Shown here piece by piece: positions 1 to 64,000 of a stretch of DNA of 64,000 nt. The notes beneath the pieces were generated by a model. It was not told the DNA's origin and made no database searches. It saw only the letters and a program-made list of their open reading frames with translations. The position numbers and the translations under genes were made by a program. The stretch is from Gammaproteobacteria bacterium (GTDB lineage: Bacteria; Pseudomonadota; Gammaproteobacteria; SZUA-152): the NCBI GenBank assembly GCA_032250735.1, contig JAVVEP010000006.1, forward strand, positions 62,001 to 126,000, read 5' to 3'. The first letter of the stretch is position 1. Each line of letters opens with the position of its first letter.

Positions 1-1449
1 CGTGTCGCCATTTTCGCGCAGGCGCTGGAGCAGGGGCTGGAGGCCGCGGAATTGTGGGTGAGGATGGCCCCTGCGGATGCCAGTGCCCGCGAGGTGTTGG
101 CGCCGCTGTTGCTGGCCTTTGGCCGGGCCCCCGAGGCGGTCACGCATTACCAGCAGTATATTGCCCTTTCCGCCGATCAGCCTGATCGGGGTTTCCTGCA
201 GATTGCCGGACAGTTGGCGCGGGACAAAAACCCGCTGGCTGCCCTGTCGGTAATGGATGAGCTGGTGGCCGGCCAGACCGATAATCCCTACGCCTGGCTG
301 GGGCACAGTCAGCTGGCCCTGCATCAGGCCCGGCTGGATCTGGCGGCGGACTCCGTGGACAAGGCCCTGAACCTGAAAAGGGACTGGGCGCCGGCCGTGG
401 TGGTGAAGGCGCGCATCCTGGCCTTACAGGGTGACAAGGATGGCGCGATCGACTACCTCGAGGCCCGTCGCGACGCTGGGCTGGGTGACGACATCACGGT
501 GGGCCTGAGTTATGCGCGGCTGTTGACCGAGGTCAAGCAGCTGGAGAAGGCGCGTGACGAGTTTGAACGCCTGGCCGAGCGTGCGCCACGCAATGCCGAG
601 GTGCATTACGCGGCCGGTGTGCTTGCCCTGCAGTTGAACGACCTGGACAAGGCGCAGCTTCGTCTGACCCGTGTGTTGCGTCTGGGACAGCGTATGCTGG
701 AGGCGAATTATTATCTGGGCCGCGTCCACGAACAGAAAAACGAGCCGGAGACGGCGCTCAAGCATTATTTTGCCGTGCGGCACGGGGAATACTATCTCAG
801 CGCCCAGTCGCGCGCGGCCAGTCTGCTGGCGGAACAGGGTGAGCTGGATCAGGCGCGGGAACACCTGCAGTCCCTGCGGGTTGCCAATGAGCAGGAGCAG
901 GTCAGGCTGTATCTGGTCGAGGGTGAGCTGTTACGCAAGGCCGAACAGTATCAGCAGGCGCTGGAGTTTTTCACCGAAAAGCTGGAGGCGATACCCGACG
1001 ACACCTCCCTGCGTTATGCGCGCGCGCTGGTGGCAGAAAAGGCCGACCAACTGGAGCTGGCCGAGCAGGACCTGCGGGCCATCATCGAACGCGAACCGAG
1101 CAATGCGCAGGCGCTTAACGCCCTGGGTTACACCCTGGCGGACCGCACCGAGAGACTGGAGGAGGCCCTGGGTTTCATCGAGCGCGCCCTGCAGGTTGAG
1201 CCTGAGGATGCGGCCATTATCGATAGCATGGGCTGGGTGCACTTCCGACTGGGCAATCACGCCAAGGCGGTGGAGTATTTACGCAAGGCCTTGTCCCTGA
1301 TTGAAGACCCGGAGATCGCCGCCCACCTGGGTGAGGTGTTGTGGCAGATGGGCAACAAGGCTGATGCACTGAATGTGCTGGAGTCCGCGCTGGAGGCGAA
1401 TCCCGATCACAAGGCCCTGCTGGATGCGATGAAGCGCCTGGGGTTGTGA
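1..1449 (+). CDS. TPR-repeat protein, 5' truncated by window edge
   Basis: The reading frame is open from the first base, so the start lies upstream; 482 residues are visible. The protein is almost entirely tetratricopeptide-type helical repeats, with recurrent A-x-x-x-Y/L and L-x-x-A-x-x-P spacing. The clearest run is in the last 150 residues, where the segment NALGYTLADRT followed by DSMGWVHFRLGN is typical of TPR proteins encoded just upstream of lolB in gammaproteobacteria. It ends one base before the lolB GTG, so the two are probably co-transcribed and translationally coupled. The likely role is as a periplasmic or lipoprotein scaffold, but the N-terminal signal is outside the window. 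No catalytic motif is seen. Confidence 0.85.
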   Translation, partial: RVAIFAQALEQGLEAAELWVRMAPADASAREVLAPLLLAFGRAPEAVTHYQQYIALSADQPDRGFLQIAGQLARDKNPLAALSVMDELVAGQTDNPYAWLGHSQLALHQARLDLAADSVDKALNLKRDWAPAVVVKARILALQGDKDGAIDYLEARRDAGLGDDITVGLSYARLLTEVKQLEKARDEFERLAERAPRNAEVHYAAGVLALQLNDLDKAQLRLTRVLRLGQRMLEANYYLGRVHEQKNEPETALKHYFAVRHGEYYLSAQSRAASLLAEQGELDQAREHLQSLRVANEQEQVRLYLVEGELLRKAEQYQQALEFFTEKLEAIPDDTSLRYARALVAEKADQLELAEQDLRAIIEREPSNAQALNALGYTLADRTERLEEALGFIERALQVEPEDAAIIDSMGWVHFRLGNHAKAVEYLRKALSLIEDPEIAAHLGEVLWQMGNKADALNVLESALEANPDHKALLDAMKRLGL

Positions 1450-1450
1450 A

Positions 1451-2083
1451 GTGAGCAAAATGCTATGCCGGCGGATAGGGCCGGGATTGCTGGCGGGAAT
1501 CTTGGTGTTAACGGGCTGCGCCACCCCTCCCCGGGTGCCCCCCGCCGAGCTGGATCGGCTGTGGCAGCAGCACCGCCAGACCCTGCAGCACAAGGACGAC
1601 TGGGCGCTGACGGCGCGCATTGCCGGCTCCACCGAAGAGGATGGCTGGAGTGGCAAGCTGTCCTGGCAACAGAGCGGCGAAAACTACCAGATCCATTTCC
1701 AGGCCCCCTTCGGGCAGGGCGCTGCGCAGTTGCTGGGTGGCCCTGAACGGGTGGAGATGCGCACCTCGGACGAGCAGGTGATCATCGCCGAGGATGCCGA
1801 GTCGCTGCTGTATCAGCAGTTGGGTTGGCGCTTGCCCCTAAAGGGGCTGCGCTACTGGGTGCTGGGCCTGCCGATGCCGGACACGCAGTCGACCGATGAT
1901 GAGCCACTGCTGGTACTGGACCAGGCCGGCCATCTCTCCCGTCTGCAGCAATCCCACTGGCAGGTGAAGTACGAGGCCTATCGTCGGGTCGGCGAGGTCG
2001 ATCTGCCGCAAAAGATCTATCTGCAAAATCACGCCCTGAATCTGCGTCTGGTGATCGATCACTGGCGGCTCAACGGACAGTGA
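1451..2083 (+). CDS. lolB: Outer-membrane lipoprotein insertion protein LolB
   Basis: This 210-residue lipoprotein starts with GTG one base after the preceding TPR gene. It has a short basic N-terminus, a hydrophobic stretch and a lipobox ending V-L-T-G-C at about residue 23, so it should be lipidated and held in the outer membrane. LolB takes lipoproteins from periplasmic LolA and inserts them into the outer-membrane inner leaflet. Family features include the W-x-L-T-A-R-I-A strand, the W-S-G-K-L-S-W segment and the W-L-P-L-K-G-L-R-Y-W-V-L-G-L-P motif. Position before ispE is the conserved gammaproteobacterial order. Its TGA stop coincides with the left target repeat of a family A element. 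Confidence 0.95.
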   Translation: MSKMLCRRIGPGLLAGILVLTGCATPPRVPPAELDRLWQQHRQTLQHKDDWALTARIAGSTEEDGWSGKLSWQQSGENYQIHFQAPFGQGAAQLLGGPERVEMRTSDEQVIIAEDAESLLYQQLGWRLPLKGLRYWVLGLPMPDTQSTDDEPLLVLDQAGHLSRLQQSHWQVKYEAYRRVGEVDLPQKIYLQNHALNLRLVIDHWRLNGQ

Positions 2084-2334
2084 GAGCCTGTGAAAAAATC
2101 GCCGGCCTACTGCGGGCGCCGCTTTGATGCAGGCCATCCCTGGCCTGCACCCTGCGGGCTACTGTCGCAGTCCCGTTTCGTTCCTGACGAAACGGTGCGG
2201 CTGCAACCGCGTTGCGCTACGTGAAAACGGCGGTCATATGGTCCACCAAACTCCCTTGTTTTCGCGTAGCGCGCCTTGTTTCGCTCGCAAATCGATGCCC
2301 TCGCTACGGCCGTCGAATTTTTCACAGGCTCTGA
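2081..2334. mobile_element. Family A palindromic MITE-like element, copy 1 (248 bp plus TGA repeats)
   Basis: The element proper is 2084-2331 and is bounded by inverted ends GAGCCTGTGAAAAA and TTTTTCACAGGCTC. Direct TGA trinucleotides flank it at 2081-2083 (the lolB stop) and 2332-2334. The interior holds nested palindromes: a TGCAGGCCA/TGGCCTGCA hairpin, a CCGTTTCGT/ACGAAACGG hairpin and a long CGCTACG-GAAAAC/GTTTTC-CGTAGCG stem. The same sequence recurs at 8746-8928 (shortened) and, inverted, at 39961-40214. No transposase is encoded, so it would be a non-autonomous element. A 3-bp T-N-A duplication is known for the IS1031 group of the IS5 family; assignment to that group is inference. Confidence 0.85.
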
Positions 2335-2337
2335 GCG

Positions 2338-3267
2338 ATGTCGGATAGCGTTGCGTCACGCCCGTTTTCCGCGGCAAAAATCTGGCCGGCACCGGCCAAG
2401 CTCAACCTGTTTTTGCATATTACCGGGCGGCGTGCCGATGGCTACCACGAGCTGCAGACGGTGTTCCAGTTTCTGGATTATGGTGACGAGCTGCGCTTCC
2501 GGCACCGTGACGATGCACAGGTGCGCCGCGTCAATGACGTGGCTGGCGTGCCCGAGGCGGACGATCTGGTGGTGCGGGCCGCGCGTTTATTGCAGTCCGC
2601 AACCGACTGTCGGCAGGGCGCCGATATCCTGCTTGAAAAAAGGCTGCCCATGGGCGGCGGCCTGGGCGGCGGCAGTTCCGACGCCGCCACCACCCTGGTG
2701 GCGCTCAACCAGCTCTGGCAGCTGGGCCTGGATGAAGATCGGCTGGCGACCCTGGGGTTGAGGCTGGGGGCGGATGTGCCGGTCTTCATTCGGGGGCGGG
2801 CCGCCTGGGCGGAAGGTGTGGGCGAAAGGCTGGAGCCGCTGACTTTGCCGGAGCCCTGGTTTGTGGTGTTGGTTCCCCCGGTGCACGTCTCTACCGAGGC
2901 CCTGTTTGCCGACCCGCAATTGACACGTGATGCCCAACCCCTCAAAATAGCGGATTACCTTTCGGGGCTTGGTGCCGGTGGCTTTGGCCTTAATGATGGC
3001 CTTAATGATGGCTGTAAAAATGACAGCCCTGGCAGTACCCGCAATGTATTCGAGCCACTGGTGCGGCAAAGGTATCCCGAAGTGGATGCGGCGCTGACCT
3101 GGTTGACCCGGTTTGCGCCGGCGCGATTAACGGGCACGGGGGCCTGCGTGTTTGCGGCCTTTGCCGATGAGTCGCAGGCGCGCGCGGTTGAAAGGCAGGC
3201 TGAGGGACGTTGGCAGACCATCGTCGCCGTGGGTTGTAACCGCTCGCCATTGTTGGCGGTGTGTTAG
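2338..3267 (+). CDS. ispE: 4-diphosphocytidyl-2-C-methyl-D-erythritol kinase
   Basis: This cytoplasmic GHMP-family kinase of the non-mevalonate isoprenoid pathway phosphorylates CDP-methylerythritol with ATP. The N-terminus has the family signature [16 protein letters not shown]-x-D-G-Y-H-E-L. The glycine-rich ATP loop [14 protein letters not shown] is near residue 104, and the C-terminal G-T-G-A-C motif is present. At 309 residues it is longer than the usual 280-290; part of the excess is a low-complexity stretch near residue 220 with an exact 12-bp tandem duplication (2989-3012). The start lies 3 bp after a family A element, so any ribosome-binding site comes from that element; only a weak GAG is seen. 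Confidence 0.96.
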
Positions 3268-3316
3268 CCGCGAACCTGTCGCCAGGTGACGGTAGAGAGT
3301 GTAATCACGATTTTTT

Positions 3317-3391
3317 TGGGGCGTCGCCAAGCGGTAAGGCACTGGGTTTTGATCTCAGCATGCGCAGGTTCGAATCCTGCCGCCCCAGCCA
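3317..3391 (+). tRNA. tRNA-Gln (anticodon TTG), CCA encoded
   Basis: The acceptor stem TGGGGCG pairs with CGCCCCA, followed by discriminator G and an encoded CCA at 3389-3391. The anticodon arm is CTGGG-TTTTGAT-CTCAG, giving anticodon TTG and thus glutamine. The T arm carries GTTCGAATC. Placement between ispE and prs matches the usual gammaproteobacterial gene order. Confidence 0.96.
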
Positions 3392-3399
3392 TGAATTAC

Positions 3400-3440
3400 A
3401 GTGCTAAGTGCTAAGTGCTAAGTGCTAAGTGCTAAGTGCC
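3400..3440. repeat. 7-bp tandem repeat (AGTGCTA), 5.9 copies
   Basis: Five exact AGTGCTA units and a sixth partial one follow directly after tRNA-Gln and precede prs. Related heptads of the type AGTGCTGAG flank the family A element at 8741-8747 and 8928-8937, and inverted forms occur at 9066-9085. The array lies outside coding sequence, and its copy number could vary by slippage. Confidence 0.9.
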
Positions 3441-3511
3441 AAAAAATAGTTCATAGACAAAAGACCAGGTGTTGAGCACTGTTGGCTCAGCACTATTAAC
3501 AGAGGTGTAGC

Positions 3512-4465
3512 GTGTCCGACGGTCGTATGATGGTGTTCACCGGTAACGCCAATATCCAACTGGCTCAGTCCGTGGCGAGTTATCTCAATCTTTCCCTGGG
3601 CAAGGCCCTTGTCGGGAAATTTAGTGATGGTGAAATCCAGGTCGACATTACCGAGAATGTGCGGGGGCGGGATGTCTTTATTATCCAGCCGACCTGCGCC
3701 CCCACCAACGACAATCTGATGGAGTTGCTGGTAATGATCGATGCACTGCGTCGATCATCGGCCTATCGCATTACTGCGGTGATCCCCTATTTGGGTTATT
3801 CGCGACAGGATCGTCGCCCGCGTTCTGCGCGGGTGCCGCTGACCGCGAAGCTGGTGGCCGACATGATTGTCACGGCCGGTGCCGATCGGGTGCTGACCGT
3901 GGATCTGCACGCCGATCAGATACAGGGCTTTTTCGACAAGCCGGTGGATAATATTTACGCCTCACCGATCCTGCTGGGCGACATCTGGCGCCGGGAATAT
4001 CCGAACCTGATGGTAGTGTCCCCGGATGTGGGCGGTGTGGTGCGCGCACGGGCGATGGCCAAGCGCCTGGATGATGCCGATCTGGCGATCATCGATAAAC
4101 GCCGCCCCAAGCCCAATGTAGCCAAGGTGATGAATATTATCGGCGACGTTAAAGGCCGCTCCTGCGTGCTGGTGGATGACCTGGTGGATACCGCCGGCAC
4201 CCTGTGCCAGGCGGCGCGGGCATTGAAGGAACATGGCGCGGCCAAGGTCGTGGCCTATTGCACGCATCCGGTGTTGTCAGGACCAGCCGTGGCCAATATT
4301 AACGCCTCGGTGCTGGATGAATTGGTGGTGACCGACAGTATCCCGCTGGTAGGGGAGGCCGCGAGCTGCACCCGTATCCGTCAGCTGTCCATTGCTGAAC
4401 TGCTGGCGGAAACCATGCGCCGTATCAACAATGAGGAATCGGTCAGTTCCTTGTTCATGGATTAA
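3512..4465 (+). CDS. prs: Ribose-phosphate pyrophosphokinase (PRPP synthetase)
   Basis: The enzyme makes PRPP from ribose 5-phosphate and ATP for purine, pyrimidine, histidine, tryptophan and NAD synthesis. Length (317 aa) is standard for class I enzymes. The flexible loop [13 protein letters not shown] is near residue 98, the metal-binding [12 protein letters not shown] motif near residue 131, and the PRPP-binding loop [13 protein letters not shown] near residue 218. GTG start with AGAGG upstream. A 12-bp segment spanning the stop codon, ATGGATTAAAGG, is duplicated 15 bp downstream. Confidence 0.97.
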
Positions 4466-4618
4466 AGGGTTATGGATTAAAGGTCTGGAGTTCATCAGGC
4501 TGGATATCAGGAGACGCAAAGAATTGGATGTAAGGAATTGTTGTCGGTAGTGTCGTGAATAATCTTCACACATGCCGGTAGGAATACTTCCCCTTGGTCG
4601 CAAAGGGGGAGTGAACGC

Positions 4619-4647
4619 AAAGATCGCACAGCAGTGCGGTCTTTCTT
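4619..4647 (+). terminator. Stem-loop with T-rich tail between prs and rplY
   Basis: An 11-bp stem AAAGATCGCAC/GTGCGGTCTTT, with one G-T wobble and a 4-base loop, is followed by CTT. It lies 26 bp before the rplY start. It could end the prs transcript, or act as a leader structure for rplY. A second hairpin CTTCCCCTT/AAGGGGGAG lies just upstream at about 4587-4611. Confidence 0.6.
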
Positions 4648-4673
4648 GAAACACTAAAAGTTGGAGAAATATC

Positions 4674-5309
4674 ATGTCAGTCGATTTTAATATTACTGCC
4701 GAAAGCCGTTCGGACGTGGGGAAGGGTGCGAGCCGCCGCCTGCGCCGTGACGGTAAAGTTCCGGGCATCATTTATGGTTCCGGTAAGGACCCTGTTTCCG
4801 TGATCACCAACCACAGCGAGTTGTTGCATCACCTGGAAAATGAGGCCTTTTATTCACACATCCTGACGCTCAAGCTCGACGGCAAGGCCGAAAAGGTTGT
4901 GCTCAAGGATCTGCAACGTCACCCGGCCAAACCACGCTTGCTGCATGTGGACTTTATGCGTGTCAGTGTCAGCGACGTGATTCACATGCAGGTTCCGGTG
5001 CATTTCATCAACGAAGATGTTTCCGTCGGTGTCAAGTCCGGCGGCATGGTGTCGCATTTGATGAATTCCATTGAGGTTGTCTGTAAGGCGCAGGATCTGC
5101 CGGAATATTTGACGGTAGATATCGCCGCACTGGAAGAGGGAGCCTCCCTGCATCTGTCGGACATCGTGCTGCCTAAGGGCGTCACTATCGCAGCCCTTAC
5201 CCATGGCGAGGATCACGATCTGCCGGTGGTGAGTATTCATACTCCCAGAGGCGGTGGCGATACTGAGGCTGCTGAAGGCGAAGCGGCTGAAGGTGGCGAG
5301 GCCCAATAG
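4674..5309 (+). CDS. rplY: 50S ribosomal protein L25/general stress protein Ctc
   Basis: L25 binds 5S rRNA in the large subunit. This is the long Ctc/TL5 form (211 aa). The N-terminal L25 domain begins with [20 protein letters not shown] and contains [14 protein letters not shown] second beta domain follows from about residue 100, and the tail is acidic and Glu/Ala/Gly-rich. The AGTTGGAGAAATATC leader supplies a good ribosome-binding site. It sits between prs and pth in the conserved order. Confidence 0.96.
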
Positions 5310-5358
5310 TCAGCCCGCTGTTTTTAGCGCGGACGATCCGCAAAAAGAGAAGCCGACC

Positions 5359-5940
5359 TTGTCGTCGTGTGTGCAACTGATCGTTGGGCTGGGTAACCCC
5401 GGCCCAAAGTATGAGCAAACACGACACAACGTCGGCTTTGTCTTTGTGGACCAACTGGCGCGCAGCAAAGGCGCGCCCTTCAAGCTGGAAAGCAAGTTTC
5501 ACGGCGAGGTGTGCAAGGTATCACTGGCCGGAACCGATGTCTGGTTACTCAAACCCACTACCTTTATGAACCTGAGCGGCAAGTCGGTTGCTGCGCTGGC
5601 AGGGTTTTACAAGATCGCGCCTGAATCCATATTGGTGGTGCACGACGAGCTGGATATCCCTCCGGGTCAACTCAGGTTGAAACGGGGTGGTGGTCACGGC
5701 GGCCACAACGGCCTGCGTGACATGATTGCCCAGCTGGGCAACAAGGAATTTTTACGTCTACGCGTCGGTATCGGCCATCCTGGGCACAGCCGGGAGGTGT
5801 CGGACTATGTGTTGGGCAAGGCATCGCCTGACGAGCGGATTGAGATTGAGGCAGCTGTCGATGAGGCATTGCGCACCCTACCGCTGATTCTCGAAGGTGA
5901 AATGCAGGCGGCCATGAATCATCTGCATAGCCGTAAATAG
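5359..5940 (+). CDS. pth: Peptidyl-tRNA hydrolase
   Basis: The enzyme cleaves peptidyl-tRNA released by drop-off so that tRNA can be reused. Signature segments are L-I-V-G-L-G-N-P-G-P-K-Y-E-x-T-R-H-N-V-G-F (containing the catalytic His), K-P-x-T-F-M-N-L-S-G, H-D-E-L-D and G-G-G-H-G-G-H-N-G-L. I chose the TTG at 5359 because AAAAGAGAAG lies at the right distance upstream and it gives 193 residues. GTG at 5371 is also possible. The long open frame back to 5254 would overlap rplY and is unlikely to be used. Confidence 0.93.
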   Translation: MSSCVQLIVGLGNPGPKYEQTRHNVGFVFVDQLARSKGAPFKLESKFHGEVCKVSLAGTDVWLLKPTTFMNLSGKSVAALAGFYKIAPESILVVHDELDIPPGQLRLKRGGGHGGHNGLRDMIAQLGNKEFLRLRVGIGHPGHSREVSDYVLGKASPDERIEIEAAVDEALRTLPLILEGEMQAAMNHLHSRK

Positions 5941-6005
5941 CCGTTCAGCGGCAGATTTTCATCCTCGGCAGTAACCATCAATAAACGAAATTAGAGAAAA
6001 CGATC

Positions 6006-7097
6006 ATGGGATTTAAGTGTGGAATCGTCGGTCTGCCCAATGTGGGCAAATCTACCCTGTTTAATGCGCTGACCAAGGCGGGTATTCAGGCGGCCAATTA
6101 TCCCTTCTGCACCATCGAGCCGAACGTCGGCGTGGTGCCCGTGCCGGATCCCCGCCTGGAGGCCCTGGCGGAAATCGTCAAACCTGAACGGGTGTTGCCC
6201 ACCACGATCGAGTTTGTCGATATCGCCGGCCTGGTGGCCGGCGCCTCCAAGGGCGAAGGTCTGGGTAACCAGTTTCTGGCCAACATACGCGAGACCGATG
6301 CCATCGCTCATGTGGTGCGTTGTTTTGAGGACGATGACGTGGTGCACGTGGCGGGCAAAATTGACCCGCTGGGCGATATCGAGGTCATCAACACCGAGCT
6401 GGCGCTGGCGGATCTGGAATCGGTCGACAAGGCCATCAACCGTGTCGGCCGGGTCGCCAACTCCGGCGACAAGGCCGCCAAGACCAAGCTGGCCCTGTTG
6501 CAGAGCATCAAGCTCGAACTGAATGAGGGCAGGCCGGTGCGGGCCATGGGGCTGGACAAGGAACAGCTGTCGATGTTGGGCGACATGTTCCTGCTCACCG
6601 CAAAGCCTACCCTGTATGTCGCCAATGTGGCCGAAGACGGCATGGAAAATAATCCCCTGCTGGATAAGGTGCGCGAATTTGCCGCCACCGAGGGTGCGGG
6701 GGTGGTGCCGGTGTGCGCCGCGATTGAATCCGAACTGTCGGAGCTGGACGATGCCGAACGGGATGAATTCCTGCAGGAACTGGGCCTGGCAGAGCCGGGG
6801 CTGAACCGGGTTATCCGCGCCGGCTATGCCCTGCTCAACCTGCATACCTACTTCACTGCCGGAGTGAAAGAGGTACGTGCCTGGACAGTGCCCGTAGGGG
6901 CCACGGCCCCCCAGTCGGCTGCGGCGATACACAGCGATTTCGAAAAGGGCTTCATCCGTGCCGAGGTCATCGCCTATGACGACTTTATTGCCTGCAAGGG
7001 TGAACAGGGCGCCAAGGAGGCCGGTAAGTGGCGCCTGGAAGGCAAGGACTACATCACCCAGGATGGTGATGTAATGCACTTTCGTTTCAACGTCTAG
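6006..7097 (+). CDS. ychF: Ribosome-binding ATPase YchF (Obg family)
   Basis: This 363-residue P-loop protein has Walker [10 protein letters not shown] at residues 8-16, followed by the Obg-type segment [11 protein letters not shown] and a D-I-A-G-L-V switch II. The C-terminal TGS-like domain includes [24 protein letters not shown]. YchF prefers ATP, binds the 70S ribosome and influences oxidative-stress responses. It follows pth as usual. The TAG stop is formed by the TA flank of a family B element plus the element's first G. Confidence 0.97.
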
Positions 7098-7177
7098 GAG
7101 GCTGTCGGGTTTAGGTGGATAGTGGGCCGCTCCCCCCGCTTCCGCAGCCAATTCATCCTAAATCCGACAGCCTCCTA
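7095..7177. mobile_element. Family B short palindromic element, copy 1 (79 bp plus TA flanks)
   Basis: The element at 7097-7175 has long inverted ends, GGAGGCTGTCGGGTTTAGG against CCTAAATCCGACAGCCTCC. Its interior contains GTGGGCCGCTCCCC and CGCTTCCGCAGCC. TA dinucleotides flank both sides (7095-7096, 7176-7177), as expected for a TA-duplicating transposon end pair such as the IS427 type of IS5 or IS630/mariner. It directly abuts ychF and could double as a hairpin terminator. A longer inverted copy is at 60635-60797; half copies are near 40317 and 51502. Confidence 0.8.
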
Positions 7178-7286
7178 TATTATCGCGGTTTCTCCTCCCG
7201 CAGCGTCCCGCAAACTGGACAACAGTGGCCGGAAACCATACAATTTCGCCTCTTTTAAATCCGCCCCGCCGGATTGTCTGTTAAAT

Positions 7287-7363
7287 GGCTACATAGCTCA
7301 GCTGGTTAGAGCACATCACTCATAATGATGGGGTCCCTAGTTCGAATCTAGGTGTAGCCACCA
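7287..7363 (+). tRNA. tRNA-Met (anticodon CAT, elongator type), CCA encoded
   Basis: GGCTACA pairs with TGTAGCC; the discriminator is A and CCA is encoded at 7361-7363. The anticodon arm CATCA-CTCATAA-TGATG gives CAT. The acceptor and anticodon stems match the elongator methionine tRNA of Escherichia coli rather than the initiator or the lysidine-modified Ile tRNA. The region directly downstream is accessory in character. Confidence 0.95.
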
Positions 7364-7517
7364 AATTCCCTCTCACGATCTTCCGGGTTGTCAAAAAACA
7401 GCCTGGAAATTTTTGTGCCATTCTGTGGCTATTGCATATGCGACCGTTGCGAGTCTTGCATTCAGATTGCCAACCTCCCAAGGTATTTAGCGGCAAAAAG
7501 ATCTGAGCACGCAGTGC

Positions 7518-8063
7518 TTAGGTCTGAATCAGCTGCGCATTCCGATGGCGATATTGTTGATAGGCGGTCAATGCGGCCTGGCCCAGGGCATTGCCGCGAA
7601 GATCCTGCTCGGTGAGTACGCGCAGGGTAAGATCCACGCTGGCGTGGATGGGTTGAAGCTGGCTGTTATGGAGGAGCTCTTTGATCGTCAGCCGCTGTAG
7701 GCTCACCGGGATGATCCTCGCGCCGTAGGTCAATACCAGCAGCCCGGCCTTGCGTGATGGTGTTAACCAGGCGGGTAGATTGATCGGTAGTGGTTTTGAG
7801 GTTCGCGCCAGGAGTTCCTCCAGTGCCGCGATGTGTGGATAGATGCCGGTTTCCATCGCCGTTGGCAGGCCCTGTTCCATTCCCTGCATGGCATTCAGCA
7901 CCAGCGTAAAATGAATCGATTCGCTCAGGGTTTTGGTCTGTTCGGTGTAGGCCTGGCGGCGGGTCAGCCTTTCGGGGTTGAATTGAAATACCACGCGTTG
8001 CTCGGGTTTTGCAGACGCATTCAGGTAACTCAACTCACCCTTGATAATTTTCGCGGATGGCAT
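7518..8063 (-). CDS. Contractile-injection-system tube-initiator-like protein (CIS_tube/Afp7-like), orphan
   Basis: This 181-residue protein contains the family-typical opening A-K-I-I-K-G-E-L-S-Y-L and the F-Q-F-N-P-E-R-L-T-R-R segment at about residues 26-36. A hydrophobic centre, P-R/S-K-A-G-L-L-V-L-T-Y-G-A, and the strand L-T-L-R-V-L-T-E-Q-D-L follow. Such proteins cap the tube where it meets the baseplate hub in extracellular contractile injection systems. The C-terminal LysM domain often found in the family is missing. It is 4 bp downstream of a gp19-like tube gene, but no sheath, baseplate, spike or AAA+ gene is nearby. Family assignment rests on motif recognition. Confidence 0.7.
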   Translation of the reverse strand: MPSAKIIKGELSYLNASAKPEQRVVFQFNPERLTRRQAYTEQTKTLSESIHFTLVLNAMQGMEQGLPTAMETGIYPHIAALEELLARTSKPLPINLPAWLTPSRKAGLLVLTYGARIIPVSLQRLTIKELLHNSQLQPIHASVDLTLRVLTEQDLRGNALGQAALTAYQQYRHRNAQLIQT

Positions 8064-8067
8064 GGGA

Positions 8068-8580
8068 TCAGTAACCGGGCTCAGTCGGTTCTGTCACAGC
8101 CGTGTCCCGTTCCCAGCCTTCATGCACAAGGGTGATGGACTGAATGGCCACTTCGGGGCTGTTCGCATCCAGGTCAGGCAGTGCCGTGTAGTCACTCACC
8201 CAGCAGCGATAAATTCTATAGCTCAAGACCACCTGGCCAGCCTCGTTCATCAGCTCAAGGATGATGTCCTTGCGAAAATCTTTTAGCGAAACCTCGGAAC
8301 CCAGACCGGCACCAAAATTCCAGACCTTGCCGGCCCAGTTCTCGAATTCGGGATCGTGGGTCACGCCGCGCTCTAGGATGATCGGATCGTAATGGGTGAA
8401 GCCAGGCATCTGGCGAGACAGGCTGGGGTCGCCGCCCTGACGCCACTCGATCACGTCGGTATGGCGTGAGAGTCCGCTCACCACGCTGATGCCGGCCACA
8501 TAGCGGCCGTCCCATTTGACCCGGAATTTGAAATTCTTGTAGGGATCGAAACGATGGGAGTTGACACTAAATTCTGCCAT
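8068..8580 (-). CDS. Phage-tail/CIS inner tube protein (gp19 family, TIGR02241-like)
   Basis: The 170-residue product has the tube-protein plan: an N-terminal F-D-P-Y-K-N-F-K-F-R-V-K-W-D-G-R-Y-V-A-G segment, then V-S-G-L-S-R and E-W-R-Q-G-G-D, then P-I-I-L-E-R-G-V-T-H-D-P-E-F-E-N-W, and finally S-I-T-L-V-H-E-G-W-E near the end. These correspond to Afp1/PVC1-type proteins that stack as hexameric rings to form the inner tube. AAAGGAAG lies well placed before the ATG. The gene pairs with the tube-initiator-like gene downstream. Family A copy 2 lies 166 bp upstream. A tube without any sheath gene in sight is odd. Confidence 0.8.
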   Translation of the reverse strand: MAEFSVNSHRFDPYKNFKFRVKWDGRYVAGISVVSGLSRHTDVIEWRQGGDPSLSRQMPGFTHYDPIILERGVTHDPEFENWAGKVWNFGAGLGSEVSLKDFRKDIILELMNEAGQVVLSYRIYRCWVSDYTALPDLDANSPEVAIQSITLVHEGWERDTAVTEPTEPGY

Positions 8581-8745
8581 GGTTGCTTCCTTTCTTTAAT
8601 TAGGCCGCGAATACAATTGCTGCGCGATCATTCGATGATGGTATGAAATATTCGGGCGAAGTATATGTCCGGGTCACTGTGTTGTCTCCCCCACACACCG
8701 GTCCCCTGATGCGCAGGTGGGTGCCTTGCGTCGGATGCCAAGTGC

Positions 8746-8928
8746 TGAGAGCCTGTGAAAAAATCGTCGACCTACTGCGGACGTCGCTTTTCGGCTGCAA
8801 CGGTGTTGCGCTACGTGAAAACGGCGGTCATTTGGTTCACCAAACTTCCTTGTTTTCACGTAGCGCGCCTTGTTTCGCTCGAAAATCGACGCCCTCGCTA
8901 CGGCCGTCGATTTTTTCACAGGCTCTGA
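8746..8928. mobile_element. Family A palindromic element, copy 2 (177 bp, internally deleted)
   Basis: The ends GAGCCTGTGAAAAA and TTTTTCACAGGCTC are at 8749-8762 and 8912-8925, with TGA direct repeats at 8746-8748 and 8926-8928. Compared with copies 1 and 3 it lacks 71 internal bases, which in those copies hold two short hairpins. Its long inner stem is perfect (CGCTACGTGAAAAC/GTTTTCACGTAGCG). The heptad AGTGCTG occurs just outside both ends. Confidence 0.85.
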
Positions 8929-9235
8929 GTGCTGAGTAAAGAGCGTTCAGACGTTTCGGGAGTGGGTATTTTCCATTCTGCGCACTGTGGGAGCCGAGCC
9001 CCCTCGGCGATTCAATCTCAACAATTTCACTAACCCGACCCATCGGCCAGGGGGCTGGCCTCCTACTCAGCACCCACACACTAAGCACAAACGGCGCGAT
9101 GCCCTCCGGTTATTGCGCCCAAAGATCGGGCCACTTTAATGGCGGGTGCGTCTAGCCAGGGCGACCGGCGTGCACTACATTCTAGGTGTGCTATCGATAG
9201 CAAATTTGGAAACAAGGTAACTAGGAGAACGACCC
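8929..9235. other. Non-coding stretch upstream of the DUF2934 gene
   Basis: Apart from the REP-like pair, this stretch holds AGTGCTGAG-type heptads and the 12-bp perfect palindrome GCTATCGATAGC at 9189-9200, about 36 bp before the DUF2934 start. The palindrome could be an operator. I see no convincing gene. Confidence 0.4.
8986..9067. repeat. Pair of inverted REP-like palindromes (BIME-like)
   Basis: Two short hairpins face each other: GCCGAG-CCCC-CTCGGC (8993-9008) and GGCCAG-GGGG-CTGGCC (9045-9060). Read outward, each has a GGGAG or AGGAG head followed by the palindrome and CGAT, the organisation of REP sequences mobilised by RAYT transposases. No RAYT gene is in the window. Confidence 0.6.
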
Positions 9236-9595
9236 ATGGTTCGGCAGACGCAGCAGACGAAGAAAGAGACCGCAAAAAAGCCGGCGGTTAAAAAACCGGC
9301 AGCAGCAGCGAAGAGCGCAGACAAGAATGCAGCAAAGAGTGCAGCAAAGAGTACGGCAAAAAGTGCGACAAAAAGCGCAGCAAAGGCGACAGACACCACA
9401 GCAAAGGCCCCGGCAAAAAAGGCGACCGCCGGGCGCCAGAAGGCGAGGGCTGTTACGCCTGAGCAACGCCAGCAGATGATCGCCGAAACCGCCTACCATA
9501 TTGCCGCAGGGCGTGGTTTTCAGGGTGACGACGCGATGGGCGACTGGTTGCAGGCGGAGATGGAGGTGGATGCCCGGTTCGCCGAGCGGCATTGA
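9236..9595 (+). CDS. Histone H1-like Lys/Ala-rich protein with C-terminal DUF2934 domain
   Basis: The 119-residue protein has two parts. Residues 5-75 are almost only Lys, Ala, Ser, Thr and Pro, in repeats such as A-A-K-S-A-A-K-S-T-A-K-S, which resemble the tail of eukaryotic H1 and bacterial AlgP/HctB proteins. Residues 76-115 carry the DUF2934 pattern R-Q-Q-M-I-A-E-T-A-Y-H-I-A-A-G-R-G-F followed by D-W-L-Q-A-E-x-E. The start is well supported by ACTAGGAGAACGACCC. Non-specific DNA binding by the tail is inferred; the role of DUF2934 is unknown. The codon repeats make the array slippage-prone. Confidence 0.85.
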   Translation: MVRQTQQTKKETAKKPAVKKPAAAAKSADKNAAKSAAKSTAKSATKSAAKATDTTAKAPAKKATAGRQKARAVTPEQRQQMIAETAYHIAAGRGFQGDDAMGDWLQAEMEVDARFAERH

Positions 9596-9614
9596 TGCAG
9601 TAGCGGCAGGCACG

Positions 9615-9681
9615 GCACCTCTACGGCACCTCTGTTGAAATGATAGAGGTGCATCGGTCGCGCCACGAGGTCGCTACGACA
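9615..9681. repeat. Short inverted repeats, one REP-like
   Basis: GCACCTCTA (9615-9623) is repeated inverted as TAGAGGTGC (9644-9652). Next to it, GTCGCGCC-ACGA-GGTCGCTACGAC resembles a degenerate single REP. The pair lies between the DUF2934 gene and trkH and could act as a terminator-like barrier. Confidence 0.35.
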
Positions 9682-9743
9682 GGTGCCATTGGTGCCTGAT
9701 ACCCTTTCAATATCAGCATAAAAGAGTCAGCGGACGCACGCGC

Positions 9744-11210
9744 ATGGAACAACGCATCAGTGTCCTGAGCTATGCCGTCCGTGGCCGGGTGATCCTGAAA
9801 TACGGCGGTCAGCTGGCCTTGATGCTGGCGCTGTTGACCCTGGCGCCATTGGGTTTTTCCCTGCTGGAGTCGGAGTGGGCGCGGGCGCTACGTTACGCGG
9901 TTATCTGCGTGGGCCTGTTGCTGGGGGGCGGCTATCTGGCCCGGTTGTCGGCACCGGATCGCCTCCAGGCCAACGAGGCGCTGAGCATCGTCGCTGCCGC
10001 CTTCCTGCTTTCTCCCCTGTTGATGTCCTGGCCCATGATGGCCGGCGACATCGGCTTTGTGGATGCCCTGTTCGAAGCGGTTTCCGGGGTGACCACGACG
10101 GGGTTGTCGACCCTGGGGAGTGTCGAGCATCGCCCGGCCGGCTTTCTGTTCGCCCGAGCCTGGATGCAGTGGTATGGCGGCCTGGGGATTGTGGTGTTGT
10201 CGGTGGCCCTGCTCATGGGGCATCACATTGCTGCCCGGCGGCTGGCCGATCCGGCGGGCAGTGGAGAGATGCTGGTGGGCACTGTGCGGATCCATGCGCG
10301 ACACAGTCTTATCGCCTACCTGGGGCTGACCCTGCTGGGGCTGGTGGTGGTCTGGCCCCTGACCGGTAACGGTTTTGATGCCCTGCTGCATGTCCTGGCG
10401 GCGGTCTCCACCGGCGGGTTTTCCCGTTTTGACGCCAGTCTGGCCGGGCTGGGGTCGATGGCCGCTGTGGCGATCATGGCGATCTCGTTTCTGGGCGCGG
10501 TCTCGCTGCCGCTATACTGGCGTGTGATCCAGGCAGGATGGGGCGGGGGATGGCGCACCCTGGCCGGTGATGTCGAATTACGCGCTCTGCTCGGTGGCGC
10601 GCTGCTGGTGAGTGCCCTGCTGAGCGGGCTGGCCTGGCAGCATGGCGTTGAGGCGCCCTGGTATCACGGGCTGATGATGGGCTTTTCCGCCCAGACCACC
10701 ACCGGTTTTGGCACCCTGCCGGTGGCGGAGATGGATCCCGTCTCGAAGCTGGTGATGATCATGTCCATGCTGGTGGGCGGCAGCATCGGCTCGTCCGCCG
10801 GTGGGTTTAAGCTGCTGCGGCTGCTGATCCTGTTGCGGATGCTGCAATTGATGATACGCCGTTCCAGCATGCCGACCCATGCCGTGGCCGAACCCTATCT
10901 GGCCGGGCAGAAACTGGAAACCGATGACCTGCTGCGGGCCCTGCAGCTGATCCTGTTATTCATCGGCATCATGTTTCTCTCCTGGCTGCCGTTTGTGGCG
11001 CTGGGCTATGACCCCCTTGATGCCCTGTTCGAGGTCGCCTCGGCGACGGGCACGGTGGGCCTGAGCACCGGCATCGCCCGACCGGAGCTGGAAACCGTGC
11101 TCAAGGGCGTATTGTGTTTCGACATGCTGGCCGGGCGTCTGGAGATTGTTGCCCTGCTGGTGGTGTTGTATCCACGGAACTGGTTGGGACGACGGGAGGA
11201 GTCGACATGA
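9744..11210 (+). CDS. trkH: TrkH-family potassium uptake channel subunit
   Basis: This 488-residue integral membrane protein is built from four pore repeats. The selectivity-filter segments are visible in order: V-T-T-T-G-L-S-T near residue 115, V-S-T-G-G-F-S near 225, Q-T-T-T-G-F-G-T near 320 and A-T-G-T-V-G-L-S-T near 435. The protein conducts K+ inward across the cytoplasmic membrane. The stop overlaps the start of the trkA-like gene as ATGA, so channel and gating ring are made together. Confidence 0.93.
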   Translation: MEQRISVLSYAVRGRVILKYGGQLALMLALLTLAPLGFSLLESEWARALRYAVICVGLLLGGGYLARLSAPDRLQANEALSIVAAAFLLSPLLMSWPMMAGDIGFVDALFEAVSGVTTTGLSTLGSVEHRPAGFLFARAWMQWYGGLGIVVLSVALLMGHHIAARRLADPAGSGEMLVGTVRIHARHSLIAYLGLTLLGLVVVWPLTGNGFDALLHVLAAVSTGGFSRFDASLAGLGSMAAVAIMAISFLGAVSLPLYWRVIQAGWGGGWRTLAGDVELRALLGGALLVSALLSGLAWQHGVEAPWYHGLMMGFSAQTTTGFGTLPVAEMDPVSKLVMIMSMLVGGSIGSSAGGFKLLRLLILLRMLQLMIRRSSMPTHAVAEPYLAGQKLETDDLLRALQLILLFIGIMFLSWLPFVALGYDPLDALFEVASATGTVGLSTGIARPELETVLKGVLCFDMLAGRLEIVALLVVLYPRNWLGRREEST

Positions 11211-11872
11211 GAGCGGTATTCATCGGCGCGGGAGAGCTAACGGCCCTGACCGCGCAGGAATTGATCAACAACGGTTATGAGGTGGTCATTATCGAAAAGG
11301 ATAAGGCGCGCATTGATGAATTGACTGAAGCACTGGATGCCGGGTTCATCGTCGGTGACGGGAGCAAGCCGGCAATCCTGCGCGAAGCGGATCCCGCCGC
11401 AACGGACTTTCTGTTCTGCCTTTCCGGCAACGACCAGAGCAATATCATTGCCAGCCTGGTGGGCCGCTCGCTGGGATACCGGCGGGTGGTGACCCGCATT
11501 GAAGACCCGTCTTACGAACACATCTGCATCGAGCTGGGGCTGGAAGATACCATTATCCCGGACAGCACCATGGCTCGCTATCTGGCGGACCTGTGCGCCG
11601 GGCAGAATCCGCTGGAGGTGTCGGCCCTGATCAAGGGCGATGCACGGGTCTTCTCCTTCGTCGCCGATAAAGAGGATGAGAGCCCGATTGCCGCGCTGAA
11701 ACTGCCCGATGATTGCCGGGTGATCTTTCTCTACCGCAATGAGGCGCTGGTGCTGCCCGAGGCGGATACCGCGCTAAAGAAAGGCGATGAGGTGGTGCTC
11801 ATCGCCCACAGCAAGGCCCTGCCTGAGCTGAAGGAACGCTGGGGTCACGTGCCGGATGCGCCGGCCCAATAA
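11207..11872 (+). CDS. trkA: TrkA/KtrA-type RCK potassium channel regulatory subunit
   Basis: This cytoplasmic gating subunit has 221 residues: one RCK-N Rossmann domain starting R-A-V-F-I-G-A-G-E-L-T-A, with an acidic ribose-binding I-I-E-K-D near residue 32, and one RCK-C domain from about residue 135. E. coli TrkA has two such units in tandem (458 aa), so this is the single-unit KtrA-like form and would need to form an octamer. GGGAGGAGTCGAC precedes the ATG. The longer frame from 11114 is inside trkH and not used. Nucleotide and possibly cyclic-di-AMP control is known for relatives, not shown here. Confidence 0.9.
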   Translation: MRAVFIGAGELTALTAQELINNGYEVVIIEKDKARIDELTEALDAGFIVGDGSKPAILREADPAATDFLFCLSGNDQSNIIASLVGRSLGYRRVVTRIEDPSYEHICIELGLEDTIIPDSTMARYLADLCAGQNPLEVSALIKGDARVFSFVADKEDESPIAALKLPDDCRVIFLYRNEALVLPEADTALKKGDEVVLIAHSKALPELKERWGHVPDAPAQ

Positions 11873-11941
11873 AAACCCAGCTTGGGTTTAGGGTATCCAT
11901 TGCATGTATCGCAGTCATAAGACATTACCAGGAGAGTACTG

Positions 11942-13126
11942 ATGCAGGATGCGATTTTGGTGATCAACGCCGGCTCTTCCAGTATCAAGTTTGCGGTTTA
12001 TTCCCGGGCCGCGGCGAAGAAAGAGCCATGCCGTCTGTATCATGGCAGTGTGGCCGGTATCGGGGCGCAGGCGCGCTTTCGCACGAGCCAGGCCGGGCAG
12101 GCGGACAATCCTCCCCACGAACAGGAAGTGGACGCCGGGAACCATGCCCAGGCGCTGACGATCATCCTCGAGTGGCTGGAGCAAACGGCCAGCGGGATGC
12201 GCTTCGTCGCCGCCGGCCATCGTGTGGTGCATGGCGGCGCGCACTTTTCACAGGCGGTGCGCATTGATAACAAGGTGCTGGAACAACTGAAGGGACTGGT
12301 GGTGCTGGCGCCGCTGCACCAGCCCCACGCCCTGCAGGCCATCGAGGCGCTGCAGGCGCAACGCCCGCAGCTACCGCAGGTGGCCTGCTTCGACACCGCC
12401 TTCCATGCCACCCTGCCGCTACGGGAACAGCGCCTGCCCCTGCCCCGCGCGCTGGCCGGGCAGGGGATACGGCGGTATGGGTTCCATGGTCTGTCCTATG
12501 ATTACATTAGCCGTGTCCTGCCGGACCATCTGGGCGAGGGTGCCGACGGCAGGGTGGTGATCGCCCATCTCGGCCACGGGGTCAGCCTGTGCGCGCTCAG
12601 GGACAGGCAGAGCATCGCCACTACCATGGGCCCGACCCCGCTGGATGGCCTGCCCATGGGTACCCGCAGCGGCGCCATTGATCCGGCCATCGTGCTCTAT
12701 CTGTTGCGGGAGGGCAGGACGGCGGAGGAGATCTCCGATCTGCTGCATCGCCAGTCCGGGCTGCTGGGCCTGTCGGGGATCAGTGGGGACATGCGTGAGT
12801 TGCTGGCCAGCAAGGAGGCCGCGGCGGCGGAGGCGGTGGATTATTTTTGTTACCGCATCTGGCGTGAACTGGGCTCGCTGGCGGCGGCGCTGGGCGGCCT
12901 GGATGCCGTGGTCTTCACCGGCGGCATCGGGGAACATGCCGCGCCGGTGCGGGCCGCGGTCTGTGAGGGCAGCGCCTGGCTGGGGGTGGAGATCGATGCC
13001 GCGGCGAATCGGGCGCAGGCCGTGCGTATCAGCACGGATCACAGCCGGGTATCGGTGTGGGTGATCCCCACCGACGAGGAACAGGTGATTGCCCGGAGCA
13101 CGGCGGCGATCCTGTTTGGGGATTGA
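11942..13126 (+). CDS. ackA: Acetate kinase
   Basis: The enzyme converts acetyl phosphate and ADP to acetate and ATP. The 394-residue protein shows the family opening [13 protein letters not shown], the G-H-R-V-V-H-G-G segment, the F-D-T-A-F-H catalytic region near residue 150, H-L-G-H-G near 210 and the C-terminal F-T-G-G-I-G-E-H. Family members usually have H-L-G-N-G, so the N-to-H change is worth noting. The phosphoketolase gene starts 57 bp downstream, and together they turn sugar phosphates into acetate with ATP gain. No phosphotransacetylase is present. The stop is followed by GAGCCGGTGAA, possibly a decayed family A end. Confidence 0.95.
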
Positions 13127-13182
13127 GAGCCGGTGAATGGCGTTGCCTAACACCCATTCACACAGACAAGGAGGGTCAACAC

Positions 13183-15582
13183 ATGGACGAGATAGTGATG
13201 AAAACAGAGATGAAAACAGACAGCCAACCCCTGAGCGCGGAGATGCTGGCGCGCATGCATGCCTACTGGCGGGCGGCCAATTATCTCTCGGTCGGGCAGA
13301 TCTATCTGCTGGACAACCCCCTGCTGCGCCAGCCGCTGACGCTGGAGCATATCAAGCCCCGGCTGCTGGGCCACTGGGGGACCACGCCGGGGTTGAATTT
13401 TATCTACGTGCACCTGAACCGGCTGATCAAGGCCCAGGATCTGAACATGATCTACGTGGCGGGACCGGGCCACGGCGGGCCGGGTATGGTGGCCAATACC
13501 TATCTGGAAGGGACCTACACCGAGCTGTTTCCCAACATCACCCAGGATGCCGCGGGCCTGAAAAGGCTGTGCAAACAGTTTTCCTTTCCCGGCGGCATCG
13601 GTAGCCATGTGACGCCGGAAACGCCGGGCTCGATCCATGAGGGCGGCGAGCTGGGTTATTCCGTGTCCCATGCCTTTGGCGCGGCCTTCGATAACCCGCA
13701 GCTGGTGGTCGCCTGCGTGGTGGGCGACGGGGAGGCTGAAACCGGGCCGCTGGCCACCGCCTGGCACTCCAACAAGTTTCTCAACCCGATCACTGACGGC
13801 GCGGTACTGCCCATCCTCCACCTCAACGGCTACAAGATCGCCAACCCCGCCCTGCTGGCACGCATCAGCCCCGAAGAGTTGCAGAGCCTGTTTGTCGGCT
13901 ACGGTTACAGGCCCTATCTGGTGGAGGGTTCCGACCCCGAACAGATGCACCAGAAAATGGCCGCCACCCTGGATGTGGTAATGGCCGAGATCAGGGCCAT
14001 CCAGCAGCAGGCGCGCCAGTCGGGCATCGCCACGCGCCCGCGCTGGCCCATGATCATCCTGCGCTCACCCAAGGGCTGGACCGGCCCCAAACAGGTGGAT
14101 GGCAAAAAGGCCGAGGGCTCCTGGCGTTCGCACCAGGTGCCGTTCTCCGACATGTCGGTCGCCTCGGGACACCTGCAACTGCTGGAGCAGTGGCTGAAGA
14201 GTTATCGACCCGAAGAACTGTTTGATGACAGCGGTCGCCTGTTGCCGGAACTGGCCGCGCTGGCGCCACAGGGTGAACGGCGCATGGGCGCCAATCCCCA
14301 TGCCAATGGCGGGCTGCTGCTGCACGATCTGAGGCTGCCCGATTTTGCCGACTACGCGGTGGCCGTGGACCAACCCGGTCAGGTGGTGGCGGAGGCGACC
14401 CGGGTGATGGGACAGCTGCTGCGCGACGTGATGGAGCTCAATGCCGAGCAGCGCAATTTCCGCGTGGTCGGCCCCGATGAGACCGCCTCCAATCGTCTCG
14501 GTGCGTTGTTTGACGAAACTGATCGCACCTGGATGGCCGAAACGCTGCCTGATGATGACCATCTGGCGACGGATGGCCGGGTGATGGAGATCCTCAGTGA
14601 ACACACCTGCCAGGGATGGCTGGAGGGCTATCTGCTCACCGGTCGGCACGGGTTTTTCTCCTGCTATGAGGCGTTTATCCATATCGTCGACTCCATGGTC
14701 AACCAGCACGCCAAGTGGCTCAAGGTGAGCAAGGAGATCCCCTGGCGGCGTCCCATTGCCTCGTTGAATTATCTGCTGACCTCGCACGTCTGGCGTCAGG
14801 ACCACAACGGTTTTTCCCATCAGGACCCCGGCTTCATCGACCATGTGGTGAATAAAAAGGCCGACGTGATTCGCGTCTATCTGCCGCCCGATGCCAATAC
14901 CCTGCTCTGCATCACGGACAAGTGTCTGCGCTCGCGGGACTTCATCAATGTCATCGTGGCCGGCAAACAACCGCAACCGCAGTGGCTGGATCTGGCGGCC
15001 GCCATCCGCCACTGCACCGCCGGTATCGGCATCTGGGAATGGGCCAGTAATGACCGGGGCGCGGAGCCGGATGTGGTGATGGCCTGCGCCGGGGATGTGC
15101 CGACCCTGGAAACCCTGGCGGCGGTCGACCTGTTGCGCCAGCAGATACCCGAGCTGAAAATTCGGGTGGTCAATATCGTCAACCTGATGACCCTGCAGCC
15201 GAAGGAGGAACATCCGCACGGGCTGTCGGACAAGGAGTTCGACAGCCTGTTCACCACCGACAAGCCCATCATCTTCGCCTATCACGGTTATCCCTGGCTG
15301 ATCCATCGGCTGTGTTATCGTCGTACCAACCACCGCAATCTGCACGTGCGCGGCTACAAGGAGGAGGGCACCACCACCACCCCCTTCGACATGGCGGTGC
15401 TCAATGATCTCGACCGTTTCCATCTGGTGGGCGATGTGATCGATCGCGTCCCCAAGCTGGGCTATGTCGCCGCCTATACCAAGCAGTTTATTCGCGACAA
15501 ACTGATCGAGCACCAGCACTACATCCGCCAGCATGGCCAGGATATGCCGGAGATACGTAACTGGAAATGGCCGCATAGTTAG
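13183..15582 (+). CDS. xfp: Xylulose 5-phosphate/fructose 6-phosphate phosphoketolase
   Basis: This 799-residue thiamine-diphosphate enzyme splits xylulose 5-P or fructose 6-P with phosphate into acetyl phosphate plus a triose or tetrose phosphate. Visible signatures are G-P-G-H-G-G-P-G near residue 93, the TPP-binding [10 protein letters not shown] near 182 and, in the C-terminal half, G-L-S-D-K-E-F-D and [13 protein letters not shown]. The start at 13183 is backed by AAGGAGGG; the open frame from 13057 lies within ackA. The ackA-xfp order suggests an acetate-forming bypass similar to the bifid shunt. Confidence 0.96.
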
Positions 15583-15598
15583 GCCGCAGTTTTCACTA

Positions 15599-15628
15599 GT
15601 ACTCCATCATATTAGGTTGATGGAGTAC
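15599..15628 (+). promoter_or_regulatory. Perfect 11-bp hairpin just before corA
   Basis: GTACTCCATCA and TGATGGAGTAC form a perfect stem around an 8-base loop. It ends 11 bp before the corA ATG, adjoining the AAGGAT ribosome-binding site. It is not followed by a T-run, so a translational or processing role is more likely than termination. The function is unknown. Confidence 0.5.
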
Positions 15629-15639
15629 AAGGATACCCA

Positions 15640-16713
15640 ATGAGTTTTTTTACCAAACGCTATCATCCGCCGGGAACCCCGCCGGGTACCCTGACCGCAC
15701 CGTCGGTGACGGCGGCTGCACCGCTACAGATACGGCTGGTCGATTTTTCCGCGCAGCAGATCGCGGTCCGCGAGGAGGTGAGCGTCGCGGACTGTGTCCC
15801 CTACCTGCAACGCACCACTGTCACCTGGGTGCATGTGCAGGGCCAGCCTACAGAGGCGGTGCTGCGTGAGCTGGGGGAGAGCTTTCATTTGCATGCCCTG
15901 GCGCTGGAAGATGTGCTCAACAGCGGCCAGCGGCCCAAGCTCGAAGCCTTTGATGACCAGCTATTTATCGTTATGAGTCTGCCGTTGATGCGGGACGGTC
16001 TGGTCGAGGTGCAGCAGGTCAGCCTGTTTTTTAACGGTACTTTCCTGGTGAGCTTCTGTGCGGGGGACTTTCCCCCTTTTCAGATGATCGTCACGCGCCT
16101 GCAGGACAGCAGTAGTCGGTTGCGCGCACGGGGTGTCGATTTTTTATTGTACAGCCTGCTCGATGTGGTGATTGATCAGGGCTTTCCGGTGCTGGAAAAT
16201 TTTGGCCTGCAGCTGGAGGAGGTGGAGGAACAGATTCTCGATGCCGCCAGTCGCGACACCCTGGAGAAGATCCATCTGCTCAAGCGCGAACTGATTCTGC
16301 TGCGGCGCATGTTGTGGCCGCAGCGCGAGGTGATCAACCAGTTGCTGCGCGATGACCATGTGCTGGTGCAGGACACCACCCGGATTTATCTGCGTGACTG
16401 CTACGACCATACTATCCAGGTGATGGACCTGCTGGAGACTTATCGCGAGATGACCGGCAGCATGCTGGATATCTACCTGTCCAGCGTCAGTGTCCGCATG
16501 AACGACATCATGCGGGTGCTGACCGTGATCGCGACCATCTTTATCCCGCTCACCTTCATCGTTGGCGTCTATGGCATGAACTTCGATCGCGCCGCCGGCC
16601 CCTGGAGTATGCCCGAGCTGGGCTGGCCCTACGGCTATCTGCTCATATGGGGGGTGATGATCGCGGTGGCGGGATTGATGCTGGTATTCTTCCGTCGTCG
16701 CGGCTGGTTCTGA
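15640..16713 (+). CDS. corA: CorA-type magnesium/cobalt transporter
   Basis: This 357-residue protein has a long cytoplasmic alpha/beta N-terminal domain and helical funnel (to about residue 295). Two C-terminal membrane helices follow, the first ending in the diagnostic Y-G-M-N-F motif near residue 308. The final R-R-R-G-W-F tail matches many family members. It would form a pentameric Mg2+ channel in the cytoplasmic membrane. A perfect hairpin lies between xfp and this gene. Confidence 0.94.
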   Translation: MSFFTKRYHPPGTPPGTLTAPSVTAAAPLQIRLVDFSAQQIAVREEVSVADCVPYLQRTTVTWVHVQGQPTEAVLRELGESFHLHALALEDVLNSGQRPKLEAFDDQLFIVMSLPLMRDGLVEVQQVSLFFNGTFLVSFCAGDFPPFQMIVTRLQDSSSRLRARGVDFLLYSLLDVVIDQGFPVLENFGLQLEEVEEQILDAASRDTLEKIHLLKRELILLRRMLWPQREVINQLLRDDHVLVQDTTRIYLRDCYDHTIQVMDLLETYREMTGSMLDIYLSSVSVRMNDIMRVLTVIATIFIPLTFIVGVYGMNFDRAAGPWSMPELGWPYGYLLIWGVMIAVAGLMLVFFRRRGWF

Positions 16714-16864
16714 GGGAAGGCTCGCAGCCTAAATGTGTTAACGCTGTCCAGCACCGTGGTGTAACGCATACGTCATAATCCAGATCTATCATTCCAGTGG
16801 GTTAAACTCGCAGCTTAAACCTGCAACATACGCCCGCAACTTAAGCCGTAGAGACAAACAGCAC

Positions 16865-17497
16865 ATGCTGGATTACGCAGAGTACATCAAAATATTTATT
16901 GGCCTGCTGGCGATCGTTAATCCGTTCGGGGCGATACCGCTGTTCATCAGCATGACTGCCGAGGAAAATGCCCGGCAGCGTCGTACCACTACCAAGATGG
17001 TGGCCCTTGGGGTGGGCATCATCCTGCTGGTGGCGCTGTTTTTCGGCGAGTGGCTGTTGCACTTTTTTGCCATCACCATCGACTCCTTTCGCGTCGGTGG
17101 CGGTATCCTGATCCTGCTGATGGCGATCGCCATGCTGCATGCGAAAACCAGCCAGATCCGCCAGACTGTGGAAGAGGCCGACGAGTCCATCGAGAAGGAA
17201 TCGGTGGCCATCGTGCCCCTGGCCATGCCGTTGCTGGCCGGGCCCGGCGCCATCAGTACCGTGATCCTGGCGGCGCACAAGTCCAGCGGCGTGGTCCATT
17301 ACCTGGCCGTCGCGCTGGGCATTGTTGTGCTGAGCCTGGTGGTGTGGGTCGTGTTGCGGGTGTCGCCCTGGATCACACGGCGCATCAGTGCCACGGGGAT
17401 CAATATCTTCACCCGCATCATGGGGCTGATCCTGGCGGCGATTGCCATCGAGTTTATCGCCAACGGCCTCAAGGGACTGTTTCCGGCGCTGGCCTGA
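16865..17497 (+). CDS. MarC-family integral membrane protein
   Basis: The 210-residue protein has six likely membrane helices. It begins Y-I-K-I-F-I-G-L-L-A-I-V-N-P-F-G-A-I-P-L-F, the opening typical of MarC/YchE/YhgN proteins, and includes P-L-A-M-P-L-L-A-G-P-G-A-I-S-T in the middle. The family has no settled function despite its historical link to the mar locus. The downstream phosphorylase gene starts about 40 bp later, so co-transcription is possible. Confidence 0.92.
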   Translation: MLDYAEYIKIFIGLLAIVNPFGAIPLFISMTAEENARQRRTTTKMVALGVGIILLVALFFGEWLLHFFAITIDSFRVGGGILILLMAIAMLHAKTSQIRQTVEEADESIEKESVAIVPLAMPLLAGPGAISTVILAAHKSSGVVHYLAVALGIVVLSLVVWVVLRVSPWITRRISATGINIFTRIMGLILAAIAIEFIANGLKGLFPALA

Positions 17498-17534
17498 GCG
17501 CCTATGTATTGAGGGAACATCGAGAGAACCGAGT

Positions 17535-20048
17535 ATGCAGACCAACCACTATTTTCCCCGCGCCCTGCCCGAACCCCTGCACGGTCTGGCGACCCTGGCG
17601 CTGGACCTGCGCTGGAGCTGGAACCATGGCGCCGATGCCCTGTGGCGACAGGTGTCGCCTGAGCTGTGGGAGGCGACGGCCAATCCCTGGTTGATTCTGG
17701 AAACGGTCTCTGACTCGCGTCTGCGAAAACTGGCCAGCGATGCCGGATTCATCGAAAAACTGCAGCAACAGCTCGATACGCGCGAGGACCATTTTGTTGA
17801 GACATCGTGGTTCACCGAAAGTATCGGCACTGCCTTTACTGGTTATGTCGCCTATTTCAGCATGGAGTTTGGCATCTCCGAATCGTTGCCGATTTACTCC
17901 GGTGGGCTGGGCGTGCTGGCGGGAGACTATCTGAAGACCGGCTCAGATCTCAACGTACCCTTGATCGGGGTCGGCCTGCTCTATCAGCAAGGCTACTTCC
18001 GTCAGGCGATCAATCCTGTCGGCGAGCAGCTGGAGTTTTATCCCTATAACGACCCGACCATGTTGCCGATCGTACCCTTGCGTGACGATAGCGGCGAGTG
18101 GGTGCGGGTGACGCTGGAGCTGCCGGGGCGGCCCCTGCGCCTGCGCACCTGGCGCGGTCAGGTGGGGCGTCGTACCTTGTTATTGCTGGACAGCAATGAT
18201 CCGCTCAATGACCCCGGCGACCGCGCCATCACCAGCGAACTCTATGGCGGCGGCGAGGAGATGCGTCTGCAGCAGGAGATGGTGCTGGGCATTGGCGGCT
18301 GGCGACTGCTGCAGGCCCTCGGTATCGACGCCCCGGTGTGCCACCTCAATGAGGGTCATGCGGCGTTTGCGATCTTCGAGCGCGCCCGGCAGTTCATGCA
18401 GGACACGGGGCAGCCATTTGCGGTGGCCCTGCGCGCCACCCGAGCGGGCAATCTGTTTACCACCCATACGCCGGTGGCGGCGGGTTTTGATAGTTTCAGC
18501 GCGGAGCTGTTTGCCCTCTATTTCCGGGACTACGCGGCCCCGCTGGGCGTGGAGCTGGAGCAGCTCCTGCGTCTGGGTCGCCTCGATCCCGCCGACAGCG
18601 GCGCGCCCTTCAACATGGCCTACCTCGCGGTGCGCGGTGCCGGCGCGGTCAACGGTGTGAGCCGCCTGCACGGCGCGGTCAGTCGACGCCTGTTTCAGCC
18701 GCTGTTCCCGCACTGGCCGCAGGCCGAGGTGCCGGTGGGTCATGTCACCAATGGCGTACACATGCCGAGCTGGGACTCGGCATGCGCCGATGCGTTGTGG
18801 ACCGAGGCCTGCGGCAAGTCCCGTTGGCGCGGCACGCTGGATGACGTGGAGATAGAGCTGCGCCAGGTGTCCGATGAGGACCTGTGGCGATTTCGCGTCG
18901 AGGGACGCCGGCAGCTCATCGAGTTCCTGCGCAAGCGGCTGGTCCGCCAGCACCGTGGCCGCGGCGTGGCCCGGGCGAGGATTCAGGAGTGTGACTCCTT
19001 GCTCGACCCCGATGCCCTGACGCTGGGTTTTGCCCGGCGTTTTGCCGAGTACAAGCGCCCCAACCTGCTGCTACAGGATGCGCAGCGGCTGGTGCGACTG
19101 CTCTGCAATCGCGATCGGCCGGTGCAGCTGGTGATCGCCGGCAAGGCCCATCCCCAGGATACGGTGGGTAAACAGCTGCTGCACCAGTGGCAGAATTTCC
19201 TGGAAGACAACGGCATGCACGAGCGGGTGGTGTTCGTCGAGGATTACGACCTGGGAGTGGCCGAAAAACTGGTGCAGGGGGTGGATGTCTGGATCAACAC
19301 CCCCCGCCGTCCCTGGGAGGCCAGCGGCACCAGCGGCATGAAGGTGCTGGTCAATGGCGGGCTGAACCTGTCGGAGCTGGACGGCTGGTGGGCCGAGGCC
19401 TATGCGCCCGAGCTGGGCTGGGCGCTGGGGGATGGTCTGGAACATGCCGATATCGCCGGCTGGGACGCCGCCGAGGCGGAGCAGCTCTATCGGCTGCTGG
19501 AGACCGAGGTGGTCCCCTGTTTCTATGAGCGCGATGCGGCCGGCCTGCCCAGCAAGTGGGTGGGCCACATGCGCGAGAGCATGGGCAGCCTGACCGCGCA
19601 ATTCTCCTCCAACCGCATGCTGCGGGAATATACTGAGCACTACTATCTGCCCCTGGCCGCCGCCTATCGCCAGCGTGCCCCCGAGGCCGCCGCTGCGCTG
19701 GAGGACTGGCACCAGCTGCTCGCGCAGCACTGGCAACGCATCCACTTTGGCAGCGTCACCGCCACTGCGGTCGAGGCCGGTTATCGGTTCGAGGTGCAGG
19801 TGTATCTGGACGATCTGACCGCCGAGGCGGTGAGTGTTCAGCTCTACGCCAATCCCCTCGACGACGGTCCGCCGTTTTGCCAGGCCCTGCAACGCGGCGA
19901 GCGGCTGGCCGGGGCGAGCAATGCCTATATCTATCAGGGCAGCGTGCCCGCAGACAGGCCGGACACCGATTACACCCCGCGCATCATCCCCGCCCAGACC
20001 GGCGCGACCGTTCCCCTCGAGGCCGGTTTTATATTGTGGTACCGGTAA
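17535..20048 (+). CDS. glgP: Alpha-glucan (glycogen/maltodextrin) phosphorylase
   Basis: The enzyme releases glucose 1-phosphate from alpha-1,4-glucans with pyridoxal phosphate. At 837 residues it belongs to the group with an N-terminal DUF3417 domain (L-A-L-D-L-R-W-S-W-N-H-G). The catalytic core has Y-F-S-M-E-F-G-I-S-E-S-L-P-I-Y-S-G-G-L-G near residue 112, H-L-N-E-G-H-A near 270 and the PLP-lysine region E-A-S-G-T-S-G-M-K near 595-603. Start chosen at the ATG where the DUF3417 homology begins, after CGAGAGAACCGAG. It implies stored glucan; no other glg gene is in the window. Confidence 0.94.
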   Translation: MQTNHYFPRALPEPLHGLATLALDLRWSWNHGADALWRQVSPELWEATANPWLILETVSDSRLRKLASDAGFIEKLQQQLDTREDHFVETSWFTESIGTAFTGYVAYFSMEFGISESLPIYSGGLGVLAGDYLKTGSDLNVPLIGVGLLYQQGYFRQAINPVGEQLEFYPYNDPTMLPIVPLRDDSGEWVRVTLELPGRPLRLRTWRGQVGRRTLLLLDSNDPLNDPGDRAITSELYGGGEEMRLQQEMVLGIGGWRLLQALGIDAPVCHLNEGHAAFAIFERARQFMQDTGQPFAVALRATRAGNLFTTHTPVAAGFDSFSAELFALYFRDYAAPLGVELEQLLRLGRLDPADSGAPFNMAYLAVRGAGAVNGVSRLHGAVSRRLFQPLFPHWPQAEVPVGHVTNGVHMPSWDSACADALWTEACGKSRWRGTLDDVEIELRQVSDEDLWRFRVEGRRQLIEFLRKRLVRQHRGRGVARARIQECDSLLDPDALTLGFARRFAEYKRPNLLLQDAQRLVRLLCNRDRPVQLVIAGKAHPQDTVGKQLLHQWQNFLEDNGMHERVVFVEDYDLGVAEKLVQGVDVWINTPRRPWEASGTSGMKVLVNGGLNLSELDGWWAEAYAPELGWALGDGLEHADIAGWDAAEAEQLYRLLETEVVPCFYERDAAGLPSKWVGHMRESMGSLTAQFSSNRMLREYTEHYYLPLAAAYRQRAPEAAAALEDWHQLLAQHWQRIHFGSVTATAVEAGYRFEVQVYLDDLTAEAVSVQLYANPLDDGPPFCQALQRGERLAGASNAYIYQGSVPADRPDTDYTPRIIPAQTGATVPLEAGFILWYR

Positions 20049-20138
20049 CAGCAACGGTGAGCGCGACGCTAAGCGCGCGGGTAGTGGCATCGCCGTGGCC
20101 GGCGGTAGCGGGCAGACCGGCGGTGATATGATGCGCCG

Positions 20139-22448
20139 ATGAACCGCTCGCCGACCGTACTGGACACGCCCCCCTCGGACACCCTGAGCACATGGCTGGC
20201 GCGGCTGCGCGCCGCGCGTCATCGCGGCACCCTGGTGTTTGCCGGCGAGGCCGACGGGTGCCGGCAGGCGGCAGCGCAGACGGTGCGGGATGCGCGGCTG
20301 GCGCGGGTCAGCTGGATATCCGGGGTGGTCCATCCAGGGATACAGGCAGGGGCACCGGCAGGGATGGAGGTGCTCGCCGCCAGACAGGCCCGCGGCCTGC
20401 TTGGCCAGGAGCGTGACCTCATCGTGTTTGATGCCCATGCCGGTTTTGACGCCGATGCCTTCGGCGCGGTGAGCGGCAGTATCGTGGGCGGCGGACTGTT
20501 AGTGCTGCTGTGTCCGCCGCTGGAGGCGTGGCCGCAGTGTGCCGACCCGGCGGCCGAGGCCATCGCGGTGTGGCCGCACACCATCCATGACCTGCCCGGG
20601 CGTTTCCTGCAGCGACTGTCGCGCCTGCTGGGACAGGCCATCGCGGTCGGTGGGCAGACGGTGCTGGTCAGCGCCGACGGCCAGAGGGACGCGGCGGTGC
20701 AGGCGATGCTGGACTCGGCGCCGCCCCCGCCAGCATTGTCACTGGACAATAAACCACCCGCTGCGCCGCCCGAGGCAGGGATGCGCAGCGCCGATCAGCA
20801 GGCGGCGGTGGCGGCGATCGAACACGTGCTGCAGGGCCATCGCCGCCGCCCCCTGGTACTGGTGGCGGATCGCGGACGGGGCAAGACGGCGGCGCTGGGC
20901 ATCGCTGCGGCGCGGCTGATGCGCGGCGCGGTGCAGGGGCCGGCGGCGGCCGGCCCGCACCCGATGGCATGCTTTCGCGTCGTGGTGACCGCGCCGCGGC
21001 TGGCCGCGGTAGCACCGCTGTTTCAGCATGCCCAGGGGCTGCTGCCCGGCGTCATCGCCCATGCCGGTCACCTGCAGTGGGGGGCGGCCGAGCTACGGTT
21101 TGTGGCACCAGATGAACTCTGCGCCGCCCTGCCAGCGGCGGACCTGCTGCTGGTGGATGAGGCCGCGGCCATTCCGGCGAGCCTCCTGCAGACCCTGCTC
21201 CGGCACTATTCCCGTCTGGTGTTTTCCACCACCACCCACGGCTATGAAGGCACGGGGCGGGGGTTCGCGGTGCGCTTCCGCCAGACCCTGGAGGCGCAGG
21301 CACCCGGCTGGTCAGAGCTGATATTGCGCGAGCCGATCCGCTGGGCCGGCGATGATCCGCTGGAGCAATGGGTGTTCGACAGCCTGCTGCTGGACGCCAG
21401 TTGCGCGGAGGATGGCCGCGTGTCGGCGGCCGCGCCCGGCAACGTGCAGGTGGAGCGCCTGGCGCGTGACCGGCTGGCGGCCGACGAGCCGTTGCTCAAG
21501 CAGCTGTTTGGTCTGCTGGTGGTGGCCCATTACCGCACCCGGCCCAATGACCTGCGCAACCTGCTCGATGGCCCGGGGCTGGCGGTCTACGCCATGCGCT
21601 ATCAGGGGGCGGTGGTCGCCACCGCCCTGGTGGCGATGGAGGGCGGATTTGATCGGCCCCTGATTGAGGCGATGGCGGCCGGGCGACGCCGCCCGCGGGG
21701 GCACCTGATCCCCCAGTCGCTGGTGACGCACCTCGGCCTGCGGGCGGCGGGTGGGCAACGCTGCGCGCGGGTGATGCGCATCGCCGTGCACCCCGCCGTG
21801 CAGGGGCGTGGCCTGGGCCGTGGCCTGTTGCGGCATATCCGCGCTGAGGCAACGGCCCAGGGTGCGGACCTGATCGGCGCGAGTTTTGGCGCCACCGCGC
21901 CCCTGCTGAGATTCTGGCGGGCGGAGGACCTGTGGCCGGTGAGGCTGGGTTTTCGTCGCGACCATGCCAGCGGCGAACATTCGGTGATGGTGTTGTCGGC
22001 CCTGAGTGCGGCAGGGGCGTCCGTGCTTGCCGCGGCGCGGGGTTGCCTGCGGGCCGACCTGCCGCAGACCGTGGCGAATGCCCTGTCTGATCTGGACCCC
22101 GCCGTGGTCGCCCTGCTGTTGCAGGACCGGCCCGGGGAGTCCGACCACGAAGACCCCGTCCCCAGCGCCCGCGACCACGACAATGTGCGCGCCTTTGTAG
22201 AGGGCGAGCGCAGCTATGAGGACTGCCTCGCCTCCCTCTGGCGCTATACGCTGTGGGCCCTGCGCGCGCCGACAACATCACTGACAGATCCGCAACTGAC
22301 CATCCTGGTCTGCCGGCTGTTGCAACACCATTCCTGGGCGCAGCTGGCCCACGCCACTGGCCTGGCCGGAAAGGCCGAGCTGAAGGGGGTCCTGCAGTCG
22401 GCCCTGCGGCAGCTGCTGTCATCCACTATTAAAGAGGACAAGCTATGA
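20139..22448 (+). CDS. tmcA: tRNA(Met) cytidine acetyltransferase TmcA
   Basis: TmcA makes N4-acetylcytidine at the wobble position of elongator tRNA-Met, whose gene is also in this window. The 769-residue protein has an N-terminal DUF1726 region, then an RNA-helicase-like domain with Walker A R-G-R-G-K-T near residue 246 and the D-E-A-A-A-I-P Walker B near 340. A GNAT acetyltransferase domain follows with [14 protein letters not shown] near residue 550, and the C-terminal part binds tRNA. Very GC-rich, with only a short gap from glgP. Confidence 0.94.
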
Positions 22449-22494
22449 CATCCATCAGCTTCACGGGCCGCAGTCTGCGGCGGCGCGGGCTAGC

Positions 22495-23130
22495 ATGAGC
22501 CGCCGGGATTCGCCCGCCATGCCCCGTGCGGAACAGGCCCTGCCGGGACGGGATAGCGCCATGCCGGTGGCGGAGCGTCACGCGGTGCTCGGCCACCCGC
22601 TACAGGAGCCGTTCCCGGCAGGCCTGCAGCTGGCGATGTTTGGCATGGGCTGTTTCTGGGGGGCGGAAAAATGCTTCTGGCAGCAGCCGGGCGTGTACTC
22701 CACCGCGGTGGGCTATGCGGCGGGTTTCACCCCCAACCCGACCTATCAGGAGGTGTGCAGCGGCCAGACCGGTCACAACGAGGTGGTGCGGGTGGTGTTT
22801 GATCCACAGCAGATCGCGTATACCGAGTTGCTGTGCCTGTTTTGGGAGGGGCATGATCCGACCCAGGGGATGCGCCAGGGCAACGACCGGGGCACCCAGT
22901 ATCGCTCGGGGATTTATGTCTATGATGACGCCCAGCGGCGGCTGGCGGAACAGGCGCGGGACCGCTTCCAGCAAGCACTCACCGCGGTGGGGTTTCCGCC
23001 CATCACCACCGAGATCCTGCCCGCGCCGCCGTTTTATTTTGCCGAGGACTACCACCAGCAATACCTGGCAAAAAATCCCGCGGGGTATTGTGGCATGGGG
23101 GGCACCGGGGTCAGGCTGCCGGCACAATGA
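22495..23130 (+). CDS. msrA: Peptide methionine sulfoxide reductase MsrA
   Basis: MsrA reduces methionine-S-sulfoxide in proteins. The catalytic G-C-F-W-G motif is near residue 51, and the resolving-Cys segment [10 protein letters not shown] is at the C-terminus. Other matches are [12 protein letters not shown] and [12 protein letters not shown]. The 211-residue length and the N-terminal extension with [11 protein letters not shown] match the long E. coli-type enzyme, supporting the start at 22495 although the first residues are uncertain. Confidence 0.95.
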
Positions 23131-23168
23131 AGCGGACGCCTGGGTCGGGCGCGAGCCTCCATCCTGGC

Positions 23169-23197
23169 TTGTCGGCGTTACGGCATGTGGTTACACT
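23169..23197 (+). promoter_or_regulatory. Putative sigma-70 promoter upstream of the 108-aa gene
   Basis: TTGTCG and TACACT are separated by 17 bp. It lies about 180 bp upstream of the 108-residue ORF, in a 246-bp gap after msrA that is otherwise featureless. The -35 box is weak. Confidence 0.35.
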
Positions 23198-23376
23198 TTC
23201 GGCCTGAAAAAAGCAGCGGATGGCGGCATGGCTCGTGGCAGGACAAGGGGTAGCGAGGACCAGCATTCGAGGCAGACATCGCGCCGCTGTTTAGCGCATA
23301 GGGTAAGGCGCGGCTTTTACGGCATGAACAGCAACGGCATAAAAGCAATGCGGCATGCACCAATTGAGAGGCAGAA

Positions 23377-23703
23377 ATGATACACGATCAGTTAAGAGGT
23401 TTTGATGAAGAGGTGCCGAAATGGGATATCGCCCTGGCGGCGCTGGTCAATGAAGAGGTGCAAAAGCTGGGGCGCGGTCTGCGTATCGCTGATTTCAAGC
23501 GCCTGGCCGCCGACCATGCGATACGTTTCGACGACATCATGGTCACCCTGTTTGAGCTGGTGATCAATGGAGAATGGCGCTACGAACATCCCGATGGCGT
23601 GGAGCAGCCCATCAGTCGCGACGAGGTGGAAAAGCTGTACGTCGGCGGTCGCCTGGTGGATGCGGATGTGGATGAATATGTGGGGCTGTGGCTGCCGGCA
23701 TAG
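23377..23703 (+). CDS. Conserved-looking small hypothetical protein (108 aa)
   Basis: The start has GAGAGGCAGAA upstream, a good ribosome-binding site. The protein is acidic and probably cytosolic. It contains a helical R-I-A-D-F-K-R-L-A-A-D-H-A-I-R-F-D-D-I segment resembling a winged-helix-like module, followed by N-G-E-W-R-Y-E and a C-terminal D-V-D-E-Y-V-G-L-W. No cysteine, membrane segment or signal peptide is seen. I do not recognise a family. Codon use matches neighbouring genes, which supports it being real. Confidence 0.75.
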   Translation: MIHDQLRGFDEEVPKWDIALAALVNEEVQKLGRGLRIADFKRLAADHAIRFDDIMVTLFELVINGEWRYEHPDGVEQPISRDEVEKLYVGGRLVDADVDEYVGLWLPA

Positions 23704-23807
23704 GTTACCGGTATAGCTTAGTAGTAGAGGCAGGGTCGGCCCGTGCAGAGGCGGCATGGGGATACCCGACCTGAATCGGTTTTTCGGCATTGGCCAATGG
23801 GACGATT

Positions 23808-24365
23808 ATGACATTGAATAGACTCAGTCGGGCTGCCGCGCGTGCCGGTGGCCTTTTTCTTTTGACGGGGATGATGGTGTTGTCGGCGAATGCGGCGGCA
23901 GAGCCCTTTGCCTCGCGGCCGCAGATCCCGGCCGAGGTGGGCGACAGCTATCAGGCACAGAGTGCCCGTGACGCGGTGATCCCCGAGCAGGCGCAGGTGG
24001 GTGTCCCCGCCTATCCGGGTGCGGTGATCATTCGCACCTTTGCGGTGAAAGAGCGGCCACCCAAATACGAGGGCCTGTCGATCCTTGAGCTGATTTCCAC
24101 CGATGACTATGAAACCGTCATCGCCTTTTATAAGGACCAGCTGCCGACGTGGAAAAATGCCGAGCTACTGTCGGCCTATTATTTTGCCCAGCACGGCAAT
24201 CTCAACTTCTTCAAACCCGAAGAGCCCCACGTGGGCATCCACAAGATGGAGAACTATTATCGGGCGGGGGATAAGGAGTTGCTGCGCAAGCTGCTGCCGG
24301 GCGCGCAGACCCTGATCAAGGTGTTTTACGGCGAAGGCCTTACCGCCGCCACCACCGCCCCGTAA
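23808..24365 (+). CDS. Secreted hypothetical protein (185 aa)
   Basis: The ATG at 23808 gives a clean signal peptide, with R-L-S-R-A-A-A-R followed by a hydrophobic core and the cleavage context S-A-N-A-A-A-E. The mature part has I-I-R-T-F-A-V-K-E-R-P-P-K-Y-E-G-L-S-I-L-E-L-I-S and Y-E-T-V-I-A-F-Y-K-D-Q-L. The second of these is reminiscent of small periplasmic alpha-beta proteins in which a displaced Y-x-x-V-I-x-F-Y-K helix is common. A TTG start 18 bp upstream is possible. The function is unknown. Confidence 0.75.
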   Translation: MTLNRLSRAAARAGGLFLLTGMMVLSANAAAEPFASRPQIPAEVGDSYQAQSARDAVIPEQAQVGVPAYPGAVIIRTFAVKERPPKYEGLSILELISTDDYETVIAFYKDQLPTWKNAELLSAYYFAQHGNLNFFKPEEPHVGIHKMENYYRAGDKELLRKLLPGAQTLIKVFYGEGLTAATTAP

Positions 24366-24407
24366 AGGGGTCGGCCCGGTGGGGCGGAGGACTCTAACTA
24401 ATAGCGG

Positions 24408-24719
24408 TTAGTGCTGGGCGGCTTCCTTGTTCACCCACACCTGCACCTGACCGGCATCCTTGTCCAGCGCCCGGCGGCCCTTGCGGCTTTGCTTGCTGAC
24501 CATCTCCAGGTCGCCACACTTTGGACACTTGGTGGTGTTGAATTTGACCAGGTGGTAAAGGGTCCATGCGGCCGGGATGGCCAGCGCCGGCATCAGGCCG
24601 GTCATCAGCGCGAAACTGCCGACAATCCCCCAGATGAAGGCATCGACCAGGAAGCTCTCAATACACTGTTTGACGGGTTTGCCCTCAAAACCACAGGACG
24701 TACAGACGCGATCTTTCAT
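24408..24719 (-). CDS. Small membrane protein with zinc-ribbon cysteines
   Basis: The 103-residue protein has an N-terminal C-T-S-C-G pair, a hydrophobic hairpin (about residues 24-58) and a second C-P-K-C-G pair near residue 68. The four cysteines could form a split zinc ribbon on the cytoplasmic face. The C-terminus is basic and then acidic. No family name is recognised. It is convergent with the preceding secreted-protein gene. Confidence 0.7.
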   Translation of the reverse strand: MKDRVCTSCGFEGKPVKQCIESFLVDAFIWGIVGSFALMTGLMPALAIPAAWTLYHLVKFNTTKCPKCGDLEMVSKQSRKGRRALDKDAGQVQVWVNKEAAQH

Positions 24720-24902
24720 GACATTGCTCCAGCTAGATTAATGAATATTAATATTCGAGATTACTAATTTGCGGCGCATGATAAGGCATGGATTCGGCTT
24801 TGGCCAGTGATTGGCCACAATTTAACCATTGAAGTTTTTTATCCCTACACCGAATCTGTGTATGGGTGAAGGTGGCCGGAGAGGCCGAATAGTTGATTGA
24901 AT

Positions 24903-26246
24903 TTATTGGGTATTTTTCGAGAAGTGGGCGCGGGTCAGCTGGAAGACCACCGGGCTGAGCGCCACCAGGGCGATGAGGTTGGGGATGGCCATGAGCCCAT
25001 TGAGCACGTCGGCCAGCAGCCAGATGATCTCCAGTTTGCCCAGTGCGCCGACCACAATGGCGGCGAGCCATAGCACGCGATAGGGCAGGATGACGCGGAT
25101 GCCGAACAGGAATTCGGCGCAGCGTTCGCCGTAATAGCTCCAGCCGAGGATGGTGGTGAAGGCGAAGACCGCCAGGCCGAAGGTCACGATATGAGCACCA
25201 AAGTCGGGCAGGCCGCTGCTGAAGGCCAGCATGGAGAGGGCGGCGCCGGTTTCACCGCTGGTCCAGGCGCCGGTGAGGATGATCACCAGCGCGGTCATGG
25301 TGCAGATAATGATGGTGTCGATGAAGGTGCCGAGCATACCGATCATGCCCTGCTGCACGGGGTCATTGGTACGCGCCGCGGCGTGGGCAATGGGGGCGCT
25401 GCCCAGACCGGCCTCGTTGGAGAAGATGCCGCGGGCGACGCCGAAGCGAATGGCTGCCCATACCGCCGCCCCGGCAAAGCCGCCGGTGGCCGCCGTGCCG
25501 GTGAAGGCGTCGCCGATTATGCTGCCCAGTGCCGCCGGCACCTCGCCGAGGTGCGAGACAATGATCCATAGCGCCCCGGCCACATAGGCGAGGGCCATGA
25601 ACGGCACCAGGCGGGCAGCCACCACGCCAATGCGATGGATGCCGCCGAGAATCACCACTGCGGCCAGCAGCATCATGACCACGCCGCTGATCCAGTCGGG
25701 GACGGCGAAGGCACTGCCCATCGCGTCGGCCACGGAATTGGCCTGCACCATGTTGCCAATGCCAAAGGCGGCAATCATGCCGAACAGGGCGAAGGCAATG
25801 CCCAGCCATTTCCAGTTATTGCCGAGACCGTTCTTGATGTAGTACATGGGGCCGCCCACGTAGCGACCGCGCTCATCGACTTCACGGTATTTAACCGCCA
25901 GCAGGGCCTCACTGTATTTGGTGGCCATGCCCAGCAGTGCGGTGATCCACATCCAGAAAACGGCGCCGGGTCCGCCGAGAAAAATCGCGGTGGCGACGCC
26001 GGCGATGTTGCCCGTGCCGATGGTAGCGGCGAGCGCCGTCATCAAGGCCTGAAAAGGGGTGATGTCGCCATTGGCGGTGGAGGCCCGCCCGCGCCACAAT
26101 AGCGCGAAAGCCGCGAGCAGATGCCGCCAGGGCATGGCCCTGAGGCCGACGCTGAGGAATATGCCCGTGCCCAGCAGCAGCACCAGCATCATGGGGCCCC
26201 AGATCAGCCCACTGATGGTATTCAAAAATTGAGTGATGGCCTGCAT
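24903..26246 (-). CDS. AGCS-family alanine/glycine:sodium symporter
   Basis: This 447-residue polytopic membrane protein has about eleven hydrophobic helices. AGCS signatures include P-F-Q-A-L-M-T-A-L-A-A-T-I-G-T-G-N-I-A-G-V near residue 65, G-P-G-A-V-F-W-M-W, E-A-G-L-G-S-A-P-I-A-H-A-A-A near residue 285 and G-W-S-Y-Y-G-E-R near 375. It would import alanine or glycine with Na+ (or H+). The gene is divergent from the PagL-like gene, and the shared 114-bp gap should hold both promoters. Confidence 0.93.
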   Translation of the reverse strand: MQAITQFLNTISGLIWGPMMLVLLLGTGIFLSVGLRAMPWRHLLAAFALLWRGRASTANGDITPFQALMTALAATIGTGNIAGVATAIFLGGPGAVFWMWITALLGMATKYSEALLAVKYREVDERGRYVGGPMYYIKNGLGNNWKWLGIAFALFGMIAAFGIGNMVQANSVADAMGSAFAVPDWISGVVMMLLAAVVILGGIHRIGVVAARLVPFMALAYVAGALWIIVSHLGEVPAALGSIIGDAFTGTAATGGFAGAAVWAAIRFGVARGIFSNEAGLGSAPIAHAAARTNDPVQQGMIGMLGTFIDTIIICTMTALVIILTGAWTSGETGAALSMLAFSSGLPDFGAHIVTFGLAVFAFTTILGWSYYGERCAEFLFGIRVILPYRVLWLAAIVVGALGKLEIIWLLADVLNGLMAIPNLIALVALSPVVFQLTRAHFSKNTQ

Positions 26247-26360
26247 GGTTTGTTTCTCCCCACGGATACAGACGGGCTGTATCGATGGCAGTGTCTGGAT
26301 CCCGCTGGGGCGCTTGGTTATACTTCCGGCTTCTGTAAAATCATACGGTATCGTAAGTTT

Positions 26361-26990
26361 ATGCGCCTTATTGCTTTAGCATCAAGATCCACCCTGATTG
26401 TATTTTCACTTTTCCTTTTTATCCTGCCTCAGGCGCATGCCAATCAGCCCATAGAGTCCTTTTTGTGGAAGGCCTCCGCGGCGGCGACGGCGGTGTTGAT
26501 CGCCACCACCAATCCGCTTCAGGCTGACAGGGTGTCGATGGAGCTGGGCGGGGGCGAGCATGTGTATGTGGTTCGCGCCGGCGCGGAATGGGACTGGAAT
26601 GACAATCTGATGACCGTCTTTGGCTGGCGATTAAGCACCTATTGGCAGTTAGATTTTTCCAAATGGCAGAGTACCCGGGATGCCAGTCAGGATGGCGCCA
26701 ATGTCACCGTGGGATTTACGCCGATGTTCCGGTTTACCGGCCGGACTGGCTATATCGAGCCCTATCTTGATGTGGGCGTAGGCGTGTATCTGTTTACCGT
26801 TAGTCGCCTGGAAGACCATGAATTTGGTTCTAACTTCCAGTTCTCGGATCTGTTCGGTGTAGGAATGCGTTTCGGTGAGCGTAAGCAATGGGCCCTGGGT
26901 TACAAGTTTCAGCACTATTCCAATGGTTCGGTGCGGGTGCCGAATCACGGCATCAACTTCAATTTCCTGACCCTGTCCTACAAATATTGA
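26361..26990 (+). CDS. PagL-like lipid A 3-O-deacylase (acyloxyacyl hydrolase)
   Basis: The ATG at 26361 gives a signal peptide ending around A-H-A-N. The mature protein (about 180 residues) alternates in a pattern expected of a small outer-membrane beta-barrel and ends in an aromatic Y-K-Y. The segment F-Q-H-Y-S-N-G-S-V-R-V-P-N-H-G-I-N matches the PagL catalytic region, where His and Ser of H-x-S-N are active-site residues. The product would remove the 3-O acyl chain of lipid A in the outer membrane. The longer frame back to 26121 overlaps the divergent symporter and was rejected. Confidence 0.82.
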   Translation: MRLIALASRSTLIVFSLFLFILPQAHANQPIESFLWKASAAATAVLIATTNPLQADRVSMELGGGEHVYVVRAGAEWDWNDNLMTVFGWRLSTYWQLDFSKWQSTRDASQDGANVTVGFTPMFRFTGRTGYIEPYLDVGVGVYLFTVSRLEDHEFGSNFQFSDLFGVGMRFGERKQWALGYKFQHYSNGSVRVPNHGINFNFLTLSYKY

Positions 26991-27086
26991 CGGCAGTCTG
27001 TTGCCATCGTGCTGACCGGCATTCTACCTGTCAGACAGTGGGGGCACAGGGCGATTTTGGTCTGGCGCAGGTGCCGCGTGGCAGTT

Positions 27087-27557
27087 TCAGACAGCCTTTA
27101 GTTTGAGGGTGTCGAAAATGGTGGCAAAGAATTGACCGCGATCGACGGGCTTGGTGAGAAAGGCATTGGCGCCCACCCGTTTTCCCCAGAACTGTTCGGT
27201 AGCCTGCTGTTCCCCGCTGACGATGATGATGGGAATGTGTGAGGTGGACTCCGCCTTGCGAATCTGCCGCGTTGCCTGAAAACCATTGAGCCCCGGCATT
27301 ACCACATCCATCAACACAAGATCCGGCAGATCCGCCTTGGCCCTGGCCACACCTTCGATGCCATTGCTGGCCGTGATCGTTTTAAATCCCGCCTGGGTAA
27401 GCACCTTGGTGAAGGCGGCGACCACGGTGCGTGAATCATCAACAATCAGGATTGTCAGATCGTAGCCCCCCTCGGGGCGTGCGCGCTGTCGGCGTTCCTT
27501 GAATTTGTTGGCCTCGGTGGAGCGTTTGAACAGGTTTTTAAAGGTGAAGCGTTTCAT
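27087..27557 (-). CDS. Stand-alone response regulator receiver protein (PilH/CheY-like)
   Basis: The 156-residue protein has a basic N-terminal extension of about 32 residues, then one receiver domain: the acidic pocket V-D-D-S near residue 40, the phospho-acceptor L-M-D-V-V-M-P-G near Asp84, and V-S-G-E and T-K-P-V near the end. It lacks an output domain. It resembles the PilH/PilG class of twitching-motility regulators, but no pil genes are nearby. It could be a partner for the orphan PAS kinase encoded about 1.2 kb away. Confidence 0.88.
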   Translation of the reverse strand: MKRFTFKNLFKRSTEANKFKERRQRARPEGGYDLTILIVDDSRTVVAAFTKVLTQAGFKTITASNGIEGVARAKADLPDLVLMDVVMPGLNGFQATRQIRKAESTSHIPIIIVSGEQQATEQFWGKRVGANAFLTKPVDRGQFFATIFDTLKLKAV

Positions 27558-27782
27558 TGACGAGGCTATCCTGCGCTGGGGATTCAGGTTCTAAGGCAGG
27601 CCATCATAGAGTCAGCCAACCACTGAATTCAAATTTGGTGTATTTTGCGTGATATTGCGCCGCCTGCGCCAGCGTTATCGATCATGGCCTGGGTGCAGAA
27701 GCCGAGGCCGACACGGGTGTGCAGCGACGGTTGCGCGGCCGCGCAGCGATGAGTGATGAGACCGAAACGACGAGACTTGATG

Positions 27783-28496
27783 ATGCCCCTTTCTTTCCAG
27801 CCCATTGGCGTAATCCATTCCTGTTTTAAGGAAAAGTTTGGCATCCCCCGCCAGCCGGGTTTGGTGACGGCGGCGCAGGCAACACTGGAATTATATGCAC
27901 CCTATGACTGTCCCGAGGCGCTGGCCGAGCTGGAGGGTTTCTCGCATATCTGGGTGGTGTTCGTGTTTCATCGAGCGCTGCGTGAGGGCTGGAAGCCGAC
28001 GGTTCGGCCGCCGCGCCTGGGTGGCAACCGACGCGTAGGGGTGTTCGCCTCACGCGCCCCGTTTCGGCCGAACCCCATCGGCCTGTCAGCGGTGGAACTG
28101 GAAGCTATAGATTGCCGATCCGGGCACTGCCGATTGCAGCTACGCGGTGCCGACCTGCTGGATGGCACGCCGGTGCTGGATATCAAGCCCTATGTGCCCT
28201 ATGCCGATGCCTTGCCCGAGGCACGGGGCGGGTTTGCCGCACAGGCGCCGGTATCCGGTCTGACGGTGGGCTTTAGTGAGTTGGCGGAGCGGCAATGCGC
28301 CGCCCTGGCGGCCGACATCCCCGACCTGCGGCTGCTGATCGAACAGATACTGCAGGCCGACCCACGCCCGGCCTATCGCGCGGATGACGAATCGCCGCAG
28401 ACCTTTGGCATGCGTTTGTATGACGTTGACCTGCAATGGCGGGTAACGGGTCATCGCATCGAGGTGCTGGCATTGCGGGCGCTGAGCGAGTTGTAA
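27783..28496 (+). CDS. trmO: tRNA (adenine(37)-N6)-methyltransferase TrmO (YaeB/TsaA family)
   Basis: TrmO adds the N6-methyl group to threonylcarbamoyladenosine at position 37 of certain tRNAs. Family motifs are I-G-V-I-H-S-C-F-K-E-K-F-G-I-P-R-Q-P-G-L, L-E-G-F-S-H-I-W-V-V-F-V-F-H, F-A-S-R-A-P-F-R-P-N-P-I-G-L-S and V-L-D-I-K-P-Y-V-P-Y-A-D. The start at 27783 matches the length of characterised homologues; GTG at 27753 is an alternative. Confidence 0.93.
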   Translation: MPLSFQPIGVIHSCFKEKFGIPRQPGLVTAAQATLELYAPYDCPEALAELEGFSHIWVVFVFHRALREGWKPTVRPPRLGGNRRVGVFASRAPFRPNPIGLSAVELEAIDCRSGHCRLQLRGADLLDGTPVLDIKPYVPYADALPEARGGFAAQAPVSGLTVGFSELAERQCAALAADIPDLRLLIEQILQADPRPAYRADDESPQTFGMRLYDVDLQWRVTGHRIEVLALRALSEL

Positions 28497-28704
28497 AATT
28501 TGTGTCTGCGGCTCAAGGTTTTTACGTTATGCTCGATATAGATATCCGAAAAATGAAAATAGTCACAGGTATCAGCTTCACGGATGAACCTGTATTGGCC
28601 CACTGATTTGGGCACGCCAGTGCGGGGACGGAGGTCTTGAGTGCTGGCGGTTTTATTAGGGGTATTCGGAATGTCTGCTGCGCCAATGGGTGTTCCCGTC
28701 ATCT

Positions 28705-31155
28705 ATGTCACAAGCTAGCTTGAATTTGTCCTCTCAGCATCACGCCGTCGCCTCGATTGAGCGTTGTGTGCGAGCCAATTTCCCCGGAATCCGACGTCAG
28801 CTGCCCTACGGCGAGCATATTGTGTTTGCGCATGATGTCGATAATGGCTGCCTGTCGATGGTGGTGCATGGTTCGAAAAGCGTGCCATTTGATGCGCAGA
28901 TTGCGATCCCGGTTGACGGTTCATCGATCATTCCCCGGGTGTTTGCTGCCGGTGGCGCCGCGGCCTTCGAGTTGTCCGCCCCGGTGCCTGAGGAAGAGTC
29001 CGCGTTTGCGGCATTGTTTTCTATCGTAAAGTTGCTGGCCGTACCGGTGCAGGCGGCAGGCACGGTGTACGCAATGATGATTGTCGGTCGTGCCGATGCC
29101 GATCCCCCGTTTTCTGACAAGGAAATTGCCGGTGTGGATCAGTTGGCCCGGCAGCTGGCGAATCGCCTGGCGGAATATCTGAAAAACGAGCGGTTGGAGG
29201 CGGGCGCCTCGGCGCCGCTTCCTTCATCTCATGCGGTGGTGGATGTTGAGCATGAGATGCAGCGGCAGGAGCGTTTTCGGCTGCTAAACGAAATGGCCTC
29301 CTGCCCCATCGTGTTGCTGGATGAGGCCCTGACGGTGATGGAGGCCAATACGGCCGCAACCACACTGTTCAACACCGATGCTGATACGCTGATCGGTGCT
29401 CAGCTGGATGGCTACTTTTCCGATGGCGCCCAAAGCCTGAAGGCCCTGCGTGATATTCGACACAATGGCGCCACCTATTTCGAGGCGGTGATCCAGCGGC
29501 CGGGCGAGGCGATAGTGTATGTCGACGTGCATGCCAATCTGTTGATGCTCAACAATGCGCCGATGATCAAGGTGTTTCTGCGCGATGTCACCGCGCGCAA
29601 GACAGCGGGTTATGACCTGTTGCGTGCCAATCAACAGCTGACGCATATTCTTGAATCCACCAATGATGCCTATCTTTCCGTGAGCGCGGATTACGTGATC
29701 GAATACTGTAACCAACAGGCGGAAAAATTATTTCAGGTATCGCGCCATGAGGTGCTAAACAGTGTGCTGTGGGATCGGTTTCCCGGCCTGTCCGCAACCT
29801 TTGTAGAGCAGTTTCAGAGCGCGATACAGGACGATGTGCAGGTCGCCTTTGAGGCCTATTACGCACCGTCCGACACCTGGGTGGAGACACAGGCCTACCC
29901 GCATCCCAGCGGCCTGTCGGTATTTTTTCGCGACATCACCGAACGTCGGCGTGCCGAAAATCTGTTGCGGGGACGCGAACTCCATTTTCGGGCCCTGCTG
30001 GACAATATGATGGATGGGGTGATGACCATTGATGCCAATAGCATCGTGCAAACCTTCAATCCGGCGGCGGAACATATTACCGGTTACCTGGCCAGCGAGG
30101 TGGTGGGCAACTGTGTCAGCCAGTTCGCCTGTGACATCAATACGGGCGCCTGCGAGCCCGGTCTGTGGCATTTCCTGGGGCAGGAGCAGCTGGCCGATGT
30201 GGGCAGGCGACACGAGATCCAGCTTGCCCGCAAGGACAATACGCGCTTCCCGGTCGAGGTCTCGGTAGCGGAAATGCAGATCGGCGATAACTGGAGTTAT
30301 ATCGTTACGCTGCGCGACATCAGTGAAAAGAAACGGGCCGAGGATGAACTGCACGCCCACCGTCATCAGCTTGAGGAGCTGGTGCGTGATCGCACCGCCG
30401 ATCTGCAGATCCTGCGTGAACAGGCCGAACAGGCCAATCGCGCGAAAAGCACCTTCCTGGCCAATATGAGTCACGAGCTGCGTACCCCCCTGAATGCGAT
30501 TATTGGTTATAGCGAGCTGCTGAATGAAGATGCCCGCGCACTGGGCGCCAACGATCTGGCGGATGATCTGGAGAAGATCTATTCCTCAGGTCACCATCTG
30601 CTGAAGCTCATCAATAGTATTCTGGACCTCTCCAAGATTGAGGCCGGCAAGATGGAGATACATCTGGAGCGGTTCAGTGTCGCCGATATGGTGAAGGATG
30701 TGGTGAGCACTGCCGGCATGCTGGTGAAGGAAAATAACAACCGGTTGCTGGTCAGCTGTGAGGGTGAGCTGGGTGAAATGGAGGCCGACAGCATGTGGGT
30801 GCGTCAGTCAATTTTGAATCTGTTGAGCAATGCGGCCAAGTTTACCCGCCAGGGCACGGTCGAGCTGAACGTGTGCCGCACCGACGATGATGATGGCGGC
30901 ACCCTGTTTTTTACCGTGACCGATAGCGGCATGGGGATGAGTGCCGAGCAGGTGTCCGGCCTGTTTCAGGCATTCCAGCAGGCGCACAGCCACCGCTCGG
31001 GGCAGTTTGGCGGCACCGGTCTGGGGCTGGTCATCAGCCGCACGCTGTGCCGGACGATGGGCGGCGATATTCATGTGAGCAGCACAGAGGGCAAGGGCTC
31101 GACGTTTATTGTCAGCCTGCCGGCGGTGGTCACGCTGGAAAACGACTGGTCCTGA
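28705..31155 (+). CDS. Cytoplasmic multi-PAS sensor histidine kinase
   Basis: This protein of about 816 residues lacks membrane segments, so it senses inside the cell. Order: a GAF-like N-terminal region (about 10-155), three PAS modules (about 190-300, 315-420, 430-545, the last two each followed by a PAC-type R-D-I-T-E or R-D-I-S-E-K), and a coiled linker. Next come HisKA with S-H-E-L-R-T-P-L-N (His at about residue 590) and HATPase_c with an N-box ending N-L-L-S-N-A-A-K-F and the G-box G-T-G-L-G-L. No cognate regulator is adjacent; the nearest stand-alone receiver is at 27087-27557. The GTG at 28690 is an alternative start. Confidence 0.9.
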   Translation: MSQASLNLSSQHHAVASIERCVRANFPGIRRQLPYGEHIVFAHDVDNGCLSMVVHGSKSVPFDAQIAIPVDGSSIIPRVFAAGGAAAFELSAPVPEEESAFAALFSIVKLLAVPVQAAGTVYAMMIVGRADADPPFSDKEIAGVDQLARQLANRLAEYLKNERLEAGASAPLPSSHAVVDVEHEMQRQERFRLLNEMASCPIVLLDEALTVMEANTAATTLFNTDADTLIGAQLDGYFSDGAQSLKALRDIRHNGATYFEAVIQRPGEAIVYVDVHANLLMLNNAPMIKVFLRDVTARKTAGYDLLRANQQLTHILESTNDAYLSVSADYVIEYCNQQAEKLFQVSRHEVLNSVLWDRFPGLSATFVEQFQSAIQDDVQVAFEAYYAPSDTWVETQAYPHPSGLSVFFRDITERRRAENLLRGRELHFRALLDNMMDGVMTIDANSIVQTFNPAAEHITGYLASEVVGNCVSQFACDINTGACEPGLWHFLGQEQLADVGRRHEIQLARKDNTRFPVEVSVAEMQIGDNWSYIVTLRDISEKKRAEDELHAHRHQLEELVRDRTADLQILREQAEQANRAKSTFLANMSHELRTPLNAIIGYSELLNEDARALGANDLADDLEKIYSSGHHLLKLINSILDLSKIEAGKMEIHLERFSVADMVKDVVSTAGMLVKENNNRLLVSCEGELGEMEADSMWVRQSILNLLSNAAKFTRQGTVELNVCRTDDDDGGTLFFTVTDSGMGMSAEQVSGLFQAFQQAHSHRSGQFGGTGLGLVISRTLCRTMGGDIHVSSTEGKGSTFIVSLPAVVTLENDWS

Positions 31156-31224
31156 TGGTTGGCGGGCGGCCATTGCCGGTGTCCCTGTGCTGCGCCGAAC
31201 CTGAGTCGCGGTATCAGTGAGTAC

Positions 31225-31265
31225 AAAAAGGGTCCCGCCAAATATTATTGGTGGGGCCCTTTTTT
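31225..31265. terminator. Bidirectional rho-independent terminator
   Basis: AAAAAGGGTCCCGCCAA pairs with TTGGTGGGGCCCTTTTT, a 17-bp stem with two wobble positions and a 7-base loop. A-runs and T-runs on both sides let it serve the converging kinase and arsM genes. Confidence 0.9.
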
Positions 31266-31292
31266 GTAGTTAGGTCTGGGAGTGGTAGGCGC

Positions 31293-32117
31293 CTAGCAAC
31301 AACACCCGCCGCCGGGTTTGATCGCCTCGATGGTGGCGGATAATACATAGTCCTCGACGCCCCGGTTAGGGGCCCAGTCCTTGATGAACGCCCGCGACTC
31401 ATCTTTCGGCGCGATGTGAATCGCCTCAAAGCCGGCGGCGGCGATCATCTTTTCCAGTTCCTGCACCAGTTCCGCACCGGCCATGCAGCCGGCGTGCAGC
31501 AGGGGGTCGTTCTTCATGTCCTCCGGCATCTCGGCGCTGGCGACCACGTCAGAGATGGCCAGCCGACCGCCGGGCTTGAGGACGCGGAAGGCGTCACTGA
31601 AGACCTGGGCCTTGTTGGGCGACAGGTTGATGACGCAGTTGGAGATGATGACGTCGGCGCTGTTGTCGGCGATGGGCAGGTGCTCGATCTCGCCAAGCCG
31701 GAATTCGACCTGGGCATAGTGGCCCTTGAGCGCATTGGCCCGCGCCTTGCTGATCATGGCGGGGGTCATGTCCACGCCGATGACGTGGCCGCTGGCGCCG
31801 ACCTCCTGAGCGGCGAGAAAGGCATCGAAGCCGCCGCCGCTGCCCAGATCCACCACGGTCTCGCCGGGCCGCAGGCCGGCAATGGCGCGGGGATTGCCGC
31901 AACCCAGACCCATGTCGGCACCGCTGGGCACGACATCCAGATCGCCCTGCGAGTAACCCATGCGGGTCGAGATGAGGGTGTTGATGGCGGTGTCATCAGA
32001 GACCCCGCAGCAGCTGGCCTCGACGCCGCAGCAGCTGCCGGCGTTGCTGGCCTCGGCGACCTCGGCGTAACTCTCGCGCACGTTCTGGCGGATGTCGTCG
32101 TGGGTTTTCTGGTCCAT
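31293..32117 (-). CDS. arsM: Arsenite methyltransferase
   Basis: ArsM methylates As(III) with S-adenosylmethionine to volatile or less retained forms. The 274-residue protein has an SAM-binding [11 protein letters not shown] motif. The conserved cysteines are in G-L-G-C-G-N-P, S-N-C-V-I-N-L and H-A-G-C-M-A-G, the three positions that hold arsenite in the family. Extra Cys pairs near the N-terminus (S-C-C-G, twice) and a terminal C-C-C are typical. CAGGAGAATCAC supports the start at 32117 over the longer frame. It is 91 bp downstream of arsR on the same strand. Confidence 0.95.
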
Positions 32118-32208
32118 GTGATTCTCCTGATCGTTGTTCAATCTGTGATTTACTGTGGTGTCGCGTGTTGTGATTATTAGCAGGGTGTCGGCCGTTGTCA
32201 GCGCCGGG

Positions 32209-32571
32209 TCATTTGTCCGATTTATCCGCCACGGGCGGCGCGCCCGGCTGGAAAAACTGACTCAGGGCCTGCACCGTTTCGGCCTCGACCCAGCAATCCA
32301 CGTGCTGGCCGCGACGCTCCATCTGGATCAGCCCGGCCCGGCTCAGTTCCTTGATGTGGTGCGAAAGGGTAGACGCCGCAATGTCCAGTCCGTTACCCAG
32401 ATCGCCCACGCAATGGCGGGCGGCCTGTTCGGGGGAGCAGACCGTGCCCGGCGTGCAGCAGCCCAGCAGCTGCTGGAATATCCTCAGCCGATGCGGGTTG
32501 GACAGGGCCTTGAAGGCCTCGGCCAGGGTGGCGGCGTCCCCATTTAGGAGGCTCGTTAGATAATTCGACAT
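32209..32571 (-). CDS. arsR: ArsR-family metalloid-responsive repressor
   Basis: The 120-residue winged-helix protein has A-L-S-N-P-H-R-L-R-I-F-Q-Q-L-L near residue 23 and the recognition helix S-T-L-S-H-H-I-K-E-L near residue 75. The cysteines C-C-T-P-G-T-V-C and H-C nearby could bind arsenite. The ATG at 32571 lies 7 bp past a promoter -10 box, so the message is probably leaderless. Expected to repress itself and arsM until As(III) binds. Confidence 0.9.
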   Translation of the reverse strand: MSNYLTSLLNGDAATLAEAFKALSNPHRLRIFQQLLGCCTPGTVCSPEQAARHCVGDLGNGLDIAASTLSHHIKELSRAGLIQMERRGQHVDCWVEAETVQALSQFFQPGAPPVADKSDK

Positions 32572-32607
32572 GTTTCGAACTATAGTGCGGTGCGCCGTAT
32601 GGGTCAA
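32564..32607 (-). promoter_or_regulatory. arsR promoter and overlapping inverted-repeat operator
   Basis: On the minus strand, TTGACC (32607-32602) and TATAGT (32584-32579) are 17 bp apart, a near-ideal sigma-70 promoter. The inverted repeat TTCGA-N6-TCGAA (32564-32579) covers the -10 edge and the arsR start codon. A bound dimer there would block initiation. Confidence 0.65.
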
Positions 32608-32701
32608 GGTGGCGCAGAATTTTTTTGCCCGGGCGTTTAAGCGCCACTGGCTTGGGGTAGAATAGCCGACTCCATTCCCCGTAGTTGGTCATTAGTCCCC
32701 G

Positions 32702-34711
32702 ATGTTTGATCTCAACCCCCGTCAGAAAGAGGCCGTGCGTTATATCGATGGCCCGTTGCTGGTGCTGGCCGGCGCCGGTTCCGGCAAGACCCGCGTGATT
32801 ACCCAGAAGATCGCGCACCTGGTACAGAACTGCGGTATCAAGGGCCACCACATCACCGCCGTGACCTTTACCAACAAGGCGGCGCGCGAGATGCAGGCGC
32901 GCATCGCCGGCGAGCTGGTGGCCAGGGAGCGGCGCGGCATGCGGGTCTCCACCTTCCACAATCTCGGCCTCAATATCCTCAAGCGCGAGGGCAAGGTGCT
33001 GGGGCTGCGCAAGGGTTTTTCCATCTACGACAGCCAGGATTCACAGGCCCTGATTAAGGAACTGATGCGGCGCGCCTTCGATGCCGACGAGCAGACCCAG
33101 GAGATGCAGTGGCAGATCTCCCACTGGAAAAATGACATGGTCAGCCCGGCGCAGGCCCAGCTGCTGGCCAACGGCGATCCCAGGCTGACGGCCGCCTCGA
33201 TGCTGTTCGAGGAGTACGACCGTCACCTGCGGGCCTATAACGCGGTGGATTTCGATGACCTGATCGGCCTGCCCGCACAGCTGTTCAGTGACTATCCCGA
33301 GGTGCTGGATCGCTGGCAGAACCATATCCGCTATCTGCTGGTGGACGAATACCAGGACACCAATAGCGCCCAGTACCGCCTGGTGCAGAACCTGGTCGGG
33401 GTGCGCGGCGCGCTGACCGTGGTGGGTGATGACGACCAGTCCATCTACGCCTGGCGCGGTGCCCAGCCGGAGAATCTGGCCCTGCTGAAGGAGGACTTTC
33501 CCACCCTCAAGGTCATCAAGCTGGAGCAGAACTATCGCTCCAGCGGGCGTATCCTCAAGGCCGCCAACCAGCTCATCGGCAACAATCCGCACGTGTTTGA
33601 AAAACGGCTGTGGTCGGAGCTGGGTTACGGCGATCCCATCAAGGTGGTGCAGGCGCGCAATGAAGAGCACGAGGCCGAGCAGGTGGTGTCGCGCCTGCTG
33701 GCGCACAAATTCCAGCGCGGCGGTCGGTTCAGCGATTACGCCATTCTGTATCGCGGCAATCATCAGTCGCGGCTGTTTGAAAAGGGCCTGCGCGAGAACC
33801 AGCTGCCGTACCAGATCTCCGGCGGAGCCTCGTTTTTCTCCTATCAGGAGGTGAAGGACATCATGGCCTACCTGCGGCTGATGGTGAACCCGGATGACGA
33901 CACGGCCTTTGTGCGCGTGGTCAACACCCCGCGCCGCGAGATCGGCCCGGCCACGCTGGAGAAGATCGCCACCTATGCCGGCAGCCGCGGGGTGAGCATG
34001 TGCGACGCCTGTGACGAGCTGGGGCTGGAAACGCAGTTGAGCTACCGGGCGATGACCCGGGTGCGGGAATTCATCAACTGGCTGAAGGCGAAGGCCGAGC
34101 TGGCCGAACGCGGTGACCCGGTGGCCGCGGTGCGCGAACTGATCAGCGATGTGCGTTACGAGGACTGGCTACTGGACGTCAGCAACGACCCAAAGACCGC
34201 CGAGCGGCGCATGGGCAATGTCAACGACCTGGTGGACTGGCTGGCGCGCATGGCGGAAAAGAGCGAGGACAATGCCAGCCTCGGCGAACTGGTGGCGCAG
34301 ATGACGCTGATGGATATCCTGGAACGCAACGAGGAAGAGGCGCGAGATGACTGTATCTCGTTGATGACCCTGCATGCCGCCAAGGGGCTGGAATTCCCGC
34401 ACGTGTTTATCGTCGGCATGGAGGAAAATCTGCTGCCCCATCACGCCAGCCTGGAGGCGGACGATGTAGAGGAGGAGCGCCGCCTGGCCTACGTCGGCAT
34501 CACCCGGGCGCAGAAGACGCTGACCTTCACCATGGCCGCGCGGCGGCGCAAGCACGGCGAGGTGGTGGACTGCGAACCCAGCCGGTTTTTGACCGAGTTG
34601 CCCGAGGATGACCTGTCCTGGGAAGGCCGGGGCCATGAGGCGGACCCGGTGGAACAGCAGGAGCGCGGCCGGGCCCACCTGTCGAATCTGCGCGAGATGC
34701 TGGGCCAGTGA
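32702..34711 (+). CDS. rep: ATP-dependent DNA helicase Rep
   Basis: This 669-residue superfamily 1A helicase unwinds DNA 3'-5' and helps replication forks pass obstacles. Motifs in order: Q-motif N-P-R-Q-K-E-A-V, Walker A A-G-A-G-S-G-K-T near residue 22, V-D-E-Y-Q-D-T near 214, G-D-D-D-Q-S-I-Y-A-W-R-G, L-E-Q-N-Y-R-S, L-M-T-L-H-A-A-K-G-L-E-F and Y-V-G-I-T-R-A. The opening F-D-L-N-P-R-Q fits Rep better than UvrD. Confidence 0.95.
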   Translation: MFDLNPRQKEAVRYIDGPLLVLAGAGSGKTRVITQKIAHLVQNCGIKGHHITAVTFTNKAAREMQARIAGELVARERRGMRVSTFHNLGLNILKREGKVLGLRKGFSIYDSQDSQALIKELMRRAFDADEQTQEMQWQISHWKNDMVSPAQAQLLANGDPRLTAASMLFEEYDRHLRAYNAVDFDDLIGLPAQLFSDYPEVLDRWQNHIRYLLVDEYQDTNSAQYRLVQNLVGVRGALTVVGDDDQSIYAWRGAQPENLALLKEDFPTLKVIKLEQNYRSSGRILKAANQLIGNNPHVFEKRLWSELGYGDPIKVVQARNEEHEAEQVVSRLLAHKFQRGGRFSDYAILYRGNHQSRLFEKGLRENQLPYQISGGASFFSYQEVKDIMAYLRLMVNPDDDTAFVRVVNTPRREIGPATLEKIATYAGSRGVSMCDACDELGLETQLSYRAMTRVREFINWLKAKAELAERGDPVAAVRELISDVRYEDWLLDVSNDPKTAERRMGNVNDLVDWLARMAEKSEDNASLGELVAQMTLMDILERNEEEARDDCISLMTLHAAKGLEFPHVFIVGMEENLLPHHASLEADDVEEERRLAYVGITRAQKTLTFTMAARRRKHGEVVDCEPSRFLTELPEDDLSWEGRGHEADPVEQQERGRAHLSNLREMLGQ

Positions 34712-34866
34712 AGGGCCGATAACATGGGTGATCCTGCGGCGGCGATGCGGAATGCGGGCTATTCTCGGCGGTGCAAATAGATTTCTAGACGGGTGTCCAG
34801 GAAAATGGCCAGGGAACTAATGGTTTATGCCAGTGATCCTATTAACACCACTCAGGAGGGCATGAC

Positions 34867-35457
34867 ATGTCGTCTTTTCTATCATCTCTATCATCATCTC
34901 TACCGTCCAGCGACCTCACCCAGCCCCCCGGCAGGCGCCTGAGGCTGCGCCGGATCGCCATGCTGGGGATCGGCATCGTCTGCGCCGGCCTGGCCCTCGC
35001 CGCTGCCGCTGCTGACGATGAGTATGCTGATAGCGATACCGTGGCCGAGGCCTTGCGGGTGACGACGACGAAAGACCTGGCCGCGCTGGGTGCCCTGGCG
35101 CAGGAAAAGGGCGTGCCCATTCTGCTCATGTTCTCCACCGAGGACTGCGGCTACTGCAAGCGGCTGGAGGCCGAGGTGCTGGGGCCGATGCGCAAGGCGG
35201 GCGTGGATCCGCAACGCGTCATCCTGCGCAAGGTAATGCTGGACAGCTACGGTAGTCTGCGTGATTTTTCCGGCCACAAACGCAGTGCGGACAGTTTTGG
35301 TACGCGCCGTGGCATTGATGTCGTGCCCACCCTGGAGCTGGTGGATGCCAGCGGCAAGCCCCTGGTGCCCAAGATTGTCGGCTACCAGACTCCGGGCCTG
35401 TATGACGAGTATCTGGAACAGGCGATCGACGTCTCCCACTCCCTGTTAGGGCAATAG
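34867..35457 (+). CDS. Exported thioredoxin-fold protein (C-G-Y-C active site)
   Basis: The 196-residue protein has an unusual Ser/Leu-rich start (codons from a T-C-A-T-C-T-C-T-A-like repeat), then an R-R-L-R-L-R-R-I basic stretch and a hydrophobic signal or anchor ending A-A-A-A-A-D-D. The thioredoxin-like domain carries the redox motif T-E-D-C-G-Y-C-K-R-L near residue 95 and a cis-Pro in V-V-P-T-L-E-L. It is probably a periplasmic thiol-disulfide protein of the SoxW/thioredoxin_2 type. AGGAGGG precedes the start. Confidence 0.85.
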   Translation: MSSFLSSLSSSLPSSDLTQPPGRRLRLRRIAMLGIGIVCAGLALAAAAADDEYADSDTVAEALRVTTTKDLAALGALAQEKGVPILLMFSTEDCGYCKRLEAEVLGPMRKAGVDPQRVILRKVMLDSYGSLRDFSGHKRSADSFGTRRGIDVVPTLELVDASGKPLVPKIVGYQTPGLYDEYLEQAIDVSHSLLGQ

Positions 35458-35460
35458 CCC

Positions 35461-35483
35461 GTCGCTGATTTTTTCACGGGCTC
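35461..35483. mobile_element. Solitary family A end abutting the algR stop
   Basis: Read on the minus strand, algR ends in TGA followed at once by GAGCCCGTGAAAAAATCAGC, one mismatch from the family A left end within the 14-bp core. The rest of the element is absent. Confidence 0.65.
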
Positions 35484-36227
35484 TCAGACCTTGCCCATTT
35501 CCTTCAGGCGCCGGCGTGTCGCGGCGACCATGCGGCGACTGACCTCGATCCGGTTATCGATGCTGCGAAAGCAGATGTGATAGCGGCCGTCACTGTCTTT
35601 TTCCAGGCCATCGATGTAGTTGACGGCCACCAGCGAGTTGCGGTGGACCCGCAAAAAGCGCTCACCGTACTCATCCTCCAGTGATTTCAGTGAATCATCG
35701 ATCAGCAGCTGTCCCTCGGTGTGGTGTGCGGTGACATATTTCTGCTCGGCCTGGAAATAGAAGATATTCTCCGAGGGCACCAGCTGTAAATTGCCGCCCA
35801 TGTAGGCGCTGATATGGCTGCGAGACTGGCTGACCGCTTCCTGCTTGCCCAGCTCCAGCAGCTGGGCGCGGTTGATTTTTTGCGCCTTCTTGAGCGCCTC
35901 TTCCAGGCGTTCGCGGCGAATAGGTTTGAGCAGGTAGTCCACGGCGTTGGCCTCGAAGGCGGCCAGGGCGTGTTCGCTGAAGGCGGTGGTGAAGATCACC
36001 GCCGGCGGATGGCGCAGTTGTGACAGGTGCAGCGCGGTTTCCAGTCCGCTCATCTCCGGCATGCGAATGTCCAGCAGCACAACATCGGGGTGCAGGACGC
36101 TGGAGCGCAGCAGCGCCTCCTTGCCGCTTTTGGCCTCGCCCACGATGTCGGCATGCAGCACATCCTGCAACAGCCGGTTCATGCGCGCGCGGGCCAGGGG
36201 TTCATCATCCACAATAAGTATTTTCAT
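35484..36227 (-). CDS. algR: LytTR-type response regulator AlgR
   Basis: The 247-residue protein has a receiver domain (acidic V-D-D-E at 6-9, phospho-acceptor L-L-D-I-R-M-P with Asp53, and a K-P-I motif near residue 103). A C-terminal LytTR DNA-binding domain starts at about residue 140 (F-Y-F-Q-A-E-Q-K-Y-V-T, then F-L-R-V-H-R-N-S-L-V-A). It overlaps the upstream kinase gene by ATGA. In Pseudomonas the pair controls alginate, twitching and virulence; targets here are unknown. The stop abuts a decayed family A end. Confidence 0.93.
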   Translation of the reverse strand: MKILIVDDEPLARARMNRLLQDVLHADIVGEAKSGKEALLRSSVLHPDVVLLDIRMPEMSGLETALHLSQLRHPPAVIFTTAFSEHALAAFEANAVDYLLKPIRRERLEEALKKAQKINRAQLLELGKQEAVSQSRSHISAYMGGNLQLVPSENIFYFQAEQKYVTAHHTEGQLLIDDSLKSLEDEYGERFLRVHRNSLVAVNYIDGLEKDSDGRYHICFRSIDNRIEVSRRMVAATRRRLKEMGKV

Positions 36228-37357
36228 GCGTGGGCTGTCTCGGGGTGAGCGTCCGTCAGGCCGCGTTGAAAGGGAAAGATGAGGGTGATGATGTAATCGC
36301 TTGCATCTTCCTGCACGCTGAGCTTTCCGGACTCACCATAAATAGCGGCCAGCCGCTGGCGCACATTGTCCTGCGCGATCTGGTTGCCCTTTTTCTGCTC
36401 GTTGTTGTGTTGTGCGGGGCGCGGATTGCTGATGGAGATATAAATCTCCCGATCATACACGTGGCCATCAATGCCGATGGTGCCGCCGTTGCTCATCGGT
36501 TCGATGCCGTGGTAGATGGCGTTTTCCAGTAACGGTTGCAGGATCAGCCGGGGCACCGAGGCCTCGGCCGGAAGCTCGTCGATGCTCCAGCGCAGTTGCA
36601 GGCGCTCACCGAGACGCAACTTTTCGATATCGAGATAGCGCCGGGTCAGTTGCAGTTCGTCGGCGAGGGTGATGTACAGGCTGGCATCGGCCAGGTTGTT
36701 GCGAAACAGGTCGGCCAGATTTTCCACCGCCGCCTCCGCCTGGTCGGCGTCGATCTGGGTGAGGCTGGCGATGGTGTTGAGGCTGTTGAACAGAAAGTGC
36801 GGGCGAATCCGTGACTGTAATGCCTGTAACCGCGACTGGGCCTCGGCGCGTACATTCTGTTTCCATTGGAGCTGGATATAAAAATAACGCAGCACGATGG
36901 CGCTGACGATGGCGCTGATGCCGAGATTGCGCAGCAGCAGCTCCTGTTGCCAGTCGCTGGGTTGCCAGAAATTGGGCTGCCAGTTATCCAGCTGCACATA
37001 ACCCCCCACCCAGAAGGCCAGCTCGGTGATCAGCAGGGTGGTCATCAATAACAGAAAGTAGCTTATCGTGGCGGCGCGGGTCTCCGACATGCGCGCCAGC
37101 CATGGGCGCGCCATGCACAGTACCGCCGCGCTGCTCAGCCCGACCCACTGTATAAACAGGGAGATGATGCTGAGGTCATTCCAGCGGCTGACAGCGGTTT
37201 GCGGGGGGGACAGGGTGAGCACGATGGCCAGCAGTTCGCTGATCACCACCACCGCAAACACCATGCGCACATTGCAGAAATCCGGCAGAAAAAAATTATC
37301 GCTGGCCTTGCTGGCTGGCGGCTGTGGCCGGGGTGCGGTGTCTGGGCGTTGGCTCAT
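36224..37357 (-). CDS. algZ: LytS-family sensor histidine kinase AlgZ (FimS)
   Basis: The 377-residue membrane kinase has four hydrophobic segments within residues 28-160, then the His_kinase domain with R-I-R-P-H-F-L-F-N-S-L-N-T (His about residue 190) and the N-box L-L-E-N-A-I-Y-H-G. The final G-box is atypical: G-N-Q-I-A-Q-D-N-V-R-Q-R-L lacks the usual G-x-G-x-G, a trait of the AlgZ group. It is divergent from argH, an arrangement known from Pseudomonas. Confidence 0.92.
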   Translation of the reverse strand: MSQRPDTAPRPQPPASKASDNFFLPDFCNVRMVFAVVVISELLAIVLTLSPPQTAVSRWNDLSIISLFIQWVGLSSAAVLCMARPWLARMSETRAATISYFLLLMTTLLITELAFWVGGYVQLDNWQPNFWQPSDWQQELLLRNLGISAIVSAIVLRYFYIQLQWKQNVRAEAQSRLQALQSRIRPHFLFNSLNTIASLTQIDADQAEAAVENLADLFRNNLADASLYITLADELQLTRRYLDIEKLRLGERLQLRWSIDELPAEASVPRLILQPLLENAIYHGIEPMSNGGTIGIDGHVYDREIYISISNPRPAQHNNEQKKGNQIAQDNVRQRLAAIYGESGKLSVQEDASDYIITLIFPFQRGLTDAHPETAHA

Positions 37358-37417
37358 TGTCGGTCAGTCTATCGGAGTGTGGCCCGCATTGCAGTAGGGC
37401 CCAAGGTCATTATCGTC

Positions 37418-37423
37418 TATAAT
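37418..37423 (+). promoter_or_regulatory. Consensus -10 box upstream of argH
   Basis: A perfect TATAAT lies 131 bp before the argH ATG in the algZ/argH divergent gap. No good -35 hexamer at 17 bp is seen, so the promoter is provisional. Confidence 0.35.
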
Positions 37424-37553
37424 GCGCGGCATCTTGAGGACGCCGGTCGGAGTCTGTAGATTGGCTCGGCAAATGCCGTTCATGGACATGGCCGGCGATC
37501 TGGCGACGACACCCGCACCCACATAAGCAAATATAAAAAGGGCCATAACACCT

Positions 37554-38945
37554 ATGAGCGATACCGTTGAAAAACCCTGGGGCGGGCGTTTCACCGAACC
37601 CACGGATGCCTTTGTGGAGGCCTTTACCGCCTCTGTGGGTTTTGACCAGCGCCTGTATGCGCACGATATCGCCGGTTCCATCGCCCACGCCAGCATGCTG
37701 GCGAAAGTGGGGGTGCTCACCGCGGCTGAACGCGATGCCATTCATGCGGGGCTGGAGACGATTCGCGGCGAGATCGAACGCGGTGAATTTCAGTGGTCGA
37801 TCAGCCGTGAAGACGTGCACATGAATATCGAGGCGCGGCTGATCGAAAACATCGGCGAGGTCGGTAAAAAGCTGCACACCGGGCGCTCCCGCAACGATCA
37901 GGTGGCGACCGATATCCGCCTCTATCTGCGCGACGAGATCGGCACCATCATCGCCGAGCTGCGGCGCCTGCAAACCGCCCTGGTGGACCTGGCCGAGCAG
38001 GAGGCCGATACCATCATGCCCGGCTTTACCCATCTGCAAACCGCCCAGCCGGTGACCTTTGGCCACCACCTGCTGGCCTGGTTTGAAAACCTCAAACGCG
38101 ATCATGGCCGGCTCAGCGACTGCGCCGGGCGCGTCAACGTGATGCCCCTGGGCGCCGCGGCCCTGGCGGGCACCTCCTATCCCATCGATCGCCACTACAC
38201 GGCCGAGTTGCTGGGATTTGACGCCCCCGCGGAAAACTCGCTGGATGCGGTCAGTGACCGGGATTTCGCCATCGAATTTGTTGCCGCCGCCGCGCTGACC
38301 ATGGTGCACCTCTCCCGCTTCTCCGAGGAATTGATCCTGTGGGCCTCGGCGCAGTTTGCCTTTATCGAGCTGGGCGACAGCTTCTGCACCGGCTCATCCA
38401 TCATGCCGCAGAAGAAGAATCCGGATGTGCCCGAGCTGATCCGGGGCAAGGCCGGGCGTGTTACCGGCAATCTCATGAGCCTGCTGATGTTGATGAAGGG
38501 CCAGCCGCTGGCCTACAACAAGGACAACCAGGAGGACAAGGAACCCCTGTTCGACACGGTGGACAACCTGCGCGCCAGCCTGCGGGTGTTTGCCGACATG
38601 ATCCCCGCGATCAGTCCCAGACGCGACAATATGCGCGAGGCGGCGCGGCGGGGGTTCTCCACCGCCACCGATCTGGCCGACTATCTGGTGCGCCAGGGGG
38701 TGGCGTTCCGTGATGCCCACGAGGTGGTGGGCAAGGCCGTGCGCCTGGGGGTAGAGACGGGGCGCGACCTGTCGGAGATGGCGCTGGAGGAATTGCAGGG
38801 CTTTTCCGCCCATATCCAGGCCGACGTGTTTGAGGTGCTGACCCTGGAAGGTTCGGTCGCCGCGCGCGACCATCTGGGCGGGACCGCGCCGGCACAGGTG
38901 CGCGCCGCGGTGCAGCGTGCGCGTGCGTGGCTGGCGGCAGACTGA
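37554..38945 (+). CDS. argH: Argininosuccinate lyase
   Basis: This is the last enzyme of arginine synthesis, splitting argininosuccinate into arginine and fumarate. The 463-residue protein has W-G-G-R-F near the start, [17 protein letters not shown] and the superfamily signature [12 protein letters not shown] near residue 281. The stop TGA is followed by a decayed family A end, and the next gene begins within the last codons. Confidence 0.97.
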
Positions 38946-39955
38946 GGGCCTGCGGAAAAACCGCCGGCCTGCTGTGGCCGGCAGTTTGCGTCGTCCTATT
39001 CCCCACGTTCCCCGCGCCCCTCGCGGCGCAGCCGCTCAGCCCGTTTTTCAGTTTCAACCAGAGCCCCATCATCCAGATCCACGGCCTGCCGGCGATCGAT
39101 AACGCCCGCGTGCTGGACGAGGCACAGGCGCGTTATCGCCTGGTGCACGATCTGGCCAACAACTACACCTTCCGGCAAACGGCCGATGAGGCGCTGCTGT
39201 TCGACGGCGAGACCAGCCGCACCACCTTTGTCTATGCGCGCGGCATCGGCGGGGGTTGGGAGTGGGGTATGCAGATCCCCTATGTGCGCCATGCCGGCGG
39301 CTCGCTGGACGCCTTCATCGAGGACTGGCACGACACCTTTTTCCTGCCCCAGGGGGGGCGCGATACCGCCCCCCGCAATCGACTCACCTATTCCTATCAG
39401 CGCAACGGCGTGACCGAGCTGCTGCTGAACGAGCCGGTGTCGGGCATCGGGGATCTGCGCCTGACCCTGGGCAGGCAGTGGTCGCCGCCGGGGGCCCCCA
39501 CCCGCGTGGCGCTGCGCGGTGCCCTGAGCCTGCCCAGCGGCGACAGCGCCGAGCTGCGCGGCAGCGGGGCGGTGGATGCCGCGCTGTGGGCCAGCGCCGA
39601 CCGGGCACGGTCGTGGTGGGGCCTCGCCGGCAGCCTGTATGGCGGTGGTGGCCTGTTATGGATGGGTGACGGCGAGGTGCTGGCCGACCAGCAGCGTCGC
39701 CTCGCGGCCTTTGGCAGCCTGGGCGCGGGCGCGCGGCTGCGGCCGTGGCTGGCGCTGAAGCTACAGCTCGACCTGCACAGCCCGCTGTATGACCACAGCG
39801 GACTGGTGCAGGTCAACGCCGCCGCCGTGCAGCTGCTCATGGGCGGTGAGCTCCAGCTGGGCCGCAACACCCGGCTGGAACTGATGGTGGGCGAAGACCC
39901 CACCGTGCACGCCTCGCCGGATGTGGTGTTTCACCTGGGGCTGGTGGTGGAATAA
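38927..39955 (+). CDS. DUF3187 family putative outer-membrane protein
   Basis: The 342-residue product starts at a GTG overlapping argH by 19 bp. The signal peptide spans about residues 1-36 (basic, then [12 protein letters not shown], ending A-P-L-A-A-Q-P). The mature part has [10 protein letters not shown] and alternating strands typical of a beta-barrel, ending in L-V-V-E. DUF3187 has no known function; an outer-membrane location is inferred. The first 20 or so codons lie in sequence resembling the left end of a family A element. Confidence 0.8.
38946..38990. mobile_element. Decayed family A left end inside the DUF3187 gene
   Basis: Directly after the argH TGA, GGGCCTGCGGAAAAA aligns with GAGCCTGTGAAAAAA of copy 1. 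The next 25 bases (CGCCGGCCTGCTG and on) also align with few changes, mostly A-to-G and T-to-C. Here the sequence encodes part of a signal peptide. Confidence 0.55.
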
Positions 39956-39960
39956 TCGCC

Positions 39961-40214
39961 TCAGAGCCTGTGAAAAATTCGACGGCCGTAGCGAGGGCGT
40001 CGATTTGCGAGCGAAACAAGGCGCGCTACGCGAAAACAAGGGAGTTTGGTGGACCAAATAACCGCCGTTTTCGCGTAGCGCAACGCCGTTGCAGCCGCAC
40101 CGTTTCGTCAGGAACGAAACGGGACTGCGTCAGTAGCCCGCAGGGTGCAGGCCAAGGATGGCCTGCATCAAAGCGGCGTCCGCAGTAGGCTGGCGATTTT
40201 TTCACAGGCTCTCA
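39961..40214. mobile_element. Family A palindromic element, copy 3 (248 bp, inverted)
   Basis: The element proper is 39964-40211, inverted relative to copy 1 and exactly the same length. Direct repeats TCA (TGA on the element's strand) lie at 39961-39963 and 40212-40214. Its long inner stem is CGCTACGCGAAAAC with a perfect complement, differing from copy 2 at a compensated base pair. Confidence 0.85.
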
Positions 40215-40316
40215 GTGGAGTCCGCCCGCCGCATGGCAGCGACCCGCGAGTTGCGCTAAACTCGGCGGCCGCCGGCCGGAGGGGTTGGGGCCGTTCCCGG
40301 CTGCTCTTTCGCTTGC

Positions 40317-40349
40317 GCAGCCCATTCATCCTGAATCCGACAGACTCCA
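40317..40349. mobile_element. Family B right-end fragment
   Basis: GCAGCCCATTCATCCTGAAT followed by CCGACAGACTCC matches the right end of the element after ychF with a few changes. Upstream similarity (GGGCCG, CGCTTGCGCAG) suggests a decayed longer copy starting near 40285. It lies 16 bp before rhlE. Confidence 0.6.
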
Positions 40350-40364
40350 GAGACCTTCCTATCT

Positions 40365-41635
40365 ATGTCTACGCATTTTGCCGACCTGGGACTATCCGCC
40401 CCCCTCCTTAAGGCCGTTGCCGAAAAGGGCTACGACACCCCGACCCCGATCCAGCTCGAGGCGATTCCCGCCGTGCTGCAGGGCCGGGATGTGATGGCGG
40501 CCGCGCAGACCGGTACCGGCAAGACGGCGGGTTTTACCCTGCCCATTCTGGAATTGCTGTCGAGGGGCGAACGTGCCCCGGCCAACCAGGCGCGCGCCCT
40601 GGTGTTGACGCCGACCCGCGAGCTGGCCGCCCAGGTGGGCGAGAGTGTGGCGACCTACAGCCGACATCTGGCGCTGCGTTCCGCGGTGGTGTTTGGCGGC
40701 GTGAAGATCAATCCGCAGATGATGCAGCTGCGCAAGGGGGTCGACGTGCTGGTCGCCACCCCCGGACGGCTGCTGGACCTGTATCAGCAGCGGGCGGTGC
40801 GTTTCGATCGGCTGGAGGTGCTGGTGCTGGACGAGGCCGATCGCATGCTGGACATGGGATTTATCCACGACATCCGCAGGATTCTCGCCGCCCTGCCCGC
40901 GCGTCGGCAGAACCTGATGTTCTCGGCGACCTTCTCCACAGAGGTGCGCAGCCTGGCCAAGGGCATGGTGCAGCAGCCGCTGGAGATCGCCGTCAGCCCC
41001 CGCCAGACCACGGCGACCACGGTCGAGCAGTGGATCTGCCCGGTCGACAAGAAACAGAAGCCCGCCCTGCTGGCCCAGCTCATCCTCGACAACGACTGGC
41101 AGCAGGTGCTGGTGTTTGCTCGCACCAAGCACGGCGCCGACCGCCTGACCCGTTACCTGATGGAGCGGGGGATTCGGGCGGCGGCGATCCACGGCAACAA
41201 GAGTCAGGGGGCGCGCAGCCGGGCGCTGGCCGATTTCAAACAGGGCAAGATCCGCATCCTGGTGGCCACGGATATCGCGGCCCGCGGTCTGGACATCAGC
41301 CAGCTGCCGCAGGTGGTGAATTTCGACCTGCCCAACGTGGCCGAGGACTATGTGCACCGCATCGGCCGTACCGGCCGCGCCGGGGCCGCCGGCAAGGCGG
41401 TGTCGCTGGTGAGCGCGGACGAATTCAAGCAGCTGTCGGACATTGAACGGCTGATCCGGCAGCTGTTGCCGCGCCGCCTGGTGGACGGCTTTGAACCCGT
41501 GCATGATGTGCCGCCCTCGCGGCTGGATACGCGGCCGATCAAACCGAAACGGCCGAAGAAGCCCAAGCCAGGGCATCGGGATGGCCAGCGTTCGGCCGAG
41601 GTCGCGCGCGGGCACCGAGCGGTGCGGAAAAAGCG

Positions 41636-41639
<4 letters not shown>
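40365..41639 (+). CDS. rhlE: DEAD-box RNA helicase RhlE
   Basis: The 424-residue helicase has the Q motif T-P-T-P-I-Q, Walker [32 protein letters not shown] and H-R-I-G-R-T-G-R. A short basic C-terminus rich in Lys-Pro-Lys follows (K-P-K-R-P-K-K-P-K). The pattern fits RhlE, involved in ribosome assembly and RNA turnover. It converges on dbpA; the two stop codons interlock in one CTAG. Confidence 0.93.
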
Positions 41640-43024
<1,385 letters not shown>

Positions 43025-43043
43025 GCTGGCGAGCCGCGAGAGG

Positions 43044-44657
43044 TCAGGCGCTGATCCTGCCATTGGCGGATGGCGCGGCCTTGCTGCGCAGGTAGTCTTC
43101 ATAGTCGCCGTGGATGTCGTTGATGCCGGTCGGCGTCAGCTCGATAATGCGGGTGGCCAATGAAGACACGAACTCGCGGTCATGGCTAACGAAAATTAGC
43201 GTGCCTGGATAGTTCTCCAGCGCCAGGTTGAGCGCCTCGATGGATTCCATGTCCAGATGGTTGGTGGGTTCATCCATTACCAGGATATTGGGGCGCTTCA
43301 GCATCAGTTTGCCAAACAGCATGCGACCCTGTTCGCCACCGGAAATGATCTTCACCGATTTGTTGATGTCGTCCTGGGAAAATAATAAACGCCCGAGCGT
43401 GCCGCGAATGATCTGCTCGTCATCGCTGTCCTTGCCCCAGTCGTCCATCCAGTCATAGAGGGTCTTGTCTTGCGCAAAGTCGGCGGCGTGGTCCTGTGCG
43501 TAATAACCGATCTCGGCATTTTCCGACCATTTCACCTTGCCCGCGTTGGGTTGCAGATCGCCGACCAGACATTTCAGCAGGGTCGACTTGCCGATACCGT
43601 TGGGGCCGATCACGGCAACCCGCTCGCCTACCTCGACGGTGAGGTTGAGTCCGGAAAACAGTTCTTCATCGAAGTGTTTGCTCAGGCCTTCTACCTCCAG
43701 GGCCAGGCGGTGTAATTTCTTGTCCTGTTCAAAGCGGATGAAGGGGCTCTGGCGGCTGGAGGGTTTTACCTCCGTCAGCTGGATCTTGTCGATCTGCTTG
43801 GCCCGCGAGGTCGCCTGCTTTGACTTGGAGGCATTGGCCGAGAAGCGGCTGACGAAGGCCTTGAGGTCGGCAATCTGGGCGCTCTTCTTGGCATTGTCCG
43901 CGGCCAGTTGTTCGTTCACCTGGGTCGCGGCGGTCATGTAGGCATCGTAGGAGCCGGGATAGATGCGCAGCTCACCGTAATCCAGATCCGCCATGTGGGT
44001 GCAGACGCTGTTGAGGAAATGACGATCATGGGAAATGATGATCATGGTGCAGTTGCGTTCGTTTAACACACCCTCCAGCCAGCCGATGGTGTTGATGTCC
44101 AGATTGTTGGTGGGCTCGTCCAGCAGCATGATGTCGGGTTCGGCAAACAGCACCTGGGCCAGCAGCACGCGCAATTTCCAGCCCGGGGCGATCTCGCTCA
44201 TCGGTCCAAAGTGCTGCTCCACGGGGATGCCCACGCCCAGCAGCAACTCGCCGGCGCGCGCCTCGGCAGTGTAGCCGTCCATTTCGGCGAAGTCGTGCTC
44301 CAGCTCGGCGGCCCGCATGCCATCTTCCTCGGACATCTCCGGGTTGGCGTAGATCGCATCGCGTTCGGCCTTTACCTTCCATAAATCCTCGTGACCCATG
44401 ATCACGGTATCCACTACGCTGAACTGCTCGTAGGCAAACTGGTCCTGTTTCAGCTTGCCGATGCGCTCGTTGGGATCCTTGGAGACATTGCCCGAGGTGG
44501 GTTCGAGGTCGCCCCCCAGGATCTTCATGAAGGTGGATTTACCGCAGCCATTGGCGCCGATCAGGCCATAGCGGTTGCCGTCGCCGAACTTGACGGAGAC
44601 GTCCTCAAATAATGGCTTGGCGCCAAACTGCATAGTGATATTCGCTGAAGCTAACAA
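43044..44657 (-). CDS. ybiT: ABC-F family ATPase YbiT-type
   Basis: The 537-residue soluble protein has two ABC domains: Walker [10 protein letters not shown] near residue 37 and G-P-N-G-I-G-K-S-T near 350, with [10 protein letters not shown] and [10 protein letters not shown]. The linker holds [15 protein letters not shown]. Such proteins act on the ribosome, not in transport. The start is a TTG giving [11 protein letters not shown], matching E. coli YbiT. Confidence 0.93.
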
Positions 44658-44979
44658 GGTCTTATTCCTACCGGGATTGTTGATGGAGATGATTAATGGC
44701 CGCAGACTCGCCGCGGCTGTCGTCAGGCGGTGGGGTCCGGTCTGTGGAACATCCGCAGAACAGCCCGTAGAGCAAAAACGCAGCGACGAGGTGAAAATGT
44801 GGCGCGCAGTATGCCATAAATGGATAAAAACTGTGCATATATTAACGGGCGGGCGGCTGCCGGGCCGACGCTTTGCCGCCCAGGGTCGCCCGATTGCGCT
44901 ACTCTGGGTCTTACAGCAGCCCTGCGAACCATCGTTTACCGGGGCATTGGAAAAGAGTGGAAAGGGGAGTCAGACACGC
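44658..44979. other. Divergent intergenic region between ybiT and the Cache-protein gene
   Basis: The frame leading into the Cache-protein gene is open upstream, but lacks a good start and shows no domain until after 44980. An AT-rich patch CATATATTAA near 44834 may belong to a promoter. Nothing else is supported. Confidence 0.3.
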
Positions 44980-45957
44980 GTGCACACATCCTGGAAAGAC
45001 AGCATCCGCAAACAGCGGGCGGTAGTGTATGGCCTGCTCGAGGAGCCGGTGCAGCGGGCCGCCCTGGCCTGCGAGCAGGCCTGGCCTGGGCGGGAGGCGC
45101 TGACCCAGGTGCTGTTGTCCCGGTTTGAGACCATCCCCTATTGCACCTACCTGTATGTGGTGGACCTGCAGGGCGTCCAGCTATCGGATAACGTCGGCAG
45201 CGCGGGGCGCATGCCCGGACACTTCGGCCGTGACCGCGCGCCGCGCCCCTACATGAAAGAGGTGCGCGCGGATCGGGACTATGTGCTTTCCGAGGCCTAT
45301 ATCAGCCTGTCGGCCCGCCGTCCCTCGCTGACTGCCCTGCACACGCTCTATCGGGAGGGAGCGGCGGTGGGTTATCTGGGGGTCGATCTCGATCTGCGCA
45401 ACCTGCCCTCCATGGGCGAGCTGTATGAAGAGCCGTCGAAATGGCAGCAGCTCAAGGGCGATCCCTCGATCCGCGGCACGGTCTTCCAGCAGACCCGGGT
45501 GGAGAGCCTGCTGGATAAACATATCGATCAGGCGGTGTCGATTCTGGAAGAACTGGTGGTCGCCCACGGCGTGTTTCAGTGCGTGCTGCACTTTTCCAGC
45601 AGCCGGGCGACGGTGTGGACCATGGACGACCCCTATCGTTATCGCATCCTGCAGGGCGACGCCTTTTCCGACCCCAACGTCTGCCTGGCCTATCCGCGCC
45701 GGGACTATCCGCAGGACGCCCTCATCCCCTGCGAACAGATCAGCGCGGTGCTGGGCGGATTACAGGCACTGCGCTTTGCCGACGACACCATCTACCTGCG
45801 CTCGGCCTCACTGAACATCTTCAACGGCCTGGTCAGCCTGACCTTCTCCTGTGATGGGTCTCACTACCTGCCGTATGCGGAGTTTCTCGACAAGGATGCC
45901 GCGTTCTGGTTCGGCCGGGAGGGTGCGGGAGAGGGGATTGCCGGCGAGCCGGTCTGA
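44980..45957 (+). CDS. Cache/PDC sensor-domain protein without evident membrane segment
   Basis: Starting at the GTG with GGGGAG upstream, the product is 325 residues. The first half reads as a PDC/Cache ligand-binding fold: Y-L-Y-V-V-D-L-Q-G-V-Q-L-S, then G-R-D-R-A-P-R-P-Y-M-K-E-V and Y-L-G-V-D-L-D-L-R-N-L-P. The second half is uncharacterised. Such folds are normally periplasmic; here there is no signal peptide or transmembrane helix and no output domain. A longer upstream start would not add a convincing one. Confidence 0.75.
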   Translation: MHTSWKDSIRKQRAVVYGLLEEPVQRAALACEQAWPGREALTQVLLSRFETIPYCTYLYVVDLQGVQLSDNVGSAGRMPGHFGRDRAPRPYMKEVRADRDYVLSEAYISLSARRPSLTALHTLYREGAAVGYLGVDLDLRNLPSMGELYEEPSKWQQLKGDPSIRGTVFQQTRVESLLDKHIDQAVSILEELVVAHGVFQCVLHFSSSRATVWTMDDPYRYRILQGDAFSDPNVCLAYPRRDYPQDALIPCEQISAVLGGLQALRFADDTIYLRSASLNIFNGLVSLTFSCDGSHYLPYAEFLDKDAAFWFGREGAGEGIAGEPV

Positions 45958-45997
45958 AGCCCGGGCCGGACGTAATTAGAAGAAGCCTTATTTAATT

Positions 45998-46054
45998 CCT
46001 GAATCCGTGGCTTAAATGCGGAGCCAGGCACTGCATTTAAACCACGGATTCAGG
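45998..46054. repeat. 22-bp near-perfect inverted repeat
   Basis: CCTGAATCCGTGGCTTAAAT and GC continue the left arm; the right arm is its complement with one mismatch, around a 13-base loop. It lies between the Cache gene and the LpxR-like gene. A T-run is not well formed, so it may be a repeat or a regulatory hairpin rather than a classical terminator. Confidence 0.7.
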
Positions 46055-46089
46055 TTAATCTTTTGCCGGGATCAACAGGCCTGTTGACT

Positions 46090-47118
46090 ATGCAAACACT
46101 CAAGTTTGTTTATCTATTGTTATGTCTGATCGCCACGCCTGGCCTGGCTCAGCTCCTGCCTGAGGATCAGTGGGGGGCTGGGCTGTATCTCGATCAGGAT
46201 CTGGCGGTGCCGTTTCTCAATGAGGACCGCGACTACACCATGGGGATAGCCGCCGAGTTTTTCTGGCAGGACAAAAAGACCGGCCTCTACCCGCTGGACG
46301 GTGCCGTGGAACGCATCGGTCTCTGGATGGGCTTGCACGCAAAACAGGACACGATCGTGCGCAGTTTTATGCTCGGTTCCGTCACCTATACACCGAAGGA
46401 CCTGTCCGACCCGAACCCGATCTATAATGACCGGCCGTATGCCTCGCTGTTTTACCTCACTAATAAACGGGTGCGGGTCAACCGGGAAAACGCCGTCGGG
46501 GTTGAGCTCCAGCTGGGGCTGCTGGGCGCGGACCTGGCCGACGATGTGCAGACCGCGCTGCACCGTTTGTGGCGCGATGCCGCTGACAGCGACCGACCCG
46601 TGGACCCCCAGGGCTGGGGTCACCAGATCTCACAGGGCGGCGAACTCACCCTGCGGGCCCGGCTCAGCAATTCACAGCTACTGTTTGAAGAGCATAACAA
46701 CTGGGACATCGCCAGCGCGGGCAGTCTGACGCTGGGCTATCAGACCAACCTCAGCCTGGGGCTCTCGGCCCGCGTCGGTCGGCTTGCCAGCCCCTCCTGG
46801 ACGCTGCCGTTTGACCCGGTCAATCGCGGCAATTTCCTGCCCTCGCTGGCCGGCACTGAATGGTACGGCTGGGCCGTGTATCGCCTGCGACTGGTGGGCT
46901 ACGACGCCTTCCTGCAGGGCCAGTTCCGCGACAGCGAAGTCACCTTCCGCTGGAACGAGATCGAACCCATCCTGCATGAGGGCGGCCTTGGCTTTACCTT
47001 CACCTACCAGCCCCTGCAGTTCACGCTGGCGGTGAATGCCAAATCGCCTGAGCTGAAGCATGGCCTCAATCACCGTAACCACTACTGGGGCGGCCTGTAC
47101 ATGGTGTATCGGTTTTAG
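46090..47118 (+). CDS. LpxR-like lipid A 3-O-deacylase (DUF2219)
   Basis: The ATG at 46090 gives a signal peptide ending around P-G-L-A-Q. The mature protein of about 320 residues has the N-terminal pattern D-Q-D-L and R-D-Y-T-M-G, matching the active-site region of LpxR, followed by N-D-R-P-Y-A-S-L-F and P-Q-G-W-G-H-Q-I. It ends V-Y-R-F like outer-membrane barrels. LpxR removes the 3'-acyloxyacyl group of lipid A. Catalytic residue assignment by eye is tentative. Confidence 0.82.
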   Translation: MQTLKFVYLLLCLIATPGLAQLLPEDQWGAGLYLDQDLAVPFLNEDRDYTMGIAAEFFWQDKKTGLYPLDGAVERIGLWMGLHAKQDTIVRSFMLGSVTYTPKDLSDPNPIYNDRPYASLFYLTNKRVRVNRENAVGVELQLGLLGADLADDVQTALHRLWRDAADSDRPVDPQGWGHQISQGGELTLRARLSNSQLLFEEHNNWDIASAGSLTLGYQTNLSLGLSARVGRLASPSWTLPFDPVNRGNFLPSLAGTEWYGWAVYRLRLVGYDAFLQGQFRDSEVTFRWNEIEPILHEGGLGFTFTYQPLQFTLAVNAKSPELKHGLNHRNHYWGGLYMVYRF

Positions 47119-47231
47119 CGGGATCGTAGGAAGTCTACAGGTGCAGCCGGAGAAACAGAGGAGGCGCTGGACGCAGTGCCTGAGCATGTCGCGTTATGTC
47201 TCTGCCTCTGTCGTGGTCGTGTCGCCGACGC

Positions 47232-48206
47232 TCAGCTGGCCCATCCGGCCAGGGTCATGATGGCCAGCAGGGTGATCCAGGCGACCAGGCTGCGCCCGCA
47301 GAGGCCGAGGGTTTCACGTATCGCGGTGTTGTCCTGGGGTGGCCGGGTGTCGAATTGCAGGGCGGCCATGCCGATGCGCAACAGCAGGCGATGGGTTTCG
47401 GGGAGGGCGTCTGATGCTGGTGCTGTTTGTTCCACCGTTTGTAACGGTAAGGATTCGGCTGGCGTTGCCAGCGGTTCCGCGATCGCTTCATTAAAGCGAT
47501 TCTGCCAGGCGTGCAGGGCGTGCACAAAACTGCCCATGATGGCGTAGCTGAATGCGGTGAGATGGCTGGGTATCCAGCTGAGCAGATGGTGCAGGCGGGT
47601 GACGGTATGGTTGAATTCGCGGCGGTCGCTAGTTGTCGTTTGAGTGTTCGGGTCGTCGATCGCGGGGGGCAGCAGCGCCAGGGTGAGCCGGTACAGTACG
47701 GCACCCATGGGACCGAGCACCACAAACCAGAACAGTACGGCCAGCACCCGGTCGTGGGTGAGGATAAGGATGGTCTCGATCAGGCGCTGGATGCGTGTTT
47801 GCTCATCCGCAGGCGCGTTGTGGTGGCCGTGTCCGCCGGCCTGCAGCACCGCTGTCAGGGCCCTTTCTGCGCTTTCGGGGTCGTCGTTGTCGATGGCCTC
47901 CAGATACTCGTTGACGCGGCGGTGTTCGTCGGCAGGGCCAAGGCAATAGGTGAGCACGATGACGCTGAACAGAAACCCCAGCAGGGCCAGCAGCTCATTG
48001 AGAAAATGTTGCAGGGCGGCGATGCCGACGACGGGCAGCAGGACGATGATCAGCAGGCTGGGGACGCCCTGCCATTTTTCATGGTGCTCGAAGCGGGATC
48101 GAACCCATAACTGGTAATGGTCAAACCAGGCCAGGCTGCGCAGCCCATTGAGGGTAGGCAGTAATTTTTCCAGGGTGAGGCTGATCAGTATTGCAAGCAG
48201 GAACAT
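47232..48206 (-). CDS. ampE: Regulatory signalling modulator AmpE
   Basis: The 324-residue inner-membrane protein has about four hydrophobic segments. The opening L-L-A-I-L-I-S-L-T-L-E-K and the conserved F-W-F-V-V-L-G-P-M-G-A-V-L-Y-R are typical of the AmpE/CobD-like family. AmpE is encoded with AmpD and modulates the beta-lactamase induction pathway, though its biochemical role is unclear. It is 73 bp downstream of ampD on the same strand. Confidence 0.9.
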   Translation of the reverse strand: MFLLAILISLTLEKLLPTLNGLRSLAWFDHYQLWVRSRFEHHEKWQGVPSLLIIVLLPVVGIAALQHFLNELLALLGFLFSVIVLTYCLGPADEHRRVNEYLEAIDNDDPESAERALTAVLQAGGHGHHNAPADEQTRIQRLIETILILTHDRVLAVLFWFVVLGPMGAVLYRLTLALLPPAIDDPNTQTTTSDRREFNHTVTRLHHLLSWIPSHLTAFSYAIMGSFVHALHAWQNRFNEAIAEPLATPAESLPLQTVEQTAPASDALPETHRLLLRIGMAALQFDTRPPQDNTAIRETLGLCGRSLVAWITLLAIMTLAGWAS

Positions 48207-48279
48207 GGTGACTGACTACTCTCTGTTGTGATGCTACCCATCATAGCGGAATTTCGCGGTCGGGGTCGGGTTGTCGGGG

Positions 48280-48840
48280 TTAGAGCGACGGGTCTTCCAG
48301 CAGTTGCCACAGCCGTGCCCAGTCGAAATGGGGACCGGGGTCGGTTTTGCGGCCGGGGGCGATGTCGCTGTGGCCGATGATGTGCTCGCGGCTGATCCTG
48401 GGGTAGGTCTGCATCAGCGCCTGGGTGAGTTGGGCGAGGCGTTGGTACTGGATGGCCTCGAAGGGGTGGTCGTCGCCGCCTTCCAGTTCGATGCCGATGG
48501 AAAAATCGTTGCAGCGTTCGCGGCCCTGAAAGGTGGATTTTCCCGCATGCCAGGCCCGTTGCTGGAAGGGGACATATTGCACGATTTCGCCGTCGCGACG
48601 GATCAGCGCATGGGCGGAGACGCTCAGGCCGCAGATCTCGGCGAAATCGGCATGGGCGCCGGCATCGAGCCGGTTGCAGAACAGGTCATCGATCCAGGGG
48701 CCGCCGAATTGTCCAGCGGGCAGGCTGATGGCGTGGATCACCAGCAGATCGACGCCGCAGTCTTGCGGGCGCGCATCGTAGTTGGGCGAGGGCCGTTGTC
48801 GGGCATCGCTGAGCAGGCCGGTGTTGGGATCGATATGCAT
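48280..48840 (-). CDS. ampD: 1,6-anhydro-N-acetylmuramyl-L-alanine amidase AmpD
   Basis: This cytoplasmic zinc amidase of cell-wall recycling has 186 residues. It includes R-P-S-P-N-Y-D-A-R-P, L-L-V-I-H-A-I-S-L-P (Zn His), S-A-H-A-L-I-R-R-D-G, A-W-H-A-G-K-S, C-N-D-F-S-I-G-I-E-L-E-G and I-G-H-S-D-I-A-P-G-R-K-T-D-P-G-P. These carry the Zn ligands His, His and Asp and the catalytic Glu/Lys. Start at 48840 by homology. No ampC or ampR is in the window. Confidence 0.95.
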   Translation of the reverse strand: MHIDPNTGLLSDARQRPSPNYDARPQDCGVDLLVIHAISLPAGQFGGPWIDDLFCNRLDAGAHADFAEICGLSVSAHALIRRDGEIVQYVPFQQRAWHAGKSTFQGRERCNDFSIGIELEGGDDHPFEAIQYQRLAQLTQALMQTYPRISREHIIGHSDIAPGRKTDPGPHFDWARLWQLLEDPSL

Positions 48841-48926
48841 AATGAAAATGTCTGTCCGTCGGGCTAGTATTACGGCTCGTTTTTCCTGTCGTGATCGATG
48901 ACATTGTAATCCATGACGAGTCCACA

Positions 48927-49274
48927 ATGAAAAAGACCTTGATCAGTCTGGCGGTAATGGTTGCGCTGGTCGGCGTGTTGGCGCTGAACTGGGGTGCCGT
49001 GCATGAGCTGCTGGTGGCGCGCCCCAATTTCGCGGCGCTGCATGCGGAGCCGGTGGTGCTGTATGGCACCAGCTGGTGCGGCAACTGCAAAATGACCCGC
49101 GCCTATCTGCGCCGCAACGGCATCGCCTTTTTCGAATACGATGTGGAAAAGTCCGTCGAGGGGCAACGTCAGTTCAAGGCCCTGCAGGGCAATGGCGTGC
49201 CGCTCTTGCTGGTGAACAACAATGTGCTGCGGGGTTTTGATCCGGCGGCGATTGAAAAGGCCTTGCGCCAGTAA
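48927..49274 (+). CDS. Membrane-anchored glutaredoxin-like protein
   Basis: The 115-residue product has an N-terminal hydrophobic segment (about residues 5-22) and then a glutaredoxin domain with Y-G-T-S-W-C-G-N-C-K-M-T near residue 51, V-P-L-L-L-V as the cis-Pro segment and V-L-R-G-F-D. The domain is probably periplasmic, tethered to the inner membrane. It is divergent from ampD and 5-17 bp upstream of the DUF2835 gene. Confidence 0.85.
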   Translation: MKKTLISLAVMVALVGVLALNWGAVHELLVARPNFAALHAEPVVLYGTSWCGNCKMTRAYLRRNGIAFFEYDVEKSVEGQRQFKALQGNGVPLLLVNNNVLRGFDPAAIEKALRQ

Positions 49275-49291
49275 TCCGGATGGTGGCGCCG

Positions 49292-49519
49292 ATGCATGAA
49301 TACCGCTTTCATCTGGCCATTCCGGCCGAAGAATATCTCGCCTATTACGAGGGTGTAATGCGCGCCGTGGTGGTGAGCCTGGCCAGCGGGCAGCGGCTGC
49401 AATTCCCGGCCGAAAGCCTGCGGCCCTTTGTCTCGCGCGAGGGGGTGTACGGCGAATTTGTCATGCGTGTGGATGGGCAGAATCGTTTGCAGGGCATCGA
49501 GCGCGTGATGCGCAAATAG
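49292..49519 (+). CDS. DUF2835 family small protein
   Basis: The protein has 75 residues with the family pattern Y-R-F-H-L-A-I-P-A-E-E-Y-L-A-Y-Y-E-G, then L-Q-F-P-A-E-S-L-R-P-F-V and G-V-Y-G-E-F. It is probably cytoplasmic and has no known function. GGATGG sits ahead of the ATG at 49292; an ATG at 49280 would add four residues. Confidence 0.85.
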   Translation: MHEYRFHLAIPAEEYLAYYEGVMRAVVVSLASGQRLQFPAESLRPFVSREGVYGEFVMRVDGQNRLQGIERVMRK

Positions 49520-49547
49520 TGGCGCGGGGAGGCCGGTCGGCGCGGGC

Positions 49548-49835
49548 CTACTGGCTGATGGGCAGCAGCGGGCGATCCGCCTTTACGCCGTCCAGCCTGG
49601 CGCCCATGAAGTCGGCGGCACTGAGGTCGGCGCCGCGCAGATCAGCCCCACTGAGGTTGGCCAGTCGCAGGTCGGCGCCGACCAGATTGGCGCCGCGCAG
49701 GTCGGCCCCCTGCAGGTCGTATTGCACCAGATTGGCGTTTTCCAGGTTGGCCTCGCGCAGGTCGGCCCCCTGCAGGGTATCGACCTCGAGGCTTAGCAGG
49801 GTGCTGAGCCCCTTGCGGTCGTGGATGGTGATCAT
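49548..49835 (-). CDS. Pentapeptide-repeat protein
   Basis: The 95-residue protein is mostly A-(D/N)-L-x-x repeats (about ten units in residues 22-82, e.g. [14 protein letters not shown]), which fold as a right-handed quadrilateral beta-helix. Its start overlaps the end of the GGDEF gene by ATGA, so the two are coupled. The larger family includes gyrase-protecting Qnr proteins, but this one is too short to assign. Confidence 0.88.
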
Positions 49836-51412
49836 GCGGCGATGATACAGCGTTCGGCGGACAGCTGTGCCTCGTCCAGGGCGGCCTCGGCCCGTTTGAG
49901 CACCTCGGCGGCGCTGTTGTCGCGGTGGGCATGGATCAGGGTGTAGCCGAAGTGCAGGCTGCAGATCAGGGTGTCGGGGAGGGCGGGGTGCTGGGTCTGC
50001 AGCTCCAGAAAGGATTTGCGCATCCGCTCCAGGCAGGGGGCGGTGCCTTCGGCGGACATGCCGAACATCAGTAGCGAGAATTCATCGGCGTCCAGGCGGG
50101 CGACGTGATCGACTTTGCGGGTGTGTTCCTTGAGCGCCTTGCTCAGCAGTTTTACGGCCTGCTCGGTCTGCTGTGCGTTGAGCCGGTCCAGCCCGTGCAG
50201 ATGCAACCGCACCACGCATACCGAGGTGCCGCGGCGGGCAAAGTTGTAGGCGCGGGCAAACTCGATGTTGAACTGGCGCCGATTGGGCAGGCCGGTGAGT
50301 TCATCGCTGAGCTGCCGGTGCTGGAGCAGCTGTTGTTTTTTCTCGATGCCGCGCTGGATGTGGCTGATGGCGGGCAGGATCTCTGCCGTCTCGCGCAGCT
50401 GCGGGGTGGCGAATTCTTCCGCCATGGGGCCGCCTTCGGCCAGGGTGTTGAGCAGGGTCTTGATCTGGCTGAAGTCGGTGCCCAGGGTGCGCAGGGCATA
50501 GCGCACCAGGAAGGCGACGATGCCCAGGGTGAGCAGTAGGGCGGAGATATTAAACAGTGTGAGGCTCAGGAAGCTCGGCAGGGAGCGGTCGATGTTCTCG
50601 GTGAGGCTCAGCTGCCAGTCGCTGTTGCTGAGCCTGGTTTCCAGTTGGCGAGTCTTGTCGGCCTCATTGACCCGGTTGTGCTGGCTGATGATGTTGCCAC
50701 GACCGTCGCGCAGGACCAGTCGTTGACCGCTGTTGGTATTGTTTTGCAGCGGCGGCTGCAGGGTCTTCAGGCCATAGCTGACGAATACCATGCCGAGCGG
50801 GTTGCCCGATTCATCCCGCACCGGGGCGACCAGGTCAAAGTGGCTGGTGGCCTCGGTGAGCCGATGTACGGGCGGCATGCTGATGGGCTCGCCCTGGCTG
50901 AGTTTGGCGAGGTCGGTGAGGCTTTGCGGGCCGAGCTGGGCATCGGCAGGCGCGCCCATGATCTTGCCGGCATTGGTGAGCAGCGCGACGCCCAGGGCCT
51001 GGGGCAGGAAACGCCGCATCTGCAGGGCCCAGGTCTGGGCGCCGAGGCCGTCATCGTGTTCGAGGATATCCTGGGTGGTCGGCTGGGCCGCCACGTGATC
51101 CACGATCTGCTGAAAAAAGGCCAGCTGGGTCTCGATCGCCCGGGTCTTGTCCGCCAGTCGCAGGCTGAGGCCGTTGTCTTCCGGTCCCTGATAATAGGTC
51201 TTGGCCAGCAACAGGTTGGTGACGGTGATCGACAGAAACAGAGTGATGATGACGGTAGCGCTGGTGTAGGCAATCGCCTTGAGGGAAAAGCTGCCAAAAA
51301 AGGACCTGCGTTCGGCAGCAGGGCTGATCGATGCCGTGGGCGAGGGGGCTGGCGCCGACGTCGGGTCTGTGACGTAGACAGCGGGGCCGCTGTGCTCGTT
51401 TGCCTGAAACAT
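49832..51412 (-). CDS. Membrane GGDEF-domain protein with degenerate active site
   Basis: The 526-residue protein has transmembrane helices at about 45-70 and 285-310 flanking a periplasmic Cache-like sensor. A HAMP-like linker and a GGDEF domain follow, starting at L-T-G-L-P-N-R-R. The catalytic loop reads R-L-D-A-D-E-F instead of R-x-G-G-D-E-F, so both glycines are lost. An R-K-V-D sequence at the I-site position, five residues earlier, is intact. It is more likely a c-di-GMP-responsive or inactive protein than a cyclase. Confidence 0.85.
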
Positions 51413-51501
51413 CGATGCCTGTTCCTTCCGGTTGGGGGCGGGTTATTAATCGTAGACTACAGGGACGACTTTTTTAGGGTGGCGGGTCTGATCGAGCGTC
51501 A

Positions 51502-51525
51502 ATCCACCTAAACCCGACAGCCTCC
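51502..51525. mobile_element. Family B right-end fragment
   Basis: ATCCACCTAAACCCGACAGC followed by CTCC matches the 24-bp end of family B elements exactly (complement of the left end of the copy after ychF). No partner end is clear upstream. Confidence 0.6.
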
Positions 51526-51752
51526 CAGACTGTGTCGGTTGATGCGGAAAAATGTTGAATTCTGCCCTGAGGCGGCGATTTTACGATACATCGCTGCCGG
51601 ATAGGAACCCGTTGCCGGGAAAAGCTCGGCAGAAAACCGGCCGTGGCTTGTCGGCGTCGGGGCAATGGCCGACGTCGCCCGTGGTGGGCATTGGGTTGTC
51701 GCGAATGTTGGGGTATGCTCGAACGATATTGATTAAGTCTGAGTGGGACAGT

Positions 51753-52376
51753 ATGAGACAGGCAAGTGCAGGGCGGCCGCTGTTGGCGCTTTGGTTTCGG
51801 GGGGCGTGGATCGCGGCGTTGAGGCTGATGGTGCTGGTGGTGCTCGGGGTTTCTGTGGCGGGGCCGGTGTATGCGGCGCCGGAGGCCCCTGCCGCCCAGG
51901 CCACGAACGCCGGTGGAGATCCCGCGCCATTCCAGCAGCTGGACGCGCAGGTGGAACAGATCCTCGATGAGGTGGTGAACCTCGGTGGGGAAATGGCCGT
52001 GCTGGAAGAGACGCGTGCGCTTTCGCCCAACACACAGTTGTTGGTACTGGTATCGATCGAGCCCAGCGCCTTCTTTCAGTTGGAGGCTATTCAGCTGGAG
52101 ATCGATGGCAAGACCACCTCGTTTCACCAATATTCCGAACCGGAACTGGACGCCCTGTCGCAGGGCGGCAGCCACCGCCTGTTCTGGGACAATGTGCCGG
52201 CGGGGCGTCATCAGCTGGTGGCATCGGTGATGGGGCAGGTGCCCAAGGATCCCGATTTTCAGCGCCAGGTGACACTGATGGTTGATACCGGTGAGGGGCG
52301 TCGCGTGCTTGAGCTGCGGGTCGCCACCGGCAAGAATCAGGTGTTTCCCGAATTGCTGATCAAGGAATGGAAATAA
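51753..52376 (+). CDS. Secreted protein, first gene of the TPR/TolQR-like cluster
   Basis: The 207-residue product starts at ATG 51753. The long N-terminal region (to about residue 42) has a basic part and a hydrophobic core ending V-Y-A-A-P, a probable signal peptide. The mature part has a predicted coil (Q-L-D-A-Q-V-E-Q-I-L-D-E-V) and a beta-rich domain, with F-F-Q-L-E-A-I-Q-L-E-I-D-G-K and L-F-W-D-N-V-P-A-G-R-H-Q. That resembles a periplasmic immunoglobulin-like fold. I do not recognise a named family. The next gene begins 4 bp after its stop. Confidence 0.85.
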   Translation: MRQASAGRPLLALWFRGAWIAALRLMVLVVLGVSVAGPVYAAPEAPAAQATNAGGDPAPFQQLDAQVEQILDEVVNLGGEMAVLEETRALSPNTQLLVLVSIEPSAFFQLEAIQLEIDGKTTSFHQYSEPELDALSQGGSHRLFWDNVPAGRHQLVASVMGQVPKDPDFQRQVTLMVDTGEGRRVLELRVATGKNQVFPELLIKEWK

Positions 52377-52379
52377 TTC

Positions 52380-53891
52380 ATGCGCGGTCTCGTCTTCAGT
52401 CAACGGCCTTTCCCAAGACGGCATACAGGACGCTGGGCAGGGCTGTTGCTGGGTGGGCTGTTGCTGGGTTCAGGCGGTCTGGCGGCAGAGACCGACGCCC
52501 TGCTGGCCTGGCAGGGATTGGAGGACCCGCTGCTGCGCGCGGCGCAGTTTGACCTCTTGCAGGGCGATCCCTTTGTTGCGCTGACGCAATTAAAGGCCGC
52601 GCAGGCGCAGGGGCATATCAAGGGGCCACCGGGACAGCTGCAATTGACCCTGGGCGGGATGTATCTCGCCTACGGGGCGCACTACAGGGCGGCCGAGATT
52701 TTCAGTGCGCTGGGCGAAAGCGGTCAGCCGCAGGCGGTGCGTGACCTGGCCTGGCTGCGTCTGGCACAGGTGCAATATCAACGCCGGCAGACCGATCAGG
52801 CGCTGGCAAGCCTGGGTCATATCGCGGCGGCCTTGCCCAGCCAGCAACAGCAGGAGCGCCTGTTGCTGATGGCCATGCTGCTGATGCAAAACCAGCGCTT
52901 CGATGAGGCCATCACCTATCTGCGTCAACTGGGACAGAAATCCCTGGTGCAGCAGTTGAGCGAAAAATCCGTCTGGGCTACCTATGGCCGGTTCAATCTC
53001 GGCGTGGCCTTGCATCGCCAGGGAGAAACGCAGGAGGGCGAGAAGCTGTTGCAAGAGCTGGGCGCGGCATCCGCCACCACCGAAGAGGAACTGGCGCTGC
53101 GGGACAAGGCCAATCTGACCCTGGCCTTCCACTATCTGGCGAAAGAAGACCCGGCGCAGGCCCAGCATTACTTCGAGAAGACACGCCTGCAGGGGCCGAT
53201 GTCGAGCAAGGCCCTGCTGGGTCTGGGGCGCGCCTATTCGGCCCGACAGGAACACAAAAAATCGCTGGTACCCTGGCTGAAACTGAGCCAGCAGAATCCC
53301 AGCGATCCCGCAGTGCAGGACGCCCTGCTGGCCGTGCCCTATGCGTTTGGTCAATTGAATGCGCTCAAGCAGGCGCTGGAGTATTACCAGCAGGCGCTGG
53401 CCGTCTTCAAAAACGAAATGCAGCAGGTCGATCGGGCCGAGGAATCGGTGAAACGGGGGGTGTTGGTGGACAGTCTGGCGCGCGAGCTGGGTGGGCAGGA
53501 GCGGCCGGGTTATGGCGCGCTGACCGACCTGCCCAACACCCCCGGCGGCCATCATTTGTGGCAGTTGTTTGCCACGCATGAGTTCCAGGAAACGCTAAAG
53601 AATTACGCCCAGTTGCGGCTGTCGCTGGGCCGCCTGGAGCAGTGGTCATCGGAAATTGATATCAATGAGGGGCTGGCGCCGTCGCAACGCCAGCAGCTGA
53701 ACACCCGGATTCTCAACGCCCAGGGCAAGGTGATCGACATGCTGGATAGGCTGCAGGTGCATCTGCAGGATCTGGCCCTGGCAGAACTGGATAAACGCCG
53801 GCAACGTTTGCAGAGTTATTCGGGTGAGGCCCGTTTCTCCATGGCGCAGATCTATGACTATGCCGCAAAACGTTGGGGTGCAGAGAAATGA
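52380..53891 (+). CDS. Periplasmic TPR protein of the TolQR-like cluster (possible Glt-type component)
   Basis: The 503-residue protein has a signal peptide (G-L-L-L-G-G-L-L-L-G-S-G-G-L-A-A-E) and then TPR-like helical repeats through about residue 350, e.g. A-S-L-G-H-I-A-A-A-L-P and A-L-L-G-L-G-R-A-Y-S-A-R-Q-E. The C-terminus is coiled. It overlaps the following TPR lipoprotein by ATGA. Role inferred from context as a periplasmic scaffold of the envelope machine. Confidence 0.85.
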   Translation: MRGLVFSQRPFPRRHTGRWAGLLLGGLLLGSGGLAAETDALLAWQGLEDPLLRAAQFDLLQGDPFVALTQLKAAQAQGHIKGPPGQLQLTLGGMYLAYGAHYRAAEIFSALGESGQPQAVRDLAWLRLAQVQYQRRQTDQALASLGHIAAALPSQQQQERLLLMAMLLMQNQRFDEAITYLRQLGQKSLVQQLSEKSVWATYGRFNLGVALHRQGETQEGEKLLQELGAASATTEEELALRDKANLTLAFHYLAKEDPAQAQHYFEKTRLQGPMSSKALLGLGRAYSARQEHKKSLVPWLKLSQQNPSDPAVQDALLAVPYAFGQLNALKQALEYYQQALAVFKNEMQQVDRAEESVKRGVLVDSLARELGGQERPGYGALTDLPNTPGGHHLWQLFATHEFQETLKNYAQLRLSLGRLEQWSSEIDINEGLAPSQRQQLNTRILNAQGKVIDMLDRLQVHLQDLALAELDKRRQRLQSYSGEARFSMAQIYDYAAKRWGAEK

Positions 53892-56734
53892 GAACGTATT
53901 TAGGCGCGTCAACACTGCTGCTTGCGCTGATGATGGCGGGCTGCGCCGCGCCGCCAAAGCAGGAGACGCTGGGTGATCTGGGTGAACTGGGCGATCTGGG
54001 TATCAAGATCGATACCGAGTCCCCGATCGATGATGGTCGCAATAAGGCGATGGATAATTATTGGGAGTTCATGGCCGGCGCGGAACAGGAGTCGCAGAAG
54101 ATCGAGGCCCTGCGCCGTCTGGCGGATCTCGAAATGGAACGCAGCGAAGAGCGTTTTCAGAAACAGATGGAGGTGCTGAGCCAGGGTGAGGCGGGGGCCG
54201 ATGCGGATCCGGATGCACTGCGCAGGGCGACCTATCGTGGCGCGATCAAATTATACGAAGATGCGCTGAAGGTGGCGGGTGACGCGCCGATCAGCACCCG
54301 CCTGCTGTATCAGCTTTCAAAGGCCTATGAACAGGCGGCGCAACCGGAAAAGGCACTGGAGGCCCTGGATCGCATGCTGGTCCTTGAGCCGCTCGCCGCA
54401 AACCGCGATGAGGTGCAGTTCCGTCGTGGTGAATTATTGTTCGGGCTGCAACAATTCAAACCGGCCGAATTGGCGTACACCCAGGTATTAACCGCAGGGC
54501 CAGACTCGCGCTATTTTGAAAAGGCCATGACAAAGCGTGGCTGGGCATTGTTCAAACAGGAAAATTATCAGGATGCACTGCGCGCCTTTTTTGAGCTGGC
54601 GGATCGTAAACTCAAGCCGTTGGTGGGTCTGGTCACAGAGCGCAAGCTGAGCCGCGGCGATGAAGAGCTAGTGGACGATGTGTTCCGGGTGACGATACTA
54701 AGCTTTAACGAGCTGGGTGGGGCCGACGCCGTAAAGACCTTTTTCGAAGGCTTTGGCCGCCGTGATTATGAGCTACGCGTGTATCGAGAGCTGGCGGAAT
54801 TTTACCTCAAGCAGAATCGGGTGCGCGATGCGGCGGAGGTCTATCATGCCTTCGCGAAAGTGTATCCCATGCACGAGCAGGCCTTTGAATTCGAGCTTGA
54901 GGCGATCAATGCCTACACCGCGGCCGGATTCGCCAGCGTGCTGATGGAGGAAAAGCAGGCGTTTGTGCGGCGTTATCGTGTGAATGGCGCGTATTGGAAA
55001 AAATATGAAGAACGCGAAGACACCGTGCTCGCCGATCTCAAAAAGGCATTGAGAAAAAACTCGGAAGATATCGTGCGCCACATGCACGCACAGGCGCAGA
55101 AAACAAAAACCAGCGAAAACTATCAGCGTGCCTTTATCTGGTACCGGCAGCATCTGAAATGGTTTGAGCAAGGCCCGAACACGCAGAAACTAAATTTTCT
55201 GTATGCCGAGCTGTTGTTTGAATCCGGTGATTTTGAAAAGGCGGCCGAGGAATTTGAGAAAACGGCGTATCAGTATCCGCGTTTTGGCAAGGATGCCGAG
55301 GCTGGTTATGCCGCCTTGCTGTCGTATGCGGAGGCCGAAAAGAAGGCGCAAGGAAAACAGAAGGCGGTCTGGAGCCAGTTGGCCGTGGGCAGCGCATTAC
55401 GCTTTGGCAAGACCTTCCCCGCCGACCAGCGCTCGGCAGAGGTGCTGACCAAGGCCGCGCAGGATATGTTTGCGCTGGAGAAATATGCACAGGCAGCCGT
55501 GGCGGCGCGAGAAATACTCGAGATCTCGGAGGGGGCTACCACAGAGACGCGCCGCACCGCCTGGAAGATTATTGCCCGCGCCGAATTTGAGAAAGGCGAT
55601 TACACCCGGGCGGAGGTGGCCTACAAGGTCGCCTTGAGTCTGACGGATAAAAAAGATGCCAGTCGAAAGGCCCTGGAGGATGGCCTGGCGGCCGCGGTGT
55701 ACAAGCATGGCGAGTACATGCGCTCGAAAGGCAACTTCGAGGGGGCGATCGCACAGTTTGAGCGTGTGGAGCAGGTGTCGCCGGATTCTTCGGTGGTGGT
55801 GTCGGCTGAATTTGATATTGCGGCAAGCCTGATGCAGTCCATGCAGTGGGCCATGGCGATCAGCAAGTTTTCTGATTTCCGCGACAAAAATCCTGCCCAT
55901 CCCTTGGCGGAGCGGGCCTCTGAAAACCTGATCAAGGCCTATCTGGAGACCGAGCAGCACGCCAAGGCTGCCGAGGAACTGGAGAGGCTTTCGGCCAGCA
56001 AGTCGGACCCGGAGATCAAGCGTGATGCGCTGTGGCAGGCGGCAGAGCTGTACGAAAAGGCGGGCGCCCAGGCAAAGGTTATTGAAACTTATAAGCGCTA
56101 TGCCGGCACCTTTCCGCAGCCGCTGGAACCGGCAATGGAGGCGCGCAATAGACTTGCCGAGCATTATGCAAAGGCCGGGCAGGTGGATGATCAACGGTAT
56201 TGGTTGAAAGAGATCATTCGCCGCGACAGTGAGGCGGGAACGGCAGGCACTTCGCGTACGCGCTACCTGGCGGCAACGGCCGCCTTCGAGCTGGCGAAGC
56301 CTGCCTTGCAGGCTTACCAGCAGGTGAAGCTGGTGCGGCCGCTGAAGGATAACCTGAAGCGCAAGAAACAAAAAATGCAGGAGGCGGTTGATGCCTATAG
56401 CCTGGCCGCCGATTATGGCATTGCCGAGGTGACCACCGCTTCTGTCTACTGGTTGGCGGAAATCTACAATGAGTTCGGGCGCGCATTAATGGGCTCCGAG
56501 CGGCCGCCCGGCCTGTCGGAAGAGGAGCTCGAGCAATATGATATTTTGCTGGAAGAGCAGGCCTATCCGTTTGAGGAAAAGTCGATCAATATCCATGAGA
56601 CCAATGTGGGTCGCGTGAGTGAAGGGACGTATGACGAGTGGATCGAAAAGAGTTTTGGCAAGCTCAAGACCCTGAATCCGATTCGATATGCAAAGGTCGA
56701 GAAGAGTGAGCCGATGGCGCAATATATCTATTAA
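53888..56734 (+). CDS. Large TPR lipoprotein of the TolQR-like cluster
   Basis: This 948-residue lipoprotein has a signal peptide with lipobox L-M-M-A-G-C (Cys near residue 18). It then consists of repeated TPR/Sel1-like helices across almost the whole length, such as L-Y-Q-L-S-K-A-Y-E-Q-A, Y-A-E-L-L-F-E-S-G-D-F-E-K-A-A-E-E-F and Y-K-R-Y-A-G-T-F-P. The size and architecture resemble the large TPR proteins of the myxobacterial gliding machinery (GltD/AgnA class); that match is by architecture only. It is the biggest gene in the cluster and likely spans much of the periplasm. Confidence 0.85.
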   Translation: MRTYLGASTLLLALMMAGCAAPPKQETLGDLGELGDLGIKIDTESPIDDGRNKAMDNYWEFMAGAEQESQKIEALRRLADLEMERSEERFQKQMEVLSQGEAGADADPDALRRATYRGAIKLYEDALKVAGDAPISTRLLYQLSKAYEQAAQPEKALEALDRMLVLEPLAANRDEVQFRRGELLFGLQQFKPAELAYTQVLTAGPDSRYFEKAMTKRGWALFKQENYQDALRAFFELADRKLKPLVGLVTERKLSRGDEELVDDVFRVTILSFNELGGADAVKTFFEGFGRRDYELRVYRELAEFYLKQNRVRDAAEVYHAFAKVYPMHEQAFEFELEAINAYTAAGFASVLMEEKQAFVRRYRVNGAYWKKYEEREDTVLADLKKALRKNSEDIVRHMHAQAQKTKTSENYQRAFIWYRQHLKWFEQGPNTQKLNFLYAELLFESGDFEKAAEEFEKTAYQYPRFGKDAEAGYAALLSYAEAEKKAQGKQKAVWSQLAVGSALRFGKTFPADQRSAEVLTKAAQDMFALEKYAQAAVAAREILEISEGATTETRRTAWKIIARAEFEKGDYTRAEVAYKVALSLTDKKDASRKALEDGLAAAVYKHGEYMRSKGNFEGAIAQFERVEQVSPDSSVVVSAEFDIAASLMQSMQWAMAISKFSDFRDKNPAHPLAERASENLIKAYLETEQHAKAAEELERLSASKSDPEIKRDALWQAAELYEKAGAQAKVIETYKRYAGTFPQPLEPAMEARNRLAEHYAKAGQVDDQRYWLKEIIRRDSEAGTAGTSRTRYLAATAAFELAKPALQAYQQVKLVRPLKDNLKRKKQKMQEAVDAYSLAADYGIAEVTTASVYWLAEIYNEFGRALMGSERPPGLSEEELEQYDILLEEQAYPFEEKSINIHETNVGRVSEGTYDEWIEKSFGKLKTLNPIRYAKVEKSEPMAQYIY

Positions 56735-56843
56735 TGTTGTCAGTCTGAATGCTGTTGGGTTTATGTTTGCGGTGGTTGGGTTGATCTATCACAGGCGATA
56801 GGCGATAACGACGATATTTTTCAGGAAAAGGCGGGAGTGCTGA

Positions 56844-57449
56844 GTGACACGTTTCAATCAGATGGCAATTGTTGTACTGGTCCTGTTGCTTGCGGGTTGT
56901 GCCGCGACCGGACCGGGTGGCGGCACAGACAGACCGGCAGCGGAGGCGGTTCAGCCCAAGGTGGATCCGAAGATAACAACGGCCTATGAACTGGCCTTGT
57001 CGGCGATGCAGGACGGCAATACGGCACAGGCGGAGTCGGCGTTGCGTCAGTTGGCAGAGGCATATCCGGATTTTTCCGGCCCGCACGCGAATCTGGGCAT
57101 CCTGTATTTTCGTGACAACAAGCTTGAACAGGCAAAGTCAGAGTTTCACGCCGCGCTCAAAATCAACCCGCAGAATGTCGTCAGCCTGAATCATCTGGGG
57201 ATCATTAGTCGTGGCGAAGGCAAGTTTAAGGAGGCCCATGACTACTATGAAAAGGCCTTGCAGATCGATCCCGAATACGCTTATGCTCATCTCAACTTCG
57301 GCATTTTGCTTGAGCTGTATATGGGCAAGCTGACGGAAGCGCTGGGGCATTATGAGCGCTATCAGGAGCTGATTAAGGCCGAAGGCAAAGAAGAAGATGC
57401 AGAAGTGGGCAAATGGATAGTCGATTTGGGCCGCAGGGCCAAAAAATGA
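56844..57449 (+). CDS. Small TPR lipoprotein of the TolQR-like cluster
   Basis: GTG start; 201 residues with lipobox L-L-L-A-G-C near residue 19, a Pro/Gly-rich linker and about three TPRs (e.g. P-H-A-N-L-G-I-L-Y-F-R-D-N-K-L-E-Q-A, H-L-N-F-G-I-L-L-E-L-Y). It may be related to the GltE/AglT type. The stop overlaps the next ATG by ATGA. Confidence 0.85.
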   Translation: MTRFNQMAIVVLVLLLAGCAATGPGGGTDRPAAEAVQPKVDPKITTAYELALSAMQDGNTAQAESALRQLAEAYPDFSGPHANLGILYFRDNKLEQAKSEFHAALKINPQNVVSLNHLGIISRGEGKFKEAHDYYEKALQIDPEYAYAHLNFGILLELYMGKLTEALGHYERYQELIKAEGKEEDAEVGKWIVDLGRRAKK

Positions 57450-57727
57450 TGCGCTGTCTGATTTTCACCTTGGCGACGCTGCTTGTTGTGATCGCCACGC
57501 CGGCGTTAGCGGCGGATCGGATTGAGCTGGATGCTACCGCTATTCAGGGTAGTCGTGAGTTGCCAAAGGTTTTATATATCGTTCCGTGGAAAAGTTCGCG
57601 TCTGGGTTCGTTGTCGAGTGCCGCGGGCAGTAGTTCGCTGGATACTTCGTGGGAAGTCCTGGACAGGGATGTTTTTCGGCGTCAGGTCGAATATTATGGG
57701 ATGCTCTATGGCAGTAGTGCCAAATAG
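57446..57727 (+). CDS. Small secreted protein of the TolQR-like cluster (93 aa)
   Basis: A signal peptide (L-A-T-L-L-V-V-I-A-T-P-A-L-A-A) leaves a mature protein of about 70 residues. It contains E-L-P-K-V-L-Y-I-V-P-W-K and F-R-R-Q-V-E-Y-Y-G-M-L-Y. No family is recognised. The coupled start and position inside the operon argue it is real and belongs to the same system. Confidence 0.75.
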   Translation: MMRCLIFTLATLLVVIATPALAADRIELDATAIQGSRELPKVLYIVPWKSSRLGSLSSAAGSSSLDTSWEVLDRDVFRRQVEYYGMLYGSSAK

Positions 57728-57961
57728 ACGGTTTGCCGACGTTTTCACTGTACGGATGTTGAATTATTTTCCTCGTTTTTGTCGATAGCGTTCAAGAATC
57801 TCACCGGATGGTCGCCTAATGTTTCGTTATCGGGCGGTCGTAAACTGCGGGCGTTGTGAACTGCATCAACTACCGAGAGGCCTGTTTTGTGGCATGGTGT
57901 GCGGTATTGTTTAAAAAGCAAACAGCACGATGATGGCATGTGTGAAGTTAAGGAGAAGGGT

Positions 57962-58618
57962 ATGGAAATCGTTAACGCGATCGTAAAATTTTTTCAGGAG
58001 GGTGGGATGTTTATGTATCCCATCATGTTCGTGTTTGCGTTGGGCGTGGCAATTGCGGTGGAACGGTATCTTTATTTGAGCCTTGCGAAACAGAGCAATC
58101 GCAGCATGTGGGATAAGCTGACACCGCTGGTGAAAGCCAACAACTACGATCAGGCGCTGGCGCTCAGTAGCCGTTCCAAATCGGAAGTGGGTAAGATTCT
58201 ATCCTATGGCCTGAGCCGGCTGCGCATGACCAGGCAACGTGATGATATCGAGATTGCGATGGAAGAAGGTTTGATGGAAGTGATCCCGCGCCTTGAAAAA
58301 CGCACGCATTATCTGGCGACCTTCGCGAACATTGCCACCTTGCTGGGTTTGCTGGGTACGATTATCGGTCTGATCCAGGCCTTTACCGCGGTGGCAAATG
58401 CCAACCCGGCCGACAAGGCCGATCTGCTTTCCGCCAGTATTTCCGTGGCCATGAACACCACCGCCTTTGGTCTGATGGCGGCGATCCCGTTGCTGCTGAT
58501 GTTTACTGTCCTGCAAACCAAAACCACTGAGATTGTGGATAGCATGGAAATGGCGACGGTGAAGTTTTTGAACTCGATCACCGAGTACAGTAAAGACACC
58601 GCCCGTAGCGCAGAATAA
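57962..58618 (+). CDS. MotA/TolQ/ExbB-type proton channel protein (AglR-like)
   Basis: The 218-residue protein starts at the ATG after AAGGAGAAGGGT. It has three membrane segments (about 15-35, 130-150, 170-190). The core L-L-G-L-L-G-T-I-I-G-L-I-Q-A-F and the A-M-N-T-T-A-F-G-L segment are typical of TolQ/ExbB/MotA, which form a pentamer around TolR/ExbD-type rods to use proton motive force. A 234-bp gap separates it from the preceding gene and could hold a second promoter. Confidence 0.93.
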   Translation: MEIVNAIVKFFQEGGMFMYPIMFVFALGVAIAVERYLYLSLAKQSNRSMWDKLTPLVKANNYDQALALSSRSKSEVGKILSYGLSRLRMTRQRDDIEIAMEEGLMEVIPRLEKRTHYLATFANIATLLGLLGTIIGLIQAFTAVANANPADKADLLSASISVAMNTTAFGLMAAIPLLLMFTVLQTKTTEIVDSMEMATVKFLNSITEYSKDTARSAE

Positions 58619-58633
58619 GCGGGAATATTTCGT

Positions 58634-59128
58634 ATGTCGGTAAGAGCCCGTGTCAGACGCGCGCATCGTGATGCGCCGGAACTCAATATCACTGCCTTCA
58701 TGAATCTGATGGTGGTGCTGGTGCCGTTCCTGCTACTTTCCGCGGTGTTTACGCAGCTCAGCATTCTGGAACTCAATCTCCCGCCGGATACAAACTCACA
58801 GGCCGATCAGGATCAAAACAAGGTGCGTAACTTTGAAGTGATCGTGCGCAAGGATAAGCTGGTTGTGGCAGATAACATCGGTGGCATCCTGAAGGTGATT
58901 GAAAACACCGGTGGTAATTATGATTTTGCCGCACTGTCCGATTTTTTGATCAAATTAAAGCTGCGCTTCCCCGAGAAGCAGAATATCAGTATCTTGCTGG
59001 AGCCCAGCATTGAATATGAATTATTAGTCAAGGCGATGGATACGGTGCGCGAGGTCAGTGTGGTTGAGGCGGCATCGGTTGTGAAAAAAGAGCTGTTTCC
59101 CCTGATCGCCATTGGTGATGCCCCGTGA
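58634..59128 (+). CDS. TolR/ExbD-like protein lacking the membrane aspartate
   Basis: The 164-residue protein has one N-terminal membrane helix and a periplasmic domain with I-S-I-L-L-E-P-S-I-E-Y. In TolR/ExbD the helix carries a proton-carrying Asp; here the equivalent position in I-T-A-F-M-N-L-M-V-V-L is Asn24. It is followed by an ATGA-like overlap with a second TolR-like gene that does keep the Asp. Confidence 0.88.
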   Translation: MSVRARVRRAHRDAPELNITAFMNLMVVLVPFLLLSAVFTQLSILELNLPPDTNSQADQDQNKVRNFEVIVRKDKLVVADNIGGILKVIENTGGNYDFAALSDFLIKLKLRFPEKQNISILLEPSIEYELLVKAMDTVREVSVVEAASVVKKELFPLIAIGDAP

Positions 59129-59637
59129 AAGTATCACGTCGCGCAAAACGCATGACGCGTCATCATGCGCGAACCAAACGCAGCGCCAGTTTAAACATGG
59201 TCTCCCTGATGGATATCTTTACTATCCTGGTGTTTTTCCTGTTGGTGAGTTCATCTTCGGTGCAGGATCTGCCGAATGCAAAGCAGGTCCAGCTGCCTGA
59301 GTCCGTTTCTGACCAGTTGCCCAAAGAGACGATTGTCATCGTTGTGGGAAAGAACGATATCGTTGTGCAGGGAAGAAGGGTTGCCTCGATTTCCGATGTG
59401 ATGCGTGGTGGTGAGGACGATCAGGAAATCGAGCCGCTGAAGGCAGAGCTGTTGCACCTGGCGGGTCGCAAGGTGCGCCAGACAACGCCGGACGGAAAAC
59501 CCATTTTGCGTGAAGTAACGATCATGGGCGACAAAAATATTCCCTTCTCCCTGCTCAAGAAGATTATGTTGACCTGCACCAAGGCGAGTTATACCAATAT
59601 TTCACTGGCCGTCCTGCATAAACGGCAAGAAGGGTAG
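59125..59637 (+). CDS. TolR/ExbD-like protein with intact membrane aspartate
   Basis: GTG start overlapping the previous gene; 170 residues. Basic N-terminus, then V-S-L-M-D-I-F-T-I-L-V-F-F-L-L with Asp30 in the membrane helix, the residue that couples proton flow in ExbD/TolR. The periplasmic part includes I-V-I-V-V-G-K-N-D-I. Together with the Asn-bearing paralogue it gives the one-TolQ, two-TolR set known from Agl-type motors. Confidence 0.9.
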   Translation: MKVSRRAKRMTRHHARTKRSASLNMVSLMDIFTILVFFLLVSSSSVQDLPNAKQVQLPESVSDQLPKETIVIVVGKNDIVVQGRRVASISDVMRGGEDDQEIEPLKAELLHLAGRKVRQTTPDGKPILREVTIMGDKNIPFSLLKKIMLTCTKASYTNISLAVLHKRQEG

Positions 59638-59644
59638 CGCGACC

Positions 59645-60598
59645 GTGTCTGTACTCGTCTATCGTTCATTTGTACTGCCCTGGACCCGTCTGGAAAACGA
59701 CGAGGGCCGTCTCAAGAAAATCATTATTGTCGTGCTGGCAATCTCATTTGTGTTAAGTGTGGCGATTCCATTTATTCCCGTGCCCAAAGCGGACAGAGAC
59801 AAGGCCGAAGAGCTGCCGCCGCGACTGGCCCAACTGTTGCTGGAAAAGCAAAAACCCAAACCCAAGCCGGTGCCGAAAAAGGTAGAAAAGAAAAAAGAAG
59901 AGAAGAAGGAAGAAAAGAAGGAAGAGAAAAAGAAAGAGGAAGAAAAGCCCAAAGAGAAGGTCGAGGAGAAACCCAAGGTCGATCGCGTCGCAGAGGCACG
60001 CAAGAAGGCCGCCTCATCCGGTCTGCTGGCATTTTCTGACGAACTGGCGGATCTGCGCGACAAGCCGGTGACCGACAAGCTGAACAAGAGCCAGCCGCTG
60101 GCCAAGGGCGCCACCGCCGCCAACGTGAAGAAGCGCAATATTCTGACCTCCGGCACCGCCAGCAGCGGCGGTATTGATACCTCAAACCTGAGCAGCGGGG
60201 TGGGTCGGAGTTCGCTCGCCGGTCGTGAAACAACGCATGTTGAGAGCCCGGTCGATATGGTGGCGAAGGCGGGGCCACAGGTCACGGGTGAGAGCGGGTC
60301 AGGCAAACCGTCACGTACCTTTGAAGAGGTCACCCTGGTTTTCGACCGGAACAAGGGCGCCATCTTTTCACTCTACAGCCGTGCCCTGCGTAAAGATCCC
60401 ACCCTACAGGGCAAGGTGGTTCTGGAGATTACCATTGCCGCATCGGGGCAGGTGACCTCATGCACCCTGGTATCCAGCGAACTTAATAATGAAGACCTGG
60501 AAAGAAAGCTGGTTGCCAGGGTCAAGTTGCTGAACTTCGGTGCCCGCGATGTCGAAGAAATGATCGTCACCTACCCGATCGATTTCCTGCCCAGTTAA
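59645..60598 (+). CDS. TonB-like protein with AgmX/PglI-type C-terminal domain
   Basis: The 317-residue product has a single membrane helix at about residues 24-44 and a long Lys/Glu/Pro segment (about 72-118, K-P-K-P-V-P-K-K-V-E-K-K-K-E) that would span the periplasm. The C-terminal TonB-like domain has R-K-D-P-T-L-Q-G-K-V-V-L-E-I-T-I-A-A-S-G-Q-V. The Y-S-R-A-L-R-K-D-P pattern is that of the AgmX/PglI family from gliding clusters. It is the last gene of the cluster. Confidence 0.88.
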   Translation: MSVLVYRSFVLPWTRLENDEGRLKKIIIVVLAISFVLSVAIPFIPVPKADRDKAEELPPRLAQLLLEKQKPKPKPVPKKVEKKKEEKKEEKKEEKKKEEEKPKEKVEEKPKVDRVAEARKKAASSGLLAFSDELADLRDKPVTDKLNKSQPLAKGATAANVKKRNILTSGTASSGGIDTSNLSSGVGRSSLAGRETTHVESPVDMVAKAGPQVTGESGSGKPSRTFEEVTLVFDRNKGAIFSLYSRALRKDPTLQGKVVLEITIAASGQVTSCTLVSSELNNEDLERKLVARVKLLNFGARDVEEMIVTYPIDFLPS

Positions 60599-60634
60599 GC
60601 CCCACCACGGAATCCTGCTCCAGGTCTCACGGCC

Positions 60635-60797
60635 TAGGAGGCTGTCGGATTTAGGATGAATTGGCTGCGGAAGCGGGAGAGCGGCCCACTATCCCCAATT
60701 TTTCGTTACGTAGAACCACTATGCGCCTCAACATCGGAAATAGTGTGCTCACTCTCCTACTCCCTCGCTACAATCCACCTAAACCGGCAGCCTCCTA
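60635..60797. mobile_element. Family B palindromic element, copy 2 (159 bp plus TA flanks)
   Basis: GGAGGCTGTCGGATTTAGG and CCTAAACCGGCAGCCTCC bound the element at 60637-60795, with TA on each side. Its left 70 bases match the complement of the copy after ychF; the remaining ~80 bases are extra and might be a remnant of a parent insertion sequence. It is inverted relative to that copy. Confidence 0.8.
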
Positions 60798-61059
60798 GCA
60801 ATTCCCTGGCCTGTTACAACGCCCTCTCGGTTAATCCCTGCGACCCTGCCGTAGAACATGGCAGTGCTCATCCGTTGGCTGGCGCGCTTTTGAAAGTTTG
60901 CGACTAGCGGGTGTTGGCACCCTTTTCAGGGGCGGATGATGACTGAATCTGGCAATGGGTGAGGGCGGTACGGGTCGTGGAGATGTGCAAGGCTGACGTA
61001 CTGCGGGGCGAGATTGCCGGACATCAACATCGAAAAAAGTACCGAACTAAAGTACCGGA
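60798..61059. other. Intergenic stretch with no feature seen
   Basis: Between the family B element and the small rod-like gene I see neither a convincing ORF nor a hairpin. Confidence 0.4.
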
Positions 61060-61287
61060 TCAGGCAGTGACATCCAGCAGGCTGCCGAGGATATCATGCA
61101 CGCTTTCCACAACCTTGGCCGATGCCTGAATCTGCAGGCTGTCCAGTTTGGTATTGACCAGGGCAGAGGCGACATCCGTATTCTGATTGCTGCCGACCGC
61201 CTGAGCGACGGCGGAGGCATCGCGGCGCAAATGGCCAAGGCCTAGATGGATGCCGTTAATACCGGCGTTGAGGGCGGGAATACTCAT
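61060..61287 (-). CDS. Small protein resembling joined terminal helices of flagellar rod/hook proteins (75 aa)
   Basis: The N-terminal I-P-A-L-N-A-G-I-N-G-I-H-L-G-L resembles the start of flagellar rod and hook proteins. The C-terminal L-Q-I-Q-A-S-A-K-V-V-E-S-V-H-D-I-L-G-S-L-L-D resembles their closing helix, where A-N-A-K-V-I-x-T-x-D-x-M-L is typical. The middle domain is absent. No flagellar genes are near. ATG start at 61287, no strong ribosome-binding site. Similarity is by eye; the function is unknown. Confidence 0.7.
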   Translation of the reverse strand: MSIPALNAGINGIHLGLGHLRRDASAVAQAVGSNQNTDVASALVNTKLDSLQIQASAKVVESVHDILGSLLDVTA

Positions 61288-61447
61288 GATCCTTGGCTCG
61301 CTGCACCTGTTGTTTGGTTAACCTGGATGGACCTGCCTGGAGACAGCCCATTGCTAGCGGCCATCGGGGAATAGCAGGCCTTATCCCCTGTATCGTACAG
61401 CGGCCACCTGGCTTTAGTGGATTTAACCCGGATAGTGAGGCCGAGAT

Positions 61448-62002
61448 TCAGGCGCGATGCCGCCCCGGTTGCCAGAGCACATCAGACTGGCCTGCCTGCT
61501 GGTTCAGATAGCGGGCCACCACAAATAACAGATCCGAGAGCCGGTTGAGATAGTGCAGGGCCGGGTCGGTCACGGCCTCTTCACGGGCCAGGCTGACCGT
61601 ACGCCGCTCGGCCCGACGACACACCGTGCGCGCCAGATGGCAGGCCGCCGCGGCAGGGCTGCCGCCGGGCAGAATAAATTCCTTGAGCGGCTCCAGCCCG
61701 GCGTTGAGTGCATCCAGTGCGTGTTCCAGTCGCGTCACATAGTCCGGCGTCAGTGCCTCGCGTCCCGGGATACAGATCTCACCACCGAGATCAAACAGGT
61801 CGTGCTGGATGCCGGTCATCAGGTCCTGGATTGTGGCGGGGAGTGCGTAGCTGAGCAACATCCCGATGTGACTGTTCAGCTCGTCGATGTCACCGAAGGA
61901 CTCGACACGCAGGCTGTCCTTGGCGGTACGGCTGCCGTCACCCAGCCCGGTGCTGCCATCGTCGCCGGTGCGGGTATAAATTTTAGAAAGTCGATGTCCC
62001 AT
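61448..62002 (-). CDS. Cob(I)alamin adenosyltransferase, PduO type
   Basis: The enzyme transfers adenosine from ATP to cob(I)alamin, giving coenzyme B12. The 184-residue protein has I-Y-T-R-T-G-D-D-G-S-T-G-L, the E-S-F-G-D-I-D-E-L-N-S segment near residue 34, F-I-L-P-G-G and R-R-A-E-R near residue 130, as in PduO/MMAB enzymes. Start backed by CGGAGA. It is divergent from btuF, so uptake and activation genes are neighbours. Confidence 0.95.
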   Translation of the reverse strand: MGHRLSKIYTRTGDDGSTGLGDGSRTAKDSLRVESFGDIDELNSHIGMLLSYALPATIQDLMTGIQHDLFDLGGEICIPGREALTPDYVTRLEHALDALNAGLEPLKEFILPGGSPAAAACHLARTVCRRAERRTVSLAREEAVTDPALHYLNRLSDLLFVVARYLNQQAGQSDVLWQPGRHRA

Positions 62003-62173
62003 GCTGGGTCTCCGTAGAGTTTGGATAGTGACGAGCGGCGTATCACCGCTGGTACGGACAGTCTGTCATAACATCAATCGGTGCAAGGCAAATGGGTTGC
62101 GCACCGGCTGTCAGGCAGTTTTGATATCACGCTATACTGGCGCTGTAAATGATTCCGACCAAAGGTTTTTAAG

Positions 62174-63091
62174 GTGCGCGCGATTTCGGTTATGGTTCTT
62201 CATCTGTGTGGCAGTCTGTGCCTTGCGTTACTGCAAATAGGTAACAGCGTTGCCGCGCCGCTGAGTGTGGTTGACGATGCGGGCCACATCGTCAACCTGG
62301 ATCAACCGGCGCGGCGCATCATCAGTTTGGCGCCGCACGTGACTGAGCTGTTGTATGCGGCGGGTGCCGGTGACCGCATCGTCGGTGTGGCCGAATTCAG
62401 CGATTTCCCCGAGGCGGCGAAAAAGCTGCCGCGGATCGGCACCCATAATGCCTTTGATCTGGAGGCCATACTGGCATCGAAACCGGATCTGGTAATTGCC
62501 TGGGAGAGCGCCACCCCAAAGGCGCTACTGGCAAGGCTGCAGAGCCTGTCGATAGCGGTTTTTTCTAGCGAGCCCCGCCTGCTGGAGGATGTCGCCAGCA
62601 ATCTGCAACGACTGGGCCGACTGGCCGGCACGCTGACCATTGCCAACCGTGCCAGTGCGGCATTTCGCCGGCAGCTAGCCGACCTGCGGGCGCAGTACGG
62701 CAACCACGAACAGGTATCCGTGTTCTATCAGATCTGGCATCAGCCGTTGATGACCATCAATGGCGAGCACATCATCAGTCAGGTGATCGAGCTGTGTGGC
62801 GGACGCAATGTGTTTCACGATCTGCCCGTTCTGGCGCCCAGGATCAGCCTGGAGTCGGTGCTGATGAATGACCCGGAGGTCATCATCGCGGGCAGTTCGG
62901 CAGACCATCACTCGAACTGGAAGGCCGAGTGGTCTCGCTGGCCGCAGCTGCGGGCGGTGAAGAACGGCCACCTGTTTTATATCCATCCGGATATCCTGCA
63001 GAGAAACACGCCGCGTATTTTGCAGGGTGCGGATCTGCTCTGTCGGCAGCTGGCGCAGGTGCGTGCTGCGCGTGATACGGCTCATCAGTGA
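62174..63091 (+). CDS. btuF: Periplasmic cobalamin-binding protein BtuF
   Basis: The 305-residue protein starts at GTG after AAAGG, with a signal peptide ending V-A-A-P. The ABC-substrate-binding fold begins I-I-S-L-A-P-H-V-T-E-L-L-Y-A-A-G-A-G-D-R-I-V-G-V, with D-F-P and I-G-T-H. In the second lobe, Q-V-I-E-L-C-G-G-R-N-V-F and I-S-L-E-S-V-L match BtuF-like proteins. It hands B12 to the BtuCD importer, which is not in the window. Confidence 0.92.
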   Translation: MRAISVMVLHLCGSLCLALLQIGNSVAAPLSVVDDAGHIVNLDQPARRIISLAPHVTELLYAAGAGDRIVGVAEFSDFPEAAKKLPRIGTHNAFDLEAILASKPDLVIAWESATPKALLARLQSLSIAVFSSEPRLLEDVASNLQRLGRLAGTLTIANRASAAFRRQLADLRAQYGNHEQVSVFYQIWHQPLMTINGEHIISQVIELCGGRNVFHDLPVLAPRISLESVLMNDPEVIIAGSSADHHSNWKAEWSRWPQLRAVKNGHLFYIHPDILQRNTPRILQGADLLCRQLAQVRAARDTAHQ

Positions 63092-63108
63092 GCGCCGATT
63101 CATCTGCT

Positions 63109-63894
63109 TTAACTTTCGTGTAACTGGTAACGCACCGGCAGTTGCAACTCCATTGCCTGAAGGCGACCCAGTGTGTCAGGCAGGAAAATCTGTTCCAGCT
63201 TGTTAATGGCATTCACCGCAGAACGATCGAGTAGCGAGTGACCTGAGCTTTTCGCCAGACGCACATTGTGGAGATGACCGGTGATATTGATGTCGAAGGC
63301 GACCATCACCTCACCCTGCCAACCTCTTCTGCGGGCGACAACAGGGTAGCTCAGATAGCGGTTCAGCCGACTTTGTAATTCACCCAAAAGATAGTTGCGT
63401 TGTGTTTGTCGTTGACTGGCAAGTTGTTTGGTTGTCAGTGGTGCTGTGTTGTTTGTTACAGCCGTTGCCGTGGTGACCGGTTCGGTCTGTCGAGGTGTTT
63501 CCTGTAGTCTACGCAGTCGAGGTGGCTCCGCGCCTATCCCCGTTGTTGCTTCGGATTTTTTCTCGGGATGTGTTTTGAATTCGGTGTTACTGGTTGCTGA
63601 AATAGTTGAAACCGTTGATGGCTTTGTGGTCTCTGCTTTGGGTGTTAATTGACGCTCTTTGGTCGAAGGTCTTTCTGGCTGAGTCAAAGGCGCAGCCTTG
63701 TGTGATTGGGGTAGCGCGGGTTGATCTTTCGCGGGCGATAATACCGTGCTGATGATGGTCGCACCGAATCGGCGTTCGCTCAATTGCACGACGGGCTCTG
63801 CTGGAAACAGCAGGCTTACCCCATGCGCCAGTGTCGATAAAACAACGAAGGCGAGCAACAGCCACGACACATTGGGGAAATGTGCCGGGGCCAT
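63109..63894 (-). CDS. tonB: TonB energy transducer
   Basis: The 261-residue protein (start at 63894 with AAGGCGAG upstream; ATG at 63921 possible) has an N-terminal anchor helix, a long Pro/Thr/Lys-rich periplasmic span and a TonB C-terminal domain with Y-P-V-V-A-R-R-R-G-W-Q-G-E-V-M-V-A-F near residue 185. It would power the adjacent outer-membrane receptor. Its stop is 17 bp from the end of btuF. Confidence 0.9.
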   Translation of the reverse strand: MAPAHFPNVSWLLLAFVVLSTLAHGVSLLFPAEPVVQLSERRFGATIISTVLSPAKDQPALPQSHKAAPLTQPERPSTKERQLTPKAETTKPSTVSTISATSNTEFKTHPEKKSEATTGIGAEPPRLRRLQETPRQTEPVTTATAVTNNTAPLTTKQLASQRQTQRNYLLGELQSRLNRYLSYPVVARRRGWQGEVMVAFDINITGHLHNVRLAKSSGHSLLDRSAVNAINKLEQIFLPDTLGRLQAMELQLPVRYQLHES

Positions 63895-63930
63895 TGGCTC
63901 GCCTTGATTGCGGAATTGCATAAGCGGTGT

Positions 63931-64000
63931 TTACAACTCACCCTCGAACGTAATATAAAGCGCGCGTTCGGGCAATGGGTAGTAGGTGTATGGCGGTGTT
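63931..64000 (-). CDS. C-terminal end of a BtuB-like TonB-dependent receptor (partial)
   Basis: On the minus strand, 22 codons enter from the window edge and end at TAA (63931-63933). They read T-P-P-Y-T-Y-Y-P-L-P-E-R-A-L-Y-I-T-F-E-G followed by E-L. The Y-P-L-P-E-R segment and closing strand match the last beta-strand of TonB-dependent receptors. Location beside tonB and btuF makes a cobalamin receptor likely, but the body is outside the window. Confidence 0.65.
   Translation of the reverse strand, partial: TPPYTYYPLPERALYITFEGEL

Follow-up and report, generated by a model that had tools for sequence, protein, structure and literature searches.

Short inverted-repeat elements with a C|TSA|G target and a 3-bp duplication lie behind TGA stop codons in a gammaproteobacterial genome

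The window analysed here is a 64-kb stretch (C6:62001-126000) of a gammaproteobacterial genome assembly of 3.43 Mb in 61 contigs. It carries three complete copies of one short element, the first between lolB and ispE, all with the perfect inverted ends GAGCCTGTGAAAAA (Table 1). Each was found where the original prediction had placed it, its ends inverted and TGA repeated directly on the element strand, and the left TGA of the first copy is indeed the stop codon of the lolB reading frame. The inverted arms of copy 1 (2083-2107 and 2308-2332) match at 92%, and copy 2 is without an internal stretch that copies 1 and 3 contain. Fragments had also been noted behind other TGA stops: the stop of an algR-type gene (Response_reg and LytTR domains) is followed at once by a truncated copy, GAGCCCGTGAAAAA, and then by non-element DNA, and the argH stop is followed directly on its 3' side by a decayed 54-mer, GGGCCTGCGGAAAAACCGCCGGCCTGCTGTGGCCGGCAG, whereas no fragment was found after ackA in a search allowing up to 3 mismatches. 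The window holds 7 matches to the element end (<=2 mismatches) against 0.34 expected in shuffled sequences, none of 100 shuffles reaching 7; Rfam identified two tRNAs in the window and nothing else.

Table 1. Element copies and their target-site copies in the 64-kb window. Lengths are measured between the tips of the terminal inverted repeats (TIRs).
Feature	Position	Strand	Remarks
Left target-site copy TGA, stop codon of lolB	2081..2083	+	Pfam LolB match of the ORF
Element copy 1, 248 bp	2084..2331	+	Terminal inverted repeats 2084-2097 / 2318-2331
Right target-site copy TGA, then GCG-ATG of ispE (GHMP kinase)	2332..2334	+	
Left target-site copy TGA of copy 2, intergenic	8746..8748	+	Upstream without long open frame
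Element copy 2, 177 bp	8749..8925	+	Internal-deletion form
Right target-site copy TGA of copy 2	8926..8928	+	
Truncated copy directly after TGA stop (35484-35486, -) of algR-type gene	35466..35483	-	
Decayed short copy directly after argH TGA stop (38943-38945)	38946..38990	+	
Target-site copy of copy 3	39961..39963	-	TCA on +, TGA on element strand
Element copy 3, 248 bp	39964..40211	-	96% identity to copy 1
Second target-site copy of copy 3	40212..40214	-	TCA on +, TGA on element strand

Across the whole source genome, element ends were found 73 times at <=1 mismatch (reversed control pattern: 0). The 28 complete copies range from 42 to 248 bp and fall into size classes nested within one another, near 248, 177 and 54 bp: the full 248 bp is found twice, about ten copies measure 177-189 bp, a single one 143 bp and the remainder 42-56 bp. 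Ten of them begin exactly after the TGA of a predicted gene and the others are intergenic; the host genes confirmed by Pfam are LolB, RpiA, SecF, DarP/YjgA, YcgR and DUF494. Pfam also confirmed the UreD gene ahead of a truncated copy (C25:13859), of which about 18 bp remain between the UreD stop and the first codon of the following urease gene. Genome-wide tabulation of the flanks agreed with what had been seen in the window, as identical TSA trinucleotides (TGA/TGA or TCA/TCA) border 22 of the 28 copies. In the other six the flanks are unequal: five have one flank that is not TSA (AGA, CGA, TTA, or CCA on the forward strand), and the sixth site, on contig C4, has unlike flanks. At that site (C4:98780-99018), a DUF494 (Smg-like) gene ends in TGA, and behind this stop a 16-bp unit built on the element end, GAGCCTGTAATAAAGA, is repeated in tandem; the array includes some bases N and runs into a 51-bp copy.

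A class-wide genome sample revealed clear families of related elements in two MAGs of another family (f29), Chromatiales bacterium USCg_Taylor (G051) and G196, in which the elements obey the same insertion rule at high copy number; Gammaproteobacteria bacterium SJ809 (G142) contained the left ends of an IS, besides other related ends. Ends at <=3 mismatches numbered 207 in G051, 188 in G196 and 145 in G142, against 14, 20 and 12 for the control. Complete copies in G196 and G051 are flanked C-TSA...TSA-G, with matched flanks in 19 of 35 copies in G196 (C at -4 in 29, G at +4 in 30) and in 8 of 15 in G051; the loci were picked by a pattern containing TSA at one end, which biases the TSA frequency, but neither the outer C and G nor the match within a copy entered into this selection. 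Matches in three further genomes (G012, G022 and G052) were due to chance or lay in coding sequence, and BLAST searches of plasmids and phages with the 248-bp element gave no match.

The target sites conform to the consensus C|TSA|G, read as TGA or TCA depending on the strand. Where both flanks are TSA, the central base is the same in 49 copies and different in 5 (three genomes pooled, p=4e-10). A TSA belonging to the element, or fixed as a motif on both sides, would have a central base that was constant or varied independently left and right, which this ratio contradicts; because the central base matches within copies, the flanking TSA is a genuine 3-bp target duplication. The presumed empty sites in relatives of the same genus hold a single stop codon at lolB-ispE and at secF, not two TGA copies. 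In three relatives (G008, G006 and G002) the lolB-ispE junction is empty and reads TGA-NNN-ATG, with one stop, and in the source genome it reads TGA-[248 bp]-TGA-GCG-ATG, the spacing outside the element being that of the empty relatives (other relatives have a TAA or TAG stop here). Without the element, secF ends in one TGA in G005, G007, G002 and G004, and rpiA in relatives has a TAG stop. As the relatives compared belong to other species of the genus, these sites represent the likely prior state and not a strain polymorphism. The proposal that the elements target and duplicate TGA stands as regards a 3-bp duplication at TGA, but the target is C|TSA|G and not stop codons as such: TGA is the only stop codon that fits it.

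The RNA folds formed directly after stop codons are very stable (54-mer: -47.5 kcal/mol, z -13.7; 248-mer: -129.6, z -9.4), as would be expected of conserved terminator-like or mRNA-stabilising hairpins that never moved and were placed 3' of genes by their function. This explanation is hardly credible in view of the single-stop empty sites and the target duplications, of the intergenic copies away from gene ends, of the missing T-run after the stem, and of the exact element end being absent from all 11 same-genus genomes.

The 54-bp copies are near-perfect hairpins (palindromes) at independent sites, and the elements, like REPs, are abundant near gene 3' ends. REP or IS200/IS605-like elements moved by a Y1 (HUH) transposase could account for this and for the strong orientation bias described below; the left TGA would then be the target and the right TGA the element's own, with no duplication, and the source genome does contain six Y1_Tnp genes. 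We nevertheless regard it as very improbable, because the central base of the flank varies among copies and matches within them, because the inverted repeats reach the very tip, and because one element in one orientation occurs as both TCA..TCA and TGA..TGA copies and not beside a fixed one-sided motif without duplication. When the six Y1 loci were read, none of the genes was flanked by these ends as cognate repeats. Some of these RAYT-like genes are flanked by other short repeats, e.g., GACCTGACCCTGATCTC and TTAAGGGGTCAGAGC. REP/RAYT systems resemble the present elements in being small palindromes by gene 3' ends, oriented relative to a short motif, but here TSA is doubled on both sides and varies among copies.

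With terminal inverted repeats at both tips, multiple copies (28 of 42-248 bp in the source genome) too short for a transposase gene, and a target-site duplication seen both within copies and against empty sites, the elements are a real and widespread group of MITEs that insert at C|TSA|G and duplicate 3 bp. A 3-bp TNA duplication and inverted ends at the tips are known for the IS1031 group of the IS5 family, and the present elements, candidate members of it, share both. The closest documented target is that of NuwaII, a eukaryotic relative of IS5 in the PHIS superfamily, which inserts at C|TNA|G, a target whose outer C and G are conserved and whose 3 bp TNA are duplicated (PMC4482050); it differs in its eukaryotic hosts and known transposase, whereas the elements described here are bacterial and their central base is nearly always G/C. 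Bacterial MITEs such as RUP and Correia/NEMIS (reviewed in PMC2229807) and QMITEs (PMC5896051) are likewise short and non-coding, with inverted ends, target duplication, many copies and presumed mobilisation in trans, but RUP and most of the others listed use TA. In the IS1182 family, ISPse1 makes a 4-bp duplication (PMC3281130) and IS1272 replaces inverted repeats (PMC5678879), unlike the 3-bp duplication here; the one likeness is that a partial IS1182-type transposase N-terminus adjoins a similar but distinct end, GAGGCTGTGTAAAAACG, on contig C99 of USCg_Taylor. The MITE literature that we searched gives no account of systematic insertion at TGA stops with the stop duplicated.

A full IS with the same ends had been suggested as the source of the transposase; none is assembled in the source genome, and SJ809 and USCg_Taylor yielded 25 left ends of probable partner ISs (3 and 22, respectively) that are nearly identical to the element ends. 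They read GAG(C/G)CTGTGAAAAAATTG...GATCGCCAA...ATATGCGATCTT...ATG, and the reading frame that follows starts MNKEPSLFPGLPEPEAGVA in SJ809 or MSKEPSLFPD in USCg_Taylor. All are preceded by TCA, and 24 of the 25 by CTCA; the CTSA target is thereby linked with a transposon that encodes a protein and has almost the same ends. In both organisms insertion is strand-specific, TCA always standing before GAG(C/G)CTGTGAAAAAATTG. Every left end sits at a contig end, as expected of a collapsed repeat. Only 19 residues of the protein are readable, and neither the body nor the right end could be recovered from these two assemblies. A search of genome contigs returned 25 loci, 24 of them from USCg_Taylor and SJ809 and all of these at contig ends; a Spartobacteria locus proved to be a chance match within a WD40-like repeat gene. 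BLAST searches of plasmids with the 123-bp left end and with the short N-terminus did not recover the IS body, nor did searches of viral contigs. The source genome has one decayed IS5-type DDE copy (PF01609/DUF772), which has no such ends at <=2 mismatches, and the IS1182 model NF033551 gave nothing above its cut-off in 10 genomes. From the 3-bp TNA duplication, we infer that the mobiliser is a DDE transposase of the IS5/PIF-Harbinger type.

Of the TGA-flanked ends in the three genomes pooled, 41 of 75 fall exactly on a gene stop (8/23, 22/37 and 11/15). In the unoccupied non-coding background, 9% of TSA and 29% of CTSAG sites lie on stops (Fisher p=6e-22 and 4e-4), and none of the 75 insertions is in coding sequence, though about three quarters of CTSAG sites are coding. 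These pooled counts were made with one uniform purpose-made gene caller, and the copies counted are akin by descent within families, yet at different sites. The excess over CTSAG is modest (odds ratio about 3, p=4e-4) and not significant in the source genome alone (p=0.09). This excess would be accounted for, on top of the target motif and selection, if a transposase or host factor actively favoured gene 3' ends, which would add to the best explanation and not replace it. Such targeting seems unlikely to us, given the insignificance in the source genome, the purpose-made gene models, and the fact that selection also removes insertions from promoters and other regulatory intergenic DNA, which enlarges the fraction at stops without any targeting. 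The excess may reflect selection in promoters, and target motif and selection may explain it without active targeting, so that stop-codon occupancy is probably passive. That the stop is left intact, as originally proposed, was confirmed at lolB, where the upstream TGA remains the stop and the second lies beyond the element; stop regeneration is a sound and common consequence of target and duplication.

On the element strand of the source genome, TGA outnumbers TCA by 23 to 4 (p=3e-4; 18:4 with matched flanks only), and the partner ISs are oriented 25:0, always with TCA at the left end, whereas orientation in G196 and G051 is mixed, the two leaning opposite ways. The bias counts against a model with a simple symmetric TSA cut, which does not predict it; we can only guess that the transposase reads the central base differently at its left and right ends. 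TIR position 4 was set aside as a cause, informative pairs being too few. A strict orientation rule is contradicted by the mixed G196 and G051, and it is doubtful, indeed rather unlikely, that the system reads C|TGA|G in one strand orientation, with a TGA stop favoured and cost-free and the TGA strand setting the orientation of the element; if true, such a target would make stop codons cost-free landing sites. The 54-bp copies are, moreover, unusually short for paired-end DDE synapsis.

Taken together, we consider it probable, at roughly 85%, that the elements are a new MITE family moved by an IS5/PIF-Harbinger-type DDE transposase, with passive occupancy of stop codons. As non-autonomous MITEs with inverted ends GAG(N)(C/T)TGTGAAAAA, they would be moved by a transposase supplied in trans, which would make cuts 3 nt apart on the two strands of C|TSA|G; repair of the gaps would double the TGA or TCA. 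Where the TGA is a stop, the upstream copy would stay in frame as the stop, the second copy would lie past the element and the protein would be the same; intragenic insertions would be lost, and those at stop codons and intergenic CTSAG sites would persist. The partner IS expected from this scheme would encode a DDE transposase, end on the right in GAG..CTGTGAAAAA and have TCA on both sides. A selfish element whose target and duplication length amount to one stop codon could fill a compact genome with little harm, as a gene hit at its last codon would still give an identical protein, and the system lends itself to testing to what extent target specificity, beyond selection, makes small elements tolerable. 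A very stable hairpin straight after stops could also influence transcript ends.

The inner module of the G196/G051 element (GGAACCGGAG..ATACNTGAGGATTCCGAGC) also occurs at five places in Aeromonas caviae (NZ_AP026896.1), and at the locus that was read (1501-1549 of the extracted stretch) it is flanked by different ends; the module seems to be common to different repeat families. At two loci, elements or ISs lying side by side share one TGA/TCA (CTCTGAGAG), the flank of one being the target of the next.
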